DNA of 64,000 nt from Nitrosospira briensis C-128 (GTDB lineage: Bacteria; Pseudomonadota; Gammaproteobacteria; Burkholderiales; Nitrosomonadaceae), in assembly GCF_000619905.2 (NCBI RefSeq), contig NZ_CP012371.1:62001-126000 (forward strand), in the 5' to 3' direction. The position numbers and the translations under genes were made by a program. Shown one piece after another: positions 1 through 64,000 of this stretch. Position 1 is the first letter of the stretch; each line of letters begins with the position of its first letter. Under the pieces are notes generated by a model. It did no database searches, was not told the origin of the DNA, and worked only from the letters and a program-made list of their open reading frames with translations.

Positions 1-3000
1 CCGTGATCTCTGTAGTCTGGGCTTACGCCGGCATGTTGCCGCTGGATGTGTCGGGTCGTATCACTTTTTACTTCGAACGCTTCTTGACCTCGACGGTGGA
101 AGGTATCTCGGACATCGTCAGCCAGGCGTACTATGGCATCAGCATCACGAATATTTTTCTTCAGCCCCACACCAACCTCCCTGGCGCGGAAGCGGAAGTC
201 ACAGCCATAGCCCAGACGATTGTCAAGGCGCTGCCGCCGGATATTTCGCCGCCCATGATCATGCGGCTGGAAGCCTCTCAGGTAGCGGTAGCCAGCCTGC
301 AGATTACCTCGGACGAGATGACGCCGGCAGACCTCTATAACCTTGCTTATAACCAGCTCAGGCCCCTGATTGTCGTGATCCCGGGGGCGATTGTTCCGCA
401 TCCTTACGGTGGAAAGCCCAAGCAGCTTCTGGTATCCCTCGATCAAGACAAGATGCTGGCTCGCAATATATCGCCAACTGATATCCATGCGGCTTTCGAT
501 CGACAGAATATCGTGCTGCCCGCGGGCGATATGAAGATCAAGCAGACCGACTGGATGGTCCAGACAAACGCGATGCCGCCGGAGATTCCGGAATTCAACG
601 ATATTCCGGTTAAAAGGGAAGGAAATTCCTTCGTTTTTTTGCGTGACGTCGCCGATGTTCAGCTGGCAGGGCCGCCGCAAACAAACTCCGTCATCGTGGA
701 CGGTAAACAGGCCGTCATTATTGTCGTCATGAAAAGCGGCGAGGCATCGACCCTGGACGTGGTCGACGGCATCAGGGCAACCCTTCCGCGCATCAAGGAG
801 ATCGTGCCGTCCCATGTGGACGTTAGAATCATCACGGATGCATCGGTCTTCGTGCGGGAATCCATCAACGAGGTGACGCATGAGATGGCAATCGCCGGCC
901 TGCTTGTCGGTTTGATCGTCATGCTCATGCTCGGCTCCTGGCGTCCCATGATAGTCGTTATAACTTCAATTCCATTGTGTATTTTAACCTCCCTCATCTT
1001 CCTGCAAGTGCTGGGAGAGTCGATGAATGTCATGACGCTGGGCGGATTGGCGCTGGCGGTAGGGATTCTTGTCGACGATGCGACAGTGATGATCGAGAAC
1101 ATCGATACCCACCTGGAAATGGGCAAGGAACTCGATGAGGCAATCATCGACGCGGCAAACCAGATCGTTATTCCGACGCTGCTCGCCACATTATGCATAT
1201 GCATTGTCTGGCTGCCACTGTTCACGCTTTCCGGCGTATCGGGCTATCTGTTCAAGCCAATGGCGCTGGCGGTGATATTCGCCATGCTGGCGTCCTTCAT
1301 CCTGTCGCGTACGCTCGTGCCGACCATGGCGAAATATATTATCAAGCATCCGCACGCAGAAGGACATGCGGAAGGACATGCAGAAGGACACGGAAAGGAA
1401 GGCGACCACCCTGGCGAGGAAAAGCCAGCGGGGGAGGCTGCCGGTTTCAAGGAGAAGTTGAAATATCATATGGGGATTTTCTCCCGTTTTCAGGAGGCAT
1501 TCGAGGCTCGCTTTGTTCAATTCTGCGCCTGGTATGGCGGGCTGCTCGAACAGACCATTGCAAATCGTCGCCGGTTCGTAACGATCATGCTGGCTTTCGC
1601 GCTCGTCTCCCTTGTTCTGTTCTACTTCAACGGTCGCGATTTTTTTCCGGAGGTCAGGTCGGGGACCATCCAGATGCACATGAGGGCGCCTCTCGGCACA
1701 CGGATAGAAGCCGTAAACCGCATTACCACGCGCGTTGCGGAGGATATCTCGCGGATGCTTCCCGGGCAGGTTGAAGGCGTCATCAGCAATTGCGGCTTAC
1801 CCGTCGGGCCGCATAATCTGGCATTTATTCCGACGCCCACGATCGGAACGCAGGACTGCGATCTGACGATCACCCTGTTCGACGAGAAGTCAGCCGTGTG
1901 GGATATTCGGAAAATTATCCATAAAGGTCTGAAGGAGCGCTATCCGGGGAGCGAATTCACCTTTCAGCCAGCCGATCTGATAGCGAAAATCTTGAATTTT
2001 GGTGCCCCTTCTCCGATTACTGTTCAGGTTAACGGGATGGATATCTACGCAAACTACGAATACGCGCGCAAATTGCAAGGCAGGCTGCGTGAAATCCCCG
2101 GCTCAAGTGATGTGGTGATCCAGCAAACCATGCGCACGCCCACCCTGTTTGTTGAAGGCCAAAGGACATATGGACTCGGTGTTGACAGGAGCGAATCGGA
2201 TATTGCCCTGAATATGCTGATAACGACTAACGGAACCCAGCAGATCGACCAGAAATACTGGCTGGATCTGACGACCGGCATGTCATACCAGATCAACATC
2301 TATCAGCCTCAACCCTGGGTTTCAAGCACCAATGAGTTGAACAAGATTCCTGTCAAACCGGAGGGGGAAGGCGGCCTGGATGAGCAATATCAACTCCTGG
2401 GCAATCTGACGAAGAAAACGCCGGTAGGCACGCCCGGCCTGGTCACCCACAGGGGCATCATGCCGCTGATTGAAGTGTATGTGTCTGCCGAAGGGCGGGG
2501 GCTTGGCGACCTGCTGGATGACGTCAAGAAAATCGTCGAGGAGATGGACGAAGAAGTACCCCGCGGCTCCGATGTCCAAATCGCCGGCCAGGCCGCGAAT
2601 ATGGTTACCACCTATGGCGAACTGCTTATCGGTCTCGCAGCGGCTGTCGTGCTGATCTATCTCTTGCTTGTCGTCAATTTTCAATCATGGCTGGTTCCCT
2701 TCATCATCATTACAGCCCTGCCCGGCGCTTTGGCAGGCATTGCCTGGGCCCTGTTCCTGACTCACACGAATATTTCCGTTCCGGCCCTGACAGGGGCCAT
2801 CATGGCCATGGGGACGGCCACGGCAAATTCCATACTTGTCGTGGCCTATGCGCTGGAGCGCATCGAAGCGCATGGCGACCCGCTGCTGGCCGCCATCGAG
2901 TCTGGCAAAGCCCGTATTCGACCTGTTCTCATGACCGCGGCGGCCATGATCATGGGCATGCTTCCGATGGCGCTGGGAGGATCCACCAATGCCCCGCTGG

Positions 3001-3158
3001 GCCGTGCAGTGATTGGCGGCTTGATGTTCGCGACGATATACACCCTGTTCTTTGTCCCGGCTGTGTATGCCATCATGTATTACGCACGAAGCGCTCCTAA
3101 AGACAAGGAAAGCGTTCCTGGCGACAAAGAAATTGTTCCTCAACTCGGGAATTCCTGA
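1..3158 (+). CDS. RND efflux transporter permease (5' partial)
   Basis: Inner-membrane proton-driven RND pump that would move substrates from the periplasm or inner membrane to an outer membrane channel. The reading frame is open from the window edge; the first visible residues match the porter domain about 40-50 residues into a normal RND protein, so the true start lies upstream. Visible are porter subdomains, then TM4 with the proton-relay pair in GILVDDATVMIENI (about visible residues 355-368), a second porter half and the C-terminal TM bundle. A His/Glu/Gly-rich cytoplasmic insert (about residues 450-475) follows the first TM bundle and is unusual. Adaptor and outer membrane factor follow with a 1-base gap and a 4-base overlap. 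It is HAE-like rather than the CusA metal type; the substrate is unknown. Confidence 0.93.
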   Translation, partial: VISVVWAYAGMLPLDVSGRITFYFERFLTSTVEGISDIVSQAYYGISITNIFLQPHTNLPGAEAEVTAIAQTIVKALPPDISPPMIMRLEASQVAVASLQITSDEMTPADLYNLAYNQLRPLIVVIPGAIVPHPYGGKPKQLLVSLDQDKMLARNISPTDIHAAFDRQNIVLPAGDMKIKQTDWMVQTNAMPPEIPEFNDIPVKREGNSFVFLRDVADVQLAGPPQTNSVIVDGKQAVIIVVMKSGEASTLDVVDGIRATLPRIKEIVPSHVDVRIITDASVFVRESINEVTHEMAIAGLLVGLIVMLMLGSWRPMIVVITSIPLCILTSLIFLQVLGESMNVMTLGGLALAVGILVDDATVMIENIDTHLEMGKELDEAIIDAANQIVIPTLLATLCICIVWLPLFTLSGVSGYLFKPMALAVIFAMLASFILSRTLVPTMAKYIIKHPHAEGHAEGHAEGHGKEGDHPGEEKPAGEAAGFKEKLKYHMGIFSRFQEAFEARFVQFCAWYGGLLEQTIANRRRFVTIMLAFALVSLVLFYFNGRDFFPEVRSGTIQMHMRAPLGTRIEAVNRITTRVAEDISRMLPGQVEGVISNCGLPVGPHNLAFIPTPTIGTQDCDLTITLFDEKSAVWDIRKIIHKGLKERYPGSEFTFQPADLIAKILNFGAPSPITVQVNGMDIYANYEYARKLQGRLREIPGSSDVVIQQTMRTPTLFVEGQRTYGLGVDRSESDIALNMLITTNGTQQIDQKYWLDLTTGMSYQINIYQPQPWVSSTNELNKIPVKPEGEGGLDEQYQLLGNLTKKTPVGTPGLVTHRGIMPLIEVYVSAEGRGLGDLLDDVKKIVEEMDEEVPRGSDVQIAGQAANMVTTYGELLIGLAAAVVLIYLLLVVNFQSWLVPFIIITALPGALAGIAWALFLTHTNISVPALTGAIMAMGTATANSILVVAYALERIEAHGDPLLAAIESGKARIRPVLMTAAAMIMGMLPMALGGSTNAPLGRAVIGGLMFATIYTLFFVPAVYAIMYYARSAPKDKESVPGDKEIVPQLGNS
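1356..1391 (+). repeat. 12-bp tandem repeat encoding His-rich loop
   Basis: Three near-perfect copies of GCAGAAGGACAT in frame inside the RND permease, each encoding Ala-Glu-Gly-His. They form the core of the His/Glu/Gly-rich loop. Copies differ by one base each, so the array is recent or under slippage. Confidence 0.85.
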
Positions 3159-3159
3159 C

Positions 3160-4452
3160 ATGAAAAAATCAAGCAAAATTATAGTGATTTTGGCAATCGT
3201 TCTCGGTGTTGTCTATTTGGGCTACCGAGTCATCGAATCCCGTAAACATATGGATTCTTTAACAGAAAAGGCGATGGAGAATGATGTTCGGACTGTGGCT
3301 ATCATCAAGGCCGAGCAAATGCCTGCTCAGGAAACCATCAAGCTTCCAGGTACTATCCAGGCATGGTTTCAGGCGCCGATCTATGCCCAGGTATCCGGTT
3401 ACGTCAAGATGTGGCATAAAGATTGGGGAGCGATAGTCAAAAAAGGAGATGTACTTGCCGAAATCTACGCGCCGGCGCTCGATGCCCAATACGAGCAAAG
3501 CAAGGCGGATCTGGCGTCGGAAGTGGCCCTTAATGAGCTCGCCATACTTACCGCGGACCGATGGATAGCATTGCGCAAAAACCAGGCGGTATCCGAGCAA
3601 TCGATTTCGGTAAAGGTGGCCGAGGCAAAAGCCCAACAGGCAAAGGTGAATGCCGCCATGCAAAACGTCCGTAACTTTGAAGCATTGATCGGGTTTAAAA
3701 CAATTATTGCACCGTATGACGGCGTGGTCATTAACCGTGCCATTAATGTGGGAGACTTCATCAATAAGGAAGGCACCATCAGTTTACCGGAAGGTGAAGT
3801 CCGCAATCTTTTTACTGTCGCCGACATGAGCCGGATGCGTTTGTTTGTCAGTGTGCCTGAAGCCTACGGCGCCACTATGCACGATGGCCTGAAAGCCGAT
3901 CTGACGGTGCCGCAATTTCCCGGTCGGCATTTCACTGCCGAGTTTCTGACCACTGCTCGTGGCTTCAATGTTGGTACACGTACGGTGGTCACCCAATTTG
4001 TGATTGAAAATGAAGCGCGGGATCTGTGGCCGGGTTCCTATGCATCAGTCAATATCACTGTGGATGTTCCGAATAGACACCTCTCCATTCCATCCAGCGC
4101 ACTGGTATTTGATGAGATGGGGACGCGAGTGGCCGTGGTGGATGACGACAACATTGTTCACTTCAAGCCGATCAAAATAACCAGAATCCTCGACGCTACT
4201 GTCGAATTAACCGAGGGCGTCTCAGCAGAAGACCGGATTATAAACAATCCCAGCGCTGCCATACTTGAAGGTGACAAGGTAAGCATTGTAACGCCTGCAC
4301 CGGGGTATGATCTGATCAATGTTCCAAAAGAGTCGGGGTCATCGAAACCAGACTCAAAAGAGCCGGTTCCGGGATCCTCGAAACCGGACTCTCATTCAGA
4401 AATACCGGATCCGGGGTTAAAACAAGCATTGAACGGATTACAAGCATCATGA
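3160..4452 (+). CDS. RND efflux periplasmic adaptor (membrane fusion protein)
   Basis: Periplasmic adaptor that bridges the RND permease and the outer membrane factor. The start ATG at 3160 lies one base after the permease stop; an upstream in-frame ATG would lie inside the permease gene. An N-terminal membrane anchor (about residues 5-22) precedes the barrel-sandwich half-motif (YAQVSGYVKMW), an alpha-hairpin with coiled-coil character (about residues 105-170), the second lipoyl half (APYDGVVINRAINVGDFI) and a beta-barrel domain. The last 40 residues are a Ser/Pro/Asp-rich tail with two copies of SSKPDS, probably disordered. The order permease-adaptor-channel differs from the common adaptor-permease-channel order. 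Confidence 0.93.
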   Translation: MKKSSKIIVILAIVLGVVYLGYRVIESRKHMDSLTEKAMENDVRTVAIIKAEQMPAQETIKLPGTIQAWFQAPIYAQVSGYVKMWHKDWGAIVKKGDVLAEIYAPALDAQYEQSKADLASEVALNELAILTADRWIALRKNQAVSEQSISVKVAEAKAQQAKVNAAMQNVRNFEALIGFKTIIAPYDGVVINRAINVGDFINKEGTISLPEGEVRNLFTVADMSRMRLFVSVPEAYGATMHDGLKADLTVPQFPGRHFTAEFLTTARGFNVGTRTVVTQFVIENEARDLWPGSYASVNITVDVPNRHLSIPSSALVFDEMGTRVAVVDDDNIVHFKPIKITRILDATVELTEGVSAEDRIINNPSAAILEGDKVSIVTPAPGYDLINVPKESGSSKPDSKEPVPGSSKPDSHSEIPDPGLKQALNGLQAS

Positions 4453-6170
4453 ACACTCATTTGACCATGATCGACTTGCGGCGTAAAAAAGGAACCCATA
4501 TTCCAAATCTCTGTCGCCTCGGCGCAAGATTTGGCGGGTTTTTATTTCTGGCGGCCAGCCTGGCGGCTTGCAGTGGCCTCCCCTTTCCTGCATTCGATCT
4601 GACACCCACTTATAAACCGCCTGAATATGTCGTTCCGGATTCCTGGGAGGGAACGAGTGATTTCGTCAAGGCTAATCCGTCGGATGATGCAATCCGGCCC
4701 GACTGGTGGACACTATATGACGATCCAATTCTAAACAAGCTTGTGGAGCAGGGACTTGCAGCCAACCCGGATTTGCATGCAGCCGCTGAACGGTTCGTTC
4801 AAGCGCGCGATGCAATGATGAAGGCACGGGCTCGATATATGCCCCAACTCGGCTTTGAGTACGGTGGTAGTAATAACAGGCAATCCGACCATACCCTCTT
4901 TCGTGCTCCTGGAGAACCTGACAGCGATACTCAACATATTATGAGTGGAATTGCATCCTGGGAGCCGGATTTCTGGTCGAAATTTCGGAATGTGGCGCAA
5001 TCCAGAATCTATCGTGCTGAAGAACGTGCGGCTGATTACGGACTCGCACGCCTTATTCTGCAGGCGGAAATTGCATCGAATTATTTCGCACTGCGTGGAC
5101 TGGATGCGCAAATTGCGATTTACACACGTTCGATTCATCTTTACAGGTATACGGTGGATGTTGTAGTGACTCAGTTTGAAGGCAAGATCGCCTCTAATCT
5201 CGACGTAGCACGGGCTCAGTCGTTGCTGTTCTCTACCGAGTCAGAATTGTCCCTGATGCAAAGCGACCGAAAGGTGATGGAGCAGGCCATTGCAATTCTT
5301 CTTAATCTCGCTCCAGCCAGCTTTAAGATCGAGCCGGTAGATACCCTCCTTACCACGCATTTCAGCCTTCCGGAGACAATTCCATCTACTTTACTTGAAC
5401 GTCGGCCCGATATTGCCGCGATGGAGCGCCGGATGGCACAGGCCAACCGCGGCATTGGAATTGCACGTGCCGCTTTTTTTCCGGATGTGTCCTTCCGGCT
5501 TGGAGGAGGACTTGAGAATTCCGGACTCAATCTGCTCAGCCTGGCTAACGGTTTCTGGGCCTATGGTTCCTCTTTTGCCATTCCGATTTTTCAGGGTGGA
5601 TATCGTCGGGCTCAATTGCAGCAATCATGGTCGGCCTATCGCGAGACAGAAAATGCATATCGTTCGACAGTGTTGAATGCTTTTCGTGAAGTTGAAAATA
5701 ACCTGACCAAGACCTATTGGATGGCCAAGGCCGCCGAACGGCAGGATGCTACCGTCGGAGCCGCACGTATCACACAAGACCTTACCATGGACCTTTATAA
5801 GGGCGCTTTGGCCTCCAGCCTTGAACTCATTTATGCACAGATCGGCACGCTGACGGCAAGCGTCAAGTCTGTACAGATCAAGACTGGTGTACTGGTAGCA
5901 TCGGTGGATCTTATTCGTTCGCTTGGAGGGGGCTGGAACCGCGACCAATTACCTGAAGACAAGGAAATTCAACCCTTTAGCGTACTTCAATATTGGGATC
6001 TTGATAAGCCATCGCCAGTCGGAGGAATTGACGTCAATGCGGATCCTGCCGATAGAAAAAGCAAAACCCATAATTTGACCAAGCCTCTGGTTCAACATGA
6101 AGATCATAGTGAAGGAAGCAAAAGCAATAAACTTCCGACACCCCCGTTTCCAGAGCCCTTTTTTCCATGA
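4449..6170 (+). CDS. Outer membrane efflux lipoprotein (NodT/TolC family)
   Basis: Outer membrane channel of the tripartite pump. ATGA overlap with the adaptor gene (4449-4452) supports co-translation. A long N-terminus precedes a lipobox LAAC with Cys41, so the true start may be internal. Two outer membrane efflux repeats follow: one with PDWWTLYDDPILNKLVEQGLA after the lipidation site, and the second with LERRPDIAAMERRMAQANRG, a hallmark of the NodT family. The C-terminal 60 residues past the last channel helix are hydrophilic and low-complexity. Length 573 is longer than the usual 460-500 because of both extensions. Confidence 0.92.
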   Translation: MNTHLTMIDLRRKKGTHIPNLCRLGARFGGFLFLAASLAACSGLPFPAFDLTPTYKPPEYVVPDSWEGTSDFVKANPSDDAIRPDWWTLYDDPILNKLVEQGLAANPDLHAAAERFVQARDAMMKARARYMPQLGFEYGGSNNRQSDHTLFRAPGEPDSDTQHIMSGIASWEPDFWSKFRNVAQSRIYRAEERAADYGLARLILQAEIASNYFALRGLDAQIAIYTRSIHLYRYTVDVVVTQFEGKIASNLDVARAQSLLFSTESELSLMQSDRKVMEQAIAILLNLAPASFKIEPVDTLLTTHFSLPETIPSTLLERRPDIAAMERRMAQANRGIGIARAAFFPDVSFRLGGGLENSGLNLLSLANGFWAYGSSFAIPIFQGGYRRAQLQQSWSAYRETENAYRSTVLNAFREVENNLTKTYWMAKAAERQDATVGAARITQDLTMDLYKGALASSLELIYAQIGTLTASVKSVQIKTGVLVASVDLIRSLGGGWNRDQLPEDKEIQPFSVLQYWDLDKPSPVGGIDVNADPADRKSKTHNLTKPLVQHEDHSEGSKSNKLPTPPFPEPFFP

Positions 6171-6389
6171 CTGCATCTTGCAAGCGCTCCTGGGCTCGTC
6201 GGCAGACACAGCAGGAGGTCTACCTGAAGGAGGTTGAGGAACAACGAAAAGAGCCTTACATCCGAGGCCAGTCGGGATGGTGTTAGCCGTATCGCGATTG
6301 CCAGAGAAGTGGCCCCCAGGAATTTGAATAAGTCCGTAAGTGGAGAATCTGCTACCTTTTGATGGTCCCTGCGGGGCTTGGATATGGAG
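6171..6389. other. Intergenic, no gene recognised
   Basis: About 220 bases between the efflux operon and the pyruvate kinase fragment. A short open stretch has coding-like composition (KEVEEQRKEP) but no start, RBS or homology that I recognise. No clear terminator hairpin was seen after the efflux operon. Confidence 0.4.
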
Positions 6390-6541
6390 CAGACATGCCG
6401 ATTCCAACCGATGAGGGCCGAAGGCATCTCGCATTTGCCGTATCGCAAGAGGCCGAGTGGGTTGGCGTCTCATTCGTGCAATCGGCTGGCGATCTTGCGC
6501 AGGTGAGGTCTTGTTTCCCCCTGGACCTGGGATCAAACCGC
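6390..6541 (+). pseudogene. Duplicated fragment of pyruvate kinase gene
   Basis: This 152-base stretch is nearly identical to 8924-9076 inside the intact pyruvate kinase downstream: about eight substitutions and a single-base deletion in a C-run. It encodes part of the A domain (IPTDEGRRHLAFAVSQEAEW...), then loses frame. Similarity starts and stops abruptly at both ends. The symporter gene, in opposite orientation, lies between fragment and parent gene. It has no start codon in context and cannot make an enzyme. Confidence 0.9.
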
Positions 6542-6587
6542 ATCAATGGCCGATGCAAGGTGAAGAAGCACTCTGTCATCATGAAAA

Positions 6588-7931
6588 TCAGTCCTTATGA
6601 GTGGGGTCAAGCGCCAATGCCAATTCGGCATCAAGAGCCCTCGCATTAGCGGCCGCATCCGCTTCGGATAGTAACTCGCCTTCCCATTTTGCGACCACGG
6701 CGGCGGCAATCGAGTTACCCGCAGCGTTGGTCGCCGAGCGTCCCATGTCCAGGAAGGCGTCAACGCCCAAAATCAACAGTAGACCCGCTTCAGGAATGTT
6801 GAAGTGACCTAGCGTTGCGGCTATGACAACCAATGACGCACGCGGAACGCCCGCCATCCCCTTGGAAGTCAGCATCAGGATCGCCATCATCGTTAACTGT
6901 GTGCCAAGCGATAGCTCGACGTCATATGCCTGGGCAATGAACAGTATCGCGAAAGTGCAATACATCATTGAGCCATCGAGATTGAACGAATAACCCATCG
7001 GCAATACGAAGCTGGAGATTTTTCGCTTCACTCCAAAGCGATCCAGGGCATCGAGGAGTTTCGGATAAGCTGCTTCGGAGCTTGCAGTTGCAAAGGACAA
7101 TAAAAACGCTTCCCTGATCAGAGCCAATAATTTGAATATGCGTCGTCCCAGAAAAATGAAACCGGCTAACGCAAGCAAACACCACAGGATAAAAAGCGCA
7201 ATGTAGAAGCCGCCCATAAAAACTGCAAATTTCGACAGAATTCCCAAACCGTTGGTGGCGACGGTGGCCGCTATCGCCGCAAATACCGCGGCTGGCGCAA
7301 GCAGCATGACATACGCCGTGATTTTCAACATGACGTGGGTCAGCTCGTTCATTATCCGGGTGAGGGTTTTACTCACATCGCCCAGGGCGGCCAATGCCAC
7401 GCCAAAAAACATCGAAAATACGACAATCTGAAGAATTTCATTATTCGCCAAGGCCTCGGCAAATGATTTTGGTACCAGGTGGATCACAAAATCCTTTAAC
7501 GTAAACGACGGTGTCTGGAGATTGGCAGCGGCGTTCACCGCCGGCAAGGTCAATCCGAGGTTATGCCCCGGCTGTAATAAATTTGCTACAAGCGTGCCTA
7601 ATAACAGCGATACCACTGAAGCGATTAAAAACCAGCCAAAGGCCTTGAAAAATACCCGGCCGACCGATTTTGCATCCCCCATGTGTGCGATTCCCGCGAC
7701 GAGTGTCGAAAAAACCAGCGGACCAATCAACATCTTTACCAGACGGAGAAAAATATCCGATATTAAAGAAATGTAACCAGCAATTTGCGCAGCGTCATCG
7801 GTAGAATAATGGATAAATATCATGTAACCGGTGCCGACACCCAGCGTCATTGCAATTAGAATGGATGCCCACTGCGGGAGTTTTCTCCCTGTGATTTGCC
7901 GGGGCGTTGACACTGTCGCACTGATTGGCAT
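6588..7931 (-). CDS. Dicarboxylate/amino acid:cation symporter (DAACS family)
   Basis: Inner-membrane transporter of the DctA/GltP family that takes up C4-dicarboxylates or acidic amino acids with H+ or Na+. The 447 residues match family length. Visible hallmarks are eight hydrophobic helices, the serine-rich hairpin SFATASSEAAYPK, the NLDGSMMY motif (about residue 315, family NMDG), hairpin 2 with TSKGMAGVPRAS, and the substrate helix DAFLDMGRSATNAAGNS (about 385-402) with the Asp, Arg and Asn residues used for binding. Divergent from pyruvate kinase with a 466-base shared upstream region. Substrate class cannot be told from sequence alone; the Arg in TM8 favours acidic substrates. Confidence 0.93.
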   Translation of the reverse strand: MPISATVSTPRQITGRKLPQWASILIAMTLGVGTGYMIFIHYSTDDAAQIAGYISLISDIFLRLVKMLIGPLVFSTLVAGIAHMGDAKSVGRVFFKAFGWFLIASVVSLLLGTLVANLLQPGHNLGLTLPAVNAAANLQTPSFTLKDFVIHLVPKSFAEALANNEILQIVVFSMFFGVALAALGDVSKTLTRIMNELTHVMLKITAYVMLLAPAAVFAAIAATVATNGLGILSKFAVFMGGFYIALFILWCLLALAGFIFLGRRIFKLLALIREAFLLSFATASSEAAYPKLLDALDRFGVKRKISSFVLPMGYSFNLDGSMMYCTFAILFIAQAYDVELSLGTQLTMMAILMLTSKGMAGVPRASLVVIAATLGHFNIPEAGLLLILGVDAFLDMGRSATNAAGNSIAAAVVAKWEGELLSEADAAANARALDAELALALDPTHKD

Positions 7932-8141
7932 GATGTACCTTCGTACCTTACGGTTATCAATCGGAAAAAATCGTTATCGAATTTTACTTTTACTACCACT
8001 ACCGGCTACGGGGATTTGAACAAGGAAATTGCCGGTTCACGTCAACCCAGGGAATTCGAAGCTGCACTCGAGTAGACGCGTATTTCGTCTTGGTATTTTT
8101 ATCATTTTCGGGCTTATCGACCAGTCGGAAAAGTGCTGAAT

Positions 8142-8171
8142 TATGTAGGATGACTACGTAGAATTACGTAG
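8142..8171. promoter_or_regulatory. Repeated TACGTAG motif, possible operator
   Basis: Three copies of TA(T/C)GTAG at 8142, 8155 and 8165; the last two form CTACGTAGAATTACGTAG. They lie in the shared upstream region of the symporter and pyruvate kinase genes. Short palindromic repeats of this kind are typical of LuxR/NarL-type regulators, but no regulator is identified. A separate tandem copy of TTGTTATTCACC lies at about 8330-8353. Confidence 0.35.
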
Positions 8172-8397
8172 AAGAGAAAAAATCGATACTTGCCGGGAAC
8201 GAAAAGGACGCCGCAAGGGTATCGTACCGTGCCGAGATAGCATGAAGCAGGGCTTGTCCCATCGTCAAGACTGTCGACCTAAACGAAATGAGGAGTACCA
8301 TCGATTCATCCGGATCATCGGATAGGGGTTGTTATTCACCTTGTTATTCACCTCCGAGAATATAAAAACCGGTAGTCTAACCAAACGTATCGCAAAT

Positions 8398-9873
8398 ATG
8401 ACGCAATCCAACTGGCAGCGAACCAAGATTGTATGCACACTGGGTCCGGCGACGGACCGGCCCGGCGTGATCGAGCGGTTGATCGAGGCCGGAATGGATG
8501 TTGCGCGCATCAATACATCGCACGGGGATCATGCCGACCATGCACGGCGTATTCGGCAGGTCCGGCAGGCGGCGCACGCGCTCGGCCAGCCAGTGGCCCT
8601 GCTCATGGATTTGCCCGGTCCCAAATTCCGCCTGGCCGATCTTCCGGATGGCTTTTGTAAATTGGAGGAAGGAACGATAGTCAGGCTCGTGGTGGCGGGT
8701 GACGAGGCAAAGGGGGCCAGCGCAGACAATTGCTGTCTGTTGCCGGTGCGAAGCCGTGAGTTGCTTCAGGCATTGCGAATCGGGGAACCAGTATTCCTGG
8801 CAGACGGATCGGTCGAGCTCCGCGTGAAAAGCGTGACTGCAAGCCCAAGCCGGGCCGAGTGCGAAGTGCGCATCGGCGGCACTGTCCGCTCCGGGTCCGG
8901 CATTAATATACCGGAATCCGCCACAGACATGCTGATTCCAACCGATGAGGACCGAAGGCATCTCGCGTTTGCCGTGTCGCAAGAGGCCGAGTGGGTTGGC
9001 GTCTCATTCGTGCAATCGGCTGGCGATCTTGCGCGGGTGAGGGCTTGTCTCCCCCCTGGACCCGGGATCAAACCGCTGCTGATGGCCAAGATAGAGAAGC
9101 GCCGCGCGTTGGACGATCTTGACGCGATCGTGGCAGCATCCGACGGAGTAATGGTGGCGCGCGGCGATCTGGGCGTTGAAACCGATCTTGCCGAAATACC
9201 GATTGTGCAGAAGCGCATTATTTCGGTGGCTAATGCTCAAGGTCGACCTGTTATTACCGCTACGCAGATGCTCGAGTCGATGGTGGAGCATGAGCATCCG
9301 ACGCGTGCCGAGGCGACTGATGTGGCCAATGCCGTGCTGGATGGGACGGATGCCGTCATGCTTTCAGCGGAGACGGCCGTCGGCGAGTTCCCGGTGGCGG
9401 CAGTGCGGTTTCTCCAGCGCGTGCTTACCGCAACAGAGGAGGCGTATGGCGGACGCATGGCGCGAGACCGGATGAATCCAGCGGAAACAGCCAGCCCGAA
9501 CGAAGCGGGAAACGCCCTGAGTTTTGCGGCGTGCCTGCTCGCCGCCCGTCTCGGCGCCCGGGCCATCATTGCTCCCATTCAATCCATGGAGACGGCGCTA
9601 TCCGTTGCCCGCTTCCGCCCGCAGGCACCGCTTGTCATGGTCGCCGATTCCGTGCGGTTGTATAGAAGTCTCGCACTGGTCCGCGGTATTTCGCCGCTCG
9701 TTGTCAACGCGCCCGATAATGGAGCGGAGCCTCAGGCTCGCCTCGCACAAGCTCGAGAGTGGTTGTTTACGCATGGGTTGGCACAAGAGGATGATCTGGC
9801 TGTGCTCTTGTCTGCCTCCGGCGCTGCCGGCGATAAAGCAGATACGTTGCAGACGGTCCGGTTGAACAGTTAA
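8398..9873 (+). CDS. pyk: Pyruvate kinase
   Basis: Glycolytic enzyme converting phosphoenolpyruvate and ADP to pyruvate and ATP; cytoplasmic tetramer in the family. The ATG at 8398 is chosen because TKIVCTLGPATDRPG, the conserved N-terminal beta strand, begins a few residues later; an upstream in-frame ATG at 8329 adds a poorly conserved leader. The 491 residues fit the family. Visible: the active-site signature LLMAKIEKR (about 227-235, catalytic Lys), ARGDLGVE (about 253-260, metal and substrate binding), TQMLESM (about 289) and a C-terminal allosteric-type domain. A family A inverted-repeat element begins 13 bases after the stop. Confidence 0.96.
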   Translation: MTQSNWQRTKIVCTLGPATDRPGVIERLIEAGMDVARINTSHGDHADHARRIRQVRQAAHALGQPVALLMDLPGPKFRLADLPDGFCKLEEGTIVRLVVAGDEAKGASADNCCLLPVRSRELLQALRIGEPVFLADGSVELRVKSVTASPSRAECEVRIGGTVRSGSGINIPESATDMLIPTDEDRRHLAFAVSQEAEWVGVSFVQSAGDLARVRACLPPGPGIKPLLMAKIEKRRALDDLDAIVAASDGVMVARGDLGVETDLAEIPIVQKRIISVANAQGRPVITATQMLESMVEHEHPTRAEATDVANAVLDGTDAVMLSAETAVGEFPVAAVRFLQRVLTATEEAYGGRMARDRMNPAETASPNEAGNALSFAACLLAARLGARAIIAPIQSMETALSVARFRPQAPLVMVADSVRLYRSLALVRGISPLVVNAPDNGAEPQARLAQAREWLFTHGLAQEDDLAVLLSASGAAGDKADTLQTVRLNS

Positions 9874-9885
9874 CGGAGCCTTTAA

Positions 9886-10271
9886 CCTAAATCCGGTAGT
9901 TGACCGCTCATTTAATAGATCAGTGTTATGATTAATAACAATATTTCATATTATTTGCCGCTCACCTTCCGGGTGAGGGCGCTACGGGGCGAATTGCACA
10001 GTTTTTGGGGCACATGGCTGCGTTGCAACTTCTTGGAATGGAACGGCGCCCCAAAGCGTCGCCCGAGGGGCCCCGTGCAGCGGGGATCGGGCAGCGCAGG
10101 GGATGCCGCGATCGCGTTCCACACACAAGGGGGCGCCCGCATCCCGCTTCGGGGTCGCACCTTCCTGCGGAAGGCACTGCTCCGCCCTGCGCGGTCGCAT
10201 TCCGCGTCGTTGCGCCTTGCCCTGCACCCCAAAAACCGTACATTTCACCCCGTCCAACTACCGGATTTAGG
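9886..10271 (+). mobile_element. Family A inverted-repeat element (MITE-like), copy 1
   Basis: Ends are perfect 17-base inverted repeats: CCTAAATCCGGTAGTTG at 9886-9902 and its complement at 10255-10271. Both are flanked by TTTAA (9881-9885 and 10272-10276), which reads as a 5-base target duplication. It carries an internal hairpin (CTCACC/GGGTGAG) and no transposase. At 386 bases it is longer than copies 2 and 3 because about 150 GC-rich bases replace the short centre between GGAATGGAA and CATTCCGCG. Several overlapping open frames within it are artefacts of this GC-rich insert. Confidence 0.88.
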
Positions 10272-10286
10272 TTTAATCAGATGCGC

Positions 10287-11408
10287 CTATAACTCCGGCA
10301 GGGTTCTGATATCGTCAGCATCTTTCGCAATTATTACGCGATTACGCCCGGCGCTCTTTGCCTCATACATTGCCACATCCGCGCGCTCAAGCAATGATTC
10401 CTTGCGTTCGTCCGGCCTCAGCATTGCGACGCCAAGGCTGATGGTTACCGGGATGGTCAGCTCCTTTAGATGTAAAGGCGTGTCCATCACCCCTTTACGC
10501 ACGCGCTCGGCAATGACCGTTGCCAGTTCCAAGTCGGTATTTGCCATGAGAATGACGAATTCCTCTCCGCCAAACCTGCCTACCATGTCGAAATCACGTA
10601 CTGCCGCCTGAATTCGGCTTGCGACGTGCCGGAGCACAAAATCGCCAACGACGTGCCCATGCGTATCGTTGATTTTCTTGAATAAATCGAGATCGATCAT
10701 GATCAGGCACATGTTGCCGGAAAGACCCTTTTGACTCCTATGCTGGTTCGCGTGCGCGGCGTTAACCTGATGCTCAAGGGATTCCATGAGGCCGGCATAA
10801 TTCATCAAGCCGGTGAGTTGATCGATCGAGGCCTCCTGGTGTAATCGGGATGTTTCTTTGCGGAGGTTGTCCAACGATTTTTGCAGTTCGGCAACTTCCG
10901 GCAAATGGTAGCCCTCGGCCGTAAGATATAAATCAAGGGATGAAAGCTTCAAAACACAGTCTACGAGAGGCCGGGCGGTTGAAGCAGCTTCCGCGAATCT
11001 AACCGATAGACGATCTATGAGTACCTGCTGGATAAGGCAGTGCTGTACCTGAAAAATGCCCAGAGGAATTTTCGCGCGTGCATAAGCAGCGGCGCTCGCA
11101 AGCCGGTCCCCAAAATACTCGGCGGTATCAAAGTCCTGGCCGTAGTGCTGCAAGCGTTCGATCCAGGTTCTCTTGAAGGATTCGATACCGATATTTCGCT
11201 CGATCAGCGTAAAGCCCCGGCTACGCGCCAGCGGGGCAAGGCAGGAATCGACCAGCTCATCGGCTTTTCCAGCGATCACTTCAGCGCGCATGCGCTCGGC
11301 AAGCAAGCCATGCTCCGCACTGAATCCCAATATGGAAAGTACTTCCCTGATTCGTGTGCTGTCAAATCCGAATATCGCGCAATAAGGAGTCGTTGTCCGA
11401 TTCATCAT
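10287..11408 (-). CDS. Diguanylate cyclase with globin-coupled-sensor-like N-terminus
   Basis: GGDEF enzyme that makes cyclic di-GMP from two GTP. The C-terminal half holds LMIDLDLFKKINDTHGH and the active-site loop GGEEF (about residues 279-283). An RxxD inhibitory site (RDFD) sits five residues before the loop, so product feedback is likely. The N-terminal 160 residues are helical and resemble a globin-coupled sensor (AAYARAKIPLGIF against the usual A-H-x-R-x-G-L-P pattern), but the proximal His position appears to be Tyr. Start is one of two adjacent ATGs at 11408 or 11405. It ends 16 bases after element copy 1, on the opposite strand. Confidence 0.92.
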   Translation of the reverse strand: MMNRTTTPYCAIFGFDSTRIREVLSILGFSAEHGLLAERMRAEVIAGKADELVDSCLAPLARSRGFTLIERNIGIESFKRTWIERLQHYGQDFDTAEYFGDRLASAAAYARAKIPLGIFQVQHCLIQQVLIDRLSVRFAEAASTARPLVDCVLKLSSLDLYLTAEGYHLPEVAELQKSLDNLRKETSRLHQEASIDQLTGLMNYAGLMESLEHQVNAAHANQHRSQKGLSGNMCLIMIDLDLFKKINDTHGHVVGDFVLRHVASRIQAAVRDFDMVGRFGGEEFVILMANTDLELATVIAERVRKGVMDTPLHLKELTIPVTISLGVAMLRPDERKESLLERADVAMYEAKSAGRNRVIIAKDADDIRTLPEL

Positions 11409-11542
11409 CCAGATATTTATATGAGATAAAACACCCGCGATTCCATAGGGACAGGCCGAGAAAGTTGCAGCATGAAGGATAACGGGTTAACCTCGACATT
11501 GCTATAGCCAGTACTCTCCTGTACCCATACGGACCATTTCTC

Positions 11543-12325
11543 ATGAATCTCGGCCGCTACGTAATATTGCTATATGTCATCGCCTCCTCTGTACTCGCGG
11601 GATGCGCGTCGCCACGGTCGTTTTTAGGAAGTTCATTTCCGACTGTCACTTACAAGGATATCAAAAAGAGAGACGTACCGCTTCGGCTGAAGCTCGTTGT
11701 CGAGTTTCAGCGAAATGGCGTACGCTTTCCCATGGGAGAGGTTCCGCTGAGAGATTATTCAGGCCGGATACTCAGGGACACCGGGGTGATTTATCCTATT
11801 GATGAGCTCTCTCTGGGGCCGGAGCAGGAAGACGGGGAAATCAGGATCGTGCTGAACAATGTTGCCGACAGCGGCACTGTTGCGGTGGAGGCATCCCGCA
11901 CAGGATTTCCGTTGTGGATGGTTGGAAAACTGATTACCGACGCTTATGAGCTGTCGATGTTTATCAGCGTAAATGGAAAGACGCTCAGCCGCATGGGCAT
12001 CCAGCATGCCGTCCATACCGCTATCGGCAACATGAGCGTACCCGACAATGTTCAGGTTTTTCCGGCGGACCGAGCGTTCGGAAAGGTGCTTGAACAGATG
12101 ATCCTGCGTGCGCTGGAGGATTTTCAGAGTCGCGGCGAGCTGGTTTGGCTGGACCTGTCGCCTGTGGATTGGGGTAGCGCTGGAACCCCGATGTTCAGTT
12201 CCACATTTGAAATGCCGGGGTTCGTGCTGCACCCCAACTTACCTTGCTGTCTTCACGCCGAACCGGTTCTTGCAATCGGCGATCTTGCCTACACCTTCAA
12301 TGCAGGACGGAACGCTTTATTTTGA
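11543..12325 (+). CDS. Hypothetical lipoprotein
   Basis: I do not recognise the family. The product has 260 residues with a hydrophobic signal segment and a lipobox LAGC (Cys21), so it should be an outer- or inner-membrane lipoprotein. The mature part mixes beta-type stretches and one helical section near residues 165-195. No catalytic motif is seen. It is divergent from the diguanylate cyclase and convergent with the Rieske oxidoreductase, which ends 6 bases after its stop; there is no operon. Confidence 0.75.
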   Translation: MNLGRYVILLYVIASSVLAGCASPRSFLGSSFPTVTYKDIKKRDVPLRLKLVVEFQRNGVRFPMGEVPLRDYSGRILRDTGVIYPIDELSLGPEQEDGEIRIVLNNVADSGTVAVEASRTGFPLWMVGKLITDAYELSMFISVNGKTLSRMGIQHAVHTAIGNMSVPDNVQVFPADRAFGKVLEQMILRALEDFQSRGELVWLDLSPVDWGSAGTPMFSSTFEMPGFVLHPNLPCCLHAEPVLAIGDLAYTFNAGRNALF

Positions 12326-12331
12326 TTTTGA

Positions 12332-13831
12332 TTACTGTCCTGTCAGAAACCTGCGTTCCAGTGGTTCTATCGCAGGACCCTCGATCACTGCCCCGTCGGG
12401 AGCGAAGCGGCTGCCGTGACAAGGGCAATCCCAGCTTGTCTCGACGCTATTCCAGTGCACTTTGCATTTCATATGCGTGCATACCGGCGAGACCGCAATC
12501 AATGTCCCATCAGGGGTTCTGTATGCCGCCAGCGATTCGTCCTCGAACTCCACGATCGCGCCTTTGCCCGGCATGAGCTGCGATAATTGCACCGTCTCCC
12601 GGTTGATCACGTAGTCCTTGATGAGGGATTTCACCACGCTCGCTGTTTCTCCGGCTATGCCCTTGGCTCCCTTCAGCGGCGAGAAACGGTTCGCCTTGAC
12701 AAGTGGGGCAAAAACGTTGTCGCGCCCGGCAATCTGGTCAGCGATCAGCGATGCAGCCAGCGTTCCATAGGTTAAACCATCGGTCTCGAAGCCGGTAGCG
12801 ATGAAGCAGCCTGTCGCATCGCGACCGATATACGGCAAGCCATCCGCTGTGCTGTAATTCTGCGCGGACCACCTGAACGCCACTTCACGTACATTAAAAT
12901 GGGCGTGTGCGGAGGACTCGAGCCGGTCCAGGCTGATTTTCGCGTTTTCCTGACCCGTCTTGTGCTCCTCTCCGACGCAGACGAGGAATGTGGCGTCATC
13001 GACATCCACGTTGCGAATCGACAGCCGTTCGATGCCGGTGCCCCAGAAGATCCCGGAGGGAAAGGAATTCCTGGCAATGCGTGCGGCGAGCCCATATTCG
13101 CGGTTGGCGATCATCTCTGCCTGCACCAGGTGCACGCCCTTCGGCGAGTGAGTGGCAAACACGATTTCCCTGGCTGTTACCTTGCCTTTGTCTGTACGCA
13201 CGGCGTGCTTGTCTTTATCCACTTCGATAACAGTCGAGTTTTCGAAGATACGGCAACCCTGGTTTTCGGCTTGGCGGGCAAGCCCACGAACATAAGCCTG
13301 CGGGTGAAATTGCGCCTGGTTATCCAGCGCCAGTACGGGCCCTGAGGGCGGGGCAAGGGGAGTGGGCAGCGCTTTTTCGAGATGAACGGATAGTCCTGCC
13401 TTGAGCGATCCCTGGTATTCTTTCTCCACCGAGTCCTGCGCGTTCTCGGAGGTGGCATAACGGTAGAGGCGGCAACGGCGGAAAGCACAGGGGATATCGA
13501 ATTTACGCACCCGCTGGTCGATCTGTTCCACCGCTGCGCGACGGGCGGTAGCAACCGCGCGGGCCGTATCACTGTCCCATCGGTCAATGATATGATGTAT
13601 TCCCTTGCTGACGGTTTCATACAGATTGCCCGTTGAGTTGCCCGTGCTGCCAAAGCCCACGGTGTGGGCTTCCAGCAGCACGGCCGAGGTGCCTTGCTCG
13701 GCCAGGTTCAAGGCAAGTGTAACGCCGGTAATACCGCCCCCGACGATAACCACATCGGCCGTAATCTCTTCCTGAAGTGTTGGAAAACCGGCTTGAGGCG
13801 CCCCCGCGCGCCAGACAGAAATCGTATTCAT
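12332..13831 (-). CDS. FAD-dependent oxidoreductase with C-terminal Rieske domain
   Basis: Two-domain protein of 499 residues. The N-terminus is a DadA/glycine-oxidase-type flavin domain with dinucleotide motif VVIVGGGITG (residues 27-36) and STGNSTGNLY, and a late GRDATGCFIATGFETDG segment that closes the FAD site. The C-terminus is a Rieske [2Fe-2S] domain with the ligand pattern C-x-H-x15-C-P-C-H (about residues 450-472). The family is common in bacteria and no physiological substrate is established. Its own ferredoxin-like cluster suggests electrons leave FAD through the Fe-S centre. It is monocistronic here. Confidence 0.92.
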   Translation of the reverse strand: MNTISVWRAGAPQAGFPTLQEEITADVVIVGGGITGVTLALNLAEQGTSAVLLEAHTVGFGSTGNSTGNLYETVSKGIHHIIDRWDSDTARAVATARRAAVEQIDQRVRKFDIPCAFRRCRLYRYATSENAQDSVEKEYQGSLKAGLSVHLEKALPTPLAPPSGPVLALDNQAQFHPQAYVRGLARQAENQGCRIFENSTVIEVDKDKHAVRTDKGKVTAREIVFATHSPKGVHLVQAEMIANREYGLAARIARNSFPSGIFWGTGIERLSIRNVDVDDATFLVCVGEEHKTGQENAKISLDRLESSAHAHFNVREVAFRWSAQNYSTADGLPYIGRDATGCFIATGFETDGLTYGTLAASLIADQIAGRDNVFAPLVKANRFSPLKGAKGIAGETASVVKSLIKDYVINRETVQLSQLMPGKGAIVEFEDESLAAYRTPDGTLIAVSPVCTHMKCKVHWNSVETSWDCPCHGSRFAPDGAVIEGPAIEPLERRFLTGQ

Positions 13832-14048
13832 GATATTTTCCTTCTTGTTCAGAATAAGCGATGATGCCTATCGTTGAACATAAACCGGAATTATTCAATT
13901 GTTCTGTACGCTATGGCACATAAAGCTCAGGCTTGGCAGCGCGCGAGCGGCGCGGAGGCAATTTTAATACTGTGGTTGTGTGATAAATACTGATAATTGG
14001 TGATAGTTGCGGGTAGTAGCCAACAATACGGTCTATGCAAATTGCAAG
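13832..14048. other. Intergenic, no gene recognised
   Basis: Region upstream of the Rieske oxidoreductase (read leftward) and of the small secreted protein (read rightward). It should contain the oxidoreductase promoter; I could not assign -35/-10 boxes with confidence. Confidence 0.4.
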
Positions 14049-14104
14049 GTAGGTCAGGCTCTGCCTGACGATCGTAAAATGATGTCGGGCGGAGCCCGAC
14101 CTAC
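14049..14104. repeat. Paired palindromes GTAGGTCAGGC/GCCCGACCTAC
   Basis: Two self-complementary hairpins, GTAGGTCAGGC-TCT-GCCTGAC and GTCGGGC-GGA-GCCCGACCTAC, which are also inverted copies of each other. This resembles REP-type intergenic repeats seen in many Proteobacteria. It sits just ahead of the ribosome binding site of the next gene. No second copy was seen in this window. Confidence 0.7.
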
Positions 14105-14122
14105 GAAAAAAGGAGCGCTATT

Positions 14123-14422
14123 GTGAGACAACAACTTATCATTTCTGCCATTTTCTTTACGCTCGCGGTTACCGCTGCCCAAGCTGAGCCTCCACATTTG
14201 AAGGACCGTCAAACCGGCAAGTATCTGGGTAATCTCAGCGCCAATCCATACGATCCCAACTCGACAAGCAACCCGTATGGCCGTTACGGAAGCGAGTACA
14301 GCGAAGATTCCATCAATAACCCGTATGGGCGATATGGCAGTCCCTACAGCAGTGACAGCCCGAATAACCCGTACGCGACAAACCCGCCAGCGATATATGA
14401 CACGGGTGGTAATGGCCAGTGA
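14123..14422 (+). CDS. Small secreted NPYGRYGS-repeat protein
   Basis: The product has 99 residues and a GTG start, set by AGGAG eight bases upstream. A cleavable signal peptide ends near AQAEP (residues 1-22). The mature part carries repeated Asn-Pro-Tyr blocks (NPYDPNS, NPYGRYGS twice, NPYA) linked by Ser-rich stretches. Similar small exported proteins with this repeat are widespread in Proteobacteria and have no known function. It stands alone, with a palindromic repeat directly upstream. Confidence 0.82.
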   Translation: MRQQLIISAIFFTLAVTAAQAEPPHLKDRQTGKYLGNLSANPYDPNSTSNPYGRYGSEYSEDSINNPYGRYGSPYSSDSPNNPYATNPPAIYDTGGNGQ

Positions 14423-14476
14423 GACCCGGGTAAATTTAAATTATGGGCGGAATCATCTCTGCCGCTATACGAGCCA

Positions 14477-14893
14477 TCATTTACCACGATGCTGCTGCCG
14501 AGGAACCGGCAGCGGTAGTGTCTCGAACATCGATATCGAATAATCCAGAAAAAGCTCGATTTTACGCTTGAGGTCGCTGGACATTGTGATGCGCCTGGAG
14601 CGCAGGTCATCGGGATCCACGTGCTCGATGAGCAAGCCGTGATCGATGGCAATCTGAATATATTTTATCGCGGTACGCTGGCTGACGTTCGGCATGAGCT
14701 GATACAGCTCCGATTTGTGGAACGTGTCATTAGCGTCGTTGAACCTTAACCACATCCGCGTGAAGAGGTCGTAGTAGTTCAGGTCGTGGAAAAGCGTGTC
14801 TCCCAGCACATCCATCCAATACTGATCCGTATCGTTCTGCAGATGTATGAATTGGCGCCGCCTGGCGTCTGCCTGTTTTTTCGGGTTGCTCAT
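14477..14893 (-). CDS. Winged-helix (MarR-like) protein
   Basis: 138 residues. The central part, with KSELYQLMPNVSQRTAIKYI followed by GLLIEHVDPDDLRSRRI, reads as a helix-turn-helix plus wing with the Asp-x-Arg-Ser-Arg-Arg pattern typical of MarR-type regulators. The C-terminal helix could serve dimerisation. The N-terminal half is helical and lacks a ligand motif that I recognise. It is transcribed away from the tRNA and desaturase genes; its targets are unknown. Confidence 0.75.
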   Translation of the reverse strand: MSNPKKQADARRRQFIHLQNDTDQYWMDVLGDTLFHDLNYYDLFTRMWLRFNDANDTFHKSELYQLMPNVSQRTAIKYIQIAIDHGLLIEHVDPDDLRSRRITMSSDLKRKIELFLDYSISMFETLPLPVPRQQHRGK

Positions 14894-15062
14894 TTCTCCT
14901 CAGTTTTTTGCATCAGCCATTATCCATAACTACAATTATAATTCTTATTTGTATGTAATTTTACATGTATAATTACGATATATAAGGCCTGACGATTTGC
15001 CACGGTGTGATATGGCAGTGGACTCCCACGCCAGATCATAAAAGATCCGCCTAACTGGAGGT

Positions 15063-15138
15063 TGGCGTCCCCAAGGGGATTCGAACCCCTGTACTCACCG
15101 TCAAAGGGTGATATCCCAGGTCACTGGACGATGGGAAC
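15063..15138 (-). tRNA. tRNA with Glu body and UUG (Gln) anticodon, possibly pseudo-tRNA
   Basis: A full 76-base cloverleaf with encoded CCA can be folded. The acceptor (GTTCCCA/TGGGGAC with one G-U pair) and T arm (AGGGG-TTCGAAT-CCCCT) match bacterial tRNA-Glu. The anticodon loop is CTTTGAC, giving UUG, where tRNA-Glu has CTTTCAC (UUC). The D-loop has lost the second invariant G (GA in place of GG). All visible deviations lie in the 5' half and at base 36; the 3' half is canonical. An automated caller would probably report tRNA-Gln, but true tRNA-Gln genes have a different acceptor stem. Function is doubtful. Confidence 0.85.
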
Positions 15139-15191
15139 GAAATATGTTGAAAACGGATAGCTGCATATTATCGCTAAGGAAATGCCAAACC

Positions 15192-16220
15192 ATGTTCAAC
15201 AGAATTGAAAAGACCTACTTTCGCCTTACAGGCAGCTTGCGCCCAAACCTTTTGGCCTTCCTTTACTGCCAGTTTTCCTATTTTGGCGGGGCTACCCTTA
15301 TTCTGTCTCTGAATCCGATTCCGATGGTGCTGGGTACGCTCGCCATGGCGCACGGGATGACGATAGCGGCTTATCTTATTCATGATTTGGGCCACAATGC
15401 GCTGTTCAAGTCGCCGCACCACAATGCCTTGATGGCTCGCGGGCTAAACTGGCTCACTGGCGGTTGCTATGCAACGTATGACAATGTGCGTGTGACGCAC
15501 ATGAGGCATCATGTGGATAACGCGGATGTTATTTTAATCGACTACAGGGGTTACCTTGCGCGCCATCCGGTTCTGCGCCGTACTGTAGAGGTGCTGGAAT
15601 GGTTGTATGTGCCGGTCATCGAGCTTCTTATGCATGGAATGCTCATCCTCGCGCCGTTTATCTTCAGGGAAAAAAAAGACCAACGGGCTCGGATAATCGG
15701 GATAACCGTTATCCGTTTCAGCCTGCTTCTGATGGTATTCCTGCATTCGCCACTGGCTTATGCGTGCTATTTGCTGGCTTACGCTATATTCCTGACGATT
15801 TTGCGCTTCATGGATGCGCTTCAACACAATTATGATCTTGTTCCGGCGCTCGGCAGCGATGCCGACCTGATGAAGCATAGAGGCGACCGGGGCTATGAGG
15901 AATCTCATACGTTCAGCAACCTGATCTCGACTCGCCACCCGTGGCTGAACCTTCTTACCCTCAACTTCGGTTATCACAACGCGCACCACACAAGACCTAC
16001 CGCGCCGTGGCACGAACTGCCGAAGCTGCATGACACGTTGTATGGAAATGATACGCGAGTTGTCATTCCGTTCGGGAAGCAGTTATCGAGCTTCCATAAG
16101 AGCAGAATAGGACGTGTTATCGGCGATGACAGCGAAACGCGAGGGGATCAGTTTGCGCAACGGCTTCGGGATGGTACAGCGGTGGGCGCGGGCGGGGTTT
16201 CTTTTCTGACACCGTTTTAG
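15192..16220 (+). CDS. Membrane fatty acid desaturase-family protein
   Basis: Integral membrane di-iron enzyme of the desaturase/hydroxylase superfamily; it would introduce a double bond or hydroxyl into an acyl or isoprenoid chain. The three histidine boxes are visible: HDLGH (about residue 64), HMRHH (about 103) and HNAHH (about 262), with paired hydrophobic segments between. The start at 15192 has AAGGAA upstream; an in-frame ATG at 15144 is possible, and earlier starts would overlap the tRNA. The C-terminal 40 residues past the last box are hydrophilic. It is monocistronic, and the substrate is not predictable. Confidence 0.87.
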   Translation: MFNRIEKTYFRLTGSLRPNLLAFLYCQFSYFGGATLILSLNPIPMVLGTLAMAHGMTIAAYLIHDLGHNALFKSPHHNALMARGLNWLTGGCYATYDNVRVTHMRHHVDNADVILIDYRGYLARHPVLRRTVEVLEWLYVPVIELLMHGMLILAPFIFREKKDQRARIIGITVIRFSLLLMVFLHSPLAYACYLLAYAIFLTILRFMDALQHNYDLVPALGSDADLMKHRGDRGYEESHTFSNLISTRHPWLNLLTLNFGYHNAHHTRPTAPWHELPKLHDTLYGNDTRVVIPFGKQLSSFHKSRIGRVIGDDSETRGDQFAQRLRDGTAVGAGGVSFLTPF

Positions 16221-16274
16221 GAACGCCAGAATTTCACAGAGCCGACTCGTTGATATGGCTCAGTCTCAGGTAAA

Positions 16275-17168
16275 TTAATGCCGCTTGCGCAGGTACCATT
16301 GAAGAAAATCGGATATTCGATTCTCGTATTCTTTACCGGCATAGGCGTGCATATTGAAGTGTCCTCCGCCGGGGACGATCCAGATTTCTTTCGGCTGCCG
16401 GGCGGCATCAAACAGGCGTTCGGCTTCCGCCATTGTCGTATGCTGATCGTCGGTACCGGAAATCAGCAGTAATGGTGAGTTGAGATCGCCTATGCGGCTG
16501 ATGGGGTTCAACTCATCGGGAGAGGCGTTCAGACGAAACGATAGCTGTGACAGCAGGAGTGGAGAAAAAATCGGGCCGATCTGCCCGAGATGGAGCCTCA
16601 AGCGGTTTTCGACAGCTTCCTTGATGGTAGGATGGAGCGATTCGAGCACCACCGCGTCAAGCCGCAACGGATTTTTCGCGAGCACGATTGCGGCTGCCCC
16701 TAGTGAGACCCCGATGGCTGCGACCCCTTCGCCGGGGAAAGTATTACGCAGATAGGCTACTGCGGCTTCCACGTCTTCCGACTCGCGCAAGCCGAAGGTG
16801 ATCCGGTCTCCCGGTGTTTCGCCATGTGCCTGGAGATCGATGAGGAGAACGCTGTACCCTTGCTCATTCAGGAACTTGGCACGGCTCAGCATTTCGACGC
16901 GATTGCTCCGGATCGAATGCACGAGCAACACTGCGCCGTCACCTCGGGTTCCCCGCGCCAGCCAGCCGTGCACACCGGAATTCTTCTCTTCCCTTGAATG
17001 AGTACTGACGGGTATTTGTACCGGCTCGACCGGAAAATCGGTTGATAGCGTGTTGACGGCAGTAGGCGTCGCGCCTGATAAAAGTTCGCCAACACCGAAG
17101 GCGATAATCAATATGGCCACGATGCAGGAAAATAGGGCAAGCACGCCGAGCAGAATCAAGCGGCGCAT
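16275..17168 (-). CDS. Alpha/beta hydrolase, membrane-anchored
   Basis: 297 residues with an N-terminal membrane segment (about residues 5-27) and the hydrolase fold behind it, so the enzyme should face the periplasm. Candidate catalytic triad: Ser in the nucleophile elbow GVSLGAA (about residue 154), Asp in GTDDQHT (about 241) and His in GGGHFN (about 267). The family covers esterases, lipases and peptidases of the BAAT/dienelactone type. It is convergent with the desaturase and has no operon partner. Confidence 0.88.
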   Translation of the reverse strand: MRRLILLGVLALFSCIVAILIIAFGVGELLSGATPTAVNTLSTDFPVEPVQIPVSTHSREEKNSGVHGWLARGTRGDGAVLLVHSIRSNRVEMLSRAKFLNEQGYSVLLIDLQAHGETPGDRITFGLRESEDVEAAVAYLRNTFPGEGVAAIGVSLGAAAIVLAKNPLRLDAVVLESLHPTIKEAVENRLRLHLGQIGPIFSPLLLSQLSFRLNASPDELNPISRIGDLNSPLLLISGTDDQHTTMAEAERLFDAARQPKEIWIVPGGGHFNMHAYAGKEYENRISDFLQWYLRKRH

Positions 17169-17314
17169 AGTTGGCTGCTCATGGTCGATTCATGGTAGGA
17201 ATGGCTGATATAAACCCCGGTTACTTTCCCATACGGGTTTTGCGTGAGGCCAAGCAATGTCGTGGTGGGTGAGTTCTCAGGTGGAGGGGGGCGATTCAAA
17301 ATAAGACTGGCTGG

Positions 17315-19420
17315 TCATGTTCCTTGCACGCTTGGCTTTTGCATCCATCCGATCAGATTTTCAATGGCAGCAACCAGTTCATGCGATTCGACGGGTTTCG
17401 AGAGATGCATCTGATAACCGGCAGTTATCGCTCTCGTCCGATCTTCGGAGTGGGCAAAGGCGCTCAGGGCAATGGCAGGGGTTTTTCCTCCGTGCGTTGC
17501 GGGAAGACTTCTTACTTCGCGGATGAATTGGTATCCATCTTTTTCCGGCATGCCGATATCGCTTACTATCACATCGGGCCACTGGTTTTTCAGGATTTCC
17601 AGACCCTCTGCGGCGGTGGCAGCGGTAATCACGTCGGCTTGAAATAGCGTAAGCACCTCCTTGATGAGTTCGCGCGCATCCTGTTCGTCATCAATGACCA
17701 GTACTTTTACGCCGGGAAGCGTGGTATGCCCATTCTTAAAGGCAATTTGCGTGGACGCTGCGGAATGCTGGTCTTTTCTTTCGCTGATGGGAGCGAGCGG
17801 CAGGCTGATGATAAACGCCGACCCTTTATCCTCGCCATCGCTTTCCGCCCGAACCGTTCCTCCGTGAAGTCCCACGAGTTGCTTCACGATGGCAAGTCCC
17901 AGGCCGAGGCCGCCGTGATTGCGCGTAAGTGTGGAGTCAGCCTGGCGGAAACGGTCAAAAACGTATGCGAGGAACTCAGGTTTGATGCCCATTCCTGAAT
18001 CCCTTACGATAATATGGAGATGAGAAGCGACGCGCTCGACTATAACCTCTACGGTACCGCCCTTGGGAGTAAATTTAACCGCATTGGAAAGGAGGTTCCA
18101 GATGACCTGCTGAAGCCGGTTATTGTCACCCGAAACCCATCCTGCGGCCGGATCGATGATTTTTCGAATGCGAATCCCTTTGGCCTCGGCTGCCGGGGCA
18201 ATGGATTCAACAGCCGCTTCGGCGATACCGGCAAAATCCAGCCGCTGTACATCAAGTCTTACCTTTCCGGAGATGATACTGCTCATTTCGAGCAGGTCTT
18301 CGATAAGCTTGTTCTGCGCACGCGCATTCCGCTCGATGGTTTCCAGGCCTCGCTGAATGTCTTCCTTGCCCATTGTTCCCTGCAATATGAGCTGTGACCA
18401 TCCAAGGATCGCGTTGAGCGGGGTCCTGAGCTCGTGAGACAAGGTGGCGAGAAATTCATCCTTCAACTGATTGGCGCGCTCGGCTTCGCTTCTTGCGATT
18501 CTTTCGTTCTCAAGAAGTTGTTTTTTTTCCTCGTCCGCTCGCTTTATAGGATCGATATCGGTATTTGAACCGACCCACATCAATATATTTCCCCTGGCAT
18601 CACGTCTGGCCTGAGTCTGGATCAAATGCCAGCGGTAATCCCCGTCGGCCCGCCGGAAACGGCATTCCATCCGAAAAGGCTCACCCGTGTTCAGAGAGTG
18701 ATGCCAGCGCCCGATGCTCTCATCCATATCTTCGGGATGGATGAGTTTTGTCCATTCCCAGCCGGCCATTTGCTCAGGGGCAAGGCCCGTATAATCTTTC
18801 CACTGCTGATTGAAATAATCCAGGGTTCCGTCGGCCCGGGCGGTGAATATTTTTTGCGGCATTGCCTCAGCCATGAAACGCAAGCGCTCGGTGCTTTCGC
18901 GCAGTGCTTCCTCAGCGTGCTTGCGTGCCGTGATGTCTCTAAAGCTCCAAATGCGGCCGACGCTCCGCTCTTCGATATGCTGTATCTTTGAAAAGCGCTC
19001 GAACACTCTGCCATCAGTCAGTTCCAGCAAATCATAACTATCTGGCGGCCAGGTTGCGTAGATTTCCTCCAGCTTATCCAGGAATTGCCGTGGATCCGCC
19101 AAATGCTTGCAGCAGAGTTTCATAAGATGCCGGTGTTGCCCCGTATCGATAATGGCGGGGTGGATTTGCCACATCTCCAGATATCGTTCGTTGAAGCGAA
19201 GTACATTATCATGCTCGTCGGTAACCAGGATTCCATCGGCTGTCGATTCTATGGTGGCACGCAGGATAGACAGGGAGTGGTCAAGTTGCCTGCTTTTCTC
19301 TTCCAACGCTTCCTTGACCTGCTTGAGCTCGTGTTCGACAAGCTCGCTCGCCTGAAGAATGGTATTGGAAGTTTGCAAGATGTGGGAGCGTGGCCGCTTT
19401 TCATCATTATCTTCCGTCAT
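17315..19420 (-). CDS. Hybrid sensor histidine kinase (PAS-PAS-HisKA-HATPase-REC)
   Basis: Soluble 701-residue hybrid kinase without membrane segments. In order: a coiled N-terminus, a PAS domain (about 55-165), a second PAS/PAC domain (about 175-290, with LDYFNQQWKDYTG), HisKA with the phospho-acceptor in LSHELRTPLNAILGW (His about 327), an HATPase with DSGMGI and GLGLGLAIVKQ, and a C-terminal receiver with DVIVSDIGMPEKDG (Asp about 618) and LSKPV. It probably senses a cytoplasmic redox or ligand cue through PAS. No dedicated response regulator is adjacent, so phosphotransfer likely goes elsewhere. Confidence 0.93.
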   Translation of the reverse strand: MTEDNDEKRPRSHILQTSNTILQASELVEHELKQVKEALEEKSRQLDHSLSILRATIESTADGILVTDEHDNVLRFNERYLEMWQIHPAIIDTGQHRHLMKLCCKHLADPRQFLDKLEEIYATWPPDSYDLLELTDGRVFERFSKIQHIEERSVGRIWSFRDITARKHAEEALRESTERLRFMAEAMPQKIFTARADGTLDYFNQQWKDYTGLAPEQMAGWEWTKLIHPEDMDESIGRWHHSLNTGEPFRMECRFRRADGDYRWHLIQTQARRDARGNILMWVGSNTDIDPIKRADEEKKQLLENERIARSEAERANQLKDEFLATLSHELRTPLNAILGWSQLILQGTMGKEDIQRGLETIERNARAQNKLIEDLLEMSSIISGKVRLDVQRLDFAGIAEAAVESIAPAAEAKGIRIRKIIDPAAGWVSGDNNRLQQVIWNLLSNAVKFTPKGGTVEVIVERVASHLHIIVRDSGMGIKPEFLAYVFDRFRQADSTLTRNHGGLGLGLAIVKQLVGLHGGTVRAESDGEDKGSAFIISLPLAPISERKDQHSAASTQIAFKNGHTTLPGVKVLVIDDEQDARELIKEVLTLFQADVITAATAAEGLEILKNQWPDVIVSDIGMPEKDGYQFIREVRSLPATHGGKTPAIALSAFAHSEDRTRAITAGYQMHLSKPVESHELVAAIENLIGWMQKPSVQGT

Positions 19421-20339
19421 TGCGTCATTCCTTTTTAAAATCCTGGCCAGCTATAAACAACAAGGTAGCAGTAAACAGTGGGCGCCAAGCCTGTAATTTT
19501 CTTTGACAATGGTATACGCGGTAGGTTTTATTTTCATGGGCATTGTCCACCCTGTTTAATCCCTGAGTTCAATCAAGAGAATCTGTTAGGTCCATCAACT
19601 CCACCTCAGAAGACTAAACAATACCGTTTTTCCGGATCAGTTCGTTACATAACGGCATTAGTATATATGGGGCCGGTTCTTTTCTTAATCCGTATCAACG
19701 ATATCGCGCCCTGTTCCGAGAAAATCATCACGGTCATGGCATAATTTCTTTTTTCTTGAGCATAATGCCGCAAGTTCGAGGGTGTGCGAGCAAGCGAAGC
19801 ACAAGATCATGCTAGTCTGCACGATAACGAGATGTGGAAAAAATAGTTTGGCTACATCTTCTCGAGTGTGCCTGGTGATCAAACGAGGTATCGAATATCA
19901 AAGTGCTGAAGTTGAACCGGAGGAGCGGGTATACATGATTCAGGCAGAAATGCCGGACTGGTAGCGCGGCAGCGAAATGGGCGAGCTAATCTTTAGGCAT
20001 GATGGGGTGAATCGAAGTCGAGCCAATCTCGACATGGTTCAGGAATCTTCAGTTTGCGGTTAACTTCATGCTTTTGCTGCCTTCCGCCGCCTTATTATTG
20101 AGGGCATGAAGCTCATGCAGAGCTATAATGACGTGATCGTGACTTGATGCGTGCTAAACATCCTCCAGATCCGGAGGGATGGGGCAGGCGCCGTGTTTGT
20201 GGCGGTAAGCGAGAAAACCGAAGTAATCAAGATGCGCGCGTGGAGTCGGAACGTCACCGATTCAAAGAGCGTTACAAGCAAAACGAATACAGCTGCTGGA
20301 AGAAGCATTCCGTAATGCCCCGATCCCGGGTCATGGGTC
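19421..20339. other. Gene-free interval between two hybrid kinases
   Basis: About 920 bases between two divergently read kinases. Short open frames (for example about 19782-19964) have no convincing start context or family match. It should hold both kinase promoters. I see no RNA gene or strong hairpin; it may include degraded sequence. Confidence 0.4.
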
Positions 20340-22250
20340 ATGAATCATGGAATCGACGTCACCGAGCATGTGAAAATGCGCCAAAAAACCGAAAAGACGA
20401 TGCGCGAAGCACAGGAGCGCTGCCTAACTGCATTTGAGATCGACACGGTCGGTGTTATTTTCTTCAATAAGGACAACCGGATTACGGAAGCGAACGGTGC
20501 CTTTCTGAAGATGAGTGGCTTCAGCCGCAAAGATGCGAGCGCGGGTCTATTGCGGTGCGACGACCTTACGCCGGCAGAATGGAAGACAGTCTCTTCGAAG
20601 GCTACGGAGGAACTCAAGGCAACGGGCCGCATTTCTCCTTATGAAAAGGAATTATTTCGCAAGGACGGTTCGCGCTGGTGGGCATTGATTGCAGCAAAAG
20701 AACTCAACGATAACGAGGGCGTCGGGTATCTTATTGACATAACCGAACGCAAACAGGCCGAGCAGAGTCTGCGCGAGAGCGAGGCAAGATTCCGCGCTAT
20801 CGCGGAAGCGTCCCCGGCATTGACCTGGCAAGTGGATGCGAAGGGGAATGCGGTTTATCTTAACCAGCGATTTCTGGACATGCTCGGCATTGCCCTGGAA
20901 GATCTGATGCCCACCGGATGGCGCTCGGTCATTCATCCGGACGATGCGCCGGCGTACGTGGCAGCGTTCGAGCAGGCATTACACGACCGCGCACGTTTTC
21001 AGCATCGGGTCAGGATCAAGACCGCAGAAGGGGAATGGCGCTGGCTGAAGTCTTACGCGCTGCCGTGGTTTACCACCGCCGGCGAGTATGCGGGCCACAT
21101 CGGCATATCAATAGATATCACCGAGGCGGTCAATGCGGAAACAGCCCTGCTGTATGCCGACCGCTGCAAGGATGAGTTTCTGGCCACGCTTGCGCATGAG
21201 CTGCGTAATCCGCTTGCGCCGATTGCCAACGCACTGGAGATCATCGCGCGTCCTGGCGGCGCGGCGGATGTTCCGCGCCTGCTGCCGATGATCAACCGGC
21301 AAGTCAACCATATGGTCAGGCTGGTGGATGATCTGCTGGAGATATCGCGCATCACCAGTGGGAAGGTGGAGCTGCGGCAAGCTCCCACGGATCTGGCTGT
21401 TGTGCTGTGCAATGCTGTCGAGGCAGGCAGGGCGCAGATCAGCGAGAAGAAACATAAATTGGATGTATCCATGCCTGAGGTGCCTTTAATCGTTTACGCC
21501 GACCCCGTACGCCTTGAGCAGGTATTCACGAATCTGCTCAACAATGCAGCACGATATACCAGAGAGGGCGGGCGGATCTGGCTGACTGTCCGTCAGGAAG
21601 GCGATAGCGCCCTCATATCCGTGCGGGACAACGGTATCGGAATCTTGCCGGAGATGCTGCCCCGTTTGTTCGACATGTTCGCTCAGGAACGACGAAATGG
21701 TGACGGAGTGCAGGGTGGGCTTGGTATTGGGCTCAACCTGGTCTATCGTCTCGTTAAAATGCACGGTGGTACGGTCGAAGCCACAAGCGAGGGGGAGGAT
21801 AAAGGCAGCGAATTTATCGTACGTTTGCCGTTATCGGAAATGACCATGCATGGAAAAACGCCTGAACCGCCGAAAACGGACGCCACGGCGCGCAAGTTGC
21901 GCGTATTGGTGGTAGACGATAATCATGATGCGGCCGAAGTGCTTGTCATGTTGCTTGAATCGATGGGCCTCGATGTCAAGGGTGTTAATAGCGGTCCGGC
22001 AGCACTTGCGATTATTCCTGATTACCGGCCCAATGTAATCCTCATGGATATCGGCATGCCGGGCATGGATGGTAACGAAGTGGCACGCTGCATTCGCCAG
22101 CAACCGCAGTTCGACGATATCAAGCTGATAGCATTGACTGGCTGGGGCCAGGAGAAAGACCGCCGGCTCTCGCATGAGAGCGGCTTTGATTATCACCTCA
22201 CCAAACCCGTGAATTTCAAGGTGCTCAAGGATTTGATCACCGCCATTTAG
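20340..22250 (+). CDS. Hybrid sensor histidine kinase (PAS-PAS-HisKA-HATPase-REC)
   Basis: Second soluble hybrid kinase, 636 residues. A first PAS domain with PAC (about 30-140) is followed by a second PAS (about 150-265, ending GISIDITEA), HisKA with [16 protein letters not shown] (His about 286), an HATPase with [12 protein letters not shown] and [13 protein letters not shown], and a receiver with VNILMD-type [13 protein letters not shown] (Asp about 569) and LTKPV. It has the same architecture as the kinase to its left but a distinct sequence, so it is probably an ancient paralogue. A remnant of a family B repeat starts at the base after its stop codon. Confidence 0.93.
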
Positions 22251-22286
22251 CAGCCTGTTGGACTCAAAGGCAATCGGCTCAGCGGC
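22251..22286 (-). repeat. Family B inverted-repeat remnant
   Basis: Begins at the first base after the stop of the hybrid kinase and matches the terminal 35 bases of the family B element (CAGCCTGTTGGACTCAAAGG against CAGCCTGTCGGCCTTAAAGG at 43446). The rest of the element is absent or too degraded to recognise. Confidence 0.6.
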
Positions 22287-22309
22287 TGGGGTTTAGTTTG
22301 AACGAGATC

Positions 22310-22579
22310 TCAGAGCCGCTGCGGTTGGATGATGGCACCCACTGTGAGGATGGCCCGAAACGCGTCAACGTTTTGCTGCAGAATATGCGGCCAAATGACG
22401 TGGAGCGGAGATCCATGCCGATTGACCAGGCCCAGGAGTGTGTGCGGTGACGAATAGACCATATCCGCTATGCTTTGATTGAGAACGGGTGGCAGTGCGA
22501 TTGGGATCGAGGCACGTATGTGCCCGGCTTCGTTCTCCACCAATAGGAAATTATCTTGCATGCCGTGCTCCCGCCTCAA
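22310..22579 (-). CDS. Hypothetical small protein, doubtful
   Basis: An open frame of up to 89 residues downstream of the TonB-receptor remnant on the same strand. The start would be TTG at 22579 or the ATG at codon 7. The composition looks protein-like ([35 protein letters not shown]) but I do not recognise a family. It may be a surviving fragment of a gene that followed the receptor. Confidence 0.35.
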
Positions 22580-22580
22580 C

Positions 22581-22850
22581 TCAGAAGTCGACCGTGACCG
22601 ATACCCGATACCAGTACGGTGCGCGGCGTGCCTGGCGATAAAGTGCTGAAAGAGGCCACGCCTGCCCAGTAGTTGCTATCGAATGCATTAGAGGACACTA
22701 GCCCGTACGGTAGCGGATTTTCCGGCTACCTTGGTGCCGTAGCGTGCGCCAAAGTCAAACGTGGTCCAGGAAGGCACGCTTTGCGTATTCGCCTGGTTGA
22801 TATATCGTTTGCCGGTGTGAATAAAGTTCTCGGTCAAGGCTTTAACTGCT
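22581..22850 (-). pseudogene. C-terminal remnant of TonB-dependent siderophore receptor
   Basis: Reading leftward, one frame gives ALTENFIHTGKRYINQ and PSWTTFDFGARYGTKV, the penultimate strands of a TonB-dependent receptor barrel. After a frameshift comes FDSNYWAGVASFSTLSPG TPRTVLVS, and after another YRVSVTVDF followed by stop, the classic C-terminal strand ending in Phe. At least two frameshifts and loss of the plug and most of the barrel make it non-functional. The intact gene would have imported a ferric siderophore. Confidence 0.82.
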
Positions 22851-22940
22851 CCTCATTCGGAGTGGCTGAATCGAGCAAAGGTCGTCTCAGAATACGGAAA
22901 TCTTGCCTGTGCCTGGCTACTCCGGGATGGGCAGGAACGT

Positions 22941-23422
22941 AATCATCACCACGCGCATCACGCTCAGGAAACTCATGGCCATCATCATGACCTTAACCTG
23001 CGCTTCGCATATCTCCATGTCGCCGCCGACGCCGTCACCTCGGTGTCGCCATCTTTGCACTGATTGGTGGCAAGTTCTGGGAAGCAAACCGGCTTGATCC
23101 GGTAATGGGTATTGTCGGGGCCGGATTGGTCGCAGTGTGGGCCTATGGACTGTTGCGTGATTCGGGGCGCGTTCTTCTCGATGCCGAGATGAATGCCCCG
23201 GTAGTGCCCGGGATCAGAGAGGTTATAGGGGCCAACCCGATCAAAGCCAACATCTGTGACTTGCATGTATGATGGCGCGTCGGCAAGAGCAAATACGCGT
23301 GCATTCTTTCGCTCGTGACTGCGGATAATGTCGAACCCGATTATTTCAAGCGGCAACTAAGGGTTCATGAAGAACTGGTTCACATCTCAGTGGAAGTGAA
23401 TCGTCATCGCCCGCCGGCTTGA
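22941..23422 (+). pseudogene. Decayed CDF cation efflux transporter (DmeF-like)
   Basis: A His-rich stretch (NHHHAHH, HGHHHDLNLRFAYLHVAADA) is followed by a frameshift, then FALIGGKFWEANRLDPVMG and VWAYGLLRDSGRVLLDAEM. These match the His-loop, TM4-TM5 and TM6 region of cation diffusion facilitators of the DmeF type. An in-frame extra TGA interrupts CDLHV/WRVGKSKYA in the cytoplasmic domain. The end, HISVEVNRHRPPA, reaches a natural stop. The first half of the gene is missing. The parent would have exported divalent metals such as Co2+ or Ni2+. Confidence 0.88.
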
Positions 23423-23527
23423 GCTATAAATCTGATGTCAGTTAGTAAGCCCATCGACATATCTTTGCCACAAAGTCGGGCACATAGATTTGTCATTGAC
23501 TCAATGCCTGGCTGGAAATAGAAAATT

Positions 23528-24091
23528 GTGAATCACTTCTCTTTAATAATGCTCGCCCTCGCCATGTCAACGGATTCTTTCGCAGCAGCCATCGGCAAAG
23601 GATCGAGCCTATATAAACCCCGGCTTGCCGAGGCTTTGCGCATGGGCCTGATTTTTGGTGTGGTCGAGGGCATTACCCCGATCATCGGCTGGTTGATCGG
23701 CCAAGCGGCCTCGCAGTTCGTTAAAGACTGGGATCATTGGATAGCATTTGGCTTATTGCTGATCCTGGGCCTGCACATGATTTACAACGGTTTGAAAACC
23801 TCGGAAGAAAAGGAAGAAAAAACCAGGCGGCATGGCTTCTTCCTGCTTGTGGTCACTGCTATTGCCACCAGCATCGATGCTCTTGCCGTTGGCATCGGCT
23901 TGGCATTCATCAATGTCAACATTCTGGTAGCGGCCGCGGCCATTGGCTTGGCTACCATGATTATGGTCACCGTTGGCGCTATGCTGGGCCGCGTATTGGG
24001 TACCCTCGTAGGCCGGCGCGCTGAAGTACTTGGAGGCATCGTGTTGATGTTGGTCGGTGCAATCATCCTGCACGAGCATTTGACCGCATGA
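23528..24091 (+). CDS. mntP: Manganese efflux pump MntP
   Basis: Inner-membrane Mn2+ exporter, 187 residues with six hydrophobic helices in two threefold repeats. Conserved acidic motifs are visible in [17 protein letters not shown] (residues 9-25) and [14 protein letters not shown] (about 115-128), as in the MntP/YebN family. The start is GTG at 23528, fixed by the conserved [16 protein letters not shown] beginning. It follows two metal-transport pseudogenes, so it may be the surviving member of a metal-homeostasis patch. I looked for a yybP-ykoY riboswitch upstream and did not see one. Confidence 0.94.
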
Positions 24092-24600
24092 GTACAATGA
24101 CGGCAACCGACAGCAGCGGGCCAAGAAACGCGTTCACGCCATAACCCTTGGGCCACTCGTCATAGCCGCGCGCGTCTGCGGCCACGATGTCAACGTCATG
24201 CATCTCGACTTGGGCACCTCGCACCTGGTCACGCGCCAGCAACTGCACCACGCCCATGATGTTCAGATTGCGTAGCGCGAGGCGATCGGTAACGTCTGAC
24301 CGGACAACAGACGCAGCGCCGGTACACCGGTCAGCTCTGCCGTCACCATGATATGCCGTACGCCCGCATCGGCAGCCCCATGGAAGACGCCACGACCGGG
24401 AGGGCAGCGATTCAAATCGGTGCTCACGGTCCAAATAAATCTATTGGTTATTACAGTGAATTCCTGCGGGTATTTTTGCATCTGAACAGGATGATTCCAG
24501 TTGCTGTGGAAAACTGATTTAAATATCTGAAGACTAGCGGATCATCTGCAGAATTCGGAGAATGCCCTTCACTCCGTCAGCTAATTCAGTTGACCATTAG
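24092..24600. other. Interval with possible degraded coding sequence
   Basis: On the minus strand two adjacent frames (about 24263-24481 and 24063-24300) could join through a frameshift into a protein-like text (GVRHIMVTAELTGVPALRLL, then LNIMGVVQLLARDQVRGAQV and GYDEWPKGYGVNAFLGPLL). I do not recognise the family. It may be a broken gene with a C-terminal membrane segment. Confidence 0.3.
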
Positions 24601-24615
24601 AAGATCTTTATCTCC

Positions 24616-24644
24616 TTGACAAAAATAAGGTCTTCACATATTCT
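24616..24644 (+). promoter_or_regulatory. Sigma70 promoter of the 38-residue peptide gene
   Basis: TTGACA at 24616-24621 and TATTCT at 24639-24644 with a 17-base spacer. The -10 box lies inside an array of TTCTTCACATA-like repeats (24631-24673), four imperfect copies of 10-11 bases, which could be an operator overlapping the promoter. Confidence 0.65.
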
Positions 24645-24673
24645 TCACACATTCTTCACATATTATTCACAAG
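24631..24673. repeat. TTCACA tandem repeats over promoter
   Basis: Four imperfect 10-11 base repeats (TCTTCACATA, TTCTTCACACA, TTCTTCACATA, TTATTCACA) spanning the -10 box and start region of the peptide gene. The helical spacing fits cooperative protein binding. Confidence 0.6.
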
Positions 24674-24721
24674 TAGTGCAATGGTGCAAGCTTCGTAATT
24701 AATCAAACGAGGAGCGGTAAA

Positions 24722-24838
24722 ATGAAAACTGAAAACATGAAACCGGAAAACAGTAAGGATGAAAGCACCGAAAATAATAACATTTTTGAACTGGTCCTGA
24801 TCTTGATGTTAACCGGATTGATGGGGCTGGTTTCCTGA
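24722..24838 (+). CDS. 38-residue single-span membrane peptide
   Basis: A short gene with GAGGAGCGG five bases ahead of ATG. The first 20 residues are charged and hydrophilic (KTENMKPENSKDESTENNN); the rest is one hydrophobic helix (IFELVLILMLTGLMGLVS). The whole transcription unit is visible: promoter at 24616, RBS, and a Rho-independent terminator at 24922. I do not recognise a family. It could be a stress- or envelope-associated microprotein. Confidence 0.7.
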   Translation: MKTENMKPENSKDESTENNNIFELVLILMLTGLMGLVS

Positions 24839-24921
24839 CGATTGGAATGACCAGCGTACACGGTTCCTACTGCCGTGTCCCGGCTGGCAAAAGGAAGGTG
24901 CAGTACTGGCTTTCCCTGATC

Positions 24922-24948
24922 AACCCGCTTCGGCGGGTTTTTTATTGT
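24922..24948 (+). terminator. Rho-independent terminator
   Basis: Stem AACCCGC/GCGGGTT closed by a TTCG tetraloop and followed by TTTTTATT. It ends the 38-residue peptide transcript. Confidence 0.9.
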
Positions 24949-25037
24949 CTGCGGAATCCTGGAACCAAGGCTATAGAATCATGAACGCGTCAATGATGGC
25001 GCGTTTGGAAGAATTTACCGTAGCATGAGTTATTAAC

Positions 25038-25189
25038 TCACCTTAAACGTCGGACTGCCTTCAGTGTCTTGCGGTGATCATAATCCGCGTTGTCGCAATA
25101 TTCGCATACCCCAGCCATTTCTGCACCTTGGCAATGTCCGCCTGATAATTCAGCGCATTGATGGCCGCGGTCGCGCGTAGGGCGTGAAC
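25038..25189 (-). pseudogene. C-terminal remnant of tyrosine recombinase/integrase
   Basis: Leftward reading gives HALRATAAINALNYQADIAK and VQKWLGYANIATTRI, the catalytic H-x-x-R box and the second His/Lys region of a XerC/D-type integrase. A one-base frameshift follows, then YDHRKTLKAVRRLR and stop. The catalytic Tyr would lie in the shifted frame (YDHRK). The N-terminal and core parts are absent. This marks an old mobile element insertion. Confidence 0.85.
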
Positions 25190-25556
25190 CTGATTTCAGG
25201 CCAGGCGGGGTGTAGTCAACAGGAAGTTATCCCGCCGCTCCAACCGCAAGGCATGTTACATGAACCTCGAGAATCAGAATCTATCCGTGGTCATGTGCCC
25301 TCATGACAGGAAGATCGTTCGTTCCTGTTTCCATTCAGACGTAATAAATACAAATGAATTAATTTTTTAGGCTTTATGTTCGCCGCCGTACATAAAAGAG
25401 TAGCTACGCTCACTAAGATGTGATCACGTCTCAGTTTTTAATTTTAATAGTGGAGATAAGCTTCCCAAGAGCACTGCCGTCGCTTCAAGCATCAGAATTG
25501 GGTGCCGGAGTGGTATCAACGGGAATTCTTTATTTTTTGGATATCAGGAGATAAAA
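25190..25556. other. Gene-free interval after the integrase remnant
   Basis: About 365 bases with no gene that I can support. It should contain the promoter of the KGG-protein gene; a possible AT-rich region lies at 25340-25460. Confidence 0.4.
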
Positions 25557-25832
25557 ATGCCTACATCAAAAAGCAGTGGTGGTGATAGCAAGCGCGGTTT
25601 TGCCTCGATGGACGAAAATAAGCAGCGCGAAATCGCGAGTAAGGGTGGTAAAGCAGCTCACGAAAAGGGAACCGCCCATGAGTTTGATTCCGCAGAAGCG
25701 CGTGAAGCCGGTCGAAAAGGGGGCGAAGCCTCGCATGGCGGAAAAAGCGGTTCCGGCAGCCGCTCTTCATCTTCCGGCCGTGGCGGATCCTCCATGCAGC
25801 ACGCCAAGGCTGGCAGCCAAAGTCATAAATGA
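25557..25832 (+). CDS. KGG-repeat stress protein
   Basis: Small hydrophilic protein of 91 residues related to YciG/GsiB-type general stress proteins. Two KGG motifs are visible, in REIASKGGKAAHEKG and AREAGRKGGEASHGG, preceded by the usual RGFASMDENKQREIA. A Ser/Gly-rich tail follows. GGAG lies five bases ahead of ATG. Family members are induced by osmotic or general stress and are probably disordered. A family B repeat starts four bases after its stop. Confidence 0.9.
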   Translation: MPTSKSSGGDSKRGFASMDENKQREIASKGGKAAHEKGTAHEFDSAEAREAGRKGGEASHGGKSGSGSRSSSSGRGGSSMQHAKAGSQSHK

Positions 25833-25836
25833 CCAG

Positions 25837-25988
25837 CAGCCTGTCGGGCTTGAAGAATCGCAGCGAAAAAGTGACTGGGCAAGGGGAGATTTTGAAGGCC
25901 AATAGTTATTCTATTGGCCAAAAAAGTGGCGAAATATGAACCAGCCAGACGCTTTTGCAGCCGATTTCCTTTAAGTCCGACAGGCTGC
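25837..25988 (+). mobile_element. Family B inverted-repeat element, copy 1
   Basis: About 150 bases with inverted ends CAGCCTGTCGGGCTTGAAG and the complement of CAGCCTGTCGGACTTAAAG. It matches 43446-43606 in reverse orientation over its whole length, including a central CCAATAGTTATTCTATTGG-type palindrome. No coding capacity; MITE-like. It lies just after the KGG-protein stop codon. Confidence 0.85.
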
Positions 25989-26011
25989 CAGGTAGATAGA
26001 ACCGGAGGAAA

Positions 26012-26038
26012 AAAGGTGAGCTTCAGCTCACCTTTTTT
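26012..26038 (+). terminator. Rho-independent terminator
   Basis: Stem AAAGGTGAGC/GCTCACCTTT with a TTCA loop and a T-run. It lies after the family B element and probably ends KGG-gene transcription through the element. Confidence 0.85.
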
Positions 26039-26179
26039 AATTTACTCCGCGAGGTGCTAAAAGCAAGGAAATCGCAGTCGGAGGATTTGCATTTACGTGC
26101 ATAAAGCTCGGTCCCGGTACCGTTCCTGCCGCAATGCTATTTCCGCCTATGCTTGAGGCACCGGGCAAACGCCGATATG

Positions 26180-26782
26180 TCATTTTCTACTTTTGCGGAC
26201 GATCGGTTCCTTGCTTGCCCCCGTGTTCGGCAGCGCGGTGCGCTTCGCAGGCGCCTTAAGCATCTGTTTGCGCCATGCTTCCATCAAAACCTCTTTCCGT
26301 TCGGCTATTTCCGAGCCGATTTCTTCGAGGTCCATTTTCGACTTCCTTGCCTCGAGAAACATTTCATTTTCCTCTTCTTTCACATGATGGTTGACATATT
26401 CGCGGAGGACACTGACCGTTGCCTCGTACATGGGGTTGGAAGCTTCCATCGATTGAATTTGGCCGATCAAATCCTTGGCTGATGCGTGCTCAACCATTGC
26501 CTCGTTCATCAGGTCGTCGTCGTCGATCGCCTCGCGGGCAGCGGGATAGAATATTTCCTCCTCCAACTGAGCATGTACCGTAAGTTCCTTGCAGATTTGT
26601 TGCACCAACTCTTCCTTTCCTTCCTTCTCATTTTTCTTGCACAGTTTCTTGAATTCCTTGAACATTTTTTTTACTTTGGCATGATCGTCGGTCAGCAACC
26701 TAATGGCGTCGTGCTTGGGTCCGAGCATGGTGGGGCGTTGTGTCGGGCTTTTTCTTGTTGCAGTACTGTGCGTGGTGGGCAT
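26180..26782 (-). CDS. Hemerythrin-domain protein
   Basis: 200 residues from the start at 26782, which has GGAG six bases upstream; a further in-frame ATG at 26845 adds an unconserved leader. The hemerythrin HHE fold shows His/Glu ligands in order: LLTDDHAKVKKMF, LTVHAQLEEEIFYP, MVEHASAKDLI and VNHHVKEEENEMF. Such proteins bind a non-haem di-iron centre for O2, NO or iron handling. A basic C-terminal tail (KAPAKRTALPNTG) is not part of the fold. Its neighbours are other stress-type small genes. Confidence 0.92.
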   Translation of the reverse strand: MPTTHSTATRKSPTQRPTMLGPKHDAIRLLTDDHAKVKKMFKEFKKLCKKNEKEGKEELVQQICKELTVHAQLEEEIFYPAAREAIDDDDLMNEAMVEHASAKDLIGQIQSMEASNPMYEATVSVLREYVNHHVKEEENEMFLEARKSKMDLEEIGSEIAERKEVLMEAWRKQMLKAPAKRTALPNTGASKEPIVRKSRK

Positions 26783-27294
26783 GGTTATCTCCAATATGAC
26801 AAATATATAATTGGTGGTCGGAAGCAAATGTCTACTCAAATTCAAACAAATCAGTATTGCTTGGTGGCAGGAAGATAACGCGGGGCTTTCGGTCGTTCTG
26901 TTCGTTAGCCCACATTTTCGATGATGCCTGCAGCCTGCTCGCGCTGCTGGTTCGTTGAATAGGCCGCCATGACTGGTTGGGCTGATAAGCGACAGGCTCC
27001 ACCTTATGGCGGGAAGAGAGCAAAGTTATGCTGGCGAACAGAGCCAGCTCGATTTTGCTGGTTAGCATAAAGCCATTCTTTGGCTCACGCGGCTTGCTCG
27101 CAATTTCATCCGATTGCGGAATAACAGGATGCGAATACCCTGGATGGAGAGTTGAAATTTCTGATGAGTCCGACAGACGTGCTCCAGTTTCTGCCACAAC
27201 TGCGCATTTGGTTTGTACGTCAACGTACGGAACACCAAGGCATTCTGAGTAGTATTTCAATTCAGCAATTCCGCTGGCAAAGGAGGTAGTTATT
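26783..27294. other. Gene-free interval upstream of the Gly/Ser-rich protein
   Basis: About 510 bases. A minus-strand frame at about 26832-27068 encodes an N-terminal hydrophobic stretch (LALFASITLL) and a basic remainder. It lacks a good RBS and I do not call it. Confidence 0.4.
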
Positions 27295-27666
27295 ATGGAA
27301 AATATTCTTATGCTGAAAAAAATGGCCCGATCTGTAGTTTTTGCGGGTATTGTCATCTTTGGTGCTACTGGCGCGGCTCATGCCGCAGGCGCGGGAGACC
27401 AGACAGGACAGTATGGCGATATGTCCGGGCATGGCGGGCCGGTGGACAAGAAAGGTTCCTCGGCAGGGCAGTCCGGAGGGCAAGGTGCTGCTTCAGGCCA
27501 AGGCAGCGAGAGACCTCGCAGCTCTAACTCGGGCCAAGGCGGATCGAGTCGAGAGGGATCTTCCTCCGGGGGGTCATCCATGGGACAGGGAGCAGGCTCG
27601 TCCGGCTCATCGGGCCAGGGAGCGGGGTCTTCCGGGCAATCGGATGGATCAGGAGGGGGCTATTGA
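27295..27666 (+). CDS. Exported Gly/Ser-rich low-complexity protein
   Basis: 123 residues. AAGGAGG sits eight bases ahead of ATG. A signal peptide ends near AAHAAG (about residue 31). The mature part is almost entirely Gly, Ser and Gln, with repeats such as GQGAGSSGSSGQGAGSSGQS, and should be disordered or adhesive. No family function is known to me. It lies in a run of stress-like genes. Confidence 0.75.
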   Translation: MENILMLKKMARSVVFAGIVIFGATGAAHAAGAGDQTGQYGDMSGHGGPVDKKGSSAGQSGGQGAASGQGSERPRSSNSGQGGSSREGSSSGGSSMGQGAGSSGSSGQGAGSSGQSDGSGGGY

Positions 27667-27974
27667 TTTCTTATAATGGAAGAGTGATCGGGACAGATAT
27701 GGACCTTTCGCTGGTTCCCGGTGTCTCCAGTTTAGCTGGAGGCGCCGGCTACAGCCTGACCTGTCCTGGCAATAGGTGAATCAGGGTATAGCACCGACGG
27801 CTTTTGCATGAGCTTGCCAGATTTGGTCCAAGGATGCAGTCTTGATTTTTGCTTGATTGAAAGGTCCGGTCGGCCCATCAATCGATACCGGCACAACTTC
27901 CAGGGTTGTTGCACGCGGGGAGACCAGGCAAAATGATGCAACTTGGCCTCCTTCCATCTTCAGCTTCAATACTT
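27667..27974. other. Gene-free interval
   Basis: About 310 bases. It has a small inverted repeat near 27724-27745 (TCTCCAGTTTAGCTGGAGG) after the Gly/Ser-rich gene that could act as a weak terminator. A minus-strand frame of 62 codons at 27781 has no family match. Confidence 0.35.
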
Positions 27975-28502
27975 TTATTTCAATTTCGCCTGGATTTTCT
28001 GGGCATGCTCAAGGTGGGAGACAAACGCGGGGCGTACCTTTACCAGCAAGGCCTTCAACTCCTCGTTCTTGACGTTGGGCACCAGCTTATTGTCAGCCAC
28101 ATCGATTACTTTTTTGTGGAGGTCGATTTCGCCGTCAATGTAGGCTTTGTCGAAATCCTTGCCGCTCAGGCGCTCTAACTTTTCAAGATTCTTCTTGCCA
28201 TCTTCGTTCAAGCTCTTGCTGATCGGGTTATCCTGGGGCGTCACATTGAGCTTGGCAGCCAGTTCCTTCGCTTCCTTGTTGACGTCGGTGTGCTCGCCGA
28301 CCATACGATGGGCATACGCATGGACATCTCCGTCAGATGCTTTTTTCTTGGCAAGATTGCCGGCATCGATATCAACCTGATTGGCGGTAACTACGATATG
28401 CGCAATTTCAGCATCATTCAGGTCGCCTTTCTTGTTTGTTTCCGCATGGGCTGCAAACGCGGGAAGCATCAAAGCAATTGTCAACATGAGTAAATTTTTC
28501 AT
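27975..28502 (-). CDS. DUF4142 periplasmic protein
   Basis: 175 residues from the start at 28502, which has GGAGAAG six bases upstream. The signal peptide ends at AHAET (about residue 18). The mature protein is a helical ferritin-like DUF4142 fold with DLNDAEIAHIVVTANQVDID, ASDGDVHAYAHRMVGEHTDV and a final FVSHLEHAQKIQAKLK. It is expected in the periplasm, and its function is not established. It is commonly found beside stress proteins such as those here. Confidence 0.92.
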   Translation of the reverse strand: MKNLLMLTIALMLPAFAAHAETNKKGDLNDAEIAHIVVTANQVDIDAGNLAKKKASDGDVHAYAHRMVGEHTDVNKEAKELAAKLNVTPQDNPISKSLNEDGKKNLEKLERLSGKDFDKAYIDGEIDLHKKVIDVADNKLVPNVKNEELKALLVKVRPAFVSHLEHAQKIQAKLK

Positions 28503-28775
28503 TGGTTTCTTCTCCTTAGTGTTCGATTTATACGGAATGACTGCCACGTCAATAAAAAGCTGGCTCGACAATAATGGGGGATGCGCCGCGCAAAACTCTG
28601 TTCGATAGCAAACATAGGAATCCCACTGTATCTACATGGTTTCTTGAGCTTTTATTGCGGCGGTAATGCTGAATAGCCGGGGCTGTGCGCTATCGCACGG
28701 AACTTGCCCTCGCGCTTCATGAAAATCATGGATATCGCAGCTTTGGCGAAATTAATTTTAATGCAGGAGACATTC

Positions 28776-29033
28776 ATGGAAAAATCCGAAAAAAATAAAG
28801 ATGATGAATCAAAGGCAGATGAGCCCGTGGATCAACTGCCTGATGAATCGGATGAAGGTATTCCCGTCAGCGAAGAAACCCATGGGAATAGAGTCGAAGA
28901 GAAGATAGAGAATCGCACCAACAAAAAACAAGAGACGCACGAGGAAGCGAAATCCATCACCGGATCTGAACCGCATCACGATACCAGAAACGAACACCCG
29001 GATTCCGGACCTGCTCCTCTCGACCGGTATTAG
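28776..29033 (+). CDS. Small acidic hydrophilic protein
   Basis: 85 residues from ATG 28776, which has AGGAGA seven bases upstream; upstream in-frame starts lack an RBS. It is rich in Glu, Asp, Lys and Asn, without hydrophobic segments, and probably disordered (for example EKSEKNKDDESKADEPVDQL). I recognise no family. It may be a stress-type hydrophilin. Confidence 0.65.
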   Translation: MEKSEKNKDDESKADEPVDQLPDESDEGIPVSEETHGNRVEEKIENRTNKKQETHEEAKSITGSEPHHDTRNEHPDSGPAPLDRY

Positions 29034-29082
29034 CCAAGTCTTCCTGGAAGATAGCCATAGCCCCTGAATTCTGGCGGTTCAA

Positions 29083-29349
29083 ATGAAACGGGCACCAAGC
29101 AAGCCTCCCCCTCTCCATGCCAGAGAAGCGACCCTCACGGCTTATCGCAGGCATAAAATGGCTCGTTCCGTGCAGGCTTTTGTCAGGGGCAATACGGCTC
29201 ATTTTTATGAATGGTTGAGTGGTGCCGAAGGGCGCGCGCTGCCCCAGGGCCCGCCTGTCTGGATAGTGGGCGATTGTCATGTAGGCAATCTGGGTCCGAT
29301 CGGAAATATCGAAGGCAAAATCGGTTACCTATTGATCAACCACGGCTGA
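29083..29349 (+). pseudogene. Truncated DUF2252 gene (N-terminal fragment)
   Basis: 88 residues that match the N-terminus of DUF2252 proteins, which are normally about 400 or more residues and kinase-like. Conserved text: KMARSVQAFVRGNTAHFYEW and VWIVGDCHVGNLGPIG. It then breaks off in GKIGYLLINHG and stop, where the family continues with the catalytic region. The 3' part is gone; repeats and a family A fragment follow within 200 bases, pointing to an element-mediated deletion. Confidence 0.87.
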
Positions 29350-29458
29350 GTTATGGGATTTTTCTTGCGTGAATGGTTGGAAAGGGGCGGCAATTGCTCA
29401 GCCAAGGTCGAAAGACCACAGCGCTGGTGGTAACGCCTTCACTTTGAATGCTGGATGT

Positions 29459-29512
29459 TTGCCTAAAGGCATAAAATTGCCTAAAGGCATAAAATTGCCT
29501 AAAGGCACAAAA
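29459..29512. repeat. 18-bp tandem repeat with palindromic core, three copies
   Basis: TTGCCTAAAGGCATAAAA repeated three times head to tail, the last copy with one change. Each copy has the palindrome GCCTAAAGGC. It lies between the truncated DUF2252 gene and the family A fragment. Confidence 0.85.
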
Positions 29513-29540
29513 GCACCCTCGTGATTTCGCTCGGCCCATC

Positions 29541-29633
29541 GGCACTGCTCTGCGCGGTTGCATTCCGCATCGTTGCGCCTTGCTCCGCACTCTAAAAACC
29601 GCTCACTCCACCCCCCCGATTGTCAGATTCAGG
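29541..29633 (+). mobile_element. Family A inverted-repeat element fragment (copy 4)
   Basis: Matches the right third of copy 1 (GGCACTGCTC, GCATTCCGC, TCGTTGCGCCTTGC, AAAAACCG) including part of the GC-rich insert found only in copy 1. The right end is degraded (AGATTCAGG). The left half is absent. Confidence 0.75.
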
Positions 29634-30039
29634 TTGAAGGGCTGAAGGAAGAACACAACATCCTGACGTCGCTCGAACCCGTCCGGGATCGATCTCATCG
29701 GTGCTCCCATGCTGCTGTATGGCATCGACAGGAGCGTCTTCTGCAGTCGGGATCGCTTGGTCTCCTGGTAACTTTCACGCCATCTCGACTATCGATAGGT
29801 GTACTTTAGTCCAATTGGACTTTGCCTTGGAATAAGTATGATGCATCCCTATCGTTCGAACCAAATGATCAGTCAGTGAAATTCTGCGTGGTTTTGAATG
29901 GCGAAACGATGAATACGCCTAATAGACGAGGTTTCCGCGTTTACGGAATAGAGAACCGATGGATGCAGGTGCGTGGTCGAGGAAGCCAATGGAATAAAGT
30001 GTTTCCATCCATATGACATATTATTTTAATGAGGACATG
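29634..30039. other. Gene-free interval before the PEP-CTERM gene
   Basis: About 400 bases without a supported gene. A 64-codon frame at 29822 has no RBS or family match. The promoter of the PEP-CTERM gene should lie here. Confidence 0.35.
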
Positions 30040-30645
30040 ATGAGATTGATATCATTATGCGGGAAGTTTTGCAAGACACTTGTGTTGGCGGGCGTGTTAA
30101 TGGCGGCGCATCCCGTCTACGCCAGCGTTTACCACGAAGTAGACGATGCAGGGACGACACCCGGTACAGCCGCATACATTTCCTGGGATACGACAACCAT
30201 ATTCGGTGCGATTCACGATGACGATGGTGCAGATGTCTATGGTTTTGAATGGGGAGGCGGGTTCTTTTTTGCGGATACCTTCGGTTCCGATTTCGATACC
30301 ATGCTGTCGCTTTTTAATGTTGCAGGCCGCTTGATCACATACAACGACGACATGGGTGACGACGACGTGTTCTATTCTCAAATTTCCCTGGAACTCGATC
30401 CCGGCAACTATTTTCTGGGGATAACGCATTATCCCAATAATTATGAGGGAAATATGAGGTACTACGTGGAAAAGGGTATAGAGGGTTCCTATCAAATTCA
30501 GAAAAGCATATCTCAGCTTATGCCACCGCCGTTGTCGATTGTAGGAGAGGACATAACTAACGTTCCTGAACCGGCAACGTTGGCACTGGTTGCCATCGGC
30601 GTTTTGGGTGTCTTACTCAATCGTCGCCGGAAGCATGCCTTATGA
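30040..30645 (+). CDS. PEP-CTERM exported protein (DVUA0089-like)
   Basis: 201 residues from ATG 30040, which has GAGG five bases upstream. A signal peptide ends near VYASV. The body resembles the DVUA0089 / PPC-type beta domain (ADVYGFEWGGG, FDTMLSLFNVAGRLITYNDD, LELDPGNYFLGITHY). The C-terminus is a PEP-CTERM sorting signal: VPEPATLALVAIGVLGVLL followed by NRRRK. It would be sorted by an exosortase to the outer surface, together with exopolysaccharide. Confidence 0.9.
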   Translation: MRLISLCGKFCKTLVLAGVLMAAHPVYASVYHEVDDAGTTPGTAAYISWDTTTIFGAIHDDDGADVYGFEWGGGFFFADTFGSDFDTMLSLFNVAGRLITYNDDMGDDDVFYSQISLELDPGNYFLGITHYPNNYEGNMRYYVEKGIEGSYQIQKSISQLMPPPLSIVGEDITNVPEPATLALVAIGVLGVLLNRRRKHAL

Positions 30646-31067
30646 GAAGTCACGTTTTTGATCACCAGCATGAGCTTTGGCGGATGCGGATTTTCCTTGG
30701 TGAAGAGTAGAAAGATGCTTTGATCATACCCTGTAATATTTTACAGGTAGTCAAAGCGCTTTTTTACGGTTAAATTCATCGCCACTATCTGCCTATTATT
30801 TAAAAGCAAAGAACGCGCAGATACTCGCTTTACTTCTCGCCAAAGTTTCGTCTTCGCAAAATACGACACCATCTCAAGCACCAATTATCAATTGCATAAC
30901 TTCAGCTCTCATATGATGGGATAGACGGCGGGTTGAATGACCCGAGCAGCGAATCCTGCTCCTGGCAGCAAGCCATAGTGCGCGCGGATTAATATTCATG
31001 TTTTGATCCCATCATGTCGATCCAGATTTTCGGGAGATTAAAAGCCATTTCATATAGCACTGGAACG
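30646..31067. other. Gene-free interval before the autotransporter
   Basis: About 420 bases. A small inverted repeat (CCTGTAATATTTTACAGG, about 30730-30748) could end the PEP-CTERM transcript. No gene is supported. Confidence 0.4.
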
Positions 31068-34000
31068 ATGATAAAAAAAACGATCCCGCTTTCTCTACAT
31101 ATACGATTGGCCGCGACACTATTGGCAATGCCGGCTTTAGTTCAAACGGCTTATGGCGAGCAGGATCTTACCTGGGATGCCAATGACGCGGCGGCAGGCA
31201 CAGGCGGTTCCGGGACCTGGGACACGAGCTCTTCAAACTGGCTCAACGGCACTGGCTCTCAGCCGTGGCAGAATTCAGCCTTCGACAATGCGATTTTCGG
31301 CGGAACATCAGGCACCGTAACGCTGAGTACGCCCATAGACGTGCACAATATTACCTATAATGCGAGCGACTACGTCATCAATGGCAGCATACTGACCCTT
31401 GGCGGCGATGGCCCCAGCATTATCGTCAACAGTCAAATGGCAACGATCAACTCAAATCTCGGCGGAAGCAGCGGCTTGAGGAAGGGTGGCACAGGCACGT
31501 TAGTCCTGACTGCCGATAACCCAGGCTTTAGCGGCGTGACAACAGTTACCGCCGGTACGCTACGCCTAGACAATTCCGGTGCGCTTGGTGCCTCGACGAC
31601 AGCTTCCGACCTGGTGCTGAATAAGGGTTCAACCTTTTTTTTCAATACGGACTTCACGCACGATTACACTTTGACGGGTGGTACCGTGAGCGTGCAAGGA
31701 GGGGAGAGCGCTACTTGGAACGGTTCCCCGACGCTGACCCTATCGACCATCATGAATTTGAATGGAGCAAACGGCACATTATCGGGCAACCTGGGCGATA
31801 CCGGCGCCCGCGTGCTTTCCCTGACAAGAAACGGCACGGGTCGCATGACGTTGTCGGGGAACAATACTTATACGGGTGCGACCACGGTAACCCAGGGCAT
31901 TCTGCAACTGGGTAGTGCGAATGCGCTCTCGTTCGGCAGCAACCTGGTATTCAACGGCGTGATTGGCACGGGTGGCTCAATTGAACTTACCGGTGCGTCG
32001 GGCGATTTTACACGGAATCTTGGCACGGATGCCGGGCAGGTACGATGGGTCGGAGATGGTGGTTTCCAATCCTCCGGATCGAATCGGGTTGTTAATATTG
32101 GTGGCGCCGGTACCCCGCTGACGTGGGGGAGCGGCGGTTTTGTGCCCACCGGCAACCGGCTCATCCTGGGTACTTCCGGCAATGCCATGCTTGATTTCCA
32201 GAATGGAATAGATCTCGGCAGCGCGCTTCGCACGATTCAGGTCGAGGGTGGCACCAGCAGTGGCCATGCTCGGATCAATGGTGTCTTGTCTGGAGCCGGC
32301 GGACTCAATATTGCCGGAAACGGCGCGTCCCTATTGGAATTGACGGCTGCAAACACCTACACGGGCGGCACGGTTTTGACCTCCAGCACGCTATTGGTGA
32401 GCTCGAACGAAAACCTCGGTGCTGCATCGGGTACGCTTACCTTCAATGGGGCCACGCTGGTAAACACTGCGGCTTTTTCGACGGGGCGCAGCATAACGAT
32501 CAACACAGCCAATGATACCTTCCAGACCGATGCGAATCTGGTTGTCAGCGGGGTAATCAGCGGCGGCGGCAGCCTGAATAAGACCGGATCAGGCGCGCTC
32601 ATCCTGACCGGTGCCAATACCTATGTGGGGGGTACGACAATTACCGCCGGTACCTTGCAGATCGGCAACGGCGGCACAACCGGCAGTATCTCGGGCGATG
32701 TGATGAATAACGCGGTGCTGACCTTCAATCGTTCCGACAACATCAGCTATGGCGGCATAATCTCCGGTACGGGGTCGCTGAATAAAGAGGGGGTCGGTGT
32801 GCTGGCATTGACCGGTGACTCAAGCGGTTTTGGTGGACATATGTTCGTCAATGACGGCACACTCGCGATAAGCGGGACGCTGGGCGGAATGCTGGATGTG
32901 CTGGCGGGCGGCCGTCTGCAAAGCACCGGCACGACTGGAACAACCATTACAGCCGGTACAATTGCGCCAGGAAACTCGATCGGCACGCTGACCGTCAACG
33001 GCGATTACACCCAGCTCCCCGGGTCCACTTACGAGGTGGAGGTTGAGCCGGGCGGCCGCAGCGATCAGATTATCGTTAAGGGATTGGCGGACATTAGAGG
33101 GGGCACGGTTTCCGTTATCCACGCAAGCGGGCATTACGCACCTGGCAGCCGCTATACTATCCTGACAGCTGACGGTGGTTTGACGGGCCGGTTCGATACG
33201 CTCACTCAGAATTTACCGCTCATTAATCTCGGCCTGGTCTATGATCCAACCCATGTTTATCTTGATGTGCTCCGGTTTTGCGCTATGGCTGGCACGCGCA
33301 ATCAGTGTGCTGCCGGGAATGGCGCGGAGAGCCTGGGGCCCGGCAATCCGATCTATAGCGCCATTGTTGGCTTGCCCGACCAGGAGAGCGTGCGACGGGC
33401 ATTCAACAATCTCTCCGGCGAAGGTCACGCGAGTGAAAAAGCTGCAATAATCGAGGACAGCCGCTTCGTGCGCGAAGCCGTCTCCGATCGGGTGAGACAG
33501 GCTCTCAGCACGGATGCCGCGCTGGCCCAGGAAATGCCGGGTCAGACGCTGCAGCGGAATCCGACCACGGGGCGTGCCTTTTGGAGCCGTGCTTTCGGCT
33601 CTTTCGGTCATCGCAACGGGGACGGCAATGCCAGCCGTATCGGCCGCAATATCGGCGGGGTCTTCATTGGAGGCGATATGCTGATTGCGGATAAATACCT
33701 CATCGGCATCGCTGGCGGCTACAGCAATGCTTCATATAACGTCAACCAGCTATTGACGAGCTCCAGTGATAATTATCATATCTCGGTGTATGGCGGTACA
33801 CAGTGGGGTCCCCTTGGGTTACGCCTTGGCTCGGCATATGCATGGCATGACCTTGAATCCAACCGAAACATCGCCTTTGCCGGCTTCTCCGATCATGCCA
33901 AGGCAAGCTACACTGCACATACCGCCCAGGTATTTGGCGAAATAGGTTACAGTCTGCCGTTTACCACTATATCGCTTGAGCCATTCGGCAGAATTGCCTA

Positions 34001-34391
34001 TGTCAACCTCGACGCGAATAGTTTTCAGGAACGCGGCGGGCCCGCAGCCCTGCGCAGCAAGAAGGATAACCAGGGCGCTGCTTATACGACTGTCGGTCTC
34101 AACGCAGCTAAGGTATTCTCAAGCTCTGACAGGGTGAGCACCACATTGCGCGGCTCGCTCGGCTGGCGCCATGCCTTTGGCGAAATGACGCCGATCTCGA
34201 GTTTTGCCCTTCCCGGCGGGTCTTCCTTTACCACTGCAGGCGTACCGATCGCGGGCGATGCTGTAGTCATGGTCGCGGGCATGGATGTAAATATTGTCAA
34301 GGCAGCCACCTTCGGCATTTATTACAACGGGCAGGTATTGCGCAATATCGTGGATAACGGCGTCCGCGCGAATCTCAGCTGGAAATTCTGA
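31068..34391 (+). CDS. Autotransporter with beta-strand repeats
   Basis: About 1107 residues from ATG 31068; an in-frame ATG at 31014 would add 18 residues ahead of the signal peptide. The signal peptide ends near QTAYGEQ. The passenger has five autotransporter-associated beta-strand repeats of the form LxKxGxGxLxLTGxNTYxGxTTVxxGTL (for example SLNKTGSGALILTGANTYVG). From about residue 830 comes the autotransporter barrel, starting FWSRAFGSFGHRNGDGNASR and ending ANLSWKF with a C-terminal Phe. It is a type V secretion protein, likely surface-displayed and adhesive. Confidence 0.93.
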   Translation: MIKKTIPLSLHIRLAATLLAMPALVQTAYGEQDLTWDANDAAAGTGGSGTWDTSSSNWLNGTGSQPWQNSAFDNAIFGGTSGTVTLSTPIDVHNITYNASDYVINGSILTLGGDGPSIIVNSQMATINSNLGGSSGLRKGGTGTLVLTADNPGFSGVTTVTAGTLRLDNSGALGASTTASDLVLNKGSTFFFNTDFTHDYTLTGGTVSVQGGESATWNGSPTLTLSTIMNLNGANGTLSGNLGDTGARVLSLTRNGTGRMTLSGNNTYTGATTVTQGILQLGSANALSFGSNLVFNGVIGTGGSIELTGASGDFTRNLGTDAGQVRWVGDGGFQSSGSNRVVNIGGAGTPLTWGSGGFVPTGNRLILGTSGNAMLDFQNGIDLGSALRTIQVEGGTSSGHARINGVLSGAGGLNIAGNGASLLELTAANTYTGGTVLTSSTLLVSSNENLGAASGTLTFNGATLVNTAAFSTGRSITINTANDTFQTDANLVVSGVISGGGSLNKTGSGALILTGANTYVGGTTITAGTLQIGNGGTTGSISGDVMNNAVLTFNRSDNISYGGIISGTGSLNKEGVGVLALTGDSSGFGGHMFVNDGTLAISGTLGGMLDVLAGGRLQSTGTTGTTITAGTIAPGNSIGTLTVNGDYTQLPGSTYEVEVEPGGRSDQIIVKGLADIRGGTVSVIHASGHYAPGSRYTILTADGGLTGRFDTLTQNLPLINLGLVYDPTHVYLDVLRFCAMAGTRNQCAAGNGAESLGPGNPIYSAIVGLPDQESVRRAFNNLSGEGHASEKAAIIEDSRFVREAVSDRVRQALSTDAALAQEMPGQTLQRNPTTGRAFWSRAFGSFGHRNGDGNASRIGRNIGGVFIGGDMLIADKYLIGIAGGYSNASYNVNQLLTSSSDNYHISVYGGTQWGPLGLRLGSAYAWHDLESNRNIAFAGFSDHAKASYTAHTAQVFGEIGYSLPFTTISLEPFGRIAYVNLDANSFQERGGPAALRSKKDNQGAAYTTVGLNAAKVFSSSDRVSTTLRGSLGWRHAFGEMTPISSFALPGGSSFTTAGVPIAGDAVVMVAGMDVNIVKAATFGIYYNGQVLRNIVDNGVRANLSWKF

Positions 34392-34621
34392 GCAATTTTT
34401 AAAGGAGACATTCGACAGCACCCTCTCAACATCGATATTATAAAAGCATGGGCTACAATCTTCGAGATATGGTATGCGTTTAAGAGTTAGCGGCAACCTT
34501 GCTTTTTTTTCTGTTGTAAACTCCTATATAATAAGGTGAATATAAAAAACTTTCGCTATCCGCAGGTGAAGCGCATGAATTCTGTTCTCAACAAGCGATA
34601 GGATCTATGAGGAGGCGCGGT

Positions 34622-34954
34622 ATGAAGAAAATAAGACCAGAAGGTTCAGCTATCGGTTTTATGCTCGCAATGATAGTTACTGCTGGATTCACCGCCGATG
34701 CCGCGTGGGCTGCGCCTGAGAAAGTTCCCGTGTCAGGGTTTGCGTGGAAAGATGGTGCCGAAGTTTACACCAAGGTTTGCGCTTATTGTCATGAAGGGGG
34801 TCCTGTGGGGCCACAGATTCGCGGTCGTGAGCTTCCTGCAGCGTATATCCGCACGGTGGTGAGAAGCGGATTCCGGGCGATGCCTTCTTTTCGGGCTGCC
34901 GAGATCGACGACGAGTCGCTGGCAAAACTGGCTGAATATATCTCGAAAAACTGA
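34622..34954 (+). CDS. Class I cytochrome c, flavoprotein partner
   Basis: 110 residues from ATG 34622, set by GAGGAGG six bases upstream; the in-frame ATG at 34607 overlaps that RBS. The signal peptide ends near AAWAAPE. A single haem motif CAYCH (about residue 52) and a likely Met ligand in GFRAMPSF match small cytochromes such as the PchC and EhyA subunits of p-cresol methylhydroxylase-type enzymes. It is first in a tight row with the next two genes (gaps 40 and 23 bases) and should accept electrons from the flavoprotein in the periplasm. Confidence 0.9.
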   Translation: MKKIRPEGSAIGFMLAMIVTAGFTADAAWAAPEKVPVSGFAWKDGAEVYTKVCAYCHEGGPVGPQIRGRELPAAYIRTVVRSGFRAMPSFRAAEIDDESLAKLAEYISKN

Positions 34955-34994
34955 ATCGACCGGCGGTAATCGATAAGCGCAAGGAGGCTGAACA

Positions 34995-35969
34995 ATGGAC
35001 GTTAACAGACGTAATCTTATGAAAGGTGCGCTGACGGGCGGGACGCTGTTGGCGTTGGGCATTCCTGCAGGCGCGTTTGCAACCCCCACGAGAAAGGTAG
35101 AAAGATTCGGCCTGCTGCTGGGAAACACCCCCGTGGATGCCGCGTTTGCCGCTGGTTTTCGCTCGGCCGCTCAATACTCTGCGAAGGGTAGTGGAGCGGT
35201 GGCGGCAGGTGCGAGAGACGGACACGGCTCACCGCAAGTGATAAAGCTAAAAGGTGGACTGCTCAGCGACTATGAGATAGCGGCACGGTTGCTGGAAAAA
35301 TCCCGCGGCACACGTTGGGTTGCCGTCATGGATGATGGCAGCGCAGCGGTTTTCACGGAACTGGTGCGGAATGCCGGCGCCAGGCTGCTCTTGCTGGGTT
35401 CGCATGTTTCTTCTGACCATGCCTCCACGCAGGGCATTTTCCCTGATATTCCCAGGCTTCGCCATGTATGGGCGGCGGCATCGCCTGCGCATAGCGCGGG
35501 GGGCATTCTTGCTTCCCAGCTCATTGGGAATCAGGGCAGTTTTTCCATAACAGAGAATTTTTTCTCCGCAGAGCATCCTGCTACGCAGGCGCAGATCGAT
35601 AGTGCAACGACAGACGGATTTGCCCCCGGTTTCCTGACCTATCGACTTGATGGACCGGATGAGATTCATCTTCATTGCTCCGGTCTTTCGCTCTCGAATG
35701 GCTGCGAATCGCTTGGCTGGAGTAGCGCAGGAAGATGGGCACCTGTTTCGCAGCAGGCCCCCCTGCGTGGAACCGTCATGGGGACCGGGCAGCCGCGATC
35801 CGCAGGCTGGGTGGAATCGGTAGGGTATGCGGTAATGGCTGCGGCGCTGGGTATGGGTGCGCTTCAGGAATCCTGCTCCAGTCGCGCGTTCGTGCATCGG
35901 TCAGTTGCGGGAAACAGAGGCGAACGGATTGATGTGGCGAAGTTTACGTCATTCGTAATCGATATTTAG
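34995..35969 (+). CDS. Exported protein of unknown function in flavocytochrome cassette
   Basis: 324 residues, unknown family. The N-terminus, NRRNLMKGALTGGTLLALG followed by IPAGAFA, resembles a Tat signal with the paired Arg. AAGGAGG lies nine bases before ATG. The mature protein has alternating alpha/beta text (VIKLKGGLLSDYEIAARLLE, RWVAVMDDGSAAVF, GARLLLLGSHV) with an Asp-Asp-Gly. It lies between cytochrome and flavoprotein, where eugenol hydroxylase clusters have azurin; it lacks a copper-site pattern. It may be a maturation or assembly factor, an inference from position only. Confidence 0.8.
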   Translation: MDVNRRNLMKGALTGGTLLALGIPAGAFATPTRKVERFGLLLGNTPVDAAFAAGFRSAAQYSAKGSGAVAAGARDGHGSPQVIKLKGGLLSDYEIAARLLEKSRGTRWVAVMDDGSAAVFTELVRNAGARLLLLGSHVSSDHASTQGIFPDIPRLRHVWAAASPAHSAGGILASQLIGNQGSFSITENFFSAEHPATQAQIDSATTDGFAPGFLTYRLDGPDEIHLHCSGLSLSNGCESLGWSSAGRWAPVSQQAPLRGTVMGTGQPRSAGWVESVGYAVMAAALGMGALQESCSSRAFVHRSVAGNRGERIDVAKFTSFVIDI

Positions 35970-35992
35970 CGTAGCACCGAGGAGAACAGGCT

Positions 35993-37537
35993 ATGGCCAG
36001 CAAATATATTGCACTGCCCAACGGTGTATCTGAAAATACTTTTGATGCCGCCATAAATGAGTTTCGCGCTGTTCTGGGCGAAGCTTCCGTACTCACCAGT
36101 GCGGCGCAACTCACGCCCTACATCAAGACCATGATGCCGGTGCCGGATGCGGAGCATGCGCCTTCTGCGGCGCTGCTGGCCACGACGGTGGAGCAGATCC
36201 AGAAGATTGTAGGCATCTGCAACCGGTATAAGGTGCCCGTATGGACTATTTCAACCGGGAAGAATCTCGGCTATGGTTCGGCGGCGCCAGCCGAGCGCGG
36301 CCAGGTCGTGCTGGATCTCAAGCGCATGAACCGTATTCTCGAAGTCGATAAGGATCTGGCTTATGCGCTGGTCGAGCCAGGCGTGACTTACAAGCAGCTC
36401 TACGACTACATTGCCGAACACAAGCTGGGTTTGTGGCTATCCTTTCCGGCTCCTTCCGCGATTGCGGGACCGGTCGGCAATACGCTGGACCGTGGTGTCG
36501 GGTATACGCCCTATGGCGAGCATTTCATGTATGCATGCGGGATGGAGGTGGTTCTCGCCAATGGCGAGGTGCTGCGTACGGGGATGGGCTCCATGCCGAA
36601 TTCCAATACCTGGCAGGTATTCAAGTGGGGTTACGGCCCCTACCTGGACGGTATCTTTACCCAGTCCAATTACGGCATTGTCACCAAGCTCGGCTTCTGG
36701 TTGATGCCGGCACCTCCGGCTTTCAAGCCGTTTGTCATTCAGTACCAGAATGAGGACGACATCGTGGAGATCGTAGAAACGATCCGCCCGCTGCGCATCA
36801 ATGGTGTGATACCCAACGCCGTGGTCATTGCCCACGCATTGTATGAAGCGCCGGTGAAGGCCCGTCGAAGCGACTATGTAAAAGGACCGGGTTCGATTCC
36901 GGATGAGGCAGTGCGCCAGATCACCAAGGATCACAATCTGGGGATATGGAACGTTTATGCCGCCCTCTACGGTACGCCGGAACAGATCGAGGTGAACTGG
37001 AAGATCGTGACGCAGGCTTTTGGCAAATCCGGCAAGGCAAAAATCCTGACGGAGGAGGAAGCTGCAGCCGACCCTGCATTTGTGTATCGGGCCAAGCTCA
37101 TGCGGGGAGAAATGACACTCCAGGAATTTTCCTTGTACAACTGGCGCGGGGGTGGTGGCTCCATGTGGTTTGCGCCGGTCTCCCAGGCTCGGGGAAGCGA
37201 GACGCTCAAACAGATGGCTTTGACCAAGCAGATTCTTGGCAAGCACGGATTGGACTATTCTGGGGAATTCATTGTCGGCATGCGAGACATGCATCATGTC
37301 GTCGATGTCTTGTACGATAAGACAAATCCGGAGCAGGTGAAGGCGGCATATCAGTGCTTTGATGAGCTGGTGACGACGTTTTCAGCGCAGGGATATGGAA
37401 TTTATCGCGTTAACACCGCGTTCATGGACAAGGTGGCTGATACTTACGGTCCCGTACAGCGCAACGTCAACAAGATTCTCAAAAAAGCCCTGGATCCTAA
37501 TGGCATCCTCGCGCCGGGGAAATCCGGCATCCGGTAA
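35993..37537 (+). CDS. p-Cresol methylhydroxylase-like FAD subunit (VAO family)
   Basis: 514 residues of the vanillyl-alcohol-oxidase / 4-cresol dehydrogenase family. The N-terminal FAD domain shows PVWTISTGKNLGYGSAAPA, VEPGVTYKQLYDYI and NTLDRGVGYTPYGEHFMYA. The C-terminal cap shows RGSETLKQMAL and the end NKILKKALDPNGILAPGKSGI is family-typical. It hydroxylates or dehydrogenates para-alkylphenols and passes electrons to cytochrome c. No signal peptide is visible; in the family the flavoprotein can be exported with its partner. Covalent FAD attachment cannot be judged here. Confidence 0.92.
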   Translation: MASKYIALPNGVSENTFDAAINEFRAVLGEASVLTSAAQLTPYIKTMMPVPDAEHAPSAALLATTVEQIQKIVGICNRYKVPVWTISTGKNLGYGSAAPAERGQVVLDLKRMNRILEVDKDLAYALVEPGVTYKQLYDYIAEHKLGLWLSFPAPSAIAGPVGNTLDRGVGYTPYGEHFMYACGMEVVLANGEVLRTGMGSMPNSNTWQVFKWGYGPYLDGIFTQSNYGIVTKLGFWLMPAPPAFKPFVIQYQNEDDIVEIVETIRPLRINGVIPNAVVIAHALYEAPVKARRSDYVKGPGSIPDEAVRQITKDHNLGIWNVYAALYGTPEQIEVNWKIVTQAFGKSGKAKILTEEEAAADPAFVYRAKLMRGEMTLQEFSLYNWRGGGGSMWFAPVSQARGSETLKQMALTKQILGKHGLDYSGEFIVGMRDMHHVVDVLYDKTNPEQVKAAYQCFDELVTTFSAQGYGIYRVNTAFMDKVADTYGPVQRNVNKILKKALDPNGILAPGKSGIR

Positions 37538-37655
37538 ATGCATGAGTGCCATGAGCCTTTGAGAATCAGGTAGTTCTCCATGTAACTGCGGGCGTGGACC
37601 TGATCAATCCCCTCACACTTCAGGCAGTCATGTAATACGGATAAGGAAGCATTAT

Positions 37656-37892
37656 CCCAAATCCGGCAGTTGACCGCTCATTTATCAACTAGCGCTATAA
37701 TCGAAGAGAATTTTGTACCCTGTGAGCTTCACCTTTTAGGTGAGCTCACTCACTACGGGGCGGATTAAACAGTTTTTGCGGCACAGCGCGGCGTTGCAAC
37801 TCCTTGGAATGGAATGACCATTCCGCGTCGTTGCGCCTTCCTCTGCGCCCTAAAAACCGCTCACTCCACCCCGTCCAACTGCCGGATTCAGG
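37656..37892 (+). mobile_element. Family A inverted-repeat element, copy 2
   Basis: 237 bases with inverted ends CCCAAATCCGGCAGTTG and the complement of CCTGAATCCGGCAGTTG. It is flanked by ATTAT and ATTAC, an imperfect 5-base target duplication. It has the internal hairpin CACCTTTTAGGTG and lacks the GC-rich insert of copy 1. Its right end lies 7 bases before the alcohol dehydrogenase ATG, so it supplies all sequence immediately upstream of that gene. Confidence 0.88.
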
Positions 37893-37899
37893 ATTACGG

Positions 37900-39030
37900 A
37901 TGAGAGAGATCAAGGCGGCGACAATTCGACGGAAGGGCGGCCCCTTCAAGGTGGAAACCTTGATGCTGGATGAGCCTCGTCCCGACGAGGTACTTATCAG
38001 AATAGTGGCAACCGGGATGTGCCACACTGATATGGTGGCACGCGACCAGTTGTATGACGTACCCATGCCCGTCGTGCTCGGGCATGAAGGCGCGGGCGTA
38101 GTGGAGAAAATCGGTACCAGCGTCAAAAAGGTGGCGCCGGGCGATCATGTCGTACTGACCTACATGTGGTGCGGCCACTGCAAGCCCTGCCTGCGCGGCG
38201 ACCTGACCTATTGCCAAAATTTTTACCCGCTGAACTTTGGCGGTGCGCGGGAAGACGGCACCACCTCCACCTATGAAGTGCATGCTCACGGTACGCATGA
38301 GCGCGGCGCGCCCGTTCACGACCATTTCTTCGGGCAATCGTCATTTGGCACTTTTTCCCTTGCGCATGAGCGTAACGTAGTAAAGGTGCCAGGTAATGCG
38401 CCGCTGGAATTGCTCGGCCCGCTCGGTTGCGGCATTCAAACCGGCGCGGGGGCGGTGATGAACTCACTGAAATTGAGCCCCGGCAGCAGTTTCGCGGCTT
38501 TTGGCGGTGGTGCGGTGGGGCTGAGCGCCATCATGGCGGCGCGCGTGGCGGGAGCCACCACCATTATCGCCGTTGACGTAGTGCCTTCGCGCCTGGCGCT
38601 GGCCATGGAACTTGGAGCGACCCATGCCGTAAATAGCCGCGAAACAGATCCTGTCGAGGCCGTACGCGAAATTACCGGGGGTGGGGCGGATTTTACGCTC
38701 GAGTCGAGCGGTCGACCGGCAGTGCTGCGCCAAGCCATTGATGCGCTGGCTACGCGAGGCACCTGTGGTATTGTGGGAGCGCCAGCGCTGGGCACCGAAG
38801 CCAGTTTCGATGTGAATGGCGTGATGACGACCGGCAAGCGCATCATCGGAATTATCGAGGGCGACAGCATCCCCGATCTTTTTATTCCCGCGCTTGTCGA
38901 GTTATACATGCAGGGGCGCTTCCCTTTCGACAAACTGGTGAAATTCTACACGCTGGACCAGATCAATCAGGCAGCCGAAGACAGCGAGAAGGGCATAACC
39001 ATCAAACCCATCATCCGTCTGGAATCCTGA
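37900..39030 (+). CDS. Zinc-dependent (aryl-)alcohol dehydrogenase
   Basis: 376 residues, medium-chain dehydrogenase. The ATG at 37900 fits the conserved N-terminus; an earlier in-frame ATG at 37804 lies inside the repeat element and is rejected. Catalytic zinc ligands are in GMCHTD (about residue 40), GHEGAGVVE (about 64) and CGIQTGAG; the structural zinc loop is CGHCKPCLRGDLTYC. The NAD(P) fold is FGGGAVGLSAI. It resembles XylB-type benzyl alcohol and class III-like enzymes. After the flavocytochrome cassette it could oxidise the resulting aromatic alcohol to aldehyde. Confidence 0.92.
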   Translation: MREIKAATIRRKGGPFKVETLMLDEPRPDEVLIRIVATGMCHTDMVARDQLYDVPMPVVLGHEGAGVVEKIGTSVKKVAPGDHVVLTYMWCGHCKPCLRGDLTYCQNFYPLNFGGAREDGTTSTYEVHAHGTHERGAPVHDHFFGQSSFGTFSLAHERNVVKVPGNAPLELLGPLGCGIQTGAGAVMNSLKLSPGSSFAAFGGGAVGLSAIMAARVAGATTIIAVDVVPSRLALAMELGATHAVNSRETDPVEAVREITGGGADFTLESSGRPAVLRQAIDALATRGTCGIVGAPALGTEASFDVNGVMTTGKRIIGIIEGDSIPDLFIPALVELYMQGRFPFDKLVKFYTLDQINQAAEDSEKGITIKPIIRLES

Positions 39031-39113
39031 ACTGTTGCGTCAACGGGCGCTGTTGGTATGAGATCAACGGTTCGCGACCATGGAAATGAAACGGCAGCAG
39101 CCGTTCAGCCTCC

Positions 39114-39146
39114 CGCCCAAACCCCGATTCAACTGGGGTTTGGGCG
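39114..39146. terminator. Shared hairpin between convergent genes
   Basis: Perfect 12-base stem CGCCCAAACCCC/GGGGTTTGGGCG with a 9-base loop, between the rightward alcohol dehydrogenase and the leftward PEP-CTERM gene. The T-tract is weak on both strands. Confidence 0.75.
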
Positions 39147-39156
39147 CTTGTCAAAC

Positions 39157-39753
39157 TCAAATTCTTCGGCTTCTTGCTGATGCCCAACCAACCAACATAA
39201 GCCCTGCAAGCATCATCGCGTAAGTGGCAGGCTCAGGAACCGGAAGCGCAAGAAGATTCACTCGAGCGACGGTGGACGGGTTGAATGCAAGACCCTCGAC
39301 ATTGATAAACAGCTCATTTCCAACGAACCGAACGTCCGATGGTTGCAAACCGAGAGTTGTCACGTTGTTATCGATCTTCGCACCGATGATGTCTGCGGCA
39401 GCAGCGCTATCGAAGCGGAATACATAGGTGTTTTCAAAAGCCGATGCAAATCTCGTGAAAGGGGCCGAGTTATGAAAATCCATCGTGATGTGATCGCTGG
39501 CGATATCGATCGCCACGTCAACGAGATTATGCGCAAACCCGGATTGAACCTCTGTAGCCGGGTTGAAGAGATCGGCCACATCAGGGTATTCGACACCCGA
39601 ACCGATCACCTTGGTGTTCGCGAAGGATGTGACGACGGGAGTGCTTGACGACGTGGCTTGGGCAAGCGTTTGAAGGCTGACCTCCGTACCATTTATTCCC
39701 GCATAAGTAGGCATGCTCAGCAGCAGCGCTGCTGTAAGAACAAGTTTCTTCAT
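39157..39753 (-). CDS. PEP-CTERM exported protein
   Basis: 198 residues. The signal peptide ends at TYAGI (about residue 19). The body is beta-rich without a motif that I recognise; it ends in a PEP-CTERM signal, VPEPATYAMMLAGLMLVGW, followed by the Arg cluster SRRI. Exosortase substrate. AGCGG lies ahead of ATG. It is convergent with the alcohol dehydrogenase across a shared hairpin. Confidence 0.88.
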   Translation of the reverse strand: MKKLVLTAALLLSMPTYAGINGTEVSLQTLAQATSSSTPVVTSFANTKVIGSGVEYPDVADLFNPATEVQSGFAHNLVDVAIDIASDHITMDFHNSAPFTRFASAFENTYVFRFDSAAAADIIGAKIDNNVTTLGLQPSDVRFVGNELFINVEGLAFNPSTVARVNLLALPVPEPATYAMMLAGLMLVGWASARSRRI

Positions 39754-40109
39754 CTATATCGCTCCGGTTAGTATTATTGACCATCAGAGTTTGCGAGATA
39801 AAACGATTCTGCTTGATGCTCGAGTTGGCAGGCTATATCAGTTGCAAGGGCGGCGTAAACTTCGCCAGCAGGAGAAGATGCTGGTGATTGGATTCTATAG
39901 CTGAATCCGCGCATTAGGTAATTTTTTTTCGAGTAAATTGGCAAAATTGGTCGTACCGGGGGCATATTGAAAATATCGCATGCCGGCGCGTATTCCGCTT
40001 TGCCAGCAATAGCGTCAAGTTTATGTTTTTATGATACAACTGAGCTGATAAAATCAGCACGAAGCAGAAGGACCTTCGCGCGCTTATGTATACATTTCTC
40101 GGGATACCA
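39754..40109. other. Gene-free interval
   Basis: About 355 bases between divergent genes. Several short frames overlap with no start context. It should hold the promoters of the PEP-CTERM protein and of the FMN reductase. Confidence 0.4.
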
Positions 40110-40676
40110 ATGAAACTAAAACTTCACACTATTATCTGCAGCACCCGACCGGGCCGTATCGGGCCATCCATCGCCAAGTGGTTTCATGAACTCGCCGTGC
40201 AGCACGGAAAGTTCGAAGCCGTGTTGGTCGATCTCGCCGAATTCAATTTACCGGTTTACGATGAGCCCGAGCATCCCATCCGCCAGAACTACCAACACGA
40301 ACATACAAAAAAATGGGCTGCGAGTGTGAATGCAGCCGATGCCTACGTTTTTGTGACGCCGGAATATAATTTTGGGCCGCCACCCTCTCTTTTGAATGCA
40401 CTGGATTATGTGTACAAGGAGTGGAATTACAAGCCTGCGGCGACTGTCAGCTATGGTGGAATCTCAGGTGGCATGCGGGCGGTGCAGATGGAAAAACTTA
40501 CCTTCACCACATTAAAAATGATGCCGATACTGGAAGCCGTCGTTGTTCAGAATGCTTCCGGTCATTTTGATGACAACGATAATTTTCTGCCGAGCGATAG
40601 TCATAAAACTTCGGGCGTATCATTGCTGAATGAACTGCATAAGTGGGCGGAGGCGCTGAAAACGATGAGGCAATGA
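40110..40676 (+). CDS. NAD(P)H-dependent FMN reductase family protein
   Basis: 188 residues from ATG 40110 (MKLKLHTIICSTRPGRIG), the normal family start. Flavodoxin-like fold: phosphate loop STRPGRIGPSIAKW, FMN contact TPEYNFGPPPSLLNALDY and YGGISGGMRAVQ. It belongs to the SsuE/ArsH/chromate-reductase group, which reduces flavins, quinones or metals with NAD(P)H in the cytoplasm. A hemerythrin gene follows 42 bases later and may be co-transcribed. Confidence 0.92.
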   Translation: MKLKLHTIICSTRPGRIGPSIAKWFHELAVQHGKFEAVLVDLAEFNLPVYDEPEHPIRQNYQHEHTKKWAASVNAADAYVFVTPEYNFGPPPSLLNALDYVYKEWNYKPAATVSYGGISGGMRAVQMEKLTFTTLKMMPILEAVVVQNASGHFDDNDNFLPSDSHKTSGVSLLNELHKWAEALKTMRQ

Positions 40677-40718
40677 ACTTTTTCCTCGAAAGATATTATG
40701 ATCAACTTCATTAGCTAA

Positions 40719-41120
40719 ATGCCACGAATTGGTGCTTTGCTCGTGTTGTCACGCGAGCATCATACATCGCTGGTAGTTGCGCGTGATGCGCGGCGGGCAG
40801 CGAATGAGAAAGACGCAGTTGCACTGGTCGGGGCAATTGCCCGTATTGAAGCTCACTGGAAGACCGTGATGGCTGCGCACTTTGATGAGGAGGAGCGATT
40901 GATTCGAATTGCGGAGGATACGCTTGAGGCGCAAGCGGTTGCACGTATTCTTGCCGAGCACGCCGAACTGAGGGCGCTTGCCAACGAACCTTGCCCACTT
41001 GAGCCAGCCATGCGGTTGCGCAGGTTTGCCGACCTTATCGTAACCCACGTACGCTTCGAGGAGCGCGTGTTTTTCCCCCAATTGCAGTCGCACCCTTGCA
41101 TTGCCAATGCTGATGCTTAG
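40719..41120 (+). CDS. Small hemerythrin-like protein
   Basis: 133 residues. Iron-ligand pattern in order: SREHHTSLVVARD, EAHWKTVMAAHFDEEERLI, LAEHAELRAL and VTHVRFEERVFFPQLQ. It is compact, without the basic tail of the hemerythrin at 26180. Likely a di-iron O2- or NO-binding protein. The ATG at 40719 lacks a strong RBS, which fits coupling to the preceding reductase gene. Confidence 0.85.
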   Translation: MPRIGALLVLSREHHTSLVVARDARRAANEKDAVALVGAIARIEAHWKTVMAAHFDEEERLIRIAEDTLEAQAVARILAEHAELRALANEPCPLEPAMRLRRFADLIVTHVRFEERVFFPQLQSHPCIANADA

Positions 41121-41164
41121 GTGGCTCCGGTCTATTCAACTTACCCCATAAGGAGGAGATTCGC

Positions 41165-41779
41165 ATGAGTTATCCTGATTTTTATGAACAGGCTCCGGTT
41201 GTTCGTACCCGCGATCCATTCGCCGAGATGTTGGGTGCGGCGCAAGACGGTATGCTTGAATATCATTACGCCGACGCGGTGCGTCTGGCTGGGCATTCCT
41301 GCCCTACCGTCGCGGGCGCGTTTCTGATGGGACGAGCGGCGCTGGCTACGCTCTTTCCGGATGAGCCTGCCGAGCGCGGCGCCATTGCCATACATATGCC
41401 AGCGCCAGAAAGCGAAGGCACCACCGGCGTGACCGCACAAGTGCTGACTTTGCTTACCGGGGCCGCCTCGGACAATGGTTTTCACGGTATCCAGGGGCGC
41501 TTCAGACGCAAGGGATTACTCAGCTTTGCTGAACGTAGAGAGGGTGAAGCCATCAACTTCAAACGGCTTGACACCGGAGCTGCCGTTACGGTAAGCCTGG
41601 ACGTTTCTCCTGTGCCGGGCGATCCTGCCCAGGGCGCGCGCATGGCTGCCATTCTGTATGGCAACGCAGACGATGCGCAGCGGGCCGCCTTTGCCAATGC
41701 CTGGCAAGATCGTGTGCGGCGGTTGCTGCTTGAGTTTGCCGACGATCCAAGAGTGATACGCATCACCCCTGTGCAATAG
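41165..41779 (+). CDS. FmdE-like protein
   Basis: 204 residues with GGAGG seven bases ahead of ATG. The segment GMLEYHYADAVRLAGHSCPT followed by VAGAFLMGRAAL resembles the FmdE (formylmethanofuran dehydrogenase subunit E) domain, including a metal-binding-type H-x-C-P motif. In bacteria these proteins have no fixed role; some are linked to molybdenum or metal enzymes. The C-terminal half, with AAILYGNADDAQRAAFANAW, is helical. It follows the hemerythrin gene by 44 bases, so the three genes from 40110 may form one unit. Confidence 0.7.
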   Translation: MSYPDFYEQAPVVRTRDPFAEMLGAAQDGMLEYHYADAVRLAGHSCPTVAGAFLMGRAALATLFPDEPAERGAIAIHMPAPESEGTTGVTAQVLTLLTGAASDNGFHGIQGRFRRKGLLSFAERREGEAINFKRLDTGAAVTVSLDVSPVPGDPAQGARMAAILYGNADDAQRAAFANAWQDRVRRLLLEFADDPRVIRITPVQ

Positions 41780-41838
41780 CGCAAGGTAAAAATCTGTATT
41801 TTCGAAGATACACGCGGTTTCCGGCGGGACAGCCGGTT

Positions 41839-43422
41839 TCAGTTCGTCAGCCCTGCGTTGACAGTGAAGTCGTTGTTGAATATCTTCCGCACCGCTGCGC
41901 TTTCGAGCAACGTCTCGCGGCTGGCGAGCCAATGGTCGACGGCGGTGTCCCCATACCAATTACGCACGCGATCAGGCGTAAGGAATGTATTATATTTCCC
42001 CCAGTGCAGGGTGAAGGGAATACCTGCCGCATCAAGGGCTTCCCAGACCTTGTTGTAGAATGCACGAGTTTCCGGGGTGCTCACCGCATCCATCTCCAGG
42101 ACTGCCGTGGTGTCGAAGCGGGTGAATCCGAGCAGGGCCCGTGTGCCTTTGACAAAACGGTGCGAGAGTATCAGCGGCAGGACGACGTTTGCGTCTTTGT
42201 ATATCCTGAAAGCGATTTCCATTGCCTCGATCGCCCGGGAGACGGGCATTCCGACACCGCAGCCGAGGGTCTTGCCCAAAGTCTTCTCGCCTCGGAAGAG
42301 ATCGCGGATGATCGCCTTTTTGAAATAAGGCGAAAACTCCGCTTCTACCTGGCTGTTGAGCAATGGCAGGGCCAGCTTGTTTAGCGGGCTGGGAATTTTC
42401 CCTACCAGCGCGCCCATAATGTCAAGCCCGGAGGCGCCCAGGCCGGGCTCGCCGGCATTCCATTCCGGCGGTGTGTAATTATCCGGATCATACGCCGATT
42501 CGTACATTACGAGAACGATGGCTTCGGCAGGGGGCGTGCCCTCGTTGGGGTTGAAGAATATTTCAAAATGGTAGGGTTTGTCTCTAGGCACAGCGTTGGC
42601 TACCGCCGGCAGGGGAATCAGAGTCGGGTCGCAGGCGGCGATCGCGGCTTTGAGCGTGGCGTCGTACGGATGCCGGAACCGGACGGCATTCAGAATGAAA
42701 AGCGCACGCGTCTCGATCATGATGCCGTGAATAATGCCGAAAGAGCCCAAGCTCACCAGCGCAGCGTTGAAAAGCGTATCGTCCTGTATGAAATCGGCGC
42801 CTATGCTCTGCGCAAAGTCAGGTTGCATCACAGGATATGACTTCCGCTCCAGATAGACATGTTTGTTCGGTCCGGTGATAAGGTGCAACCCAACGACCAT
42901 CTCCTGCATCGCGCCAAAGTTGTAGGCGCCACCATGGGTTCCCGTCGAGACCGCGCCGGCGACAGTCTGGCCGTTGTTTGAGCCGCAACCTTTGATCGAC
43001 AAGCCGCTGGCAAAGAGATATTCGTTCAGCGCGGCAACCGAGTTGCCGCATTCGACGAAGCGCAGTTTCGCGGCATCGCCCGCATACCCCGAATCGGTCA
43101 ACGCATGCGGGACCTCGAACGCCAGCCGCAACGCTGTGTTGTCGATCAGGCGGCCATTCGTCACGGCGACGGTGCTCAGCGACCACAAGCTGCCGTGCGC
43201 GCGCAGAGACTTGCCATCCCGAATGCAAGCCTGGATGATGCCCTGCAATTCCTTTGTCGCTTCGTTGTAAGTATCGAAGGGCGGTTTGTCGCCCCGGTCG
43301 ATGCGGAAGACGTATTCTCCCTCGAGCGTCTGCCTGAAAGAGTCATGCCGTCCGGTTTCCAGGATGGTGGGCCGGAAGAAGATTCGTCCATTCGAGTTGT
43401 TTTCGTGTCGTCCGTTGGGCAT
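41839..43422 (-). CDS. FAD-linked sugar-lactone oxidase-like protein (ALO family)
   Basis: 527 residues. It has a PCMH-type FAD-binding domain with GKSLRAHGSLWSLS, KGCGSNNGQTVAGAVSTGTH and ALVSLGSFGIIHGI, and a C-terminal ALO-type region with FTLHWGKYN, the HWxK signature of gulono- and arabinono-lactone oxidases. It would oxidise an aldonolactone or related alcohol and give electrons to O2 or a dehydrogenase acceptor. No signal peptide is visible. A family B repeat lies 24 bases upstream of its start and probably forms part of its promoter region. Confidence 0.88.
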   Translation of the reverse strand: MPNGRHENNSNGRIFFRPTILETGRHDSFRQTLEGEYVFRIDRGDKPPFDTYNEATKELQGIIQACIRDGKSLRAHGSLWSLSTVAVTNGRLIDNTALRLAFEVPHALTDSGYAGDAAKLRFVECGNSVAALNEYLFASGLSIKGCGSNNGQTVAGAVSTGTHGGAYNFGAMQEMVVGLHLITGPNKHVYLERKSYPVMQPDFAQSIGADFIQDDTLFNAALVSLGSFGIIHGIMIETRALFILNAVRFRHPYDATLKAAIAACDPTLIPLPAVANAVPRDKPYHFEIFFNPNEGTPPAEAIVLVMYESAYDPDNYTPPEWNAGEPGLGASGLDIMGALVGKIPSPLNKLALPLLNSQVEAEFSPYFKKAIIRDLFRGEKTLGKTLGCGVGMPVSRAIEAMEIAFRIYKDANVVLPLILSHRFVKGTRALLGFTRFDTTAVLEMDAVSTPETRAFYNKVWEALDAAGIPFTLHWGKYNTFLTPDRVRNWYGDTAVDHWLASRETLLESAAVRKIFNNDFTVNAGLTN

Positions 43423-43445
43423 GTTCTTGTTTCCTTATGGTCTGG

Positions 43446-43606
43446 CAGCCTGTCGGCCTTAAAGGAAATCGGCTGCAAAAGCATCTGGCTGGTGCATATT
43501 TCGTCGCTTTTTCGGCAAATAGAATAACTATTGGCCTTCAAAATCCTCAAAATCCGTCCTCACCCGGTCACTTTTTCGCTGCGATTCTTCAAGTCCGACA
43601 CTGCTG
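43446..43606 (-). mobile_element. Family B inverted-repeat element, copy 2
   Basis: Full-length match, in reverse, to 25837-25988, with one extra direct copy of AAAATCCTC-like text in the centre. The left end is CAGCCTGTCGGCCTTAAAG; the right end AAGTCCGACA is slightly eroded. It lies between the ALO-family gene and a Bor-like lipoprotein gene, both read leftward. Confidence 0.85.
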
Positions 43607-43617
43607 GCTGATACTTA

Positions 43618-44028
43618 TCAAGAAACGTTCCGTGTTCGTGATCTTTTTCGCGGCACAGGGAGCGTGCCCGGCCTTGTGGGTGGCGCTTTGCAGCGGAATC
43701 GCACCTCCGTCGGCATCCAGAGACCCAGGGTGACAACACCGGCAAGATCATGCGCCAGGGTACGGTAGATTACGACATCATTGATACCCTGACCGTGGCA
43801 TTCGGCGGCAAAAACCTGCGGATCGAGCATCAATCCCCAAAAATACGCGTGCATGGTCTTTTTTTGGTAAGCCGCAGTCTGACCTTCAGGCTTTATAGGG
43901 TCGGAATCCGGCACGCTGACCTGAAAACTGGCGCAACTGGACAGGAAAAGAAGACTCATGCAGGTAGTGGTGCACCAGGCGCGAAATTCCTTCCATGTGT
44001 TGGGTTTTCTCATGCTTGCGGTTCGCAT
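43618..44028 (-). CDS. Bor-like lipoprotein
   Basis: 136 residues from ATG 44028, set by AAGGAGAG seven bases upstream. The lipobox is FLSSC after a hydrophobic segment. The mature part (KKTMHAYFWGLMLDPQVFAA, VVIYRTLAHDLAGVVTLGLW and MPTEVRFRC) has the layout of the Bor/Iss lipoprotein family: Cys pair, a VV..T segment and a final 'TLG..P.E.R..C'. Bor proteins are often carried by prophages and alter serum resistance. The identification is by pattern and is moderate. It overlaps nothing and follows the next gene by 11 bases. Confidence 0.6.
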   Translation of the reverse strand: MRTASMRKPNTWKEFRAWCTTTCMSLLFLSSCASFQVSVPDSDPIKPEGQTAAYQKKTMHAYFWGLMLDPQVFAAECHGQGINDVVIYRTLAHDLAGVVTLGLWMPTEVRFRCKAPPTRPGTLPVPRKRSRTRNVS

Positions 44029-44039
44029 CACCGCTCTCC

Positions 44040-44615
44040 TTATCGCATAGTTTGCGGCGCATTCCGGCCCGAAGGCCTGGTTGTGGTGGTGTAGTTTTGT
44101 TGCTTTGGTATCTCGCCGTTTACCGTATAGACCGGGCACGGCTGCTGATAGGCGGGTGCCGCCAGGGATCGTGTTGACGTGATCTTGACCAAACGCCGTG
44201 CTGGTGCGCCTGTCGTGGTTCCCGCTGCCGTGGTTTCCCCAGTCAGATCAGGCGGATCGCAAGCGACATAACCATTAAATTTATGAAGAGGCGTGTCCCG
44301 CGGCATATAGCTGCCGGGATACTGGAACCCATGCATGTTGTTGTAGCCCGAACTACCGCCCATCGATGGCATGGGCAACACCACGACCGGCCCGCCAAGC
44401 GAAGATCGATCAAGGCGCTGATCCTGTTTATGCGACGCCCCCAAAGGCACAAGGGGGTTATTCATCACCGGGGGATAAATAAAGGGGCTATCCTGCGTCA
44501 TCTCCGCAGGGGCGCTGGCTGCAGCGTTCGGGGTTACAGCCTCCCATTCCTGTGCTGGCGCCTGGCTGGAATATGCCAGACCGAATATGAAGAGCACTAC
44601 AGGAAGTTTGATCAC
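44040..44615 (-). CDS. Hypothetical exported protein
   Basis: 191 residues; signal peptide ending near APAQEW (about residue 22). Pro/Ser/Thr-rich mature part with several Tyr-Pro and Asn-Pro pairs, two Cys in VACDPPDL and QQPCPVYTV and no recognisable domain. It probably forms an operon with the Bor-like gene (11-base gap). It may mark the last chromosomal or first prophage-cargo gene. Confidence 0.65.
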   Translation of the reverse strand: MIKLPVVLFIFGLAYSSQAPAQEWEAVTPNAAASAPAEMTQDSPFIYPPVMNNPLVPLGASHKQDQRLDRSSLGGPVVVLPMPSMGGSSGYNNMHGFQYPGSYMPRDTPLHKFNGYVACDPPDLTGETTAAGTTTGAPARRLVKITSTRSLAAPAYQQPCPVYTVNGEIPKQQNYTTTTRPSGRNAPQTMR

Positions 44616-44842
44616 GGATATCTCAAAAAAGTGTGTGTATCGAAGCCGGGATCCGATTGAATCATTATAACCGGACCGCCCCAGCAGCTTTGTTTATAGC
44701 AGCCGCGCGCCAAAAATCAATTTTCATTGTAGCTGAGTCGATTTTACTCCGGTTGAAAACAGTTCCACAGGCGCTTCTTATGGCAAACCGAGTACCGTAA
44801 TAGAGCGGTTTTCCATTCTCTACCTCTTAATATAGAAACCTC
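44616..44842. other. Chromosome/prophage border zone
   Basis: About 230 bases with no gene. The left prophage boundary probably lies here or in the next 300 bases, but I see no repeated attachment core inside this window because the right end is not included. Confidence 0.35.
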
Positions 44843-44870
44843 TTGACAACGGCTGGTAACGCTGTATAAT
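44843..44870 (+). promoter_or_regulatory. Perfect-consensus sigma70 promoter
   Basis: TTGACA at 44843-44848, 16-base spacer, TATAAT at 44865-44870. It is the strongest promoter match seen in the window. It points towards three terminator hairpins and the phage spanin and terminase genes. Confidence 0.85.
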
Positions 44871-44876
44871 TCGCTT

Positions 44877-44965
44877 CCATATTGTGGATTTCCGTGCACG
44901 ATCACTAAAACTAAAAGCCCGCTACAGCGAGGCTCACATCCACCCGCCTTGCGCGGGTTTTTTAT
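44877..44965 (+). ncRNA. Candidate small RNA (about 88 nt)
   Basis: Transcription from the consensus promoter should start near 44877 and meet a terminator (stem ACCCGC/GCGGGT, then six T) about 88 bases later. There is no start codon with an RBS between them. An internal GCCCGCTACAGCGAGGC segment could pair. It is either a prophage small RNA, an attenuator leader, or the promoter of a lost tRNA gene. Named from sequence logic only. Confidence 0.4.
44942..44965 (+). terminator. Rho-independent terminator
   Basis: Stem ACCCGC/GCGGGT with a five-base loop and a run of six T. First of three consecutive hairpins. Confidence 0.85.
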
Positions 44966-44968
44966 CGA

Positions 44969-44992
44969 CCGCTTTTAAGCGGCTTTTTTTTG
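44969..44992 (+). terminator. Second hairpin with T-run
   Basis: CCGCTTTTAAGCGG followed by C and nine T. It lies 4 bases after the previous terminator, so the two act as a tandem stop. Confidence 0.75.
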
Positions 44993-45107
44993 CCTGCTCA
45001 CAAGGGCAATAATATTAAAGAAATTCTTGTGCGGTGTAACGTGCCATTGCTTAATGGACGCCAACGCCCTATGAAACAGGACCTGCGCTTACGCAGTATT
45101 CTCCAGC

Positions 45108-45132
45108 AAACCCGCCTCGTGCGGGTTTTTTA
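45108..45132 (+). terminator. Third Rho-independent terminator
   Basis: AAACCCGC/GCGGGTTT with loop CTCGT and a T-run. It lies 37 bases before the first phage gene. Confidence 0.8.
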
Positions 45133-45168
45133 TTGCCCGCTCTCAACAGCTTTTATAGGCAAACGTAA

Positions 45169-45555
45169 ATGATCAGCAGTCCAGCGATTATAGCAATCAT
45201 CCTGGCAGTTTTTGTCGCTCTTGCCTTTAGTGGCGGATTCGCGGTCAGCAACTGGCGGTCTGCATCGGAGATACAGCGGCTCAACTCCAGTAATGCCGTG
45301 CTGTCGGCAGCAAACGATAAATGCGCTACGGATATTCAATCCGTGCGCAGCGCAATGGATGCGCTGGCAGCAGCCTCAGCCATACGAGATAAAAACGCGG
45401 CGGTTGCAATGCGACGTGCAGCGTCGGTTGCAGCGAAACACACAAACCGTGCAAAAAAGATAACGGCTCTTCCGCCGGTAGCATTGGAATATCAATGTGA
45501 GGTGTTAACCCGTGAGCAAATAGAGTACGTAAAAAGCCGCCGCCAAAATAACTAG
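45169..45555 (+). CDS. Phage i-spanin-like (Rz-like) protein
   Basis: 128 residues with one N-terminal membrane segment (about residues 7-27) and a long helical, Ala-rich periplasmic part (SEIQRLNSSNAVLSAANDKC). This matches the N-in, C-out plan of Rz-type inner-membrane spanins, which bridge to an outer-membrane lipoprotein at lysis. The next gene is a lipoprotein, as expected for a spanin pair, although the pair is separated rather than nested. Confidence 0.65.
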   Translation: MISSPAIIAIILAVFVALAFSGGFAVSNWRSASEIQRLNSSNAVLSAANDKCATDIQSVRSAMDALAAASAIRDKNAAVAMRRAASVAAKHTNRAKKITALPPVALEYQCEVLTREQIEYVKSRRQNN

Positions 45556-45660
45556 ATTGGCATCAGGTTGCGTTACTCGTCATTGCATAGGTCGACTATG
45601 CGCCTTCTCATGCCATCAAAACCAGATGGTTTTTAACCTTGTTCGTTCAGGTATGCCCAT

Positions 45661-45993
45661 ATGGAATTTACGACGCGTTATGCCCACCTTGCATTGGTAT
45701 CGGTATTTGTCACGCTGCTGGCTGGTTGCGCTGGCAAGCCGGTAATTCAGACGCAGGTAATCGAAAAACAAATTGCTGTGCCGTGTCTGGTGGAAACCCC
45801 ATCCGAATGCAAATCAACCTATGCGATTGATCGTACTTCGGTAAAAGACGATGCAGTCACCATCAACAGGGCGCTGCGTGCTGAAATCGAGGAGAGATGG
45901 GCATGTGAGGTCAAATTACTCGCAGCCATGAAAGGCTGCAACAAAGAGACGAAAAAAGAGGGTGCGATGAGCGCTGAAAAAGCCGGATCATGA
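45661..45993 (+). CDS. Phage lipoprotein, o-spanin-like (Rz1-like)
   Basis: 110 residues with a signal segment and lipobox LLAGC (about residue 23). The mature part begins AGKPVIQTQVIEKQIAVPC, a style common in Rz1-like proteins, and ends in a helical charged region. It would sit in the outer membrane. The stop overlaps the terminase small subunit start (ATGA), so all are co-translated. Confidence 0.65.
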   Translation: MEFTTRYAHLALVSVFVTLLAGCAGKPVIQTQVIEKQIAVPCLVETPSECKSTYAIDRTSVKDDAVTINRALRAEIEERWACEVKLLAAMKGCNKETKKEGAMSAEKAGS

Positions 45994-46526
45994 GTGAATT
46001 TGAACGTGAAGTGCTTTCAATGAAAGCAGCGAAGAATCAAGCAGACGCGGCATTATCAGGAAGGAAAAAGGGAGCTCCGACAATAAAAACACCGGAATTG
46101 CTGGATACCATTTTTGCCGGTATTTCACTGGGAAAATCGGCCCGCGCCATGTGTGTGGAAGTCGGCATAAGCCAAAGGGTTTTATGGAACTGGTTGGCGT
46201 GCGATGAAGATCTCATGCGGCAATATCTGCGCGCGAAAGAACTTTGTGTGGATGCTTATGCTGAAGAAATCATCGAAATTTCCGACGATGGATCAAAGGA
46301 TACTTATATCGATGAAAAGGGCAAGCAAGTGATAGATCGAGAGGTCATCGCACGTGCCCAATTGCGCATCGACGCGCGCAAATGGTATGCCGCAAGGCTT
46401 GCGCCAAAAAAATACGGCGACAAACCACCGGTAACGCACGAGGCGGGGGATACAAAAAGACAGGCGATGCAAAGCGTCGAGGTGGCTTTTGTCTCTATAA
46501 CCGATGCCGGCAAACAGGTTATATAA
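45990..46526 (+). CDS. Phage terminase small subunit
   Basis: 178 residues. The N-terminal part with DTIFAGISLGKSARAMCVEV followed by GISQRVLWNWLACDEDLMRQ is the helix-turn-helix that recognises packaging DNA; the C-terminal half (ARAQLRIDARKWYAARLAPK then KYGDK) is typical. It starts in an ATGA overlap with the lipoprotein. Its TAA stop is the last three bases before a family A element, so the C-terminus has probably been altered by that insertion. Confidence 0.9.
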   Translation: MSEFEREVLSMKAAKNQADAALSGRKKGAPTIKTPELLDTIFAGISLGKSARAMCVEVGISQRVLWNWLACDEDLMRQYLRAKELCVDAYAEEIIEISDDGSKDTYIDEKGKQVIDREVIARAQLRIDARKWYAARLAPKKYGDKPPVTHEAGDTKRQAMQSVEVAFVSITDAGKQVI

Positions 46527-46762
46527 CCTAAATCCGGTAGTTGGACGGGGTGAAGTGTACGGTTTTTGGGGTGCATGGCAAGGCGCAACGACGCGGAATG
46601 GTCGTTCCATTCCAAGGAGTTGCAACGCAGCCATGTGCCGCAAAAACTGTGCAATTCACCTCGTAGCGCCCTCACCCGGAAGATGAGCGTCAAATAATAT
46701 GAAATATTGTTATTAATCATAACACTGCTCCTATCAAATGAGCGGTCAACTACCGATTTAGG
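46527..46762 (-). mobile_element. Family A inverted-repeat element, copy 3 (in prophage)
   Basis: 236 bases, inverted orientation relative to copies 1 and 2. The left end CCTAAATCCGGTAGTTG is identical to copy 1; the right end has one base missing (complement of CCTAAATC-GGTAGTTG). Flanks TATAA and TTAAA are only partly alike, so the target duplication is unclear. It sits exactly between terminase small and large subunit genes. Confidence 0.88.
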
Positions 46763-46809
46763 TTAAATACATATGGGACCGAGATACAGGCCATCAAGGA
46801 CATCATGCC

Positions 46810-48063
46810 ATGGCCGCGCATAGGGCCGAATTTCCGGCCAAGCTCCGTTTCCTGTTCGAGCCGGCGCGATACAAGGTTCTGTATGGCGGCCGCGGCGGCG
46901 CAAAAAGCTGGGGTGTCGCCAGGGCATTACTGATACAGGCGGCTGCTACTCCATTGCGCGTCCTGTGCGCGAGAGAGTTCCAGAACTCTATCGTTGAATC
47001 TGTGCATCACCTGTTGCAGGCGCAGATCGAGGCGACCGGACTGGGACCTTTTTATGAGGTGCAAAACAGCATGATTCGGGGGGCCAATGGCTCCGAATTC
47101 ATATTTGCCGGGCTGCGCAATAATGTCACCAAAATCAAATCGTTTGAGGGCGTTGATCGGGTTTGGGTTGAAGAGGCGCAGACGGTCGGAAAATCAAGTT
47201 GGGATACGCTTATTCCGACTATTCGTAAGGACGGATCGGAAATATGGGTTACTTACAACCCGGAGCTGGAAACGGATGAGACACACCGGCGATTTGTCGT
47301 CACTCCTCCGCCTGGCGCCATCGTGGTGAAAATCAACTGGAATGACAACCCATGGTTTCCCGAAACCTTGCTTCGGGAAAAAGACGCGTTGAAAGTGCGT
47401 GATCCCGATGCTTACCAGAACGTCTGGGAAGGAAATTGCAGGCTGACGCTGGACGGCGCGATCTATGCGAAAGAACTCAGGCTTGCCCAGGAAGAAGGGC
47501 GCATCCGGAGCGTGCCCTACGACGCGGCAAAGCAGGTGCATACCTTCTTTGACCTGGGGTGGGCCGATAACACCAGCATATGGTTTGCCCAGGCGGTTGG
47601 GAACGAACTCAGGTTGATCGATTATTACAGCAGCAACCAGATGCCGATACAACATTACATCAGTGTGCTGCAAAACAAGGGATATCTATATGGTACTGAT
47701 TGGTTGCCCCATGATGCGAAAGCCAAAACGCTGGCAACCGGCCGGAGCGTCGAGGAAATCATGCTCGCGGCCGGGCGAAAGGTGAGGATAGTGCCGAATC
47801 TGTCAGTTGCCGACGGAATCAATGCCGGGAGAACGATATTCAATCGTTGCTATTTTGACGAACAGAAATGCGCTGAAGGATTACAGAGCTTGAGGCGTTA
47901 TCGATTCGATGTAGATCCTGAATCCAGACAATTCAGTGGCAGGCCATTACACGATTACCACAGCCACGCCGCGGATGCGTTCAGGTATTTTGCTGTATCG
48001 GTGGAGGATGAGAAACCGGGTGCCAGCGCGCGCGGTGTCAGCATGAAGGGGTGGCGCGCATGA
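46810..48063 (+). CDS. Phage terminase large subunit (PBSX/Terminase_3 type)
   Basis: 417 residues. ATPase: Walker A YGGRGGAKSWG (about 26-36), Walker B VWVEEAQ (about 118-124). Nuclease: Asp in FFDLGWADNTS (about 240), Asp in LPHDAKAKT and HSHAADAFRYFA near the C-terminus. It cuts and pumps DNA into the prohead through the portal. The reading frame is open for about 14 codons upstream into the repeat-element border, so the exact start is uncertain; no strong RBS was seen before ATG 46810. Confidence 0.95.
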   Translation: MAAHRAEFPAKLRFLFEPARYKVLYGGRGGAKSWGVARALLIQAAATPLRVLCAREFQNSIVESVHHLLQAQIEATGLGPFYEVQNSMIRGANGSEFIFAGLRNNVTKIKSFEGVDRVWVEEAQTVGKSSWDTLIPTIRKDGSEIWVTYNPELETDETHRRFVVTPPPGAIVVKINWNDNPWFPETLLREKDALKVRDPDAYQNVWEGNCRLTLDGAIYAKELRLAQEEGRIRSVPYDAAKQVHTFFDLGWADNTSIWFAQAVGNELRLIDYYSSNQMPIQHYISVLQNKGYLYGTDWLPHDAKAKTLATGRSVEEIMLAAGRKVRIVPNLSVADGINAGRTIFNRCYFDEQKCAEGLQSLRRYRFDVDPESRQFSGRPLHDYHSHAADAFRYFAVSVEDEKPGASARGVSMKGWRA

Positions 48064-50057
48064 TCGAACAGAAAATCACCTCGGATATAGCAGTCGAGGC
48101 TTACGACAAGATCTGCCGCGATATTCGTCAGCAGCCGAAATGGCGGCTCGACTCAGACACCGATTGCGATTACTACGACGGCGCCCAGACAACCGCGGAG
48201 GTAGTCCAGCGACTGAAGGAAGCAGGTATTCCGCCCCAGGACTCGAATCTGATCAAGCCGACGATCAATGCCGTGCTGGGCCTGGAAGCGCGTAGTCGCA
48301 CCGACTATAAAGTCACCTCGGACGACGAGAGCCAGGCTGAGATCGCAGAAGGCCTTTCCGCACGGATCAAGGAGGCGGAAACCGAGTCACGCGCCGACCG
48401 CGCAATGTCCGACGCCTATTCCAGCATGATTCGTGCCGGTATTGGCTGGGTTGAAGTGTCCCGCGAATTCGATCCGCTGAAATATCCGTATCGCGTGCGG
48501 GAAGTGCACCGTAACGAGATCTACTGGGACTGGACAGCGAAGGAACCGGATTTGTCCGACGCGCGCTACCTGAGGCGTGATAAATGGGTAGACCGCCTGC
48601 AAGCGTCATTGATGCTGCCGGATCAGGCCGAGCTCATCCAGAACAGCTGGTGTGGATGGAACAACCTGGACGTCTATGAAGGAACCGACACCGGCATGGC
48701 CAGAGCCTATGAGATCGAGCAAGCCTGGGGTCAGGGCCAGCAGGATTACCTGAACCGGAATTCGGGCATGGTCAGGCTTTCCGAGTTGTGGTACCGGCAT
48801 TTCGAGGAGGGGTATGTGCTGGCGTTGCCGGACGGTAAAGCCATCGAATACCGCGAGGAGAATCCGTATCATCAGATGGCGGTAGTACAAGGACGGGTAC
48901 AGGTACAGAAATCGCTGCTCGCAAGGACGCGCGTCTCGATCTGGCTGGGGCCGCATAAATTGATGGATGTGCCAAGCCCGTTGCCGAATACGGATTTCCC
49001 TTATGTTCCGTTCTGGTGTTTTCGCAAAGACCGGAGCAGAGCGCCCTACGGGTTGATTCGCGACATGCGCGGGCCGCAGGATCAGATTATCGACCTGGAT
49101 ATTCTGCTCTATGAGGTTCTGAATTCGGTAAAAGTCGAAGTGGACAATGATGCGCTCGACCTCAGTCAGAATTCATACCACGAGGTTGCGCAGAATATCA
49201 GCAGCTTGCGATCGATGACTGTTCTGAACGCCCAGCGCCGGAACGCCGCGGGATTCAAGGTAACGCGCGAGCACCAACTTGCGGCGCAGGTGTTCCAGTT
49301 GATGCAGGAACGCAAGCGGAGAATCGAGGAAGTCGGCGGCATATACCGGGCCATGCTGGGGGCGGACACCACGGCCACCAGCGGCGTCGCCATCAACAGT
49401 TTGGTAGAGCAGGGCTCGACCGTTCTGGCGGAGCCCAACGATAATTTTCGCTACGCTCGACGAATAGTCGGGCAGCAGCTTCTGGCACTCATCAAGCAGG
49501 ACATGCTGGGCAACGCAACCGCCGTGGCCGTCAAGCGTGGCGCGGGCCAGAAGATCGTGTATTTCAACCGCCAGATAGTTACCGATGCCGGTCCGGTAGT
49601 GGAAAACGATATCGCAACCGCCCAGGTCAAGGTCGTGCTGGAAGATATACCTGCCACGCCCAGTTTTCGGGCGCAGCAATTGCGATCATTCAGCCAGATC
49701 GTACAGGCGGCTCCGCCGGCTTACCAAGCCGTGTTATATCCAGCCATGCTGGAACTGTCCGATGTACCCAACCGGCATGAACTGGCGGATCAGTTGCGAA
49801 AGGTCAGTGGCGGGGACGCAGCAGACCAGCGGACTCAACTCATGCGGGAACAGTTTGAGGCTGCAATGCAGCAACAGCAACTGGCTATGACCGGATTGCG
49901 GGAGCAATTGGTCAAGGCGCAGCAGGCGCTGGCTGACAAGTCGCGTGAACTGGACCTTAAAGAGCGGAACCTGGATATTGAAGAAGAGAAGTTTGAGGTG
50001 GACGCTCAGCTGAAGATCGAAGAATTACAGTTAAAGCATACCGATACCGCATTTTAG
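48060..50057 (+). CDS. Phage portal protein (P22 type)
   Basis: 665 residues from ATG 48060, which overlaps the terminase stop (ATGA); GTG 48051 is an alternative. P22-gp1-like text includes WRLDSDTDCDYYDGAQTTAE, NLIKPTINAVLGLEARSRTD and VHRNEIYWDWTAKEPDLSDA. A long C-terminal coiled coil with QQQQLA, REQLVKAQQALADKSRELDL and basic/acidic heptads fits the barrel and tail of podovirus portals. It forms the dodecameric DNA entry ring. Confidence 0.94.
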   Translation: MIEQKITSDIAVEAYDKICRDIRQQPKWRLDSDTDCDYYDGAQTTAEVVQRLKEAGIPPQDSNLIKPTINAVLGLEARSRTDYKVTSDDESQAEIAEGLSARIKEAETESRADRAMSDAYSSMIRAGIGWVEVSREFDPLKYPYRVREVHRNEIYWDWTAKEPDLSDARYLRRDKWVDRLQASLMLPDQAELIQNSWCGWNNLDVYEGTDTGMARAYEIEQAWGQGQQDYLNRNSGMVRLSELWYRHFEEGYVLALPDGKAIEYREENPYHQMAVVQGRVQVQKSLLARTRVSIWLGPHKLMDVPSPLPNTDFPYVPFWCFRKDRSRAPYGLIRDMRGPQDQIIDLDILLYEVLNSVKVEVDNDALDLSQNSYHEVAQNISSLRSMTVLNAQRRNAAGFKVTREHQLAAQVFQLMQERKRRIEEVGGIYRAMLGADTTATSGVAINSLVEQGSTVLAEPNDNFRYARRIVGQQLLALIKQDMLGNATAVAVKRGAGQKIVYFNRQIVTDAGPVVENDIATAQVKVVLEDIPATPSFRAQQLRSFSQIVQAAPPAYQAVLYPAMLELSDVPNRHELADQLRKVSGGDAADQRTQLMREQFEAAMQQQQLAMTGLREQLVKAQQALADKSRELDLKERNLDIEEEKFEVDAQLKIEELQLKHTDTAF

Positions 50058-50070
50058 TGAAGGAGAAAAC

Positions 50071-50646
50071 ATGATCAGGTTTTTAAATGATGAAACCGTT
50101 GCAGGACACCGGTTCGGGAAAGGCGCGATCGCGCGGTTCGACTCAGCAACGGAGGCGCAGCTTATTGCTGCCGCGGATGCGGAAAATTATCCACTGATTT
50201 CGCGGCCAATTGAAATACTCTCCGGATCGGCCGTCGCGGCATCTTGCACAATGACCGCCATCGACGAAGTGCTGGCCTCGTTCACCATTGCTCCCGGAAT
50301 ACTTGGAGTCAACAGCGTCTTGCAAATAGAACCGCTATGGACATTCACCAGCAGCGTGAACAACAAGGTCCTCAAGATCAGGATTGGTGGAACGACGGTT
50401 TACAGCGCCACGCGCACCACGTCGGTCAAGGAGGCGCCATTGTTCGTGCTCGCAAACCGGAATTCTCTTGCCTCGCAAATCCAACCTTATGATAACGGTT
50501 ACGCTACGGCTGGCCTCATCGCGCCAGCAAGTTATGCCATTGATTTTTCAAAGAATCAGGATGTTGAAATATCAGGGCAGCGGGCAGATAGCGCAGACAC
50601 TTTGACTCTTGAATATTACCGAATCCTGCATTTTATAGGCGATTAA
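50071..50646 (+). CDS. Phage structural protein with beta-sandwich-like C-terminus
   Basis: 191 residues, AAGGAG ahead of ATG. A short N-terminal segment of a kind often seen in small phage genes (FGKGAIARFDSATEAQLIAA) is joined to a beta-rich domain (VLKIRIGGTTVYSATRTTS, APLFVLANRNSLASQIQPYD). Such domains occur in tail or head appendages. It lies one base from the next gene, the beta-helix protein. Role inferred from position only. Confidence 0.6.
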   Translation: MIRFLNDETVAGHRFGKGAIARFDSATEAQLIAAADAENYPLISRPIEILSGSAVAASCTMTAIDEVLASFTIAPGILGVNSVLQIEPLWTFTSSVNNKVLKIRIGGTTVYSATRTTSVKEAPLFVLANRNSLASQIQPYDNGYATAGLIAPASYAIDFSKNQDVEISGQRADSADTLTLEYYRILHFIGD

Positions 50647-50647
50647 G

Positions 50648-52234
50648 ATGACTACCTGGTATGTAAGACCTGACACAACCCATTCAGCTACACGTGATGG
50701 CAAATCCTATGCGACTGCCTGGGGTGGTTGGTCTGCCATTGTTTGGAGCGGCACTGGCGTCGTTGCCGGGGACACGCTGTATATATGCGGAACACATCGC
50801 TCATCGTCGCAATTGATTGTTGGCAACCATACCTCGACTGCGAGCAGCAGGGCGATTATACGCGGCGACTATGCCCCTGATCCCGGATCACTTATATTTA
50901 CCGGTTCCGCATGGTTATTTATCGGGCGTGACTATACGACGATCCAGAATATCACAATCACGGCTGGCACCGGTTATTGTATCTACCTGTATGGAGCGCC
51001 GCTCATCGGCACGACTATTCGCGGGTGCACACTAAATGGCGGCACAAACCTGCAGATTATCAACATCCACGGCGCCGACACCCTTGCCTACGTTGACCTG
51101 ACATTCGACAGCAATAAATTCATCGGTGGTAATGGCCCAAACGTGGGCGCAGCAATCAACTGGCTGGCAACAGGTTCGCTCACGTCAGCCAGGTACGTGA
51201 CCCGAGTGACGATCACTAACAACACTTTTACGGGCTGCTCGTCCAATCGGTCGACCATTGCATTCCGAGTAGCAAGCACCGAGCCCGCAACTTGCAAGAT
51301 TAGCGATCTGATAATCAGCGGTAATACGTTTCGTGACTGCACCGGCGTGGCGGCGGAAGCCTATGTCGAGGACTTTGGTCGCAACACAGGCATCAGAATT
51401 ACAGACAATCTGATATACAACCAACTCAATAAGCCAACCGCAATGGGCGGTGGATTTATGCTCGCCGGTTTCGGCCAATCAACATCACCCGGCTTCGGGC
51501 AAAACATAATTGCCAGAAACAAAGCATACCGGCTGGCTGGCCCAACAGGATTCTCCAATCCGTTCTACGGCTCGTATACCTATTACGACAACTACGCCGA
51601 GGACATAAGTACGGACACGATAGACGGCAATGGGATCCTGTTCGATCACGGCTGCGACAACTGCGTGGCGTACAGCAACGAGTTCAAGCGACTGATTGGT
51701 AGAGGGGTGGCGAACGAGTTCAGCGCTGGCTTCGGCATACTGATCCTGGACGCAACCAATATCAAGGTCTATGGCAATATCATAGACGGGGCTACGTCCG
51801 GCCTTGCTTTCGGTAATAAAGGGCCGGGTCAATCCTCCAACGTATTTAATAACACTTTCCGCAATTGCGCCTGGTCCGGCGTGTACGTTGTATGGGGGGC
51901 AGCGCTCGGCAACCTGGTACGTAACAACATTTTCACCGCAGCGCGGGCTTCCGCACCGGCAGTACTAAACACTGATCCGGGAAAATGGACTGGCGAGTCA
52001 GGAAATTGCTTTAATGGCTTCGGGCTTCTCGTCAACCATACGCTGCACGCCAAAAGTAACACTGCCGATCCTCAACTGGACGGAAACAATCGGCCCTGGT
52101 CGGCTGCAATCGTACGTAAGGGGATATACCTGGGGGGGATGGATTTCTACGGCAAGCGTTTCTATAACCCGCCCAATATCGGTGGGGTGGATGACGTAAC
52201 GGTAACGCCGCGCTACCTGGTGGTGAATCCGTAA
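50648..52234 (+). CDS. Phage right-handed beta-helix protein
   Basis: 528 residues. The middle region (about 100-440) is a series of beta-helix turns rich in Asn, Gly and aromatic stacks (TIQNITITAGTGYCIYLYG, FDSNKFIGGNGPN, GNTFRDC, IKVYGNIIDGAT, NVFNNTFRNCA). No catalytic motif of a lyase is obvious. Tailspikes and capsule-degrading enzymes use this fold, but here the gene is between portal and scaffold. It ends 18 bases before a terminator. It may be a tailspike or receptor-binding protein displaced into the head module. Confidence 0.85.
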   Translation: MTTWYVRPDTTHSATRDGKSYATAWGGWSAIVWSGTGVVAGDTLYICGTHRSSSQLIVGNHTSTASSRAIIRGDYAPDPGSLIFTGSAWLFIGRDYTTIQNITITAGTGYCIYLYGAPLIGTTIRGCTLNGGTNLQIINIHGADTLAYVDLTFDSNKFIGGNGPNVGAAINWLATGSLTSARYVTRVTITNNTFTGCSSNRSTIAFRVASTEPATCKISDLIISGNTFRDCTGVAAEAYVEDFGRNTGIRITDNLIYNQLNKPTAMGGGFMLAGFGQSTSPGFGQNIIARNKAYRLAGPTGFSNPFYGSYTYYDNYAEDISTDTIDGNGILFDHGCDNCVAYSNEFKRLIGRGVANEFSAGFGILILDATNIKVYGNIIDGATSGLAFGNKGPGQSSNVFNNTFRNCAWSGVYVVWGAALGNLVRNNIFTAARASAPAVLNTDPGKWTGESGNCFNGFGLLVNHTLHAKSNTADPQLDGNNRPWSAAIVRKGIYLGGMDFYGKRFYNPPNIGGVDDVTVTPRYLVVNP

Positions 52235-52251
52235 TTTCTCACCTGAATGAC

Positions 52252-52277
52252 AAGCCGCTTTCAAGCGGCTTTTTTTA
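52252..52277 (+). terminator. Rho-independent terminator
   Basis: Perfect stem AAGCCGCTT/AAGCGGCTT with TC at the tip and a T-run. It separates the portal and beta-helix block from the capsid block. Confidence 0.92.
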
Positions 52278-52412
52278 TTTTCGGATTTTCACATTCAGCT
52301 ATCCGAGAGTTCCAATCAACTGGAACACGCGCTAACGGCGATACCGTAGTTTTATCAATCCTGCCCAGTACGGGCAGCCCGCTCACTGGGTTAAGCAGTT
52401 GGAGGAACGGTA

Positions 52413-53381
52413 ATGGAAATGGATCAGCTTACGGATGAGCAAATTGCAAACCTTACGCCCGAACAGATCGAGATGCTGGAGAACGAACCGGGCCGTCTTG
52501 CTGAAATTCTGGGCGAACAAGCGGTAGCAGATGAGCCCAGGCAGGAGGAGGGAACAGGTGCGCCCGGTGGTAGAAGCAGCATCATGGGTGAAGATGAGCC
52601 TGTCGTTCTGAACAAGAGCGGCAAGGGAACCATTCCTTACGAAAAGCACAAGGAATTGCGTGTGGAAAACTCGGCGCTGCGCGAGCAACTGAAATCCGCG
52701 CAGATGGAAAACAGCAAGGTCGCCGAGAAGCTCGGGGCGCTTTTGAAGAAAAAAGATAACGCGACAGGTACAAGTGCTGCGGTGGCGGATGATGCCATCG
52801 AAAAACACCTGGAGCTTATCAGGAGCGATATGCCCGAGCTGCACAAGGTAATCAGCGCGGTTCTTGAAGGAAGCCGGAAGCAAGGCGAGAAACTGGAAAA
52901 AACGCTCGAAGAACTGAAGCGCGAAAAGGAGGAGTCTGACCGTGCAGTCCAGTTGAGTATCCAGGAACAGATCGCCGAAGCCAAGGAAAATACGCCTGAC
53001 CTCGTCCATTGGGAAAGCAACGATCCGCAAGCCTGGGATGAAGCCCTGAAGCAGGATGAGATTCTGAGAACCAGTACCAGATGGTCGGGAAAGCCTTATT
53101 CCGAACGGTTCGAGGAAGTCGTCCGCCGCGTCAGGGCAATCATGCCGGAAGCTTCCTTACCAACAAAGCATGCCGGCCACGAGCAAACGAAAGCCGACGC
53201 GAAAGCAAGGCTTGAGAGCGCTCCAGTACGGAAACCCACAACCCTGTCGGATATTCAAGGCGGTGCAAATCCGGCGTCCGAGCGAGAGCAGATCGACAAT
53301 CTGAGCCCGCATGAATTGGCTCGCAAGTTGATGCAAATGTCATCGCAAAAAGCCGCCGCCCTGAGAGCCGAACTTGATTAA
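52413..53381 (+). CDS. Phage scaffold-like protein
   Basis: 322 residues directly before the capsid gene. Strong RBS GGAGG eight bases ahead of ATG. Highly charged and helical, with long coiled-coil stretches (about 75-105 and 150-200: SALREQLKSAQMENSKVAEK, GEKLEKTLEELKREKEESDR) and a C-terminal helix (ELARKLMQMSSQKAAALRAEL) that could bind capsid protein. Composition and position fit a prohead scaffold. Confidence 0.85.
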   Translation: MEMDQLTDEQIANLTPEQIEMLENEPGRLAEILGEQAVADEPRQEEGTGAPGGRSSIMGEDEPVVLNKSGKGTIPYEKHKELRVENSALREQLKSAQMENSKVAEKLGALLKKKDNATGTSAAVADDAIEKHLELIRSDMPELHKVISAVLEGSRKQGEKLEKTLEELKREKEESDRAVQLSIQEQIAEAKENTPDLVHWESNDPQAWDEALKQDEILRTSTRWSGKPYSERFEEVVRRVRAIMPEASLPTKHAGHEQTKADAKARLESAPVRKPTTLSDIQGGANPASEREQIDNLSPHELARKLMQMSSQKAAALRAELD

Positions 53382-53392
53382 GGAATAATGAA

Positions 53393-54664
53393 ATGGCTGA
53401 AACAAACGTAGCAAGCGGAAGCTCGGTTGCTGTAAAACATTATAGCGCCGCACTCTTCGCCAACACCCTGAAGGGGGCATCATCGATCGAAAATCTATCC
53501 GGACCCGTGGAGCCATCCGCTGCGATGGAAAAGATTGCGGGTCAAACCGAGCCTGGAATGCCTATTGTTCGTATCGACAACCTGATGAAAAGCGCAGGCG
53601 ACATTGTTTCGCTGGATCTGGTCGATACCGTAAGCGGCGAGCCGTTGATGGGCGACGTTAACCGCGAGGGCAAGGGCGATCCGCTGTCGTTCTCTTCGAT
53701 GGAAATCAAGATCAATCTTTCCAGCAAGGTGATCGATGCCGGTGGCAGCATGTCGCAGCAACGCACCAAGCACCAGTTGCGTGAAATTGCCCTGGCGCAA
53801 TTGTCCGGCTACTTTCCGCGACTGGATACCCAGGAGTCGCTAGTTCATCTGGCAGGCGCGCGTGGTTCGCAAACCGGAACAGACTGGACGATACCGCTTC
53901 AGACCAGCAACAAATTTGCCGACATTATGGTTAACCCCGTGAAAGCGCCAACCTTCAACCGGCATTTCGTGGTTAACGGGGCAAATTTGACTGCGGGCGG
54001 TCAACAGCTTGGCTCGATTGTCTCCACCGATATGCTGAAACTCTCGCATCTGGATGTATTGCGCAAGCGCCTGGACGACATGGATCAGCCCTTGCAATCG
54101 GTGAAGCTGCCAAGTGACCGCGCTGCACAGACCTCGAAAATGTGGATATTCCTTGCAACACCGAACCAGTACTCGGTACTGCTGACCGAAGGTTCGCTAC
54201 GCGCATTTCAACAGAACGCAATGAATCGCTCGGCCTATCTGGACACTCGCCATCCGCTTTTTGCCGGTGAAGTCGGCATGTGGAACGGCATATTGGTGAT
54301 CAAGAATGAACGGGCAATTCGTTTCATGCCAGGCGAGAACACCAGTATCGTTACTGCCGGCAATGCGCCGACCGCTACCGAAACCAGCCAGGCAGTCAAT
54401 GGCGGCCTCACCGCTGGTTACGCCGTGGAGCGCGGGTTGTTGCTCGGCGCTCAGGCACTGGGCGTCGCTTATGGCAAGACCAAGGTCAGCGGCATGCAGT
54501 TCGGCTGGAAAGAGCACTGGTACAACTTCGAAAGCAACCTGGAAGTCATGGGCGAGAAAGTGTGCGGAAAGAGCAAGGTGCGCTTTTCGGTCGATGATGG
54601 TACCGGTACCAAAGTGCCGACAGACTTCGGCGTCATCGCGGTCGATTCCGCGATACCGCTCTAA
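53393..54664 (+). CDS. Major capsid protein (N4-gp56 / DUF4043 type)
   Basis: 423 residues. It begins SGSSVAVKHYSAALFANTLK, then GDIVSLDLVDTVSGEPLMGD, KINLSSKVIDAGGSMSQQRT and FPRLDTQESLVHLAGARG, the recognisable order of N4-gp56-like coat proteins (DUF4043). It ends with VRFSVDDGTGTKVPTDFGVI and a mature-style AVDSAIPL. It forms the icosahedral shell and is expected to be the most abundant virion protein. It follows the scaffold gene by 11 bases. Confidence 0.88.
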   Translation: MAETNVASGSSVAVKHYSAALFANTLKGASSIENLSGPVEPSAAMEKIAGQTEPGMPIVRIDNLMKSAGDIVSLDLVDTVSGEPLMGDVNREGKGDPLSFSSMEIKINLSSKVIDAGGSMSQQRTKHQLREIALAQLSGYFPRLDTQESLVHLAGARGSQTGTDWTIPLQTSNKFADIMVNPVKAPTFNRHFVVNGANLTAGGQQLGSIVSTDMLKLSHLDVLRKRLDDMDQPLQSVKLPSDRAAQTSKMWIFLATPNQYSVLLTEGSLRAFQQNAMNRSAYLDTRHPLFAGEVGMWNGILVIKNERAIRFMPGENTSIVTAGNAPTATETSQAVNGGLTAGYAVERGLLLGAQALGVAYGKTKVSGMQFGWKEHWYNFESNLEVMGEKVCGKSKVRFSVDDGTGTKVPTDFGVIAVDSAIPL

Positions 54665-54821
54665 CTCAGGCTCACGGCTAGCGCAGGTGGTGCCATGGAT
54701 CTGTATCCAATAATTGGAGGGAGAACTCCAGATTCCCGTTTCCGCGGGAACGGCGATACCCTCCATGTGATACCGGCCTTATGAAGGTACCGCTTCAATC
54801 ATTATTACAAAGGGGTTACGA

Positions 54822-55268
54822 ATGGCTACTTTTAGTGCAGCAGATTTGAGCAGCAAAGCCCGGCATATGGGCGGTTATGGCAACACCGCTGTTGCCTGGG
54901 GTTCAGTGGCGCCTGCCGCAGGGGCTGTCGGCGACATCTACCGTCCGATGATTATCCCGGCAGGCATAGAGGTAACCGATGTGGATATCGTGAACGACAA
55001 GCTGGACAGCAACGCCGTCCCTGCAATCGCCTTCAAGGCAGGTTATGCGCCGGTCTATCCGGATGACGGTCCCGTTGCGAGCGATACGTACTTCACGGCC
55101 GCCGGCAATACCGCGCTCCGTAATGCCGGGCGCGCTTCGCTGGCGTTCCAGCCGGTCAAATTCGAGAAACCGGTATATCTGACTATCACGCTTACCGCAT
55201 CCGCAGCGTCGTTTGCTCCAGGCAAGGTAACGGCAATCGTCAAGGGCGATGCAGTGGGAGTGAAGTAG
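54822..55268 (+). CDS. Small phage head protein, decoration-like
   Basis: 148 residues with AAAGGGG ahead of ATG. It is beta-rich (GDIYRPMIIPAGIEVTDVDI, FQPVKFEKPVYLTITLTASA) and ends in KGDAVGVK, without Cys and with little charge. The position after the capsid suggests a decoration or head-stabilising protein; I do not recognise a family. The 157 bases before it hold no gene. Confidence 0.6.
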   Translation: MATFSAADLSSKARHMGGYGNTAVAWGSVAPAAGAVGDIYRPMIIPAGIEVTDVDIVNDKLDSNAVPAIAFKAGYAPVYPDDGPVASDTYFTAAGNTALRNAGRASLAFQPVKFEKPVYLTITLTASAASFAPGKVTAIVKGDAVGVK

Positions 55269-55314
55269 ACATCAGGCAGCAGCAAGTGAGTAAAGGAGTA
55301 AGGGCGTGATTTTG

Positions 55315-55344
55315 GGCGGCTACCGCGAGGTGGCCGCCTTTTTT
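55315..55344 (+). terminator. Terminator hairpin within late region
   Basis: GGCGGC/GCCGCC stem with a 12-base loop, then six T. It sits 13 bases before the start of the next gene, and separates head from connector genes. Read-through or a nearby promoter would be needed. Confidence 0.7.
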
Positions 55345-55356
55345 ATGGAGCATTAC

Positions 55357-55722
55357 ATGCCGCATCTGAAATACATTGCCGCTACAGTTAAGACAGACAG
55401 TATCAACGGTGTCGGATTGAACTGGCAGCCGGGGCAGGTTCGTAATGTAACCGCTGAGGTGGCCGAACGCCTTCTTGTCTTTACCGATACCTGGCAGATT
55501 GCCGGTGAAGCGAACGGAAGCAATGAACGCATTGGGCTCGCTGAGCAGCCACAAGCGGTGGAAGAGCCGCTGCCCGTCATCGACTTCCATGCCATGAATA
55601 AGAATGCGCTGATCGAGTATGCCGAACGTCACTATAACGAACGGTTGGGCAAGCGCCAGAGTGAAGAAACGGTGCGACACAAGGTCATCGCCTTATTCTC
55701 CAGACATGAAATGGCCGACTGA
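55357..55722 (+). CDS. Hypothetical phage protein
   Basis: 121 residues from ATG 55357, set by GGAG seven bases upstream; an in-frame GTG at 55306 with AAGGAG would read through the terminator hairpin. The C-terminal third (ALIEYAERHYNERLGKRQSE) resembles a short SAP/Rho-N-like helical bundle. The front part is LKYIAATVKTDSINGVGLNW. Function unknown; it may be a head completion factor from its position. Confidence 0.6.
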   Translation: MPHLKYIAATVKTDSINGVGLNWQPGQVRNVTAEVAERLLVFTDTWQIAGEANGSNERIGLAEQPQAVEEPLPVIDFHAMNKNALIEYAERHYNERLGKRQSEETVRHKVIALFSRHEMAD

Positions 55723-55731
55723 GGATAACGG

Positions 55732-56064
55732 ATGACTTTCACCTACCAATCGGTTATCGATCTGGCGCGCATACCGCTCAATGATGAAGATAAAGCCAGG
55801 TATTCAGACGCTACGTTGCTGTCATTAGCCAACCAGGCAGTGCTACAAATCCTCAAGCGCCGGCCTGACTTGTTTGTGGGGCAGTTCGCCAGTCTGCCGG
55901 ATGGAGAGAGGATGTTGAGCGATGTCTTTCCGGTATCTGCCGCGTATGTGCAAACCGTTGCGGATTACGTCACGGCCAGAACGGAAATGACTGATGACGA
56001 GCACGCCAGTTCCGGTCGGGCTGCGGTGTTCGTCCAACTATTCAGCGCCGAGGCGCAATCATGA
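55732..56064 (+). CDS. Phage head-tail connector-like protein
   Basis: 110 residues, starting TFTYQSVIDLARIPLNDEDK and rich in helix. The pattern YSDATLLSLANQAVLQILKR with RRPDLF resembles small adaptor proteins that sit on podovirus portals. It overlaps the next gene by four bases (ATGA), indicating coupled translation. Family assignment is by resemblance. Confidence 0.6.
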   Translation: MTFTYQSVIDLARIPLNDEDKARYSDATLLSLANQAVLQILKRRPDLFVGQFASLPDGERMLSDVFPVSAAYVQTVADYVTARTEMTDDEHASSGRAAVFVQLFSAEAQS

Positions 56065-56702
56065 AACTGTGGCGTGATTTCTACGATTTGATGATGCCGG
56101 ACGTGCCCGGTTGCCCATCCGCTGCTGCCGATAGCGCGTTGCGCCAATCCGCCATTGCGTTTTGCGAGCAATCTCTTGCGTGGCAAGGAACGCATCCTGA
56201 TGTTGCAGTAGCGGCGGGTACGGCAGAATATGCTTTTACCCCACCGACGGATGCGGTTGTACATGCAATTATCCATGCAGCACTGGATGGAGAAGAAATC
56301 GCATTGTATCCAGGTGAACCGGGTATGGGCAGCATGAACCGGCACGGGCGGAAGGGTATTCCGGCATATATTCTTGCCGGTGCCGCTTCCTTAACGCTTG
56401 TGCCGGTACCTGGCGCGCCCGGTACGCTGTCGATGACCGTTGCTTTCAAACCTTCACCGGTCAGCACGGGGATAGTTGATGGGCAATTCAACGAATACCG
56501 CGAAGCGATTGTCCACGGCGCGCTGGTGCGGTTGATGCTGTCGCCCAAGAAGCCGTACTCAAGCACCCAACTTGCTCAATACCATCAGCAGCAATTCGCG
56601 GTAAAGACAGCGGCGGCAGGCCAGCGGGTGGCGAGAGGTTATACGCGCGCGCGGTTGCAAACCAGGATCATGGCCAGGGGCATAGAACAAGCCGTCAAAT
56701 AA
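56061..56702 (+). CDS. Phage connector/tail-adaptor protein
   Basis: 213 residues, no close family that I can name. Helical N-terminus, a central beta-rich stretch (AYILAGAASLTLVPVPGAPG) and a basic helical end (AAGQRVARGYTRARLQTRIM). It overlaps the previous adaptor gene and lies 21 bases before the tail-collar gene, so it probably forms part of the neck or tail tube. Confidence 0.6.
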   Translation: MKLWRDFYDLMMPDVPGCPSAAADSALRQSAIAFCEQSLAWQGTHPDVAVAAGTAEYAFTPPTDAVVHAIIHAALDGEEIALYPGEPGMGSMNRHGRKGIPAYILAGAASLTLVPVPGAPGTLSMTVAFKPSPVSTGIVDGQFNEYREAIVHGALVRLMLSPKKPYSSTQLAQYHQQQFAVKTAAAGQRVARGYTRARLQTRIMARGIEQAVK

Positions 56703-56723
56703 GTCAAATAATAAGGGTAAAGC

Positions 56724-57626
56724 ATGGGACTCAAGTTCTCGAACTTCGGCAAGGCTATAGTCAGTTCTGCCCCAAGCGGGACAGCGGGGTTGAGCTTCAC
56801 GGTTGAGGCCGGGAAAGGGATTCTCTTCCCGGTGCTCGGTGCCGGTGATTATTTTTATGGCGTTTTCAAGGACGCCTCGGGCAATCGGGAAATCGTGAAG
56901 ATCGAGGCGCGCAGCGCAGATAGCCTTACGATCTCCGTGGGCGGACGTGGGCTCGACGGTACCGCCGCAAGAACCTGGGCGGCCGGTGATTATTTTCTGG
57001 CTGGCGTGACCAACGTTGCCCTGCAAGAGTCACTTGCAAACGCAAATCTTATCGCACTGGGCAGGTTGGCCGCATCCGCCGACAAGTTGCCGTATTTCAC
57101 GGGGGCGGGTACGGCAGCACTGGCTGACCTGAGCCCGTTTGTCCGAACATTGCTGGATGATGCAGAGGCGGCGACGGCACGGGCAACACTGGGTATTCCC
57201 GCCGCGATTGGCGCGCTTATCCCATCCGGCACGGTCATGTCATTTTTTCAGCCCGTCGCCCCCGTTGGCTGGACGCAAATAACCACACATGACAATAAGG
57301 CCATACGGATAGTCAGCGGCCTCGGCGGGAACTCTGGCGGTTCAGTCACATTTACGAGCGCCTTTGCGCCGCAAGCAGTTAACGGATCGAACAGTGCCAC
57401 CACTCTTACTTCGGCCCAGATACCGTTTCATACCCACAGTTTCAGCGTGTATGCCACATCAGGTGCGGGACCGAACCCTGGCGGCGGTGGTGGGGGGGTA
57501 GTAACGGGAACGCCAGTCACAGATAGCGGTACTGGCGGCGGGGGTTCCCACAATCACACTTTTACTGGCACAGCCATCAACCTGGCCGTGCAATATATCG
57601 ACATGATCATAGCGAGTAGAGATTGA
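56724..57626 (+). CDS. Phage tail fibre protein with tail-collar domain
   Basis: 300 residues. The N-terminal half has repeated short beta units (LSFTVEAGKGILFPVLGAGD, YFYGVFKDASGNREIVKIEA). The C-terminal third carries a collar domain: IPSGTVMSFFQPVAPVGWTQ, then DNKAIRIVSG and paired His motifs HTHSF and SHNHTF, with a Gly-rich loop between. Collar domains occur in T4 gp12-type fibres and bind receptors, often with metal held by H-x-H. The stop overlaps the next start. Confidence 0.85.
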   Translation: MGLKFSNFGKAIVSSAPSGTAGLSFTVEAGKGILFPVLGAGDYFYGVFKDASGNREIVKIEARSADSLTISVGGRGLDGTAARTWAAGDYFLAGVTNVALQESLANANLIALGRLAASADKLPYFTGAGTAALADLSPFVRTLLDDAEAATARATLGIPAAIGALIPSGTVMSFFQPVAPVGWTQITTHDNKAIRIVSGLGGNSGGSVTFTSAFAPQAVNGSNSATTLTSAQIPFHTHSFSVYATSGAGPNPGGGGGGVVTGTPVTDSGTGGGGSHNHTFTGTAINLAVQYIDMIIASRD

Positions 57627-57973
57627 TGGAAACCAGGGTTTCCGATTGCCCTCTGGGGGCGAAGTGCGAGGAGCTCAAAATCGAAGATGGGAAACCGATC
57701 CTGTACCGTTGCCCCTGGTATGTGCAGATTCGCGGCGTTGACACGAATACCGGACAGGAAAGCAGCACCTGGGGCTGCGCCATTGCATGGCTTCCCACCC
57801 TGACGATCAATGCGGCCAATGAATCGCGCAAAGGTGTGGCGGCCACCGAATCGTTTCGCAACGAAATGGTGAAGCAGGGAGCGCAGACACAGCAGGTGCT
57901 GCTGGTGGCGGCGCAATCGGCAAGCAGGAAACCGGACATCAAACCATTGGAGCAAGCAGACATATGCGAGTAA
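57626..57973 (+). CDS. Hypothetical phage protein with Cys pairs
   Basis: 115 residues. Six Cys lie in SDCPLGAKCEEL, YRCPWYV, WGCAIAWL and DICE, suggesting metal binding or disulphides. The middle is a WLPTLTINAANESRKGVAAT type helix-turn. Its start overlaps the tail-collar stop by one base. No family named; probably a tail-associated accessory. Confidence 0.55.
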   Translation: METRVSDCPLGAKCEELKIEDGKPILYRCPWYVQIRGVDTNTGQESSTWGCAIAWLPTLTINAANESRKGVAATESFRNEMVKQGAQTQQVLLVAAQSASRKPDIKPLEQADICE

Positions 57974-58305
57974 CAATTATTCGAGACGACGGCGTCGTCG
58001 GAGTTGCCGGAATATTCAGGCCGGTTGACTTGTCGGCGCTACCTGCAGGCATACGTGCCGTGCAGTGGAATGGCACAAGCGGGCATATAGAGTATGACGG
58101 CGCTGCAAACACGGCCCTGGACAGCATAACGGATTTCAAGCCATTTATAGAGCGATGGACTACCGCTCAGTCGCAATCATCCATGCCACCTGCTCCGCCT
58201 TCAGGCAACCAAACGAAAATGCCGGCGCTGGCACGCATCGATGCAGCCTATCAGGCCGCTGTCGATGTAATGAGCGCGGATTACCCGGCGGGCGAAGACG
58301 CATAA
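57964..58305 (+). CDS. Hypothetical phage protein
   Basis: 113 residues overlapping the previous gene by ten bases. The N-terminal part (MRVTIIRDDGVVGVAGIFRP) is beta-rich; a Pro/Ser linker (MPPAPPSGNQT) joins a short helix. It lies ahead of a terminator. Small proteins of this kind often sit next to tail fibre genes, but I cannot say it is an assembly chaperone. Confidence 0.55.
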   Translation: MRVTIIRDDGVVGVAGIFRPVDLSALPAGIRAVQWNGTSGHIEYDGAANTALDSITDFKPFIERWTTAQSQSSMPPAPPSGNQTKMPALARIDAAYQAAVDVMSADYPAGEDA

Positions 58306-58357
58306 CTCACCCGTAACGCAATTGATCAGATTCAGCTGATCAGATTCATCGGATATG

Positions 58358-58382
58358 ACGCGGCTTTGCCGCGTTTTTTTTT
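58358..58382 (+). terminator. Rho-independent terminator
   Basis: Stem ACGCGGC/GCCGCGT with loop TTT and a run of about eight T. It closes the tail-fibre block; a separate TGATCAG inverted repeat lies just upstream at 58323-58344. Confidence 0.92.
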
Positions 58383-58474
58383 GCTCTTCACCTGCATAGA
58401 ACCACTTTGACCGTTTCGGATCAACTGGACCACTTTGCCTGTTTGTTCAGATTTATTTTTTTGGAGAATCCACC

Positions 58475-58654
58475 ATGACCATGTTCCAGCGCAAGCGCAT
58501 CAGAATCATCAAGGAAGAACTGGAAAAGCAGAATGCGGCGGTCGACGCAAGCGCTGACAAGCTGCTCGATAAACTGAAGGCATCCAAATGGACGGCGGTC
58601 GTGCTGCTGGGCGCGGTCCTGCTTGCCATTGCACTCTTGTGGATACTGTCCTGA
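58475..58654 (+). CDS. 59-residue membrane protein, holin-like
   Basis: GGAG lies eight bases ahead of ATG. The first 35 residues are charged helix (KRIRIIKEELEKQNAAVDAS), followed by one hydrophobic span (WTAVVLLGAVLLAIALLWIL) at the C-terminus. It opens the lysis cassette ahead of a membrane/coiled-coil protein, a lipoprotein and the lysozyme. Size and place suit a pinholin- or antiholin-like role; proof is lacking. Confidence 0.65.
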   Translation: MTMFQRKRIRIIKEELEKQNAAVDASADKLLDKLKASKWTAVVLLGAVLLAIALLWILS

Positions 58655-58656
58655 TC

Positions 58657-58956
58657 ATGGCGGACGACGATAGCGATCACAAGATCGAGCGGCGGCGCGG
58701 GCCGTCCACCTCTACATTGTCCTTTAGCGGGATTATTGCAGTAGCGGGTCTGCTTGCGTCGGGCGTTGCGACATACAACGCGGTGCAAAACGATATCGCA
58801 AGTTTGAAGCGCGGGGAGCTTTATCAGGAAAGAACCAATGAGCGCCTGAGCGAAGAGCTCAAATCGGTACGGGTCGAGCAACGGGAAACGATGAAAGAAT
58901 TCAACGAGAAGCTCGACCGGATCATTGACCAGTGGGCACGCGGGAGGAAGCAATGA
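58657..58956 (+). CDS. Phage membrane protein with coiled coil (i-spanin- or holin-like)
   Basis: 99 residues from ATG 58657, two bases after the previous stop. A charged N-terminus is followed by one membrane span (LSFSGIIAVAGLLASGVATY) and a long coiled coil (about residues 45-92: RTNERLSEELKSVRVEQRET). This is the plan of an inner-membrane spanin, and the following lipoprotein gene overlaps its stop as Rz/Rz1 pairs do. Holin-like is the alternative. Confidence 0.6.
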   Translation: MADDDSDHKIERRRGPSTSTLSFSGIIAVAGLLASGVATYNAVQNDIASLKRGELYQERTNERLSEELKSVRVEQRETMKEFNEKLDRIIDQWARGRKQ

Positions 58957-59216
58957 GATATCCGCTTGGAGCCCTGTTTCTGGCGTCATGCACCATGCTG
59001 GCGCCACTGCCGGCGGAACATCAGATGATTGAAGAGCCCGCGTCCGTCATTCATCCAGAGCCGGAAAACTGGACGGGGGCGCGCAAGCCGAAACCCAGGA
59101 TATCGTCTTCACCCTCACTCTCATCCGAAATCGCGTCCTGCGCCACGCTGGATGCAGGCGACATGAAAGAGACGATAAAGGCGAAGCTCGACTGCATTAC
59201 GGAAAATGCCAGATGA
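58953..59216 (+). CDS. Small phage lipoprotein, o-spanin-like
   Basis: 87 residues from ATG 58953, which overlaps the previous stop in ATGA. Lipobox FLASC (about residue 13). The mature part is Pro-rich (KPKPRISSSPSLSSEIASC) with three further Cys. Outer-membrane Rz1-like proteins share the Pro-rich, short lipoprotein plan. Confidence 0.6.
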   Translation: MRYPLGALFLASCTMLAPLPAEHQMIEEPASVIHPEPENWTGARKPKPRISSSPSLSSEIASCATLDAGDMKETIKAKLDCITENAR

Positions 59217-59265
59217 CATTCGGCGCAATCGACAAGAGTGCAGTAAAAATCCGAGGGATTGAGAA

Positions 59266-59805
59266 ATGATTAAACCATCCACCGCGCAAGTCCGGTCTGC
59301 AATGGCTGTACTGGTGCTGACGGCATCCACGCTCGTGGGGATTGCAGTGCATGAAGGCTACAAGGATGAGGCATATATTCCTGTGCCCGGCGATGTGCCG
59401 ACTATTGGATACGGCACGACTGCCGGGGTCAGGATGGGCGACAGGACCACGCCGGTACGGTCACTGGTGCGGTTGCTTGACGAGATCGAGGGCGTCTATG
59501 CCGCCGGCGTAAAACACTGCGTGACCGTACCGCTGTACCAGTATGAGTACGAGGCGTTTGTCAGGCTGGCTTATAACGTTGGCGTGCCTACATTCTGCCG
59601 GAAAGCTTCGCCAGGAAAACCGCCCAACCTGATCGACTTGATCAACGCCAAAAAATATGCGGAAGCATGCGCACGTATAGAGGCGTTCAAATATGGACCG
59701 GGCAGAAAAGTATTGCCGGGCCTGGTAAAGAGGCGGGCCGAAGAACGTGCGATATGCGAAGGAAAGAAATCAGGCCAGCAAAACGCAACATTATCCCAAA
59801 ATTGA
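59266..59805 (+). CDS. Phage lysozyme (GH24), SAR-endolysin type
   Basis: 179 residues. Glycoside hydrolase family 24 muramidase. The catalytic Glu is in HEGYKDEAYIP, with Asp and Thr in PGDVPTIGYGTT giving the E-8-D/C-5-T active-site pattern. An N-terminal uncharged segment (about residues 11-28, AMAVLVLTASTLVGIAVHEG) has the weakly hydrophobic, Ala/Gly-rich look of a signal-anchor-release domain. It degrades peptidoglycan after membrane depolarisation. A Lys/Arg-rich end follows RRAEERAICEG. Confidence 0.9.
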   Translation: MIKPSTAQVRSAMAVLVLTASTLVGIAVHEGYKDEAYIPVPGDVPTIGYGTTAGVRMGDRTTPVRSLVRLLDEIEGVYAAGVKHCVTVPLYQYEYEAFVRLAYNVGVPTFCRKASPGKPPNLIDLINAKKYAEACARIEAFKYGPGRKVLPGLVKRRAEERAICEGKKSGQQNATLSQN

Positions 59806-59817
59806 GGTTTTGTCAGA

Positions 59818-61854
59818 GTGAGCGCTTTCAGAATCACCGGGTTTTCCGGGTTGGTGCCAAGGCTGGCAAAACAGTTGCTTGGCGCCAGCCAGGCTCAGGT
59901 TGCGACCAACTGTAATTTGACAAGCGGCGATTTACGCCCGATAAACGGCCCGCGTCTGGTATTTGCACCGGTCATCGCCAACGACATCGTTTCCATGTTT
60001 CGCATGGAGAAGGATGGGAATGAAAAATGGCTGGCGTGGGACAAGGATGTGGATGTTGCCCGTTCTCCTGTTGCCGGGAATACATCGCGACGCTTTTACT
60101 ACACCGGCGATGGTGAACCGCGCGCATCGGAATATGACATGGCGACTGCGGGCGCTGGGCCTTATCCATCGGGCTGCTATGTGCTGGGCGTGGCGCAACC
60201 GCTTAACCCGCCTGCTGTCATGCCTGCCGGCGGCGCTGGATCGACGGTTACCCGTTCCTACGTTTATACCTTTGTCACACAATGGGGCGAAGAATCCGCG
60301 CCGTCGCCCGCATCCTCGGTAACGACCGGTAAGGATGACGATACCTGGGCGCTATCAGGCATGGATACCGCGCCGCCCAATACCGGGTCAATAACCGGCG
60401 CTGTGAAGGATATACCATTTGGGGGACAGGTAGAGATCACGCTGGATACGGTGTATGGGCTTCGGGCGCACGAGAAAATCAGGTTCACATCCGTGGAGGG
60501 CATGACGGATCTCAATGGCGAGTTTGCGCTGGTGCGTGTGGATCCAGCCACCAATAAGGTCGTGGTGTCGCTATCGACAACACAGGTTTACACCGCCGGC
60601 GGGGCATGGGTACGGGTGGCGCGGCACAATACGAGCGGCATGACCAAGCGTATTTACCGCACCCTCACCACTTCGGGTGGCTCGGAGTATCACTATGTCG
60701 TCACGGTATCCGCAATTACCGCCACGTACGATGATTCAACCCGCGATGAGGAAGTTGCCCTCGGTGAAATGTTGCCGTCCACAACATGGAATATGCCGCC
60801 AGCGGACATGAAGGGTATTACGATTCTTGCAAATGGGGTTGCCGCTGGTTTCGCGGGCAATGAAGTCCTGTTCTCGGAACCATTCAAGCCCTATGCCTGG
60901 CCGACCTCTTACCGCCAGACCTATGATCAGGACATCGTCGCGATTGCCGTTACCGGCGCCACGCTGGTCGGAATGACCGAAGGCAACCCATTTACCATCA
61001 GCGGGGTTGATCCGGTGACAATGGGCGGCGGCATGGAAAAGTTGGGTGTTGCGTGGCCCTGTATGTCGAAGCGCGGCGTGGCGAGCTTTGCATTCGGCAT
61101 AGGCTACCCCGCCCCGCAAGGCATGGTAATGATTGGAGCGAATAGCGACATCGTTACCAAAGATCTGTTTACGCAAAGAGAATGGGCGGAACTGAACCCT
61201 GCCACATTTATCGGGACCTCTGCCGATAACCGCTATTACGCAGGTTATACCGCTAACGATAGTTCGCTCATGTTTGTGATCGACAAGGCTGAGAGCGCAT
61301 CCTTTATCAAGGTGAATCAGAATATCACCGCAATATGGGCGGACCCGGCTACAGGCAAACTCTATGTGGCAGTGGACAAGAAAATTTACGAATGGGAAGG
61401 CGATGCCGGGGCCAAACTCGCCTACGAGTGGAAAAGCAGGAAATTCATCACTGCGTCTCCCGTTAATTATGGAGCGGCGAAGATAGACGCTGACTTCGAT
61501 ATGCCGGAAATGGAGGTGGCATCCGCGCAGACTTCTTACGATGCGGCTATTGCAGCAAACCAGGCATTGATTACCGCCGGGATGATGAATGACGGATTAG
61601 CCGACTCCTGTCTCGCCGAATATGAGATTGGCGGCGATGCCATGCAGGATATTCCGCCCCTTGCCATCGATTCCCTGCAATTTCAGCTATGGGCGGGTGG
61701 TGCGTTGAAATTCACCAGGCAGGTGCGTAACAGCCGCGCTTTTCGGCTTCCCGCCGGGTATAAATCCGATAACGTGGAGATTGTGCTATCCGGCAATGTG
61801 AAGGTTACCGGAGTGGTACTGGCAGAGACAATGGATGGGTTAAAGCAGGCATAG
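59818..61854 (+). CDS. Large phage tail protein
   Basis: 678 residues, GTG start 12 bases after the lysozyme stop. It starts FRITGFSGLVPRLAKQLLGA and carries several beta-rich units (SYVYTFVTQWGEESAPSPAS, a fibronectin-type loop; IRFTSVEGMTDLNGEF; a beta-propeller-like end with FVIDKAESASFIKV and WADPATGKLYVAVDKK). Podovirus tail-tube or tail-needle-like proteins of this size are common near lysis genes. I do not recognise a specific family name; the virion location is inferred. Confidence 0.75.
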   Translation: MSAFRITGFSGLVPRLAKQLLGASQAQVATNCNLTSGDLRPINGPRLVFAPVIANDIVSMFRMEKDGNEKWLAWDKDVDVARSPVAGNTSRRFYYTGDGEPRASEYDMATAGAGPYPSGCYVLGVAQPLNPPAVMPAGGAGSTVTRSYVYTFVTQWGEESAPSPASSVTTGKDDDTWALSGMDTAPPNTGSITGAVKDIPFGGQVEITLDTVYGLRAHEKIRFTSVEGMTDLNGEFALVRVDPATNKVVVSLSTTQVYTAGGAWVRVARHNTSGMTKRIYRTLTTSGGSEYHYVVTVSAITATYDDSTRDEEVALGEMLPSTTWNMPPADMKGITILANGVAAGFAGNEVLFSEPFKPYAWPTSYRQTYDQDIVAIAVTGATLVGMTEGNPFTISGVDPVTMGGGMEKLGVAWPCMSKRGVASFAFGIGYPAPQGMVMIGANSDIVTKDLFTQREWAELNPATFIGTSADNRYYAGYTANDSSLMFVIDKAESASFIKVNQNITAIWADPATGKLYVAVDKKIYEWEGDAGAKLAYEWKSRKFITASPVNYGAAKIDADFDMPEMEVASAQTSYDAAIAANQALITAGMMNDGLADSCLAEYEIGGDAMQDIPPLAIDSLQFQLWAGGALKFTRQVRNSRAFRLPAGYKSDNVEIVLSGNVKVTGVVLAETMDGLKQA

Positions 61855-61937
61855 CAAGTGTTTATTTAAAAAGTGACCTGCTTAGTTCGCTCAGTTTGTC
61901 TGGGCGTTTTTTTTGTTTATGGAAAAAGGAGTATCGA

Positions 61938-62321
61938 GTGGCAAAATACGTTCATTCCGATGTACTGGACGGCGGCCTCAATGCAATCAGAAATGGCGCC
62001 ATCCGCATGCTTTTGCTCAAAACCTACATGCCGGCGGACAGCTACGCAACAGTAACCGGAAACGCGATCTGTGAAGTTACCATGACCTCTGGCGACTACG
62101 CGCTAACCGGCGCCGATGGCGCGGCACGTGTCTTGAGTATTTCAGCCAAGAGCGGAGCGGCTTTCGCCAACTCAGGCGCAGCGCCGGATCTGCACATTGC
62201 TTTTACCGATAGCGTCAGCAAGGTTTTGCTGGTGACGGATGAAACCAGCGATCAGGTGATTACCAGCGGGAATACCATCAATTTCCCGAGCCTGACTTAT
62301 ACCAGTTCACAGCCTGCCTAA
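61938..62321 (+). CDS. Small phage tail protein
   Basis: 127 residues from GTG 61938, set by AAGGAG six bases upstream; an in-frame ATG at 61896 lacks an RBS. Beta-rich (AKYVHSDVLDGGLNAIRNGA, GYALTGADGAARVLSIS). Similar small paired proteins follow tail genes in many podoviruses. Function unknown. Confidence 0.65.
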   Translation: MAKYVHSDVLDGGLNAIRNGAIRMLLLKTYMPADSYATVTGNAICEVTMTSGDYALTGADGAARVLSISAKSGAAFANSGAAPDLHIAFTDSVSKVLLVTDETSDQVITSGNTINFPSLTYTSSQPA

Positions 62322-62340
62322 AACCAGTTCACAGCCTGCT
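62304..62340. repeat. 17-base direct repeat ACCAGTTCACAGCCTGC
   Basis: Two copies separated by four bases, at the end of the small tail gene and just beyond its stop. The first copy codes for the final residues TSSQPA. A local duplication. Confidence 0.75.
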
Positions 62341-62378
62341 GGACGAGGTTTTCCCGGAAAACTCTTGAGGAACAGATC

Positions 62379-62816
62379 ATGGCAACCTTCACACAGACTC
62401 AGGGCGTTCGCAGCCCATCCGTACTCAACTTGGGAACGCTGGCGAACGCGACCTATATAACCTCGGCCGCAATTGACCTAGGCTCCGTTATTCCGTTGGA
62501 CGTTACTTTGGAAATTGAATGTGACCCGAACGGAACCCCTGCCGGCAACAGGCAGCTCATCCTGTTCGCAAAGCTATCGCTGGACAATACCAATTTTGGC
62601 AGCGGGCCGGAAAGCGGCACAACATCCACAGAAGAAGCGGACTTGCATTGGATCGGTTCAATGCCCTGCAACGATACCAACATACACAGGAAATTCTTCA
62701 GCTTGCAAGGCCTGCCCGTTACACGCTATCTCAAGCTGGTCGTAAAAAACGATACCGGCGTGGCGCTCAGTTCCGGTAATGTTTACCGGGCAGACATTAC
62801 CGGCCTTTCCACCTAG
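62379..62816 (+). CDS. Phage tail/virion protein
   Basis: 145 residues with TTGAGGAACAG ahead of ATG. Beta-rich with Asn/Gly loops (GTLANATYITSAAIDLGSVI, KLSLDNTNFGSGPESGTTS, YLKLVVKNDTGVALSSGNVY), which suggests a jelly-roll. No family assigned. It precedes the lectin-like gene by 11 bases. Confidence 0.6.
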   Translation: MATFTQTQGVRSPSVLNLGTLANATYITSAAIDLGSVIPLDVTLEIECDPNGTPAGNRQLILFAKLSLDNTNFGSGPESGTTSTEEADLHWIGSMPCNDTNIHRKFFSLQGLPVTRYLKLVVKNDTGVALSSGNVYRADITGLST

Positions 62817-62827
62817 ATTGCGTAAAC

Positions 62828-64000
62828 ATGTCCGTAATAATCCTGCCCAACCGACTTAACAAGCAGCCACAGTACGCTGCCCCGATCGACTACGCCGGGC
62901 TCGGTAAGAGCATACGCATACTGTGGAATCCAGCCGCTGGTCCCGTTGACCTCGCGACAGGCCGGATATGGTCTACGGGCGGTAATGCGGCAATAGCGAG
63001 GGGTCGGAAGGGGCACGTATTCACGTTCGACGGGGCCGATGATTATTACGGTTATACCGGGTATCCGGAGATTACCGGCAATGTCGGCTCCTTCTTCATC
63101 TGGTGTCCCACCGTAGGGGCCGCCGACACCTATGGGCATGCTTTATTCGGTGCATCGTCTCCTGTCGCGTTCGCTCATCAGATCAATCCAGCCATGCAAG
63201 TGCATATTGGTTCCAGTCCGCCCAGCAACGGGACGCTGCCATCCTGGTTCAATACCAGAAACCGGAGCCTTGTTCTTGTGTCGGGCGGCACAGCGGCAAC
63301 GTGCAGGGCTTTTCTCGACGGTAAAGACAGCGGGTTGACCTGGCCTGGCGCGCCCGCCGCGTGGGGACCGGGGAACAAGAATTTCAACCTTGGGCGATAT
63401 GTCGGCGGAACATCCTGGGATTTTGACGGGACAATACTCATCGCCGGGCATACCGAGAAAATCTGGGGCGACGCTGAATCAAGGGCGTTCCATGACAATC
63501 CGTGGCAGCTATTCAAGGTTTCTCCAAAAAAACTGTGGAAAAGCAGCGGTACGATACATTATTTGACTGCGGAAGCGCCGGTTCAGGCGAATTTCGGCGA
63601 CATGCGAGCAGTAGCGCAGGATCACGCGCTGGTTGGGTCCGCATCGATGCAAAATGGTACAGGCAGCGCCGGGCCGCTAATTCAGGATCAGGCTCTTGCT
63701 GTTGCACCCGTCGCTCAGACCAGCACATCAAGTGCGGATGGGCAGATTACCCGGAATCAGGTTCTTGCCGTTGTATCGAACGCTCAGGTTAATTCATCCA
63801 GTACCGGCGCGGTAACACAGGCACGGATGTTGATCGTGCCAGGGCAAACGCAGGGGCAGGCATGCTCCGTGCCAACGATAACCCAAACGCACATCATCGT
63901 TGCCACTGCGCCTACCCAGGAGAATAAAAGCACCACTGGCATCCTACATATCGCCAGCGGCGGGCTCGAAGCGGAATCGGCGGTTCAAGGAAACGCCGCT
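62828..64000 (+). CDS. Phage lectin-like tail protein (3' partial)
   Basis: Open from ATG 62828 to the window edge (391 codons, no stop). The first 230 residues resemble a concanavalin/LamG-type fold (TFDGADDYYGYTGYPEITG, CRAFLDGKDSGLT, NFNLGRYVGGTSWDFDGTIL, WGDAESRAFHDNPWQLF); such domains bind sugars at phage tail tips. From about residue 250 there are imperfect 22-residue repeats centred on QDQALAV, RNQVLAV, QARMLIV and QTHIIVA. It is the most likely receptor-binding protein of the prophage in this window. Confidence 0.75.
   Translation, partial: MSVIILPNRLNKQPQYAAPIDYAGLGKSIRILWNPAAGPVDLATGRIWSTGGNAAIARGRKGHVFTFDGADDYYGYTGYPEITGNVGSFFIWCPTVGAADTYGHALFGASSPVAFAHQINPAMQVHIGSSPPSNGTLPSWFNTRNRSLVLVSGGTAATCRAFLDGKDSGLTWPGAPAAWGPGNKNFNLGRYVGGTSWDFDGTILIAGHTEKIWGDAESRAFHDNPWQLFKVSPKKLWKSSGTIHYLTAEAPVQANFGDMRAVAQDHALVGSASMQNGTGSAGPLIQDQALAVAPVAQTSTSSADGQITRNQVLAVVSNAQVNSSSTGAVTQARMLIVPGQTQGQACSVPTITQTHIIVATAPTQENKSTTGILHIASGGLEAESAVQGNAA

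Follow-up and report, generated by a model that had tools for sequence, protein, structure and literature searches.

INTRODUCTION

Several kinds of irregular tRNA gene have been described in bacteria. Low-scoring tRNA copies and tRNA pseudogenes receive low model scores, are surplus to the set of tRNAs that the genome needs, carry changes at conserved positions, and have an anticodon that disagrees with the isotype of the molecule (tRNAscan-SE 2.0, PMC8450103). Another kind is represented by tRNA-ProX of Streptomyces and Kitasatospora, in which the body of one isotype bears the anticodon of another (PMC11415595). New tRNA genes can also be gained by duplication followed by anticodon mutation, or tRNA remolding, and in a survey of 319 bacteria all five gains by anticodon mutation retained the amino acid (PMC4041420). 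Finally, the 3' ends of tRNA genes are used as attachment sites by genomic islands and prophages, where a perfect tRNA 3' half stands beside foreign DNA.

The stretch of DNA analyzed here (the window) comprises 64,000 nt of the genome of the soil bacterium Nitrosospira briensis C-128 and contains a tRNA-like gene that recalls each of these systems. The gene is a tRNA-Glu pseudogene of an ordinary type whose insertion history is mildly interesting. It is very probably a non-functional relic, formed when a tRNA-Glu copy with a short 3' trailer inserted in the N. briensis lineage, that has drifted since and is probably not transcribed.

RESULTS

A tRNA-Glu body with a glutamine anticodon

The only tRNA that ARAGORN reports for the window lies on the minus strand at 15063-15138 and is labeled tRNA-Gln(ttg) (Table 1). 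The original prediction had viewed this element as a tRNA-Glu body carrying a UUG anticodon and had expected a functional tRNA-Glu elsewhere. The C-128 genome, a single contig of 3,210,113 bp (this size is also given in PMC4964001, Table 3), indeed encodes a functional-type counterpart, tRNA-Glu(TTC) at 3040105-3040180, and comparison with this gene (92% identity) bears out the mixed nature of the copy. The two differ at 6 of 76 nt: C3U, U13C, G19A, A21G, C25U, and C36G in tRNA numbering, or C3T, T13C, G18A, A22G, C26T, and C37G in raw numbering. Every change lies within nt 1-37, and nt 38-76 are identical, so the 5' clustering beside a perfect 3' half that had been noticed from the sequence is real. 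The invariant D-loop G that had been reported missing is G19. The acceptor stem had been said to match tRNA-Glu; it does belong to a Glu body, but it is not fully identical, since C3-G70 has become U3-G70.

Table 1. Features of the tRNA-Glu-like copy and its insert in the window
Feature	Position	Strand	Basis
Insert of about 152 bp with no counterpart at this locus in the sister species; right edge no more than 1-2 nt from tRNA nucleotide 1	14988..15139		Empty-site alignments with Nitrosospira sp. Nsp11
tRNA-Glu-like pseudogene, anticodon UUG, CCA end encoded	15063..15138	(-)	ARAGORN, Rfam, isotype models, tRNA-Glu comparison
Anticodon UUG (tRNA-Glu: UUC), C36G transversion at 15102	15102..15104	(-)	tRNA-Glu comparison
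G19A, which removes the invariant D-loop G partnering C56	15121	(-)	tRNA-Glu comparison, invariant column
Trailer 3' of the copy; kin to the trailer beside a tRNA-Glu 3' fragment in Nsp11; differs from the real tRNA-Glu flank	14988..15062	(-)	Alignments
Hairpin CGCC-AAC...GTT-A-GGCG over the CCA end, then TCTTTTAT; weak terminator-like, within the best-conserved piece of the trailer	15048..15067	(-)	Direct reading and alignment

A functional tRNA-Glu has the UUC anticodon and retains the invariant positions. In the copy, C36G is accompanied by five more changes, and all six substitutions fall at columns that do not vary among 17 tRNA-Glu genes from the order (raw position 37 is an invariant C). 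The Rfam tRNA score of the copy is 50.3 bits; of the 44 tRNA matches in the genome, only one scores lower.

For the isotype models, 17 sequences each of tRNA-Glu and tRNA-Gln were taken from the order. The order-wide tRNA-Glu covariance model gives the copy 87.6 bits, compared with 104.5 for the real tRNA-Glu of the genome, and the order-trained tRNA-Gln model fails to detect the copy at E values up to 10. By its best model, then, the copy is a tRNA-Glu and not a tRNA-Gln, and these scores rule out a live tRNA-Gln as the main reading of the copy. The original prediction had named a high-scoring Gln call as the outcome that would speak against a Glu body; no such call was obtained. Because the anticodon is now UUG, anticodon-based gene finders name the copy tRNA-Gln.

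An insertion private to the N. briensis lineage

At the locus of the window, Nsp11, which is the closest relative, keeps both flanking genes and has only a few bases in place of the copy. The copy is also absent from the other genus members that could be aligned at this locus. A search of 60 relatives revealed a second tRNA-Glu copy in 0 of the 22 other genus genomes, each of which has one full-length tRNA-Glu. The empty site in Nsp11 and the absence from other members of the genus indicate that the copy inserted in the N. briensis lineage alone, and they rule out a conserved gene. An unchanged gene in related species had been named in advance as the second outcome that would count against the original reading, and no relative has one.

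On one side the insert is flanked by a small unclassified gene and on the other by a fatty-acid desaturase gene. Since it starts at the tRNA 5' end, the DNA upstream is the older leader of the desaturase gene, and no tRNA promoter was brought in. A promoter scan upstream of the copy on the minus strand gave no sigma-70-like site. Neither the upstream nor the downstream flank of the copy matches the real tRNA-Glu locus, which rules out a plain duplication of that locus with its flanks.

No exact match to a pattern combining the Glu body with UUG was found in 84,980 species genomes, a set from which the C-128 genome was possibly left out. With UUC in place of UUG, the pattern matches in 89 of the 398 phylum genomes, and therefore the scan would catch variants in a good part, not all, of tRNA-Glu genes. 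Conservation across related species, as expected of a tRNA with dual identity, was thus seen neither among the 22 genus genomes nor among the 84,980. Lost conserved positions together with a lack of conservation in relatives are the marks of a pseudogene, and the copy has both.

About 1 kb from the copy, at 14047-14105 of the window, is a roughly palindromic REP-like dispersed repeat of ~56 bp. About a dozen copies of it occur in the genome, on both strands, and their number in Nsp11 is similar.

Divergence of the copy

Across 11 genus genomes, the real tRNA-Glu shows no differences over 75-76 nt. Divergence at fourfold sites between C-128 and Nsp11 is 17-23%, and if this is split about evenly between the two branches, then ~10% is expected for a neutral sequence on one branch. 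The observed divergence of the copy is 7.9%, a value that fits neutral drift since about the Nsp11 split. In simulations, every stem pair is kept by chance in about 9% of cases and all changes fall in the 5' half with a probability of about 0.01-0.02, although both tests are post hoc and carry modest weight. The kept pairs and the 5' clustering could reflect chance, slight residual selection, or renewal of the 3' half through recombination. Simple drift explains the confinement of changes to the 5' half poorly.

The trailer and a related insert in Nsp11

The tRNA-Glu copy is followed by CGCCARCYTCCARTTAGGCG. A terminator scan did not flag the hairpin at the start of the trailer. Nsp11 carries a separate insert that consists of a 35-nt 3' fragment of tRNA-Glu (nt 42-76) and a related trailer. 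This insert is located 5.5 kb from the real tRNA-Glu of Nsp11 in the opposite orientation (L106 11206-11318, equal to C15:119205-119317), and it is missing from N. briensis at the syntenic place. The C-128 and Nsp11 trailers align with ~60% identity and share the terminus CCTRACG at the insert boundary. Their alignment scores above 2000 of 2000 shuffles when global and above all but 15 of 2000 when local. That Nsp11 carries a truncated tRNA-Glu insert whose trailer is related supports the relic status of the C-128 copy.

Across 100 family genomes, a profile of the trailer recovers the two known copies and no others (all further hits have E >= 0.02), which speaks against a larger family of such tRNA-trailer inserts. 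Among named genomes, the exact trailer pattern occurs only in Nsp11. The trailer matched no phage or viral contig in the searches made, and on this ground a phage source was ruled out. Nothing credible from other Rfam families was seen across the insert, and no inverted repeats were reported there at the threshold of the tool. Separately, a 16-nt piece of the Nsp11 trailer matches the tRNA-Cys anticodon arm perfectly.

Mobile-element traffic at tRNA-Glu

Judging from neighboring genes, tRNA-Glu appears to be an integration hotspot in the genus. In four Nitrosospira congeners, tRNA-Glu is directly followed by recombinase-like ORFs. A resolvase domain is present in three of the four (in one case slightly under the curated cut-off), and the fourth has DUF6538, an N-terminal domain of phage integrases. 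Several congeners also have short 3' fragments of tRNA-Glu close to the real gene. Because tRNA-Glu sees such integration traffic, a recombination relic is the likeliest source of the copy, and descent from mobile-element traffic is plausible.

One form of this origin is the scar of an integrative element: an att-like remnant at the tRNA-Glu 3' end, in which recombination used the perfect 3' half as its core and the element supplied the trailer. This reading is possible but falls short of probable. It concerns origin and is compatible with a decayed relic. The recombinase-like ORFs and 3' fragments in congeners agree with it, as do the clustering of changes in the 5' half and the 3' half and trailer common to the Nsp11 insert. 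However, an attachment relic would show a second copy of the tRNA 3' half at the far end of the element along with an integrase; here no integrase was found among the seven neighboring proteins scanned, and the only two core matches in the C-128 genome are the copy and the real tRNA-Glu. The trailer also lacks a phage or viral counterpart in the searches made, and the insert includes the tRNA 5' half, although a simple attachment core could do without it. The original prediction that an integrating element had rebuilt the 3' half is therefore retained only in part. The unit is an insertion, the 5' clustering of its changes is improbable under chance, and recombinase genes follow tRNA-Glu in congeners, but no integrase was seen among the neighboring proteins scanned, the genome yielded no second att copy, and the insert also contains the 5' half.

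An unlikely alternative route is retrocopying, in which reverse transcription acted on a pre-tRNA that was already processed at its 5' end and still had its 3' trailer, and the product then inserted. The Nsp11 insert would be a 5'-truncated example. The right edge at tRNA nucleotide 1 in C-128, the truncation at nt 42 in Nsp11, the common trailer end at the insert boundary in both species, and three reverse-transcriptase domain matches in the C-128 genome would be consistent with such an event. Only two copies were found in the 100 family genomes, however, with no clear target-site duplication or tail, and no source gene with this trailer was found.

As an independent observation, two adjacent genes with reverse-transcriptase domains occupy 524062-525991 on the same strand (frames of 451 and 696 aa) and possibly form a paired-RT system; a third RT is at 1812247.

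Glu and Gln decoding in C-128

Besides the copy, the genome encodes a regular tRNA-Gln(UUG) as well as GatB. It has three members of the GluRS/GlnRS family, which we assigned by size and position: the 570-aa protein is probably GlnRS, the 483-aa protein, which adjoins the real tRNA-Glu, is GluRS, and the 300-aa protein is probably Glu-Q tRNA-Asp synthetase. Since a genuine tRNA-Gln(UUG), GlnRS, and GluRS exist, the copy is not needed.

The anticodon U34 U35 G36 is a main determinant for GlnRS, which also requires U1-A72, G2-C71, and G3-C70. In bacteria that also have GlnRS, GluRS reads the anticodon base C36. The copy has G36 and, in the acceptor stem, G1-C72, U2-A71, and U3-G70. By these rules, G36 should hinder GluRS and the three acceptor pairs should hinder GlnRS.

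It is improbable that the copy is a live auxiliary tRNA, charged by GlnRS through UUG and G73 and decoding CAA correctly and harmlessly. A main GlnRS determinant is in place and the enzyme is present, but the acceptor pairs are not those it prefers, the order-trained tRNA-Gln model is blank, and the regular tRNA-Gln(UUG) already exists.

A live mistranslator that is transcribed, charged by GluRS, and inserts Glu at CAA codons is very improbable. Here C36, the base read by GluRS, is mutated, D-helix U13 is changed as well, and the copy is unconserved, promoterless, and lacks G19. In its favor are intact stems, an encoded CCA, the Glu isotype score, and the pair G1-C72, which should prevent GatCAB (GatB being present) from repairing Glu-tRNA to Gln-tRNA; natural dual-identity bacterial tRNAs provide a precedent, with Streptomyces tRNA-ProX variants acting in this way at other codons (PMC11415595). 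Charging with Glu would make the copy a natural Glu-for-Gln mistranslator, an outcome that its anatomy and its lack of conservation speak against. Of the two fates originally proposed, misreader or decoy for gene callers, the misreading tRNA is thus unlikely, whereas the decoy agrees with the lack of a native promoter, the neutral-like changes, the blank Gln model, and the lack of conservation.

Just as hard to credit is a small mobile unit that combined tRNA-Glu with a trailer of 75-80 nt and moved independently in two sister Nitrosospira, perhaps via reverse transcription of 5'-processed pre-tRNA, and whose full-length copy still yields a UUG tRNA with a Glu body.

DISCUSSION

The best explanation for the copy is a dead relic. 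At about the time of the split between N. briensis and Nsp11, or later, a tRNA-Glu gene copy with a short 3' trailer inserted between the small gene and the desaturase gene. The probable source is recombination at the 3' end of tRNA-Glu, a site that integrating elements appear to use in the genus. Random drift would have followed, with one change turning the anticodon from UUC to UUG. Having come without a promoter, the copy is probably not transcribed as a tRNA and would make no contribution to decoding. We infer from the sequence comparisons that it is neither expressed nor functional.

Against a relic, the copy has lost none of its 21 stem pairs, keeps an intact CCA, and still reaches ~50 bits with Rfam; with these features retained, the molecule could fold. 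If the copy were transcribed, loss of the G19-C56 tertiary pair would weaken that fold.

The locus offers a clean example of how a mismatch between isotype and anticodon arises, through insertion of a promoterless tRNA and subsequent drift and not through recoding. It also serves as a warning for annotation, since the second tRNA-Gln that ARAGORN assigns here is not one.

The copy is like known bacterial tRNA pseudogenes in all the features listed at the outset. Unlike those, it keeps a full cloverleaf fold and an encoded CCA, and its insertion is visible through the empty site of a sister species (PMC8450103). With tRNA-ProX it shares the joining of one isotype's body to another's anticodon, but tRNA-ProX is a family in soil Actinomycetes, whereas the copy is single, unconserved, and confined to one species (PMC11415595). 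Remolded tRNAs are likewise duplicates with an altered anticodon; in contrast to the cases surveyed (PMC4041420), the anticodon of the copy switches the amino acid and the remainder of the molecule is decaying. As at tRNA attachment sites, a perfect 3' half adjoins a foreign trailer, and tRNA-Glu resembles such a site in the genus, but the copy differs in having no integrase or second direct repeat that could be found and in having its 5' half inside the insert.
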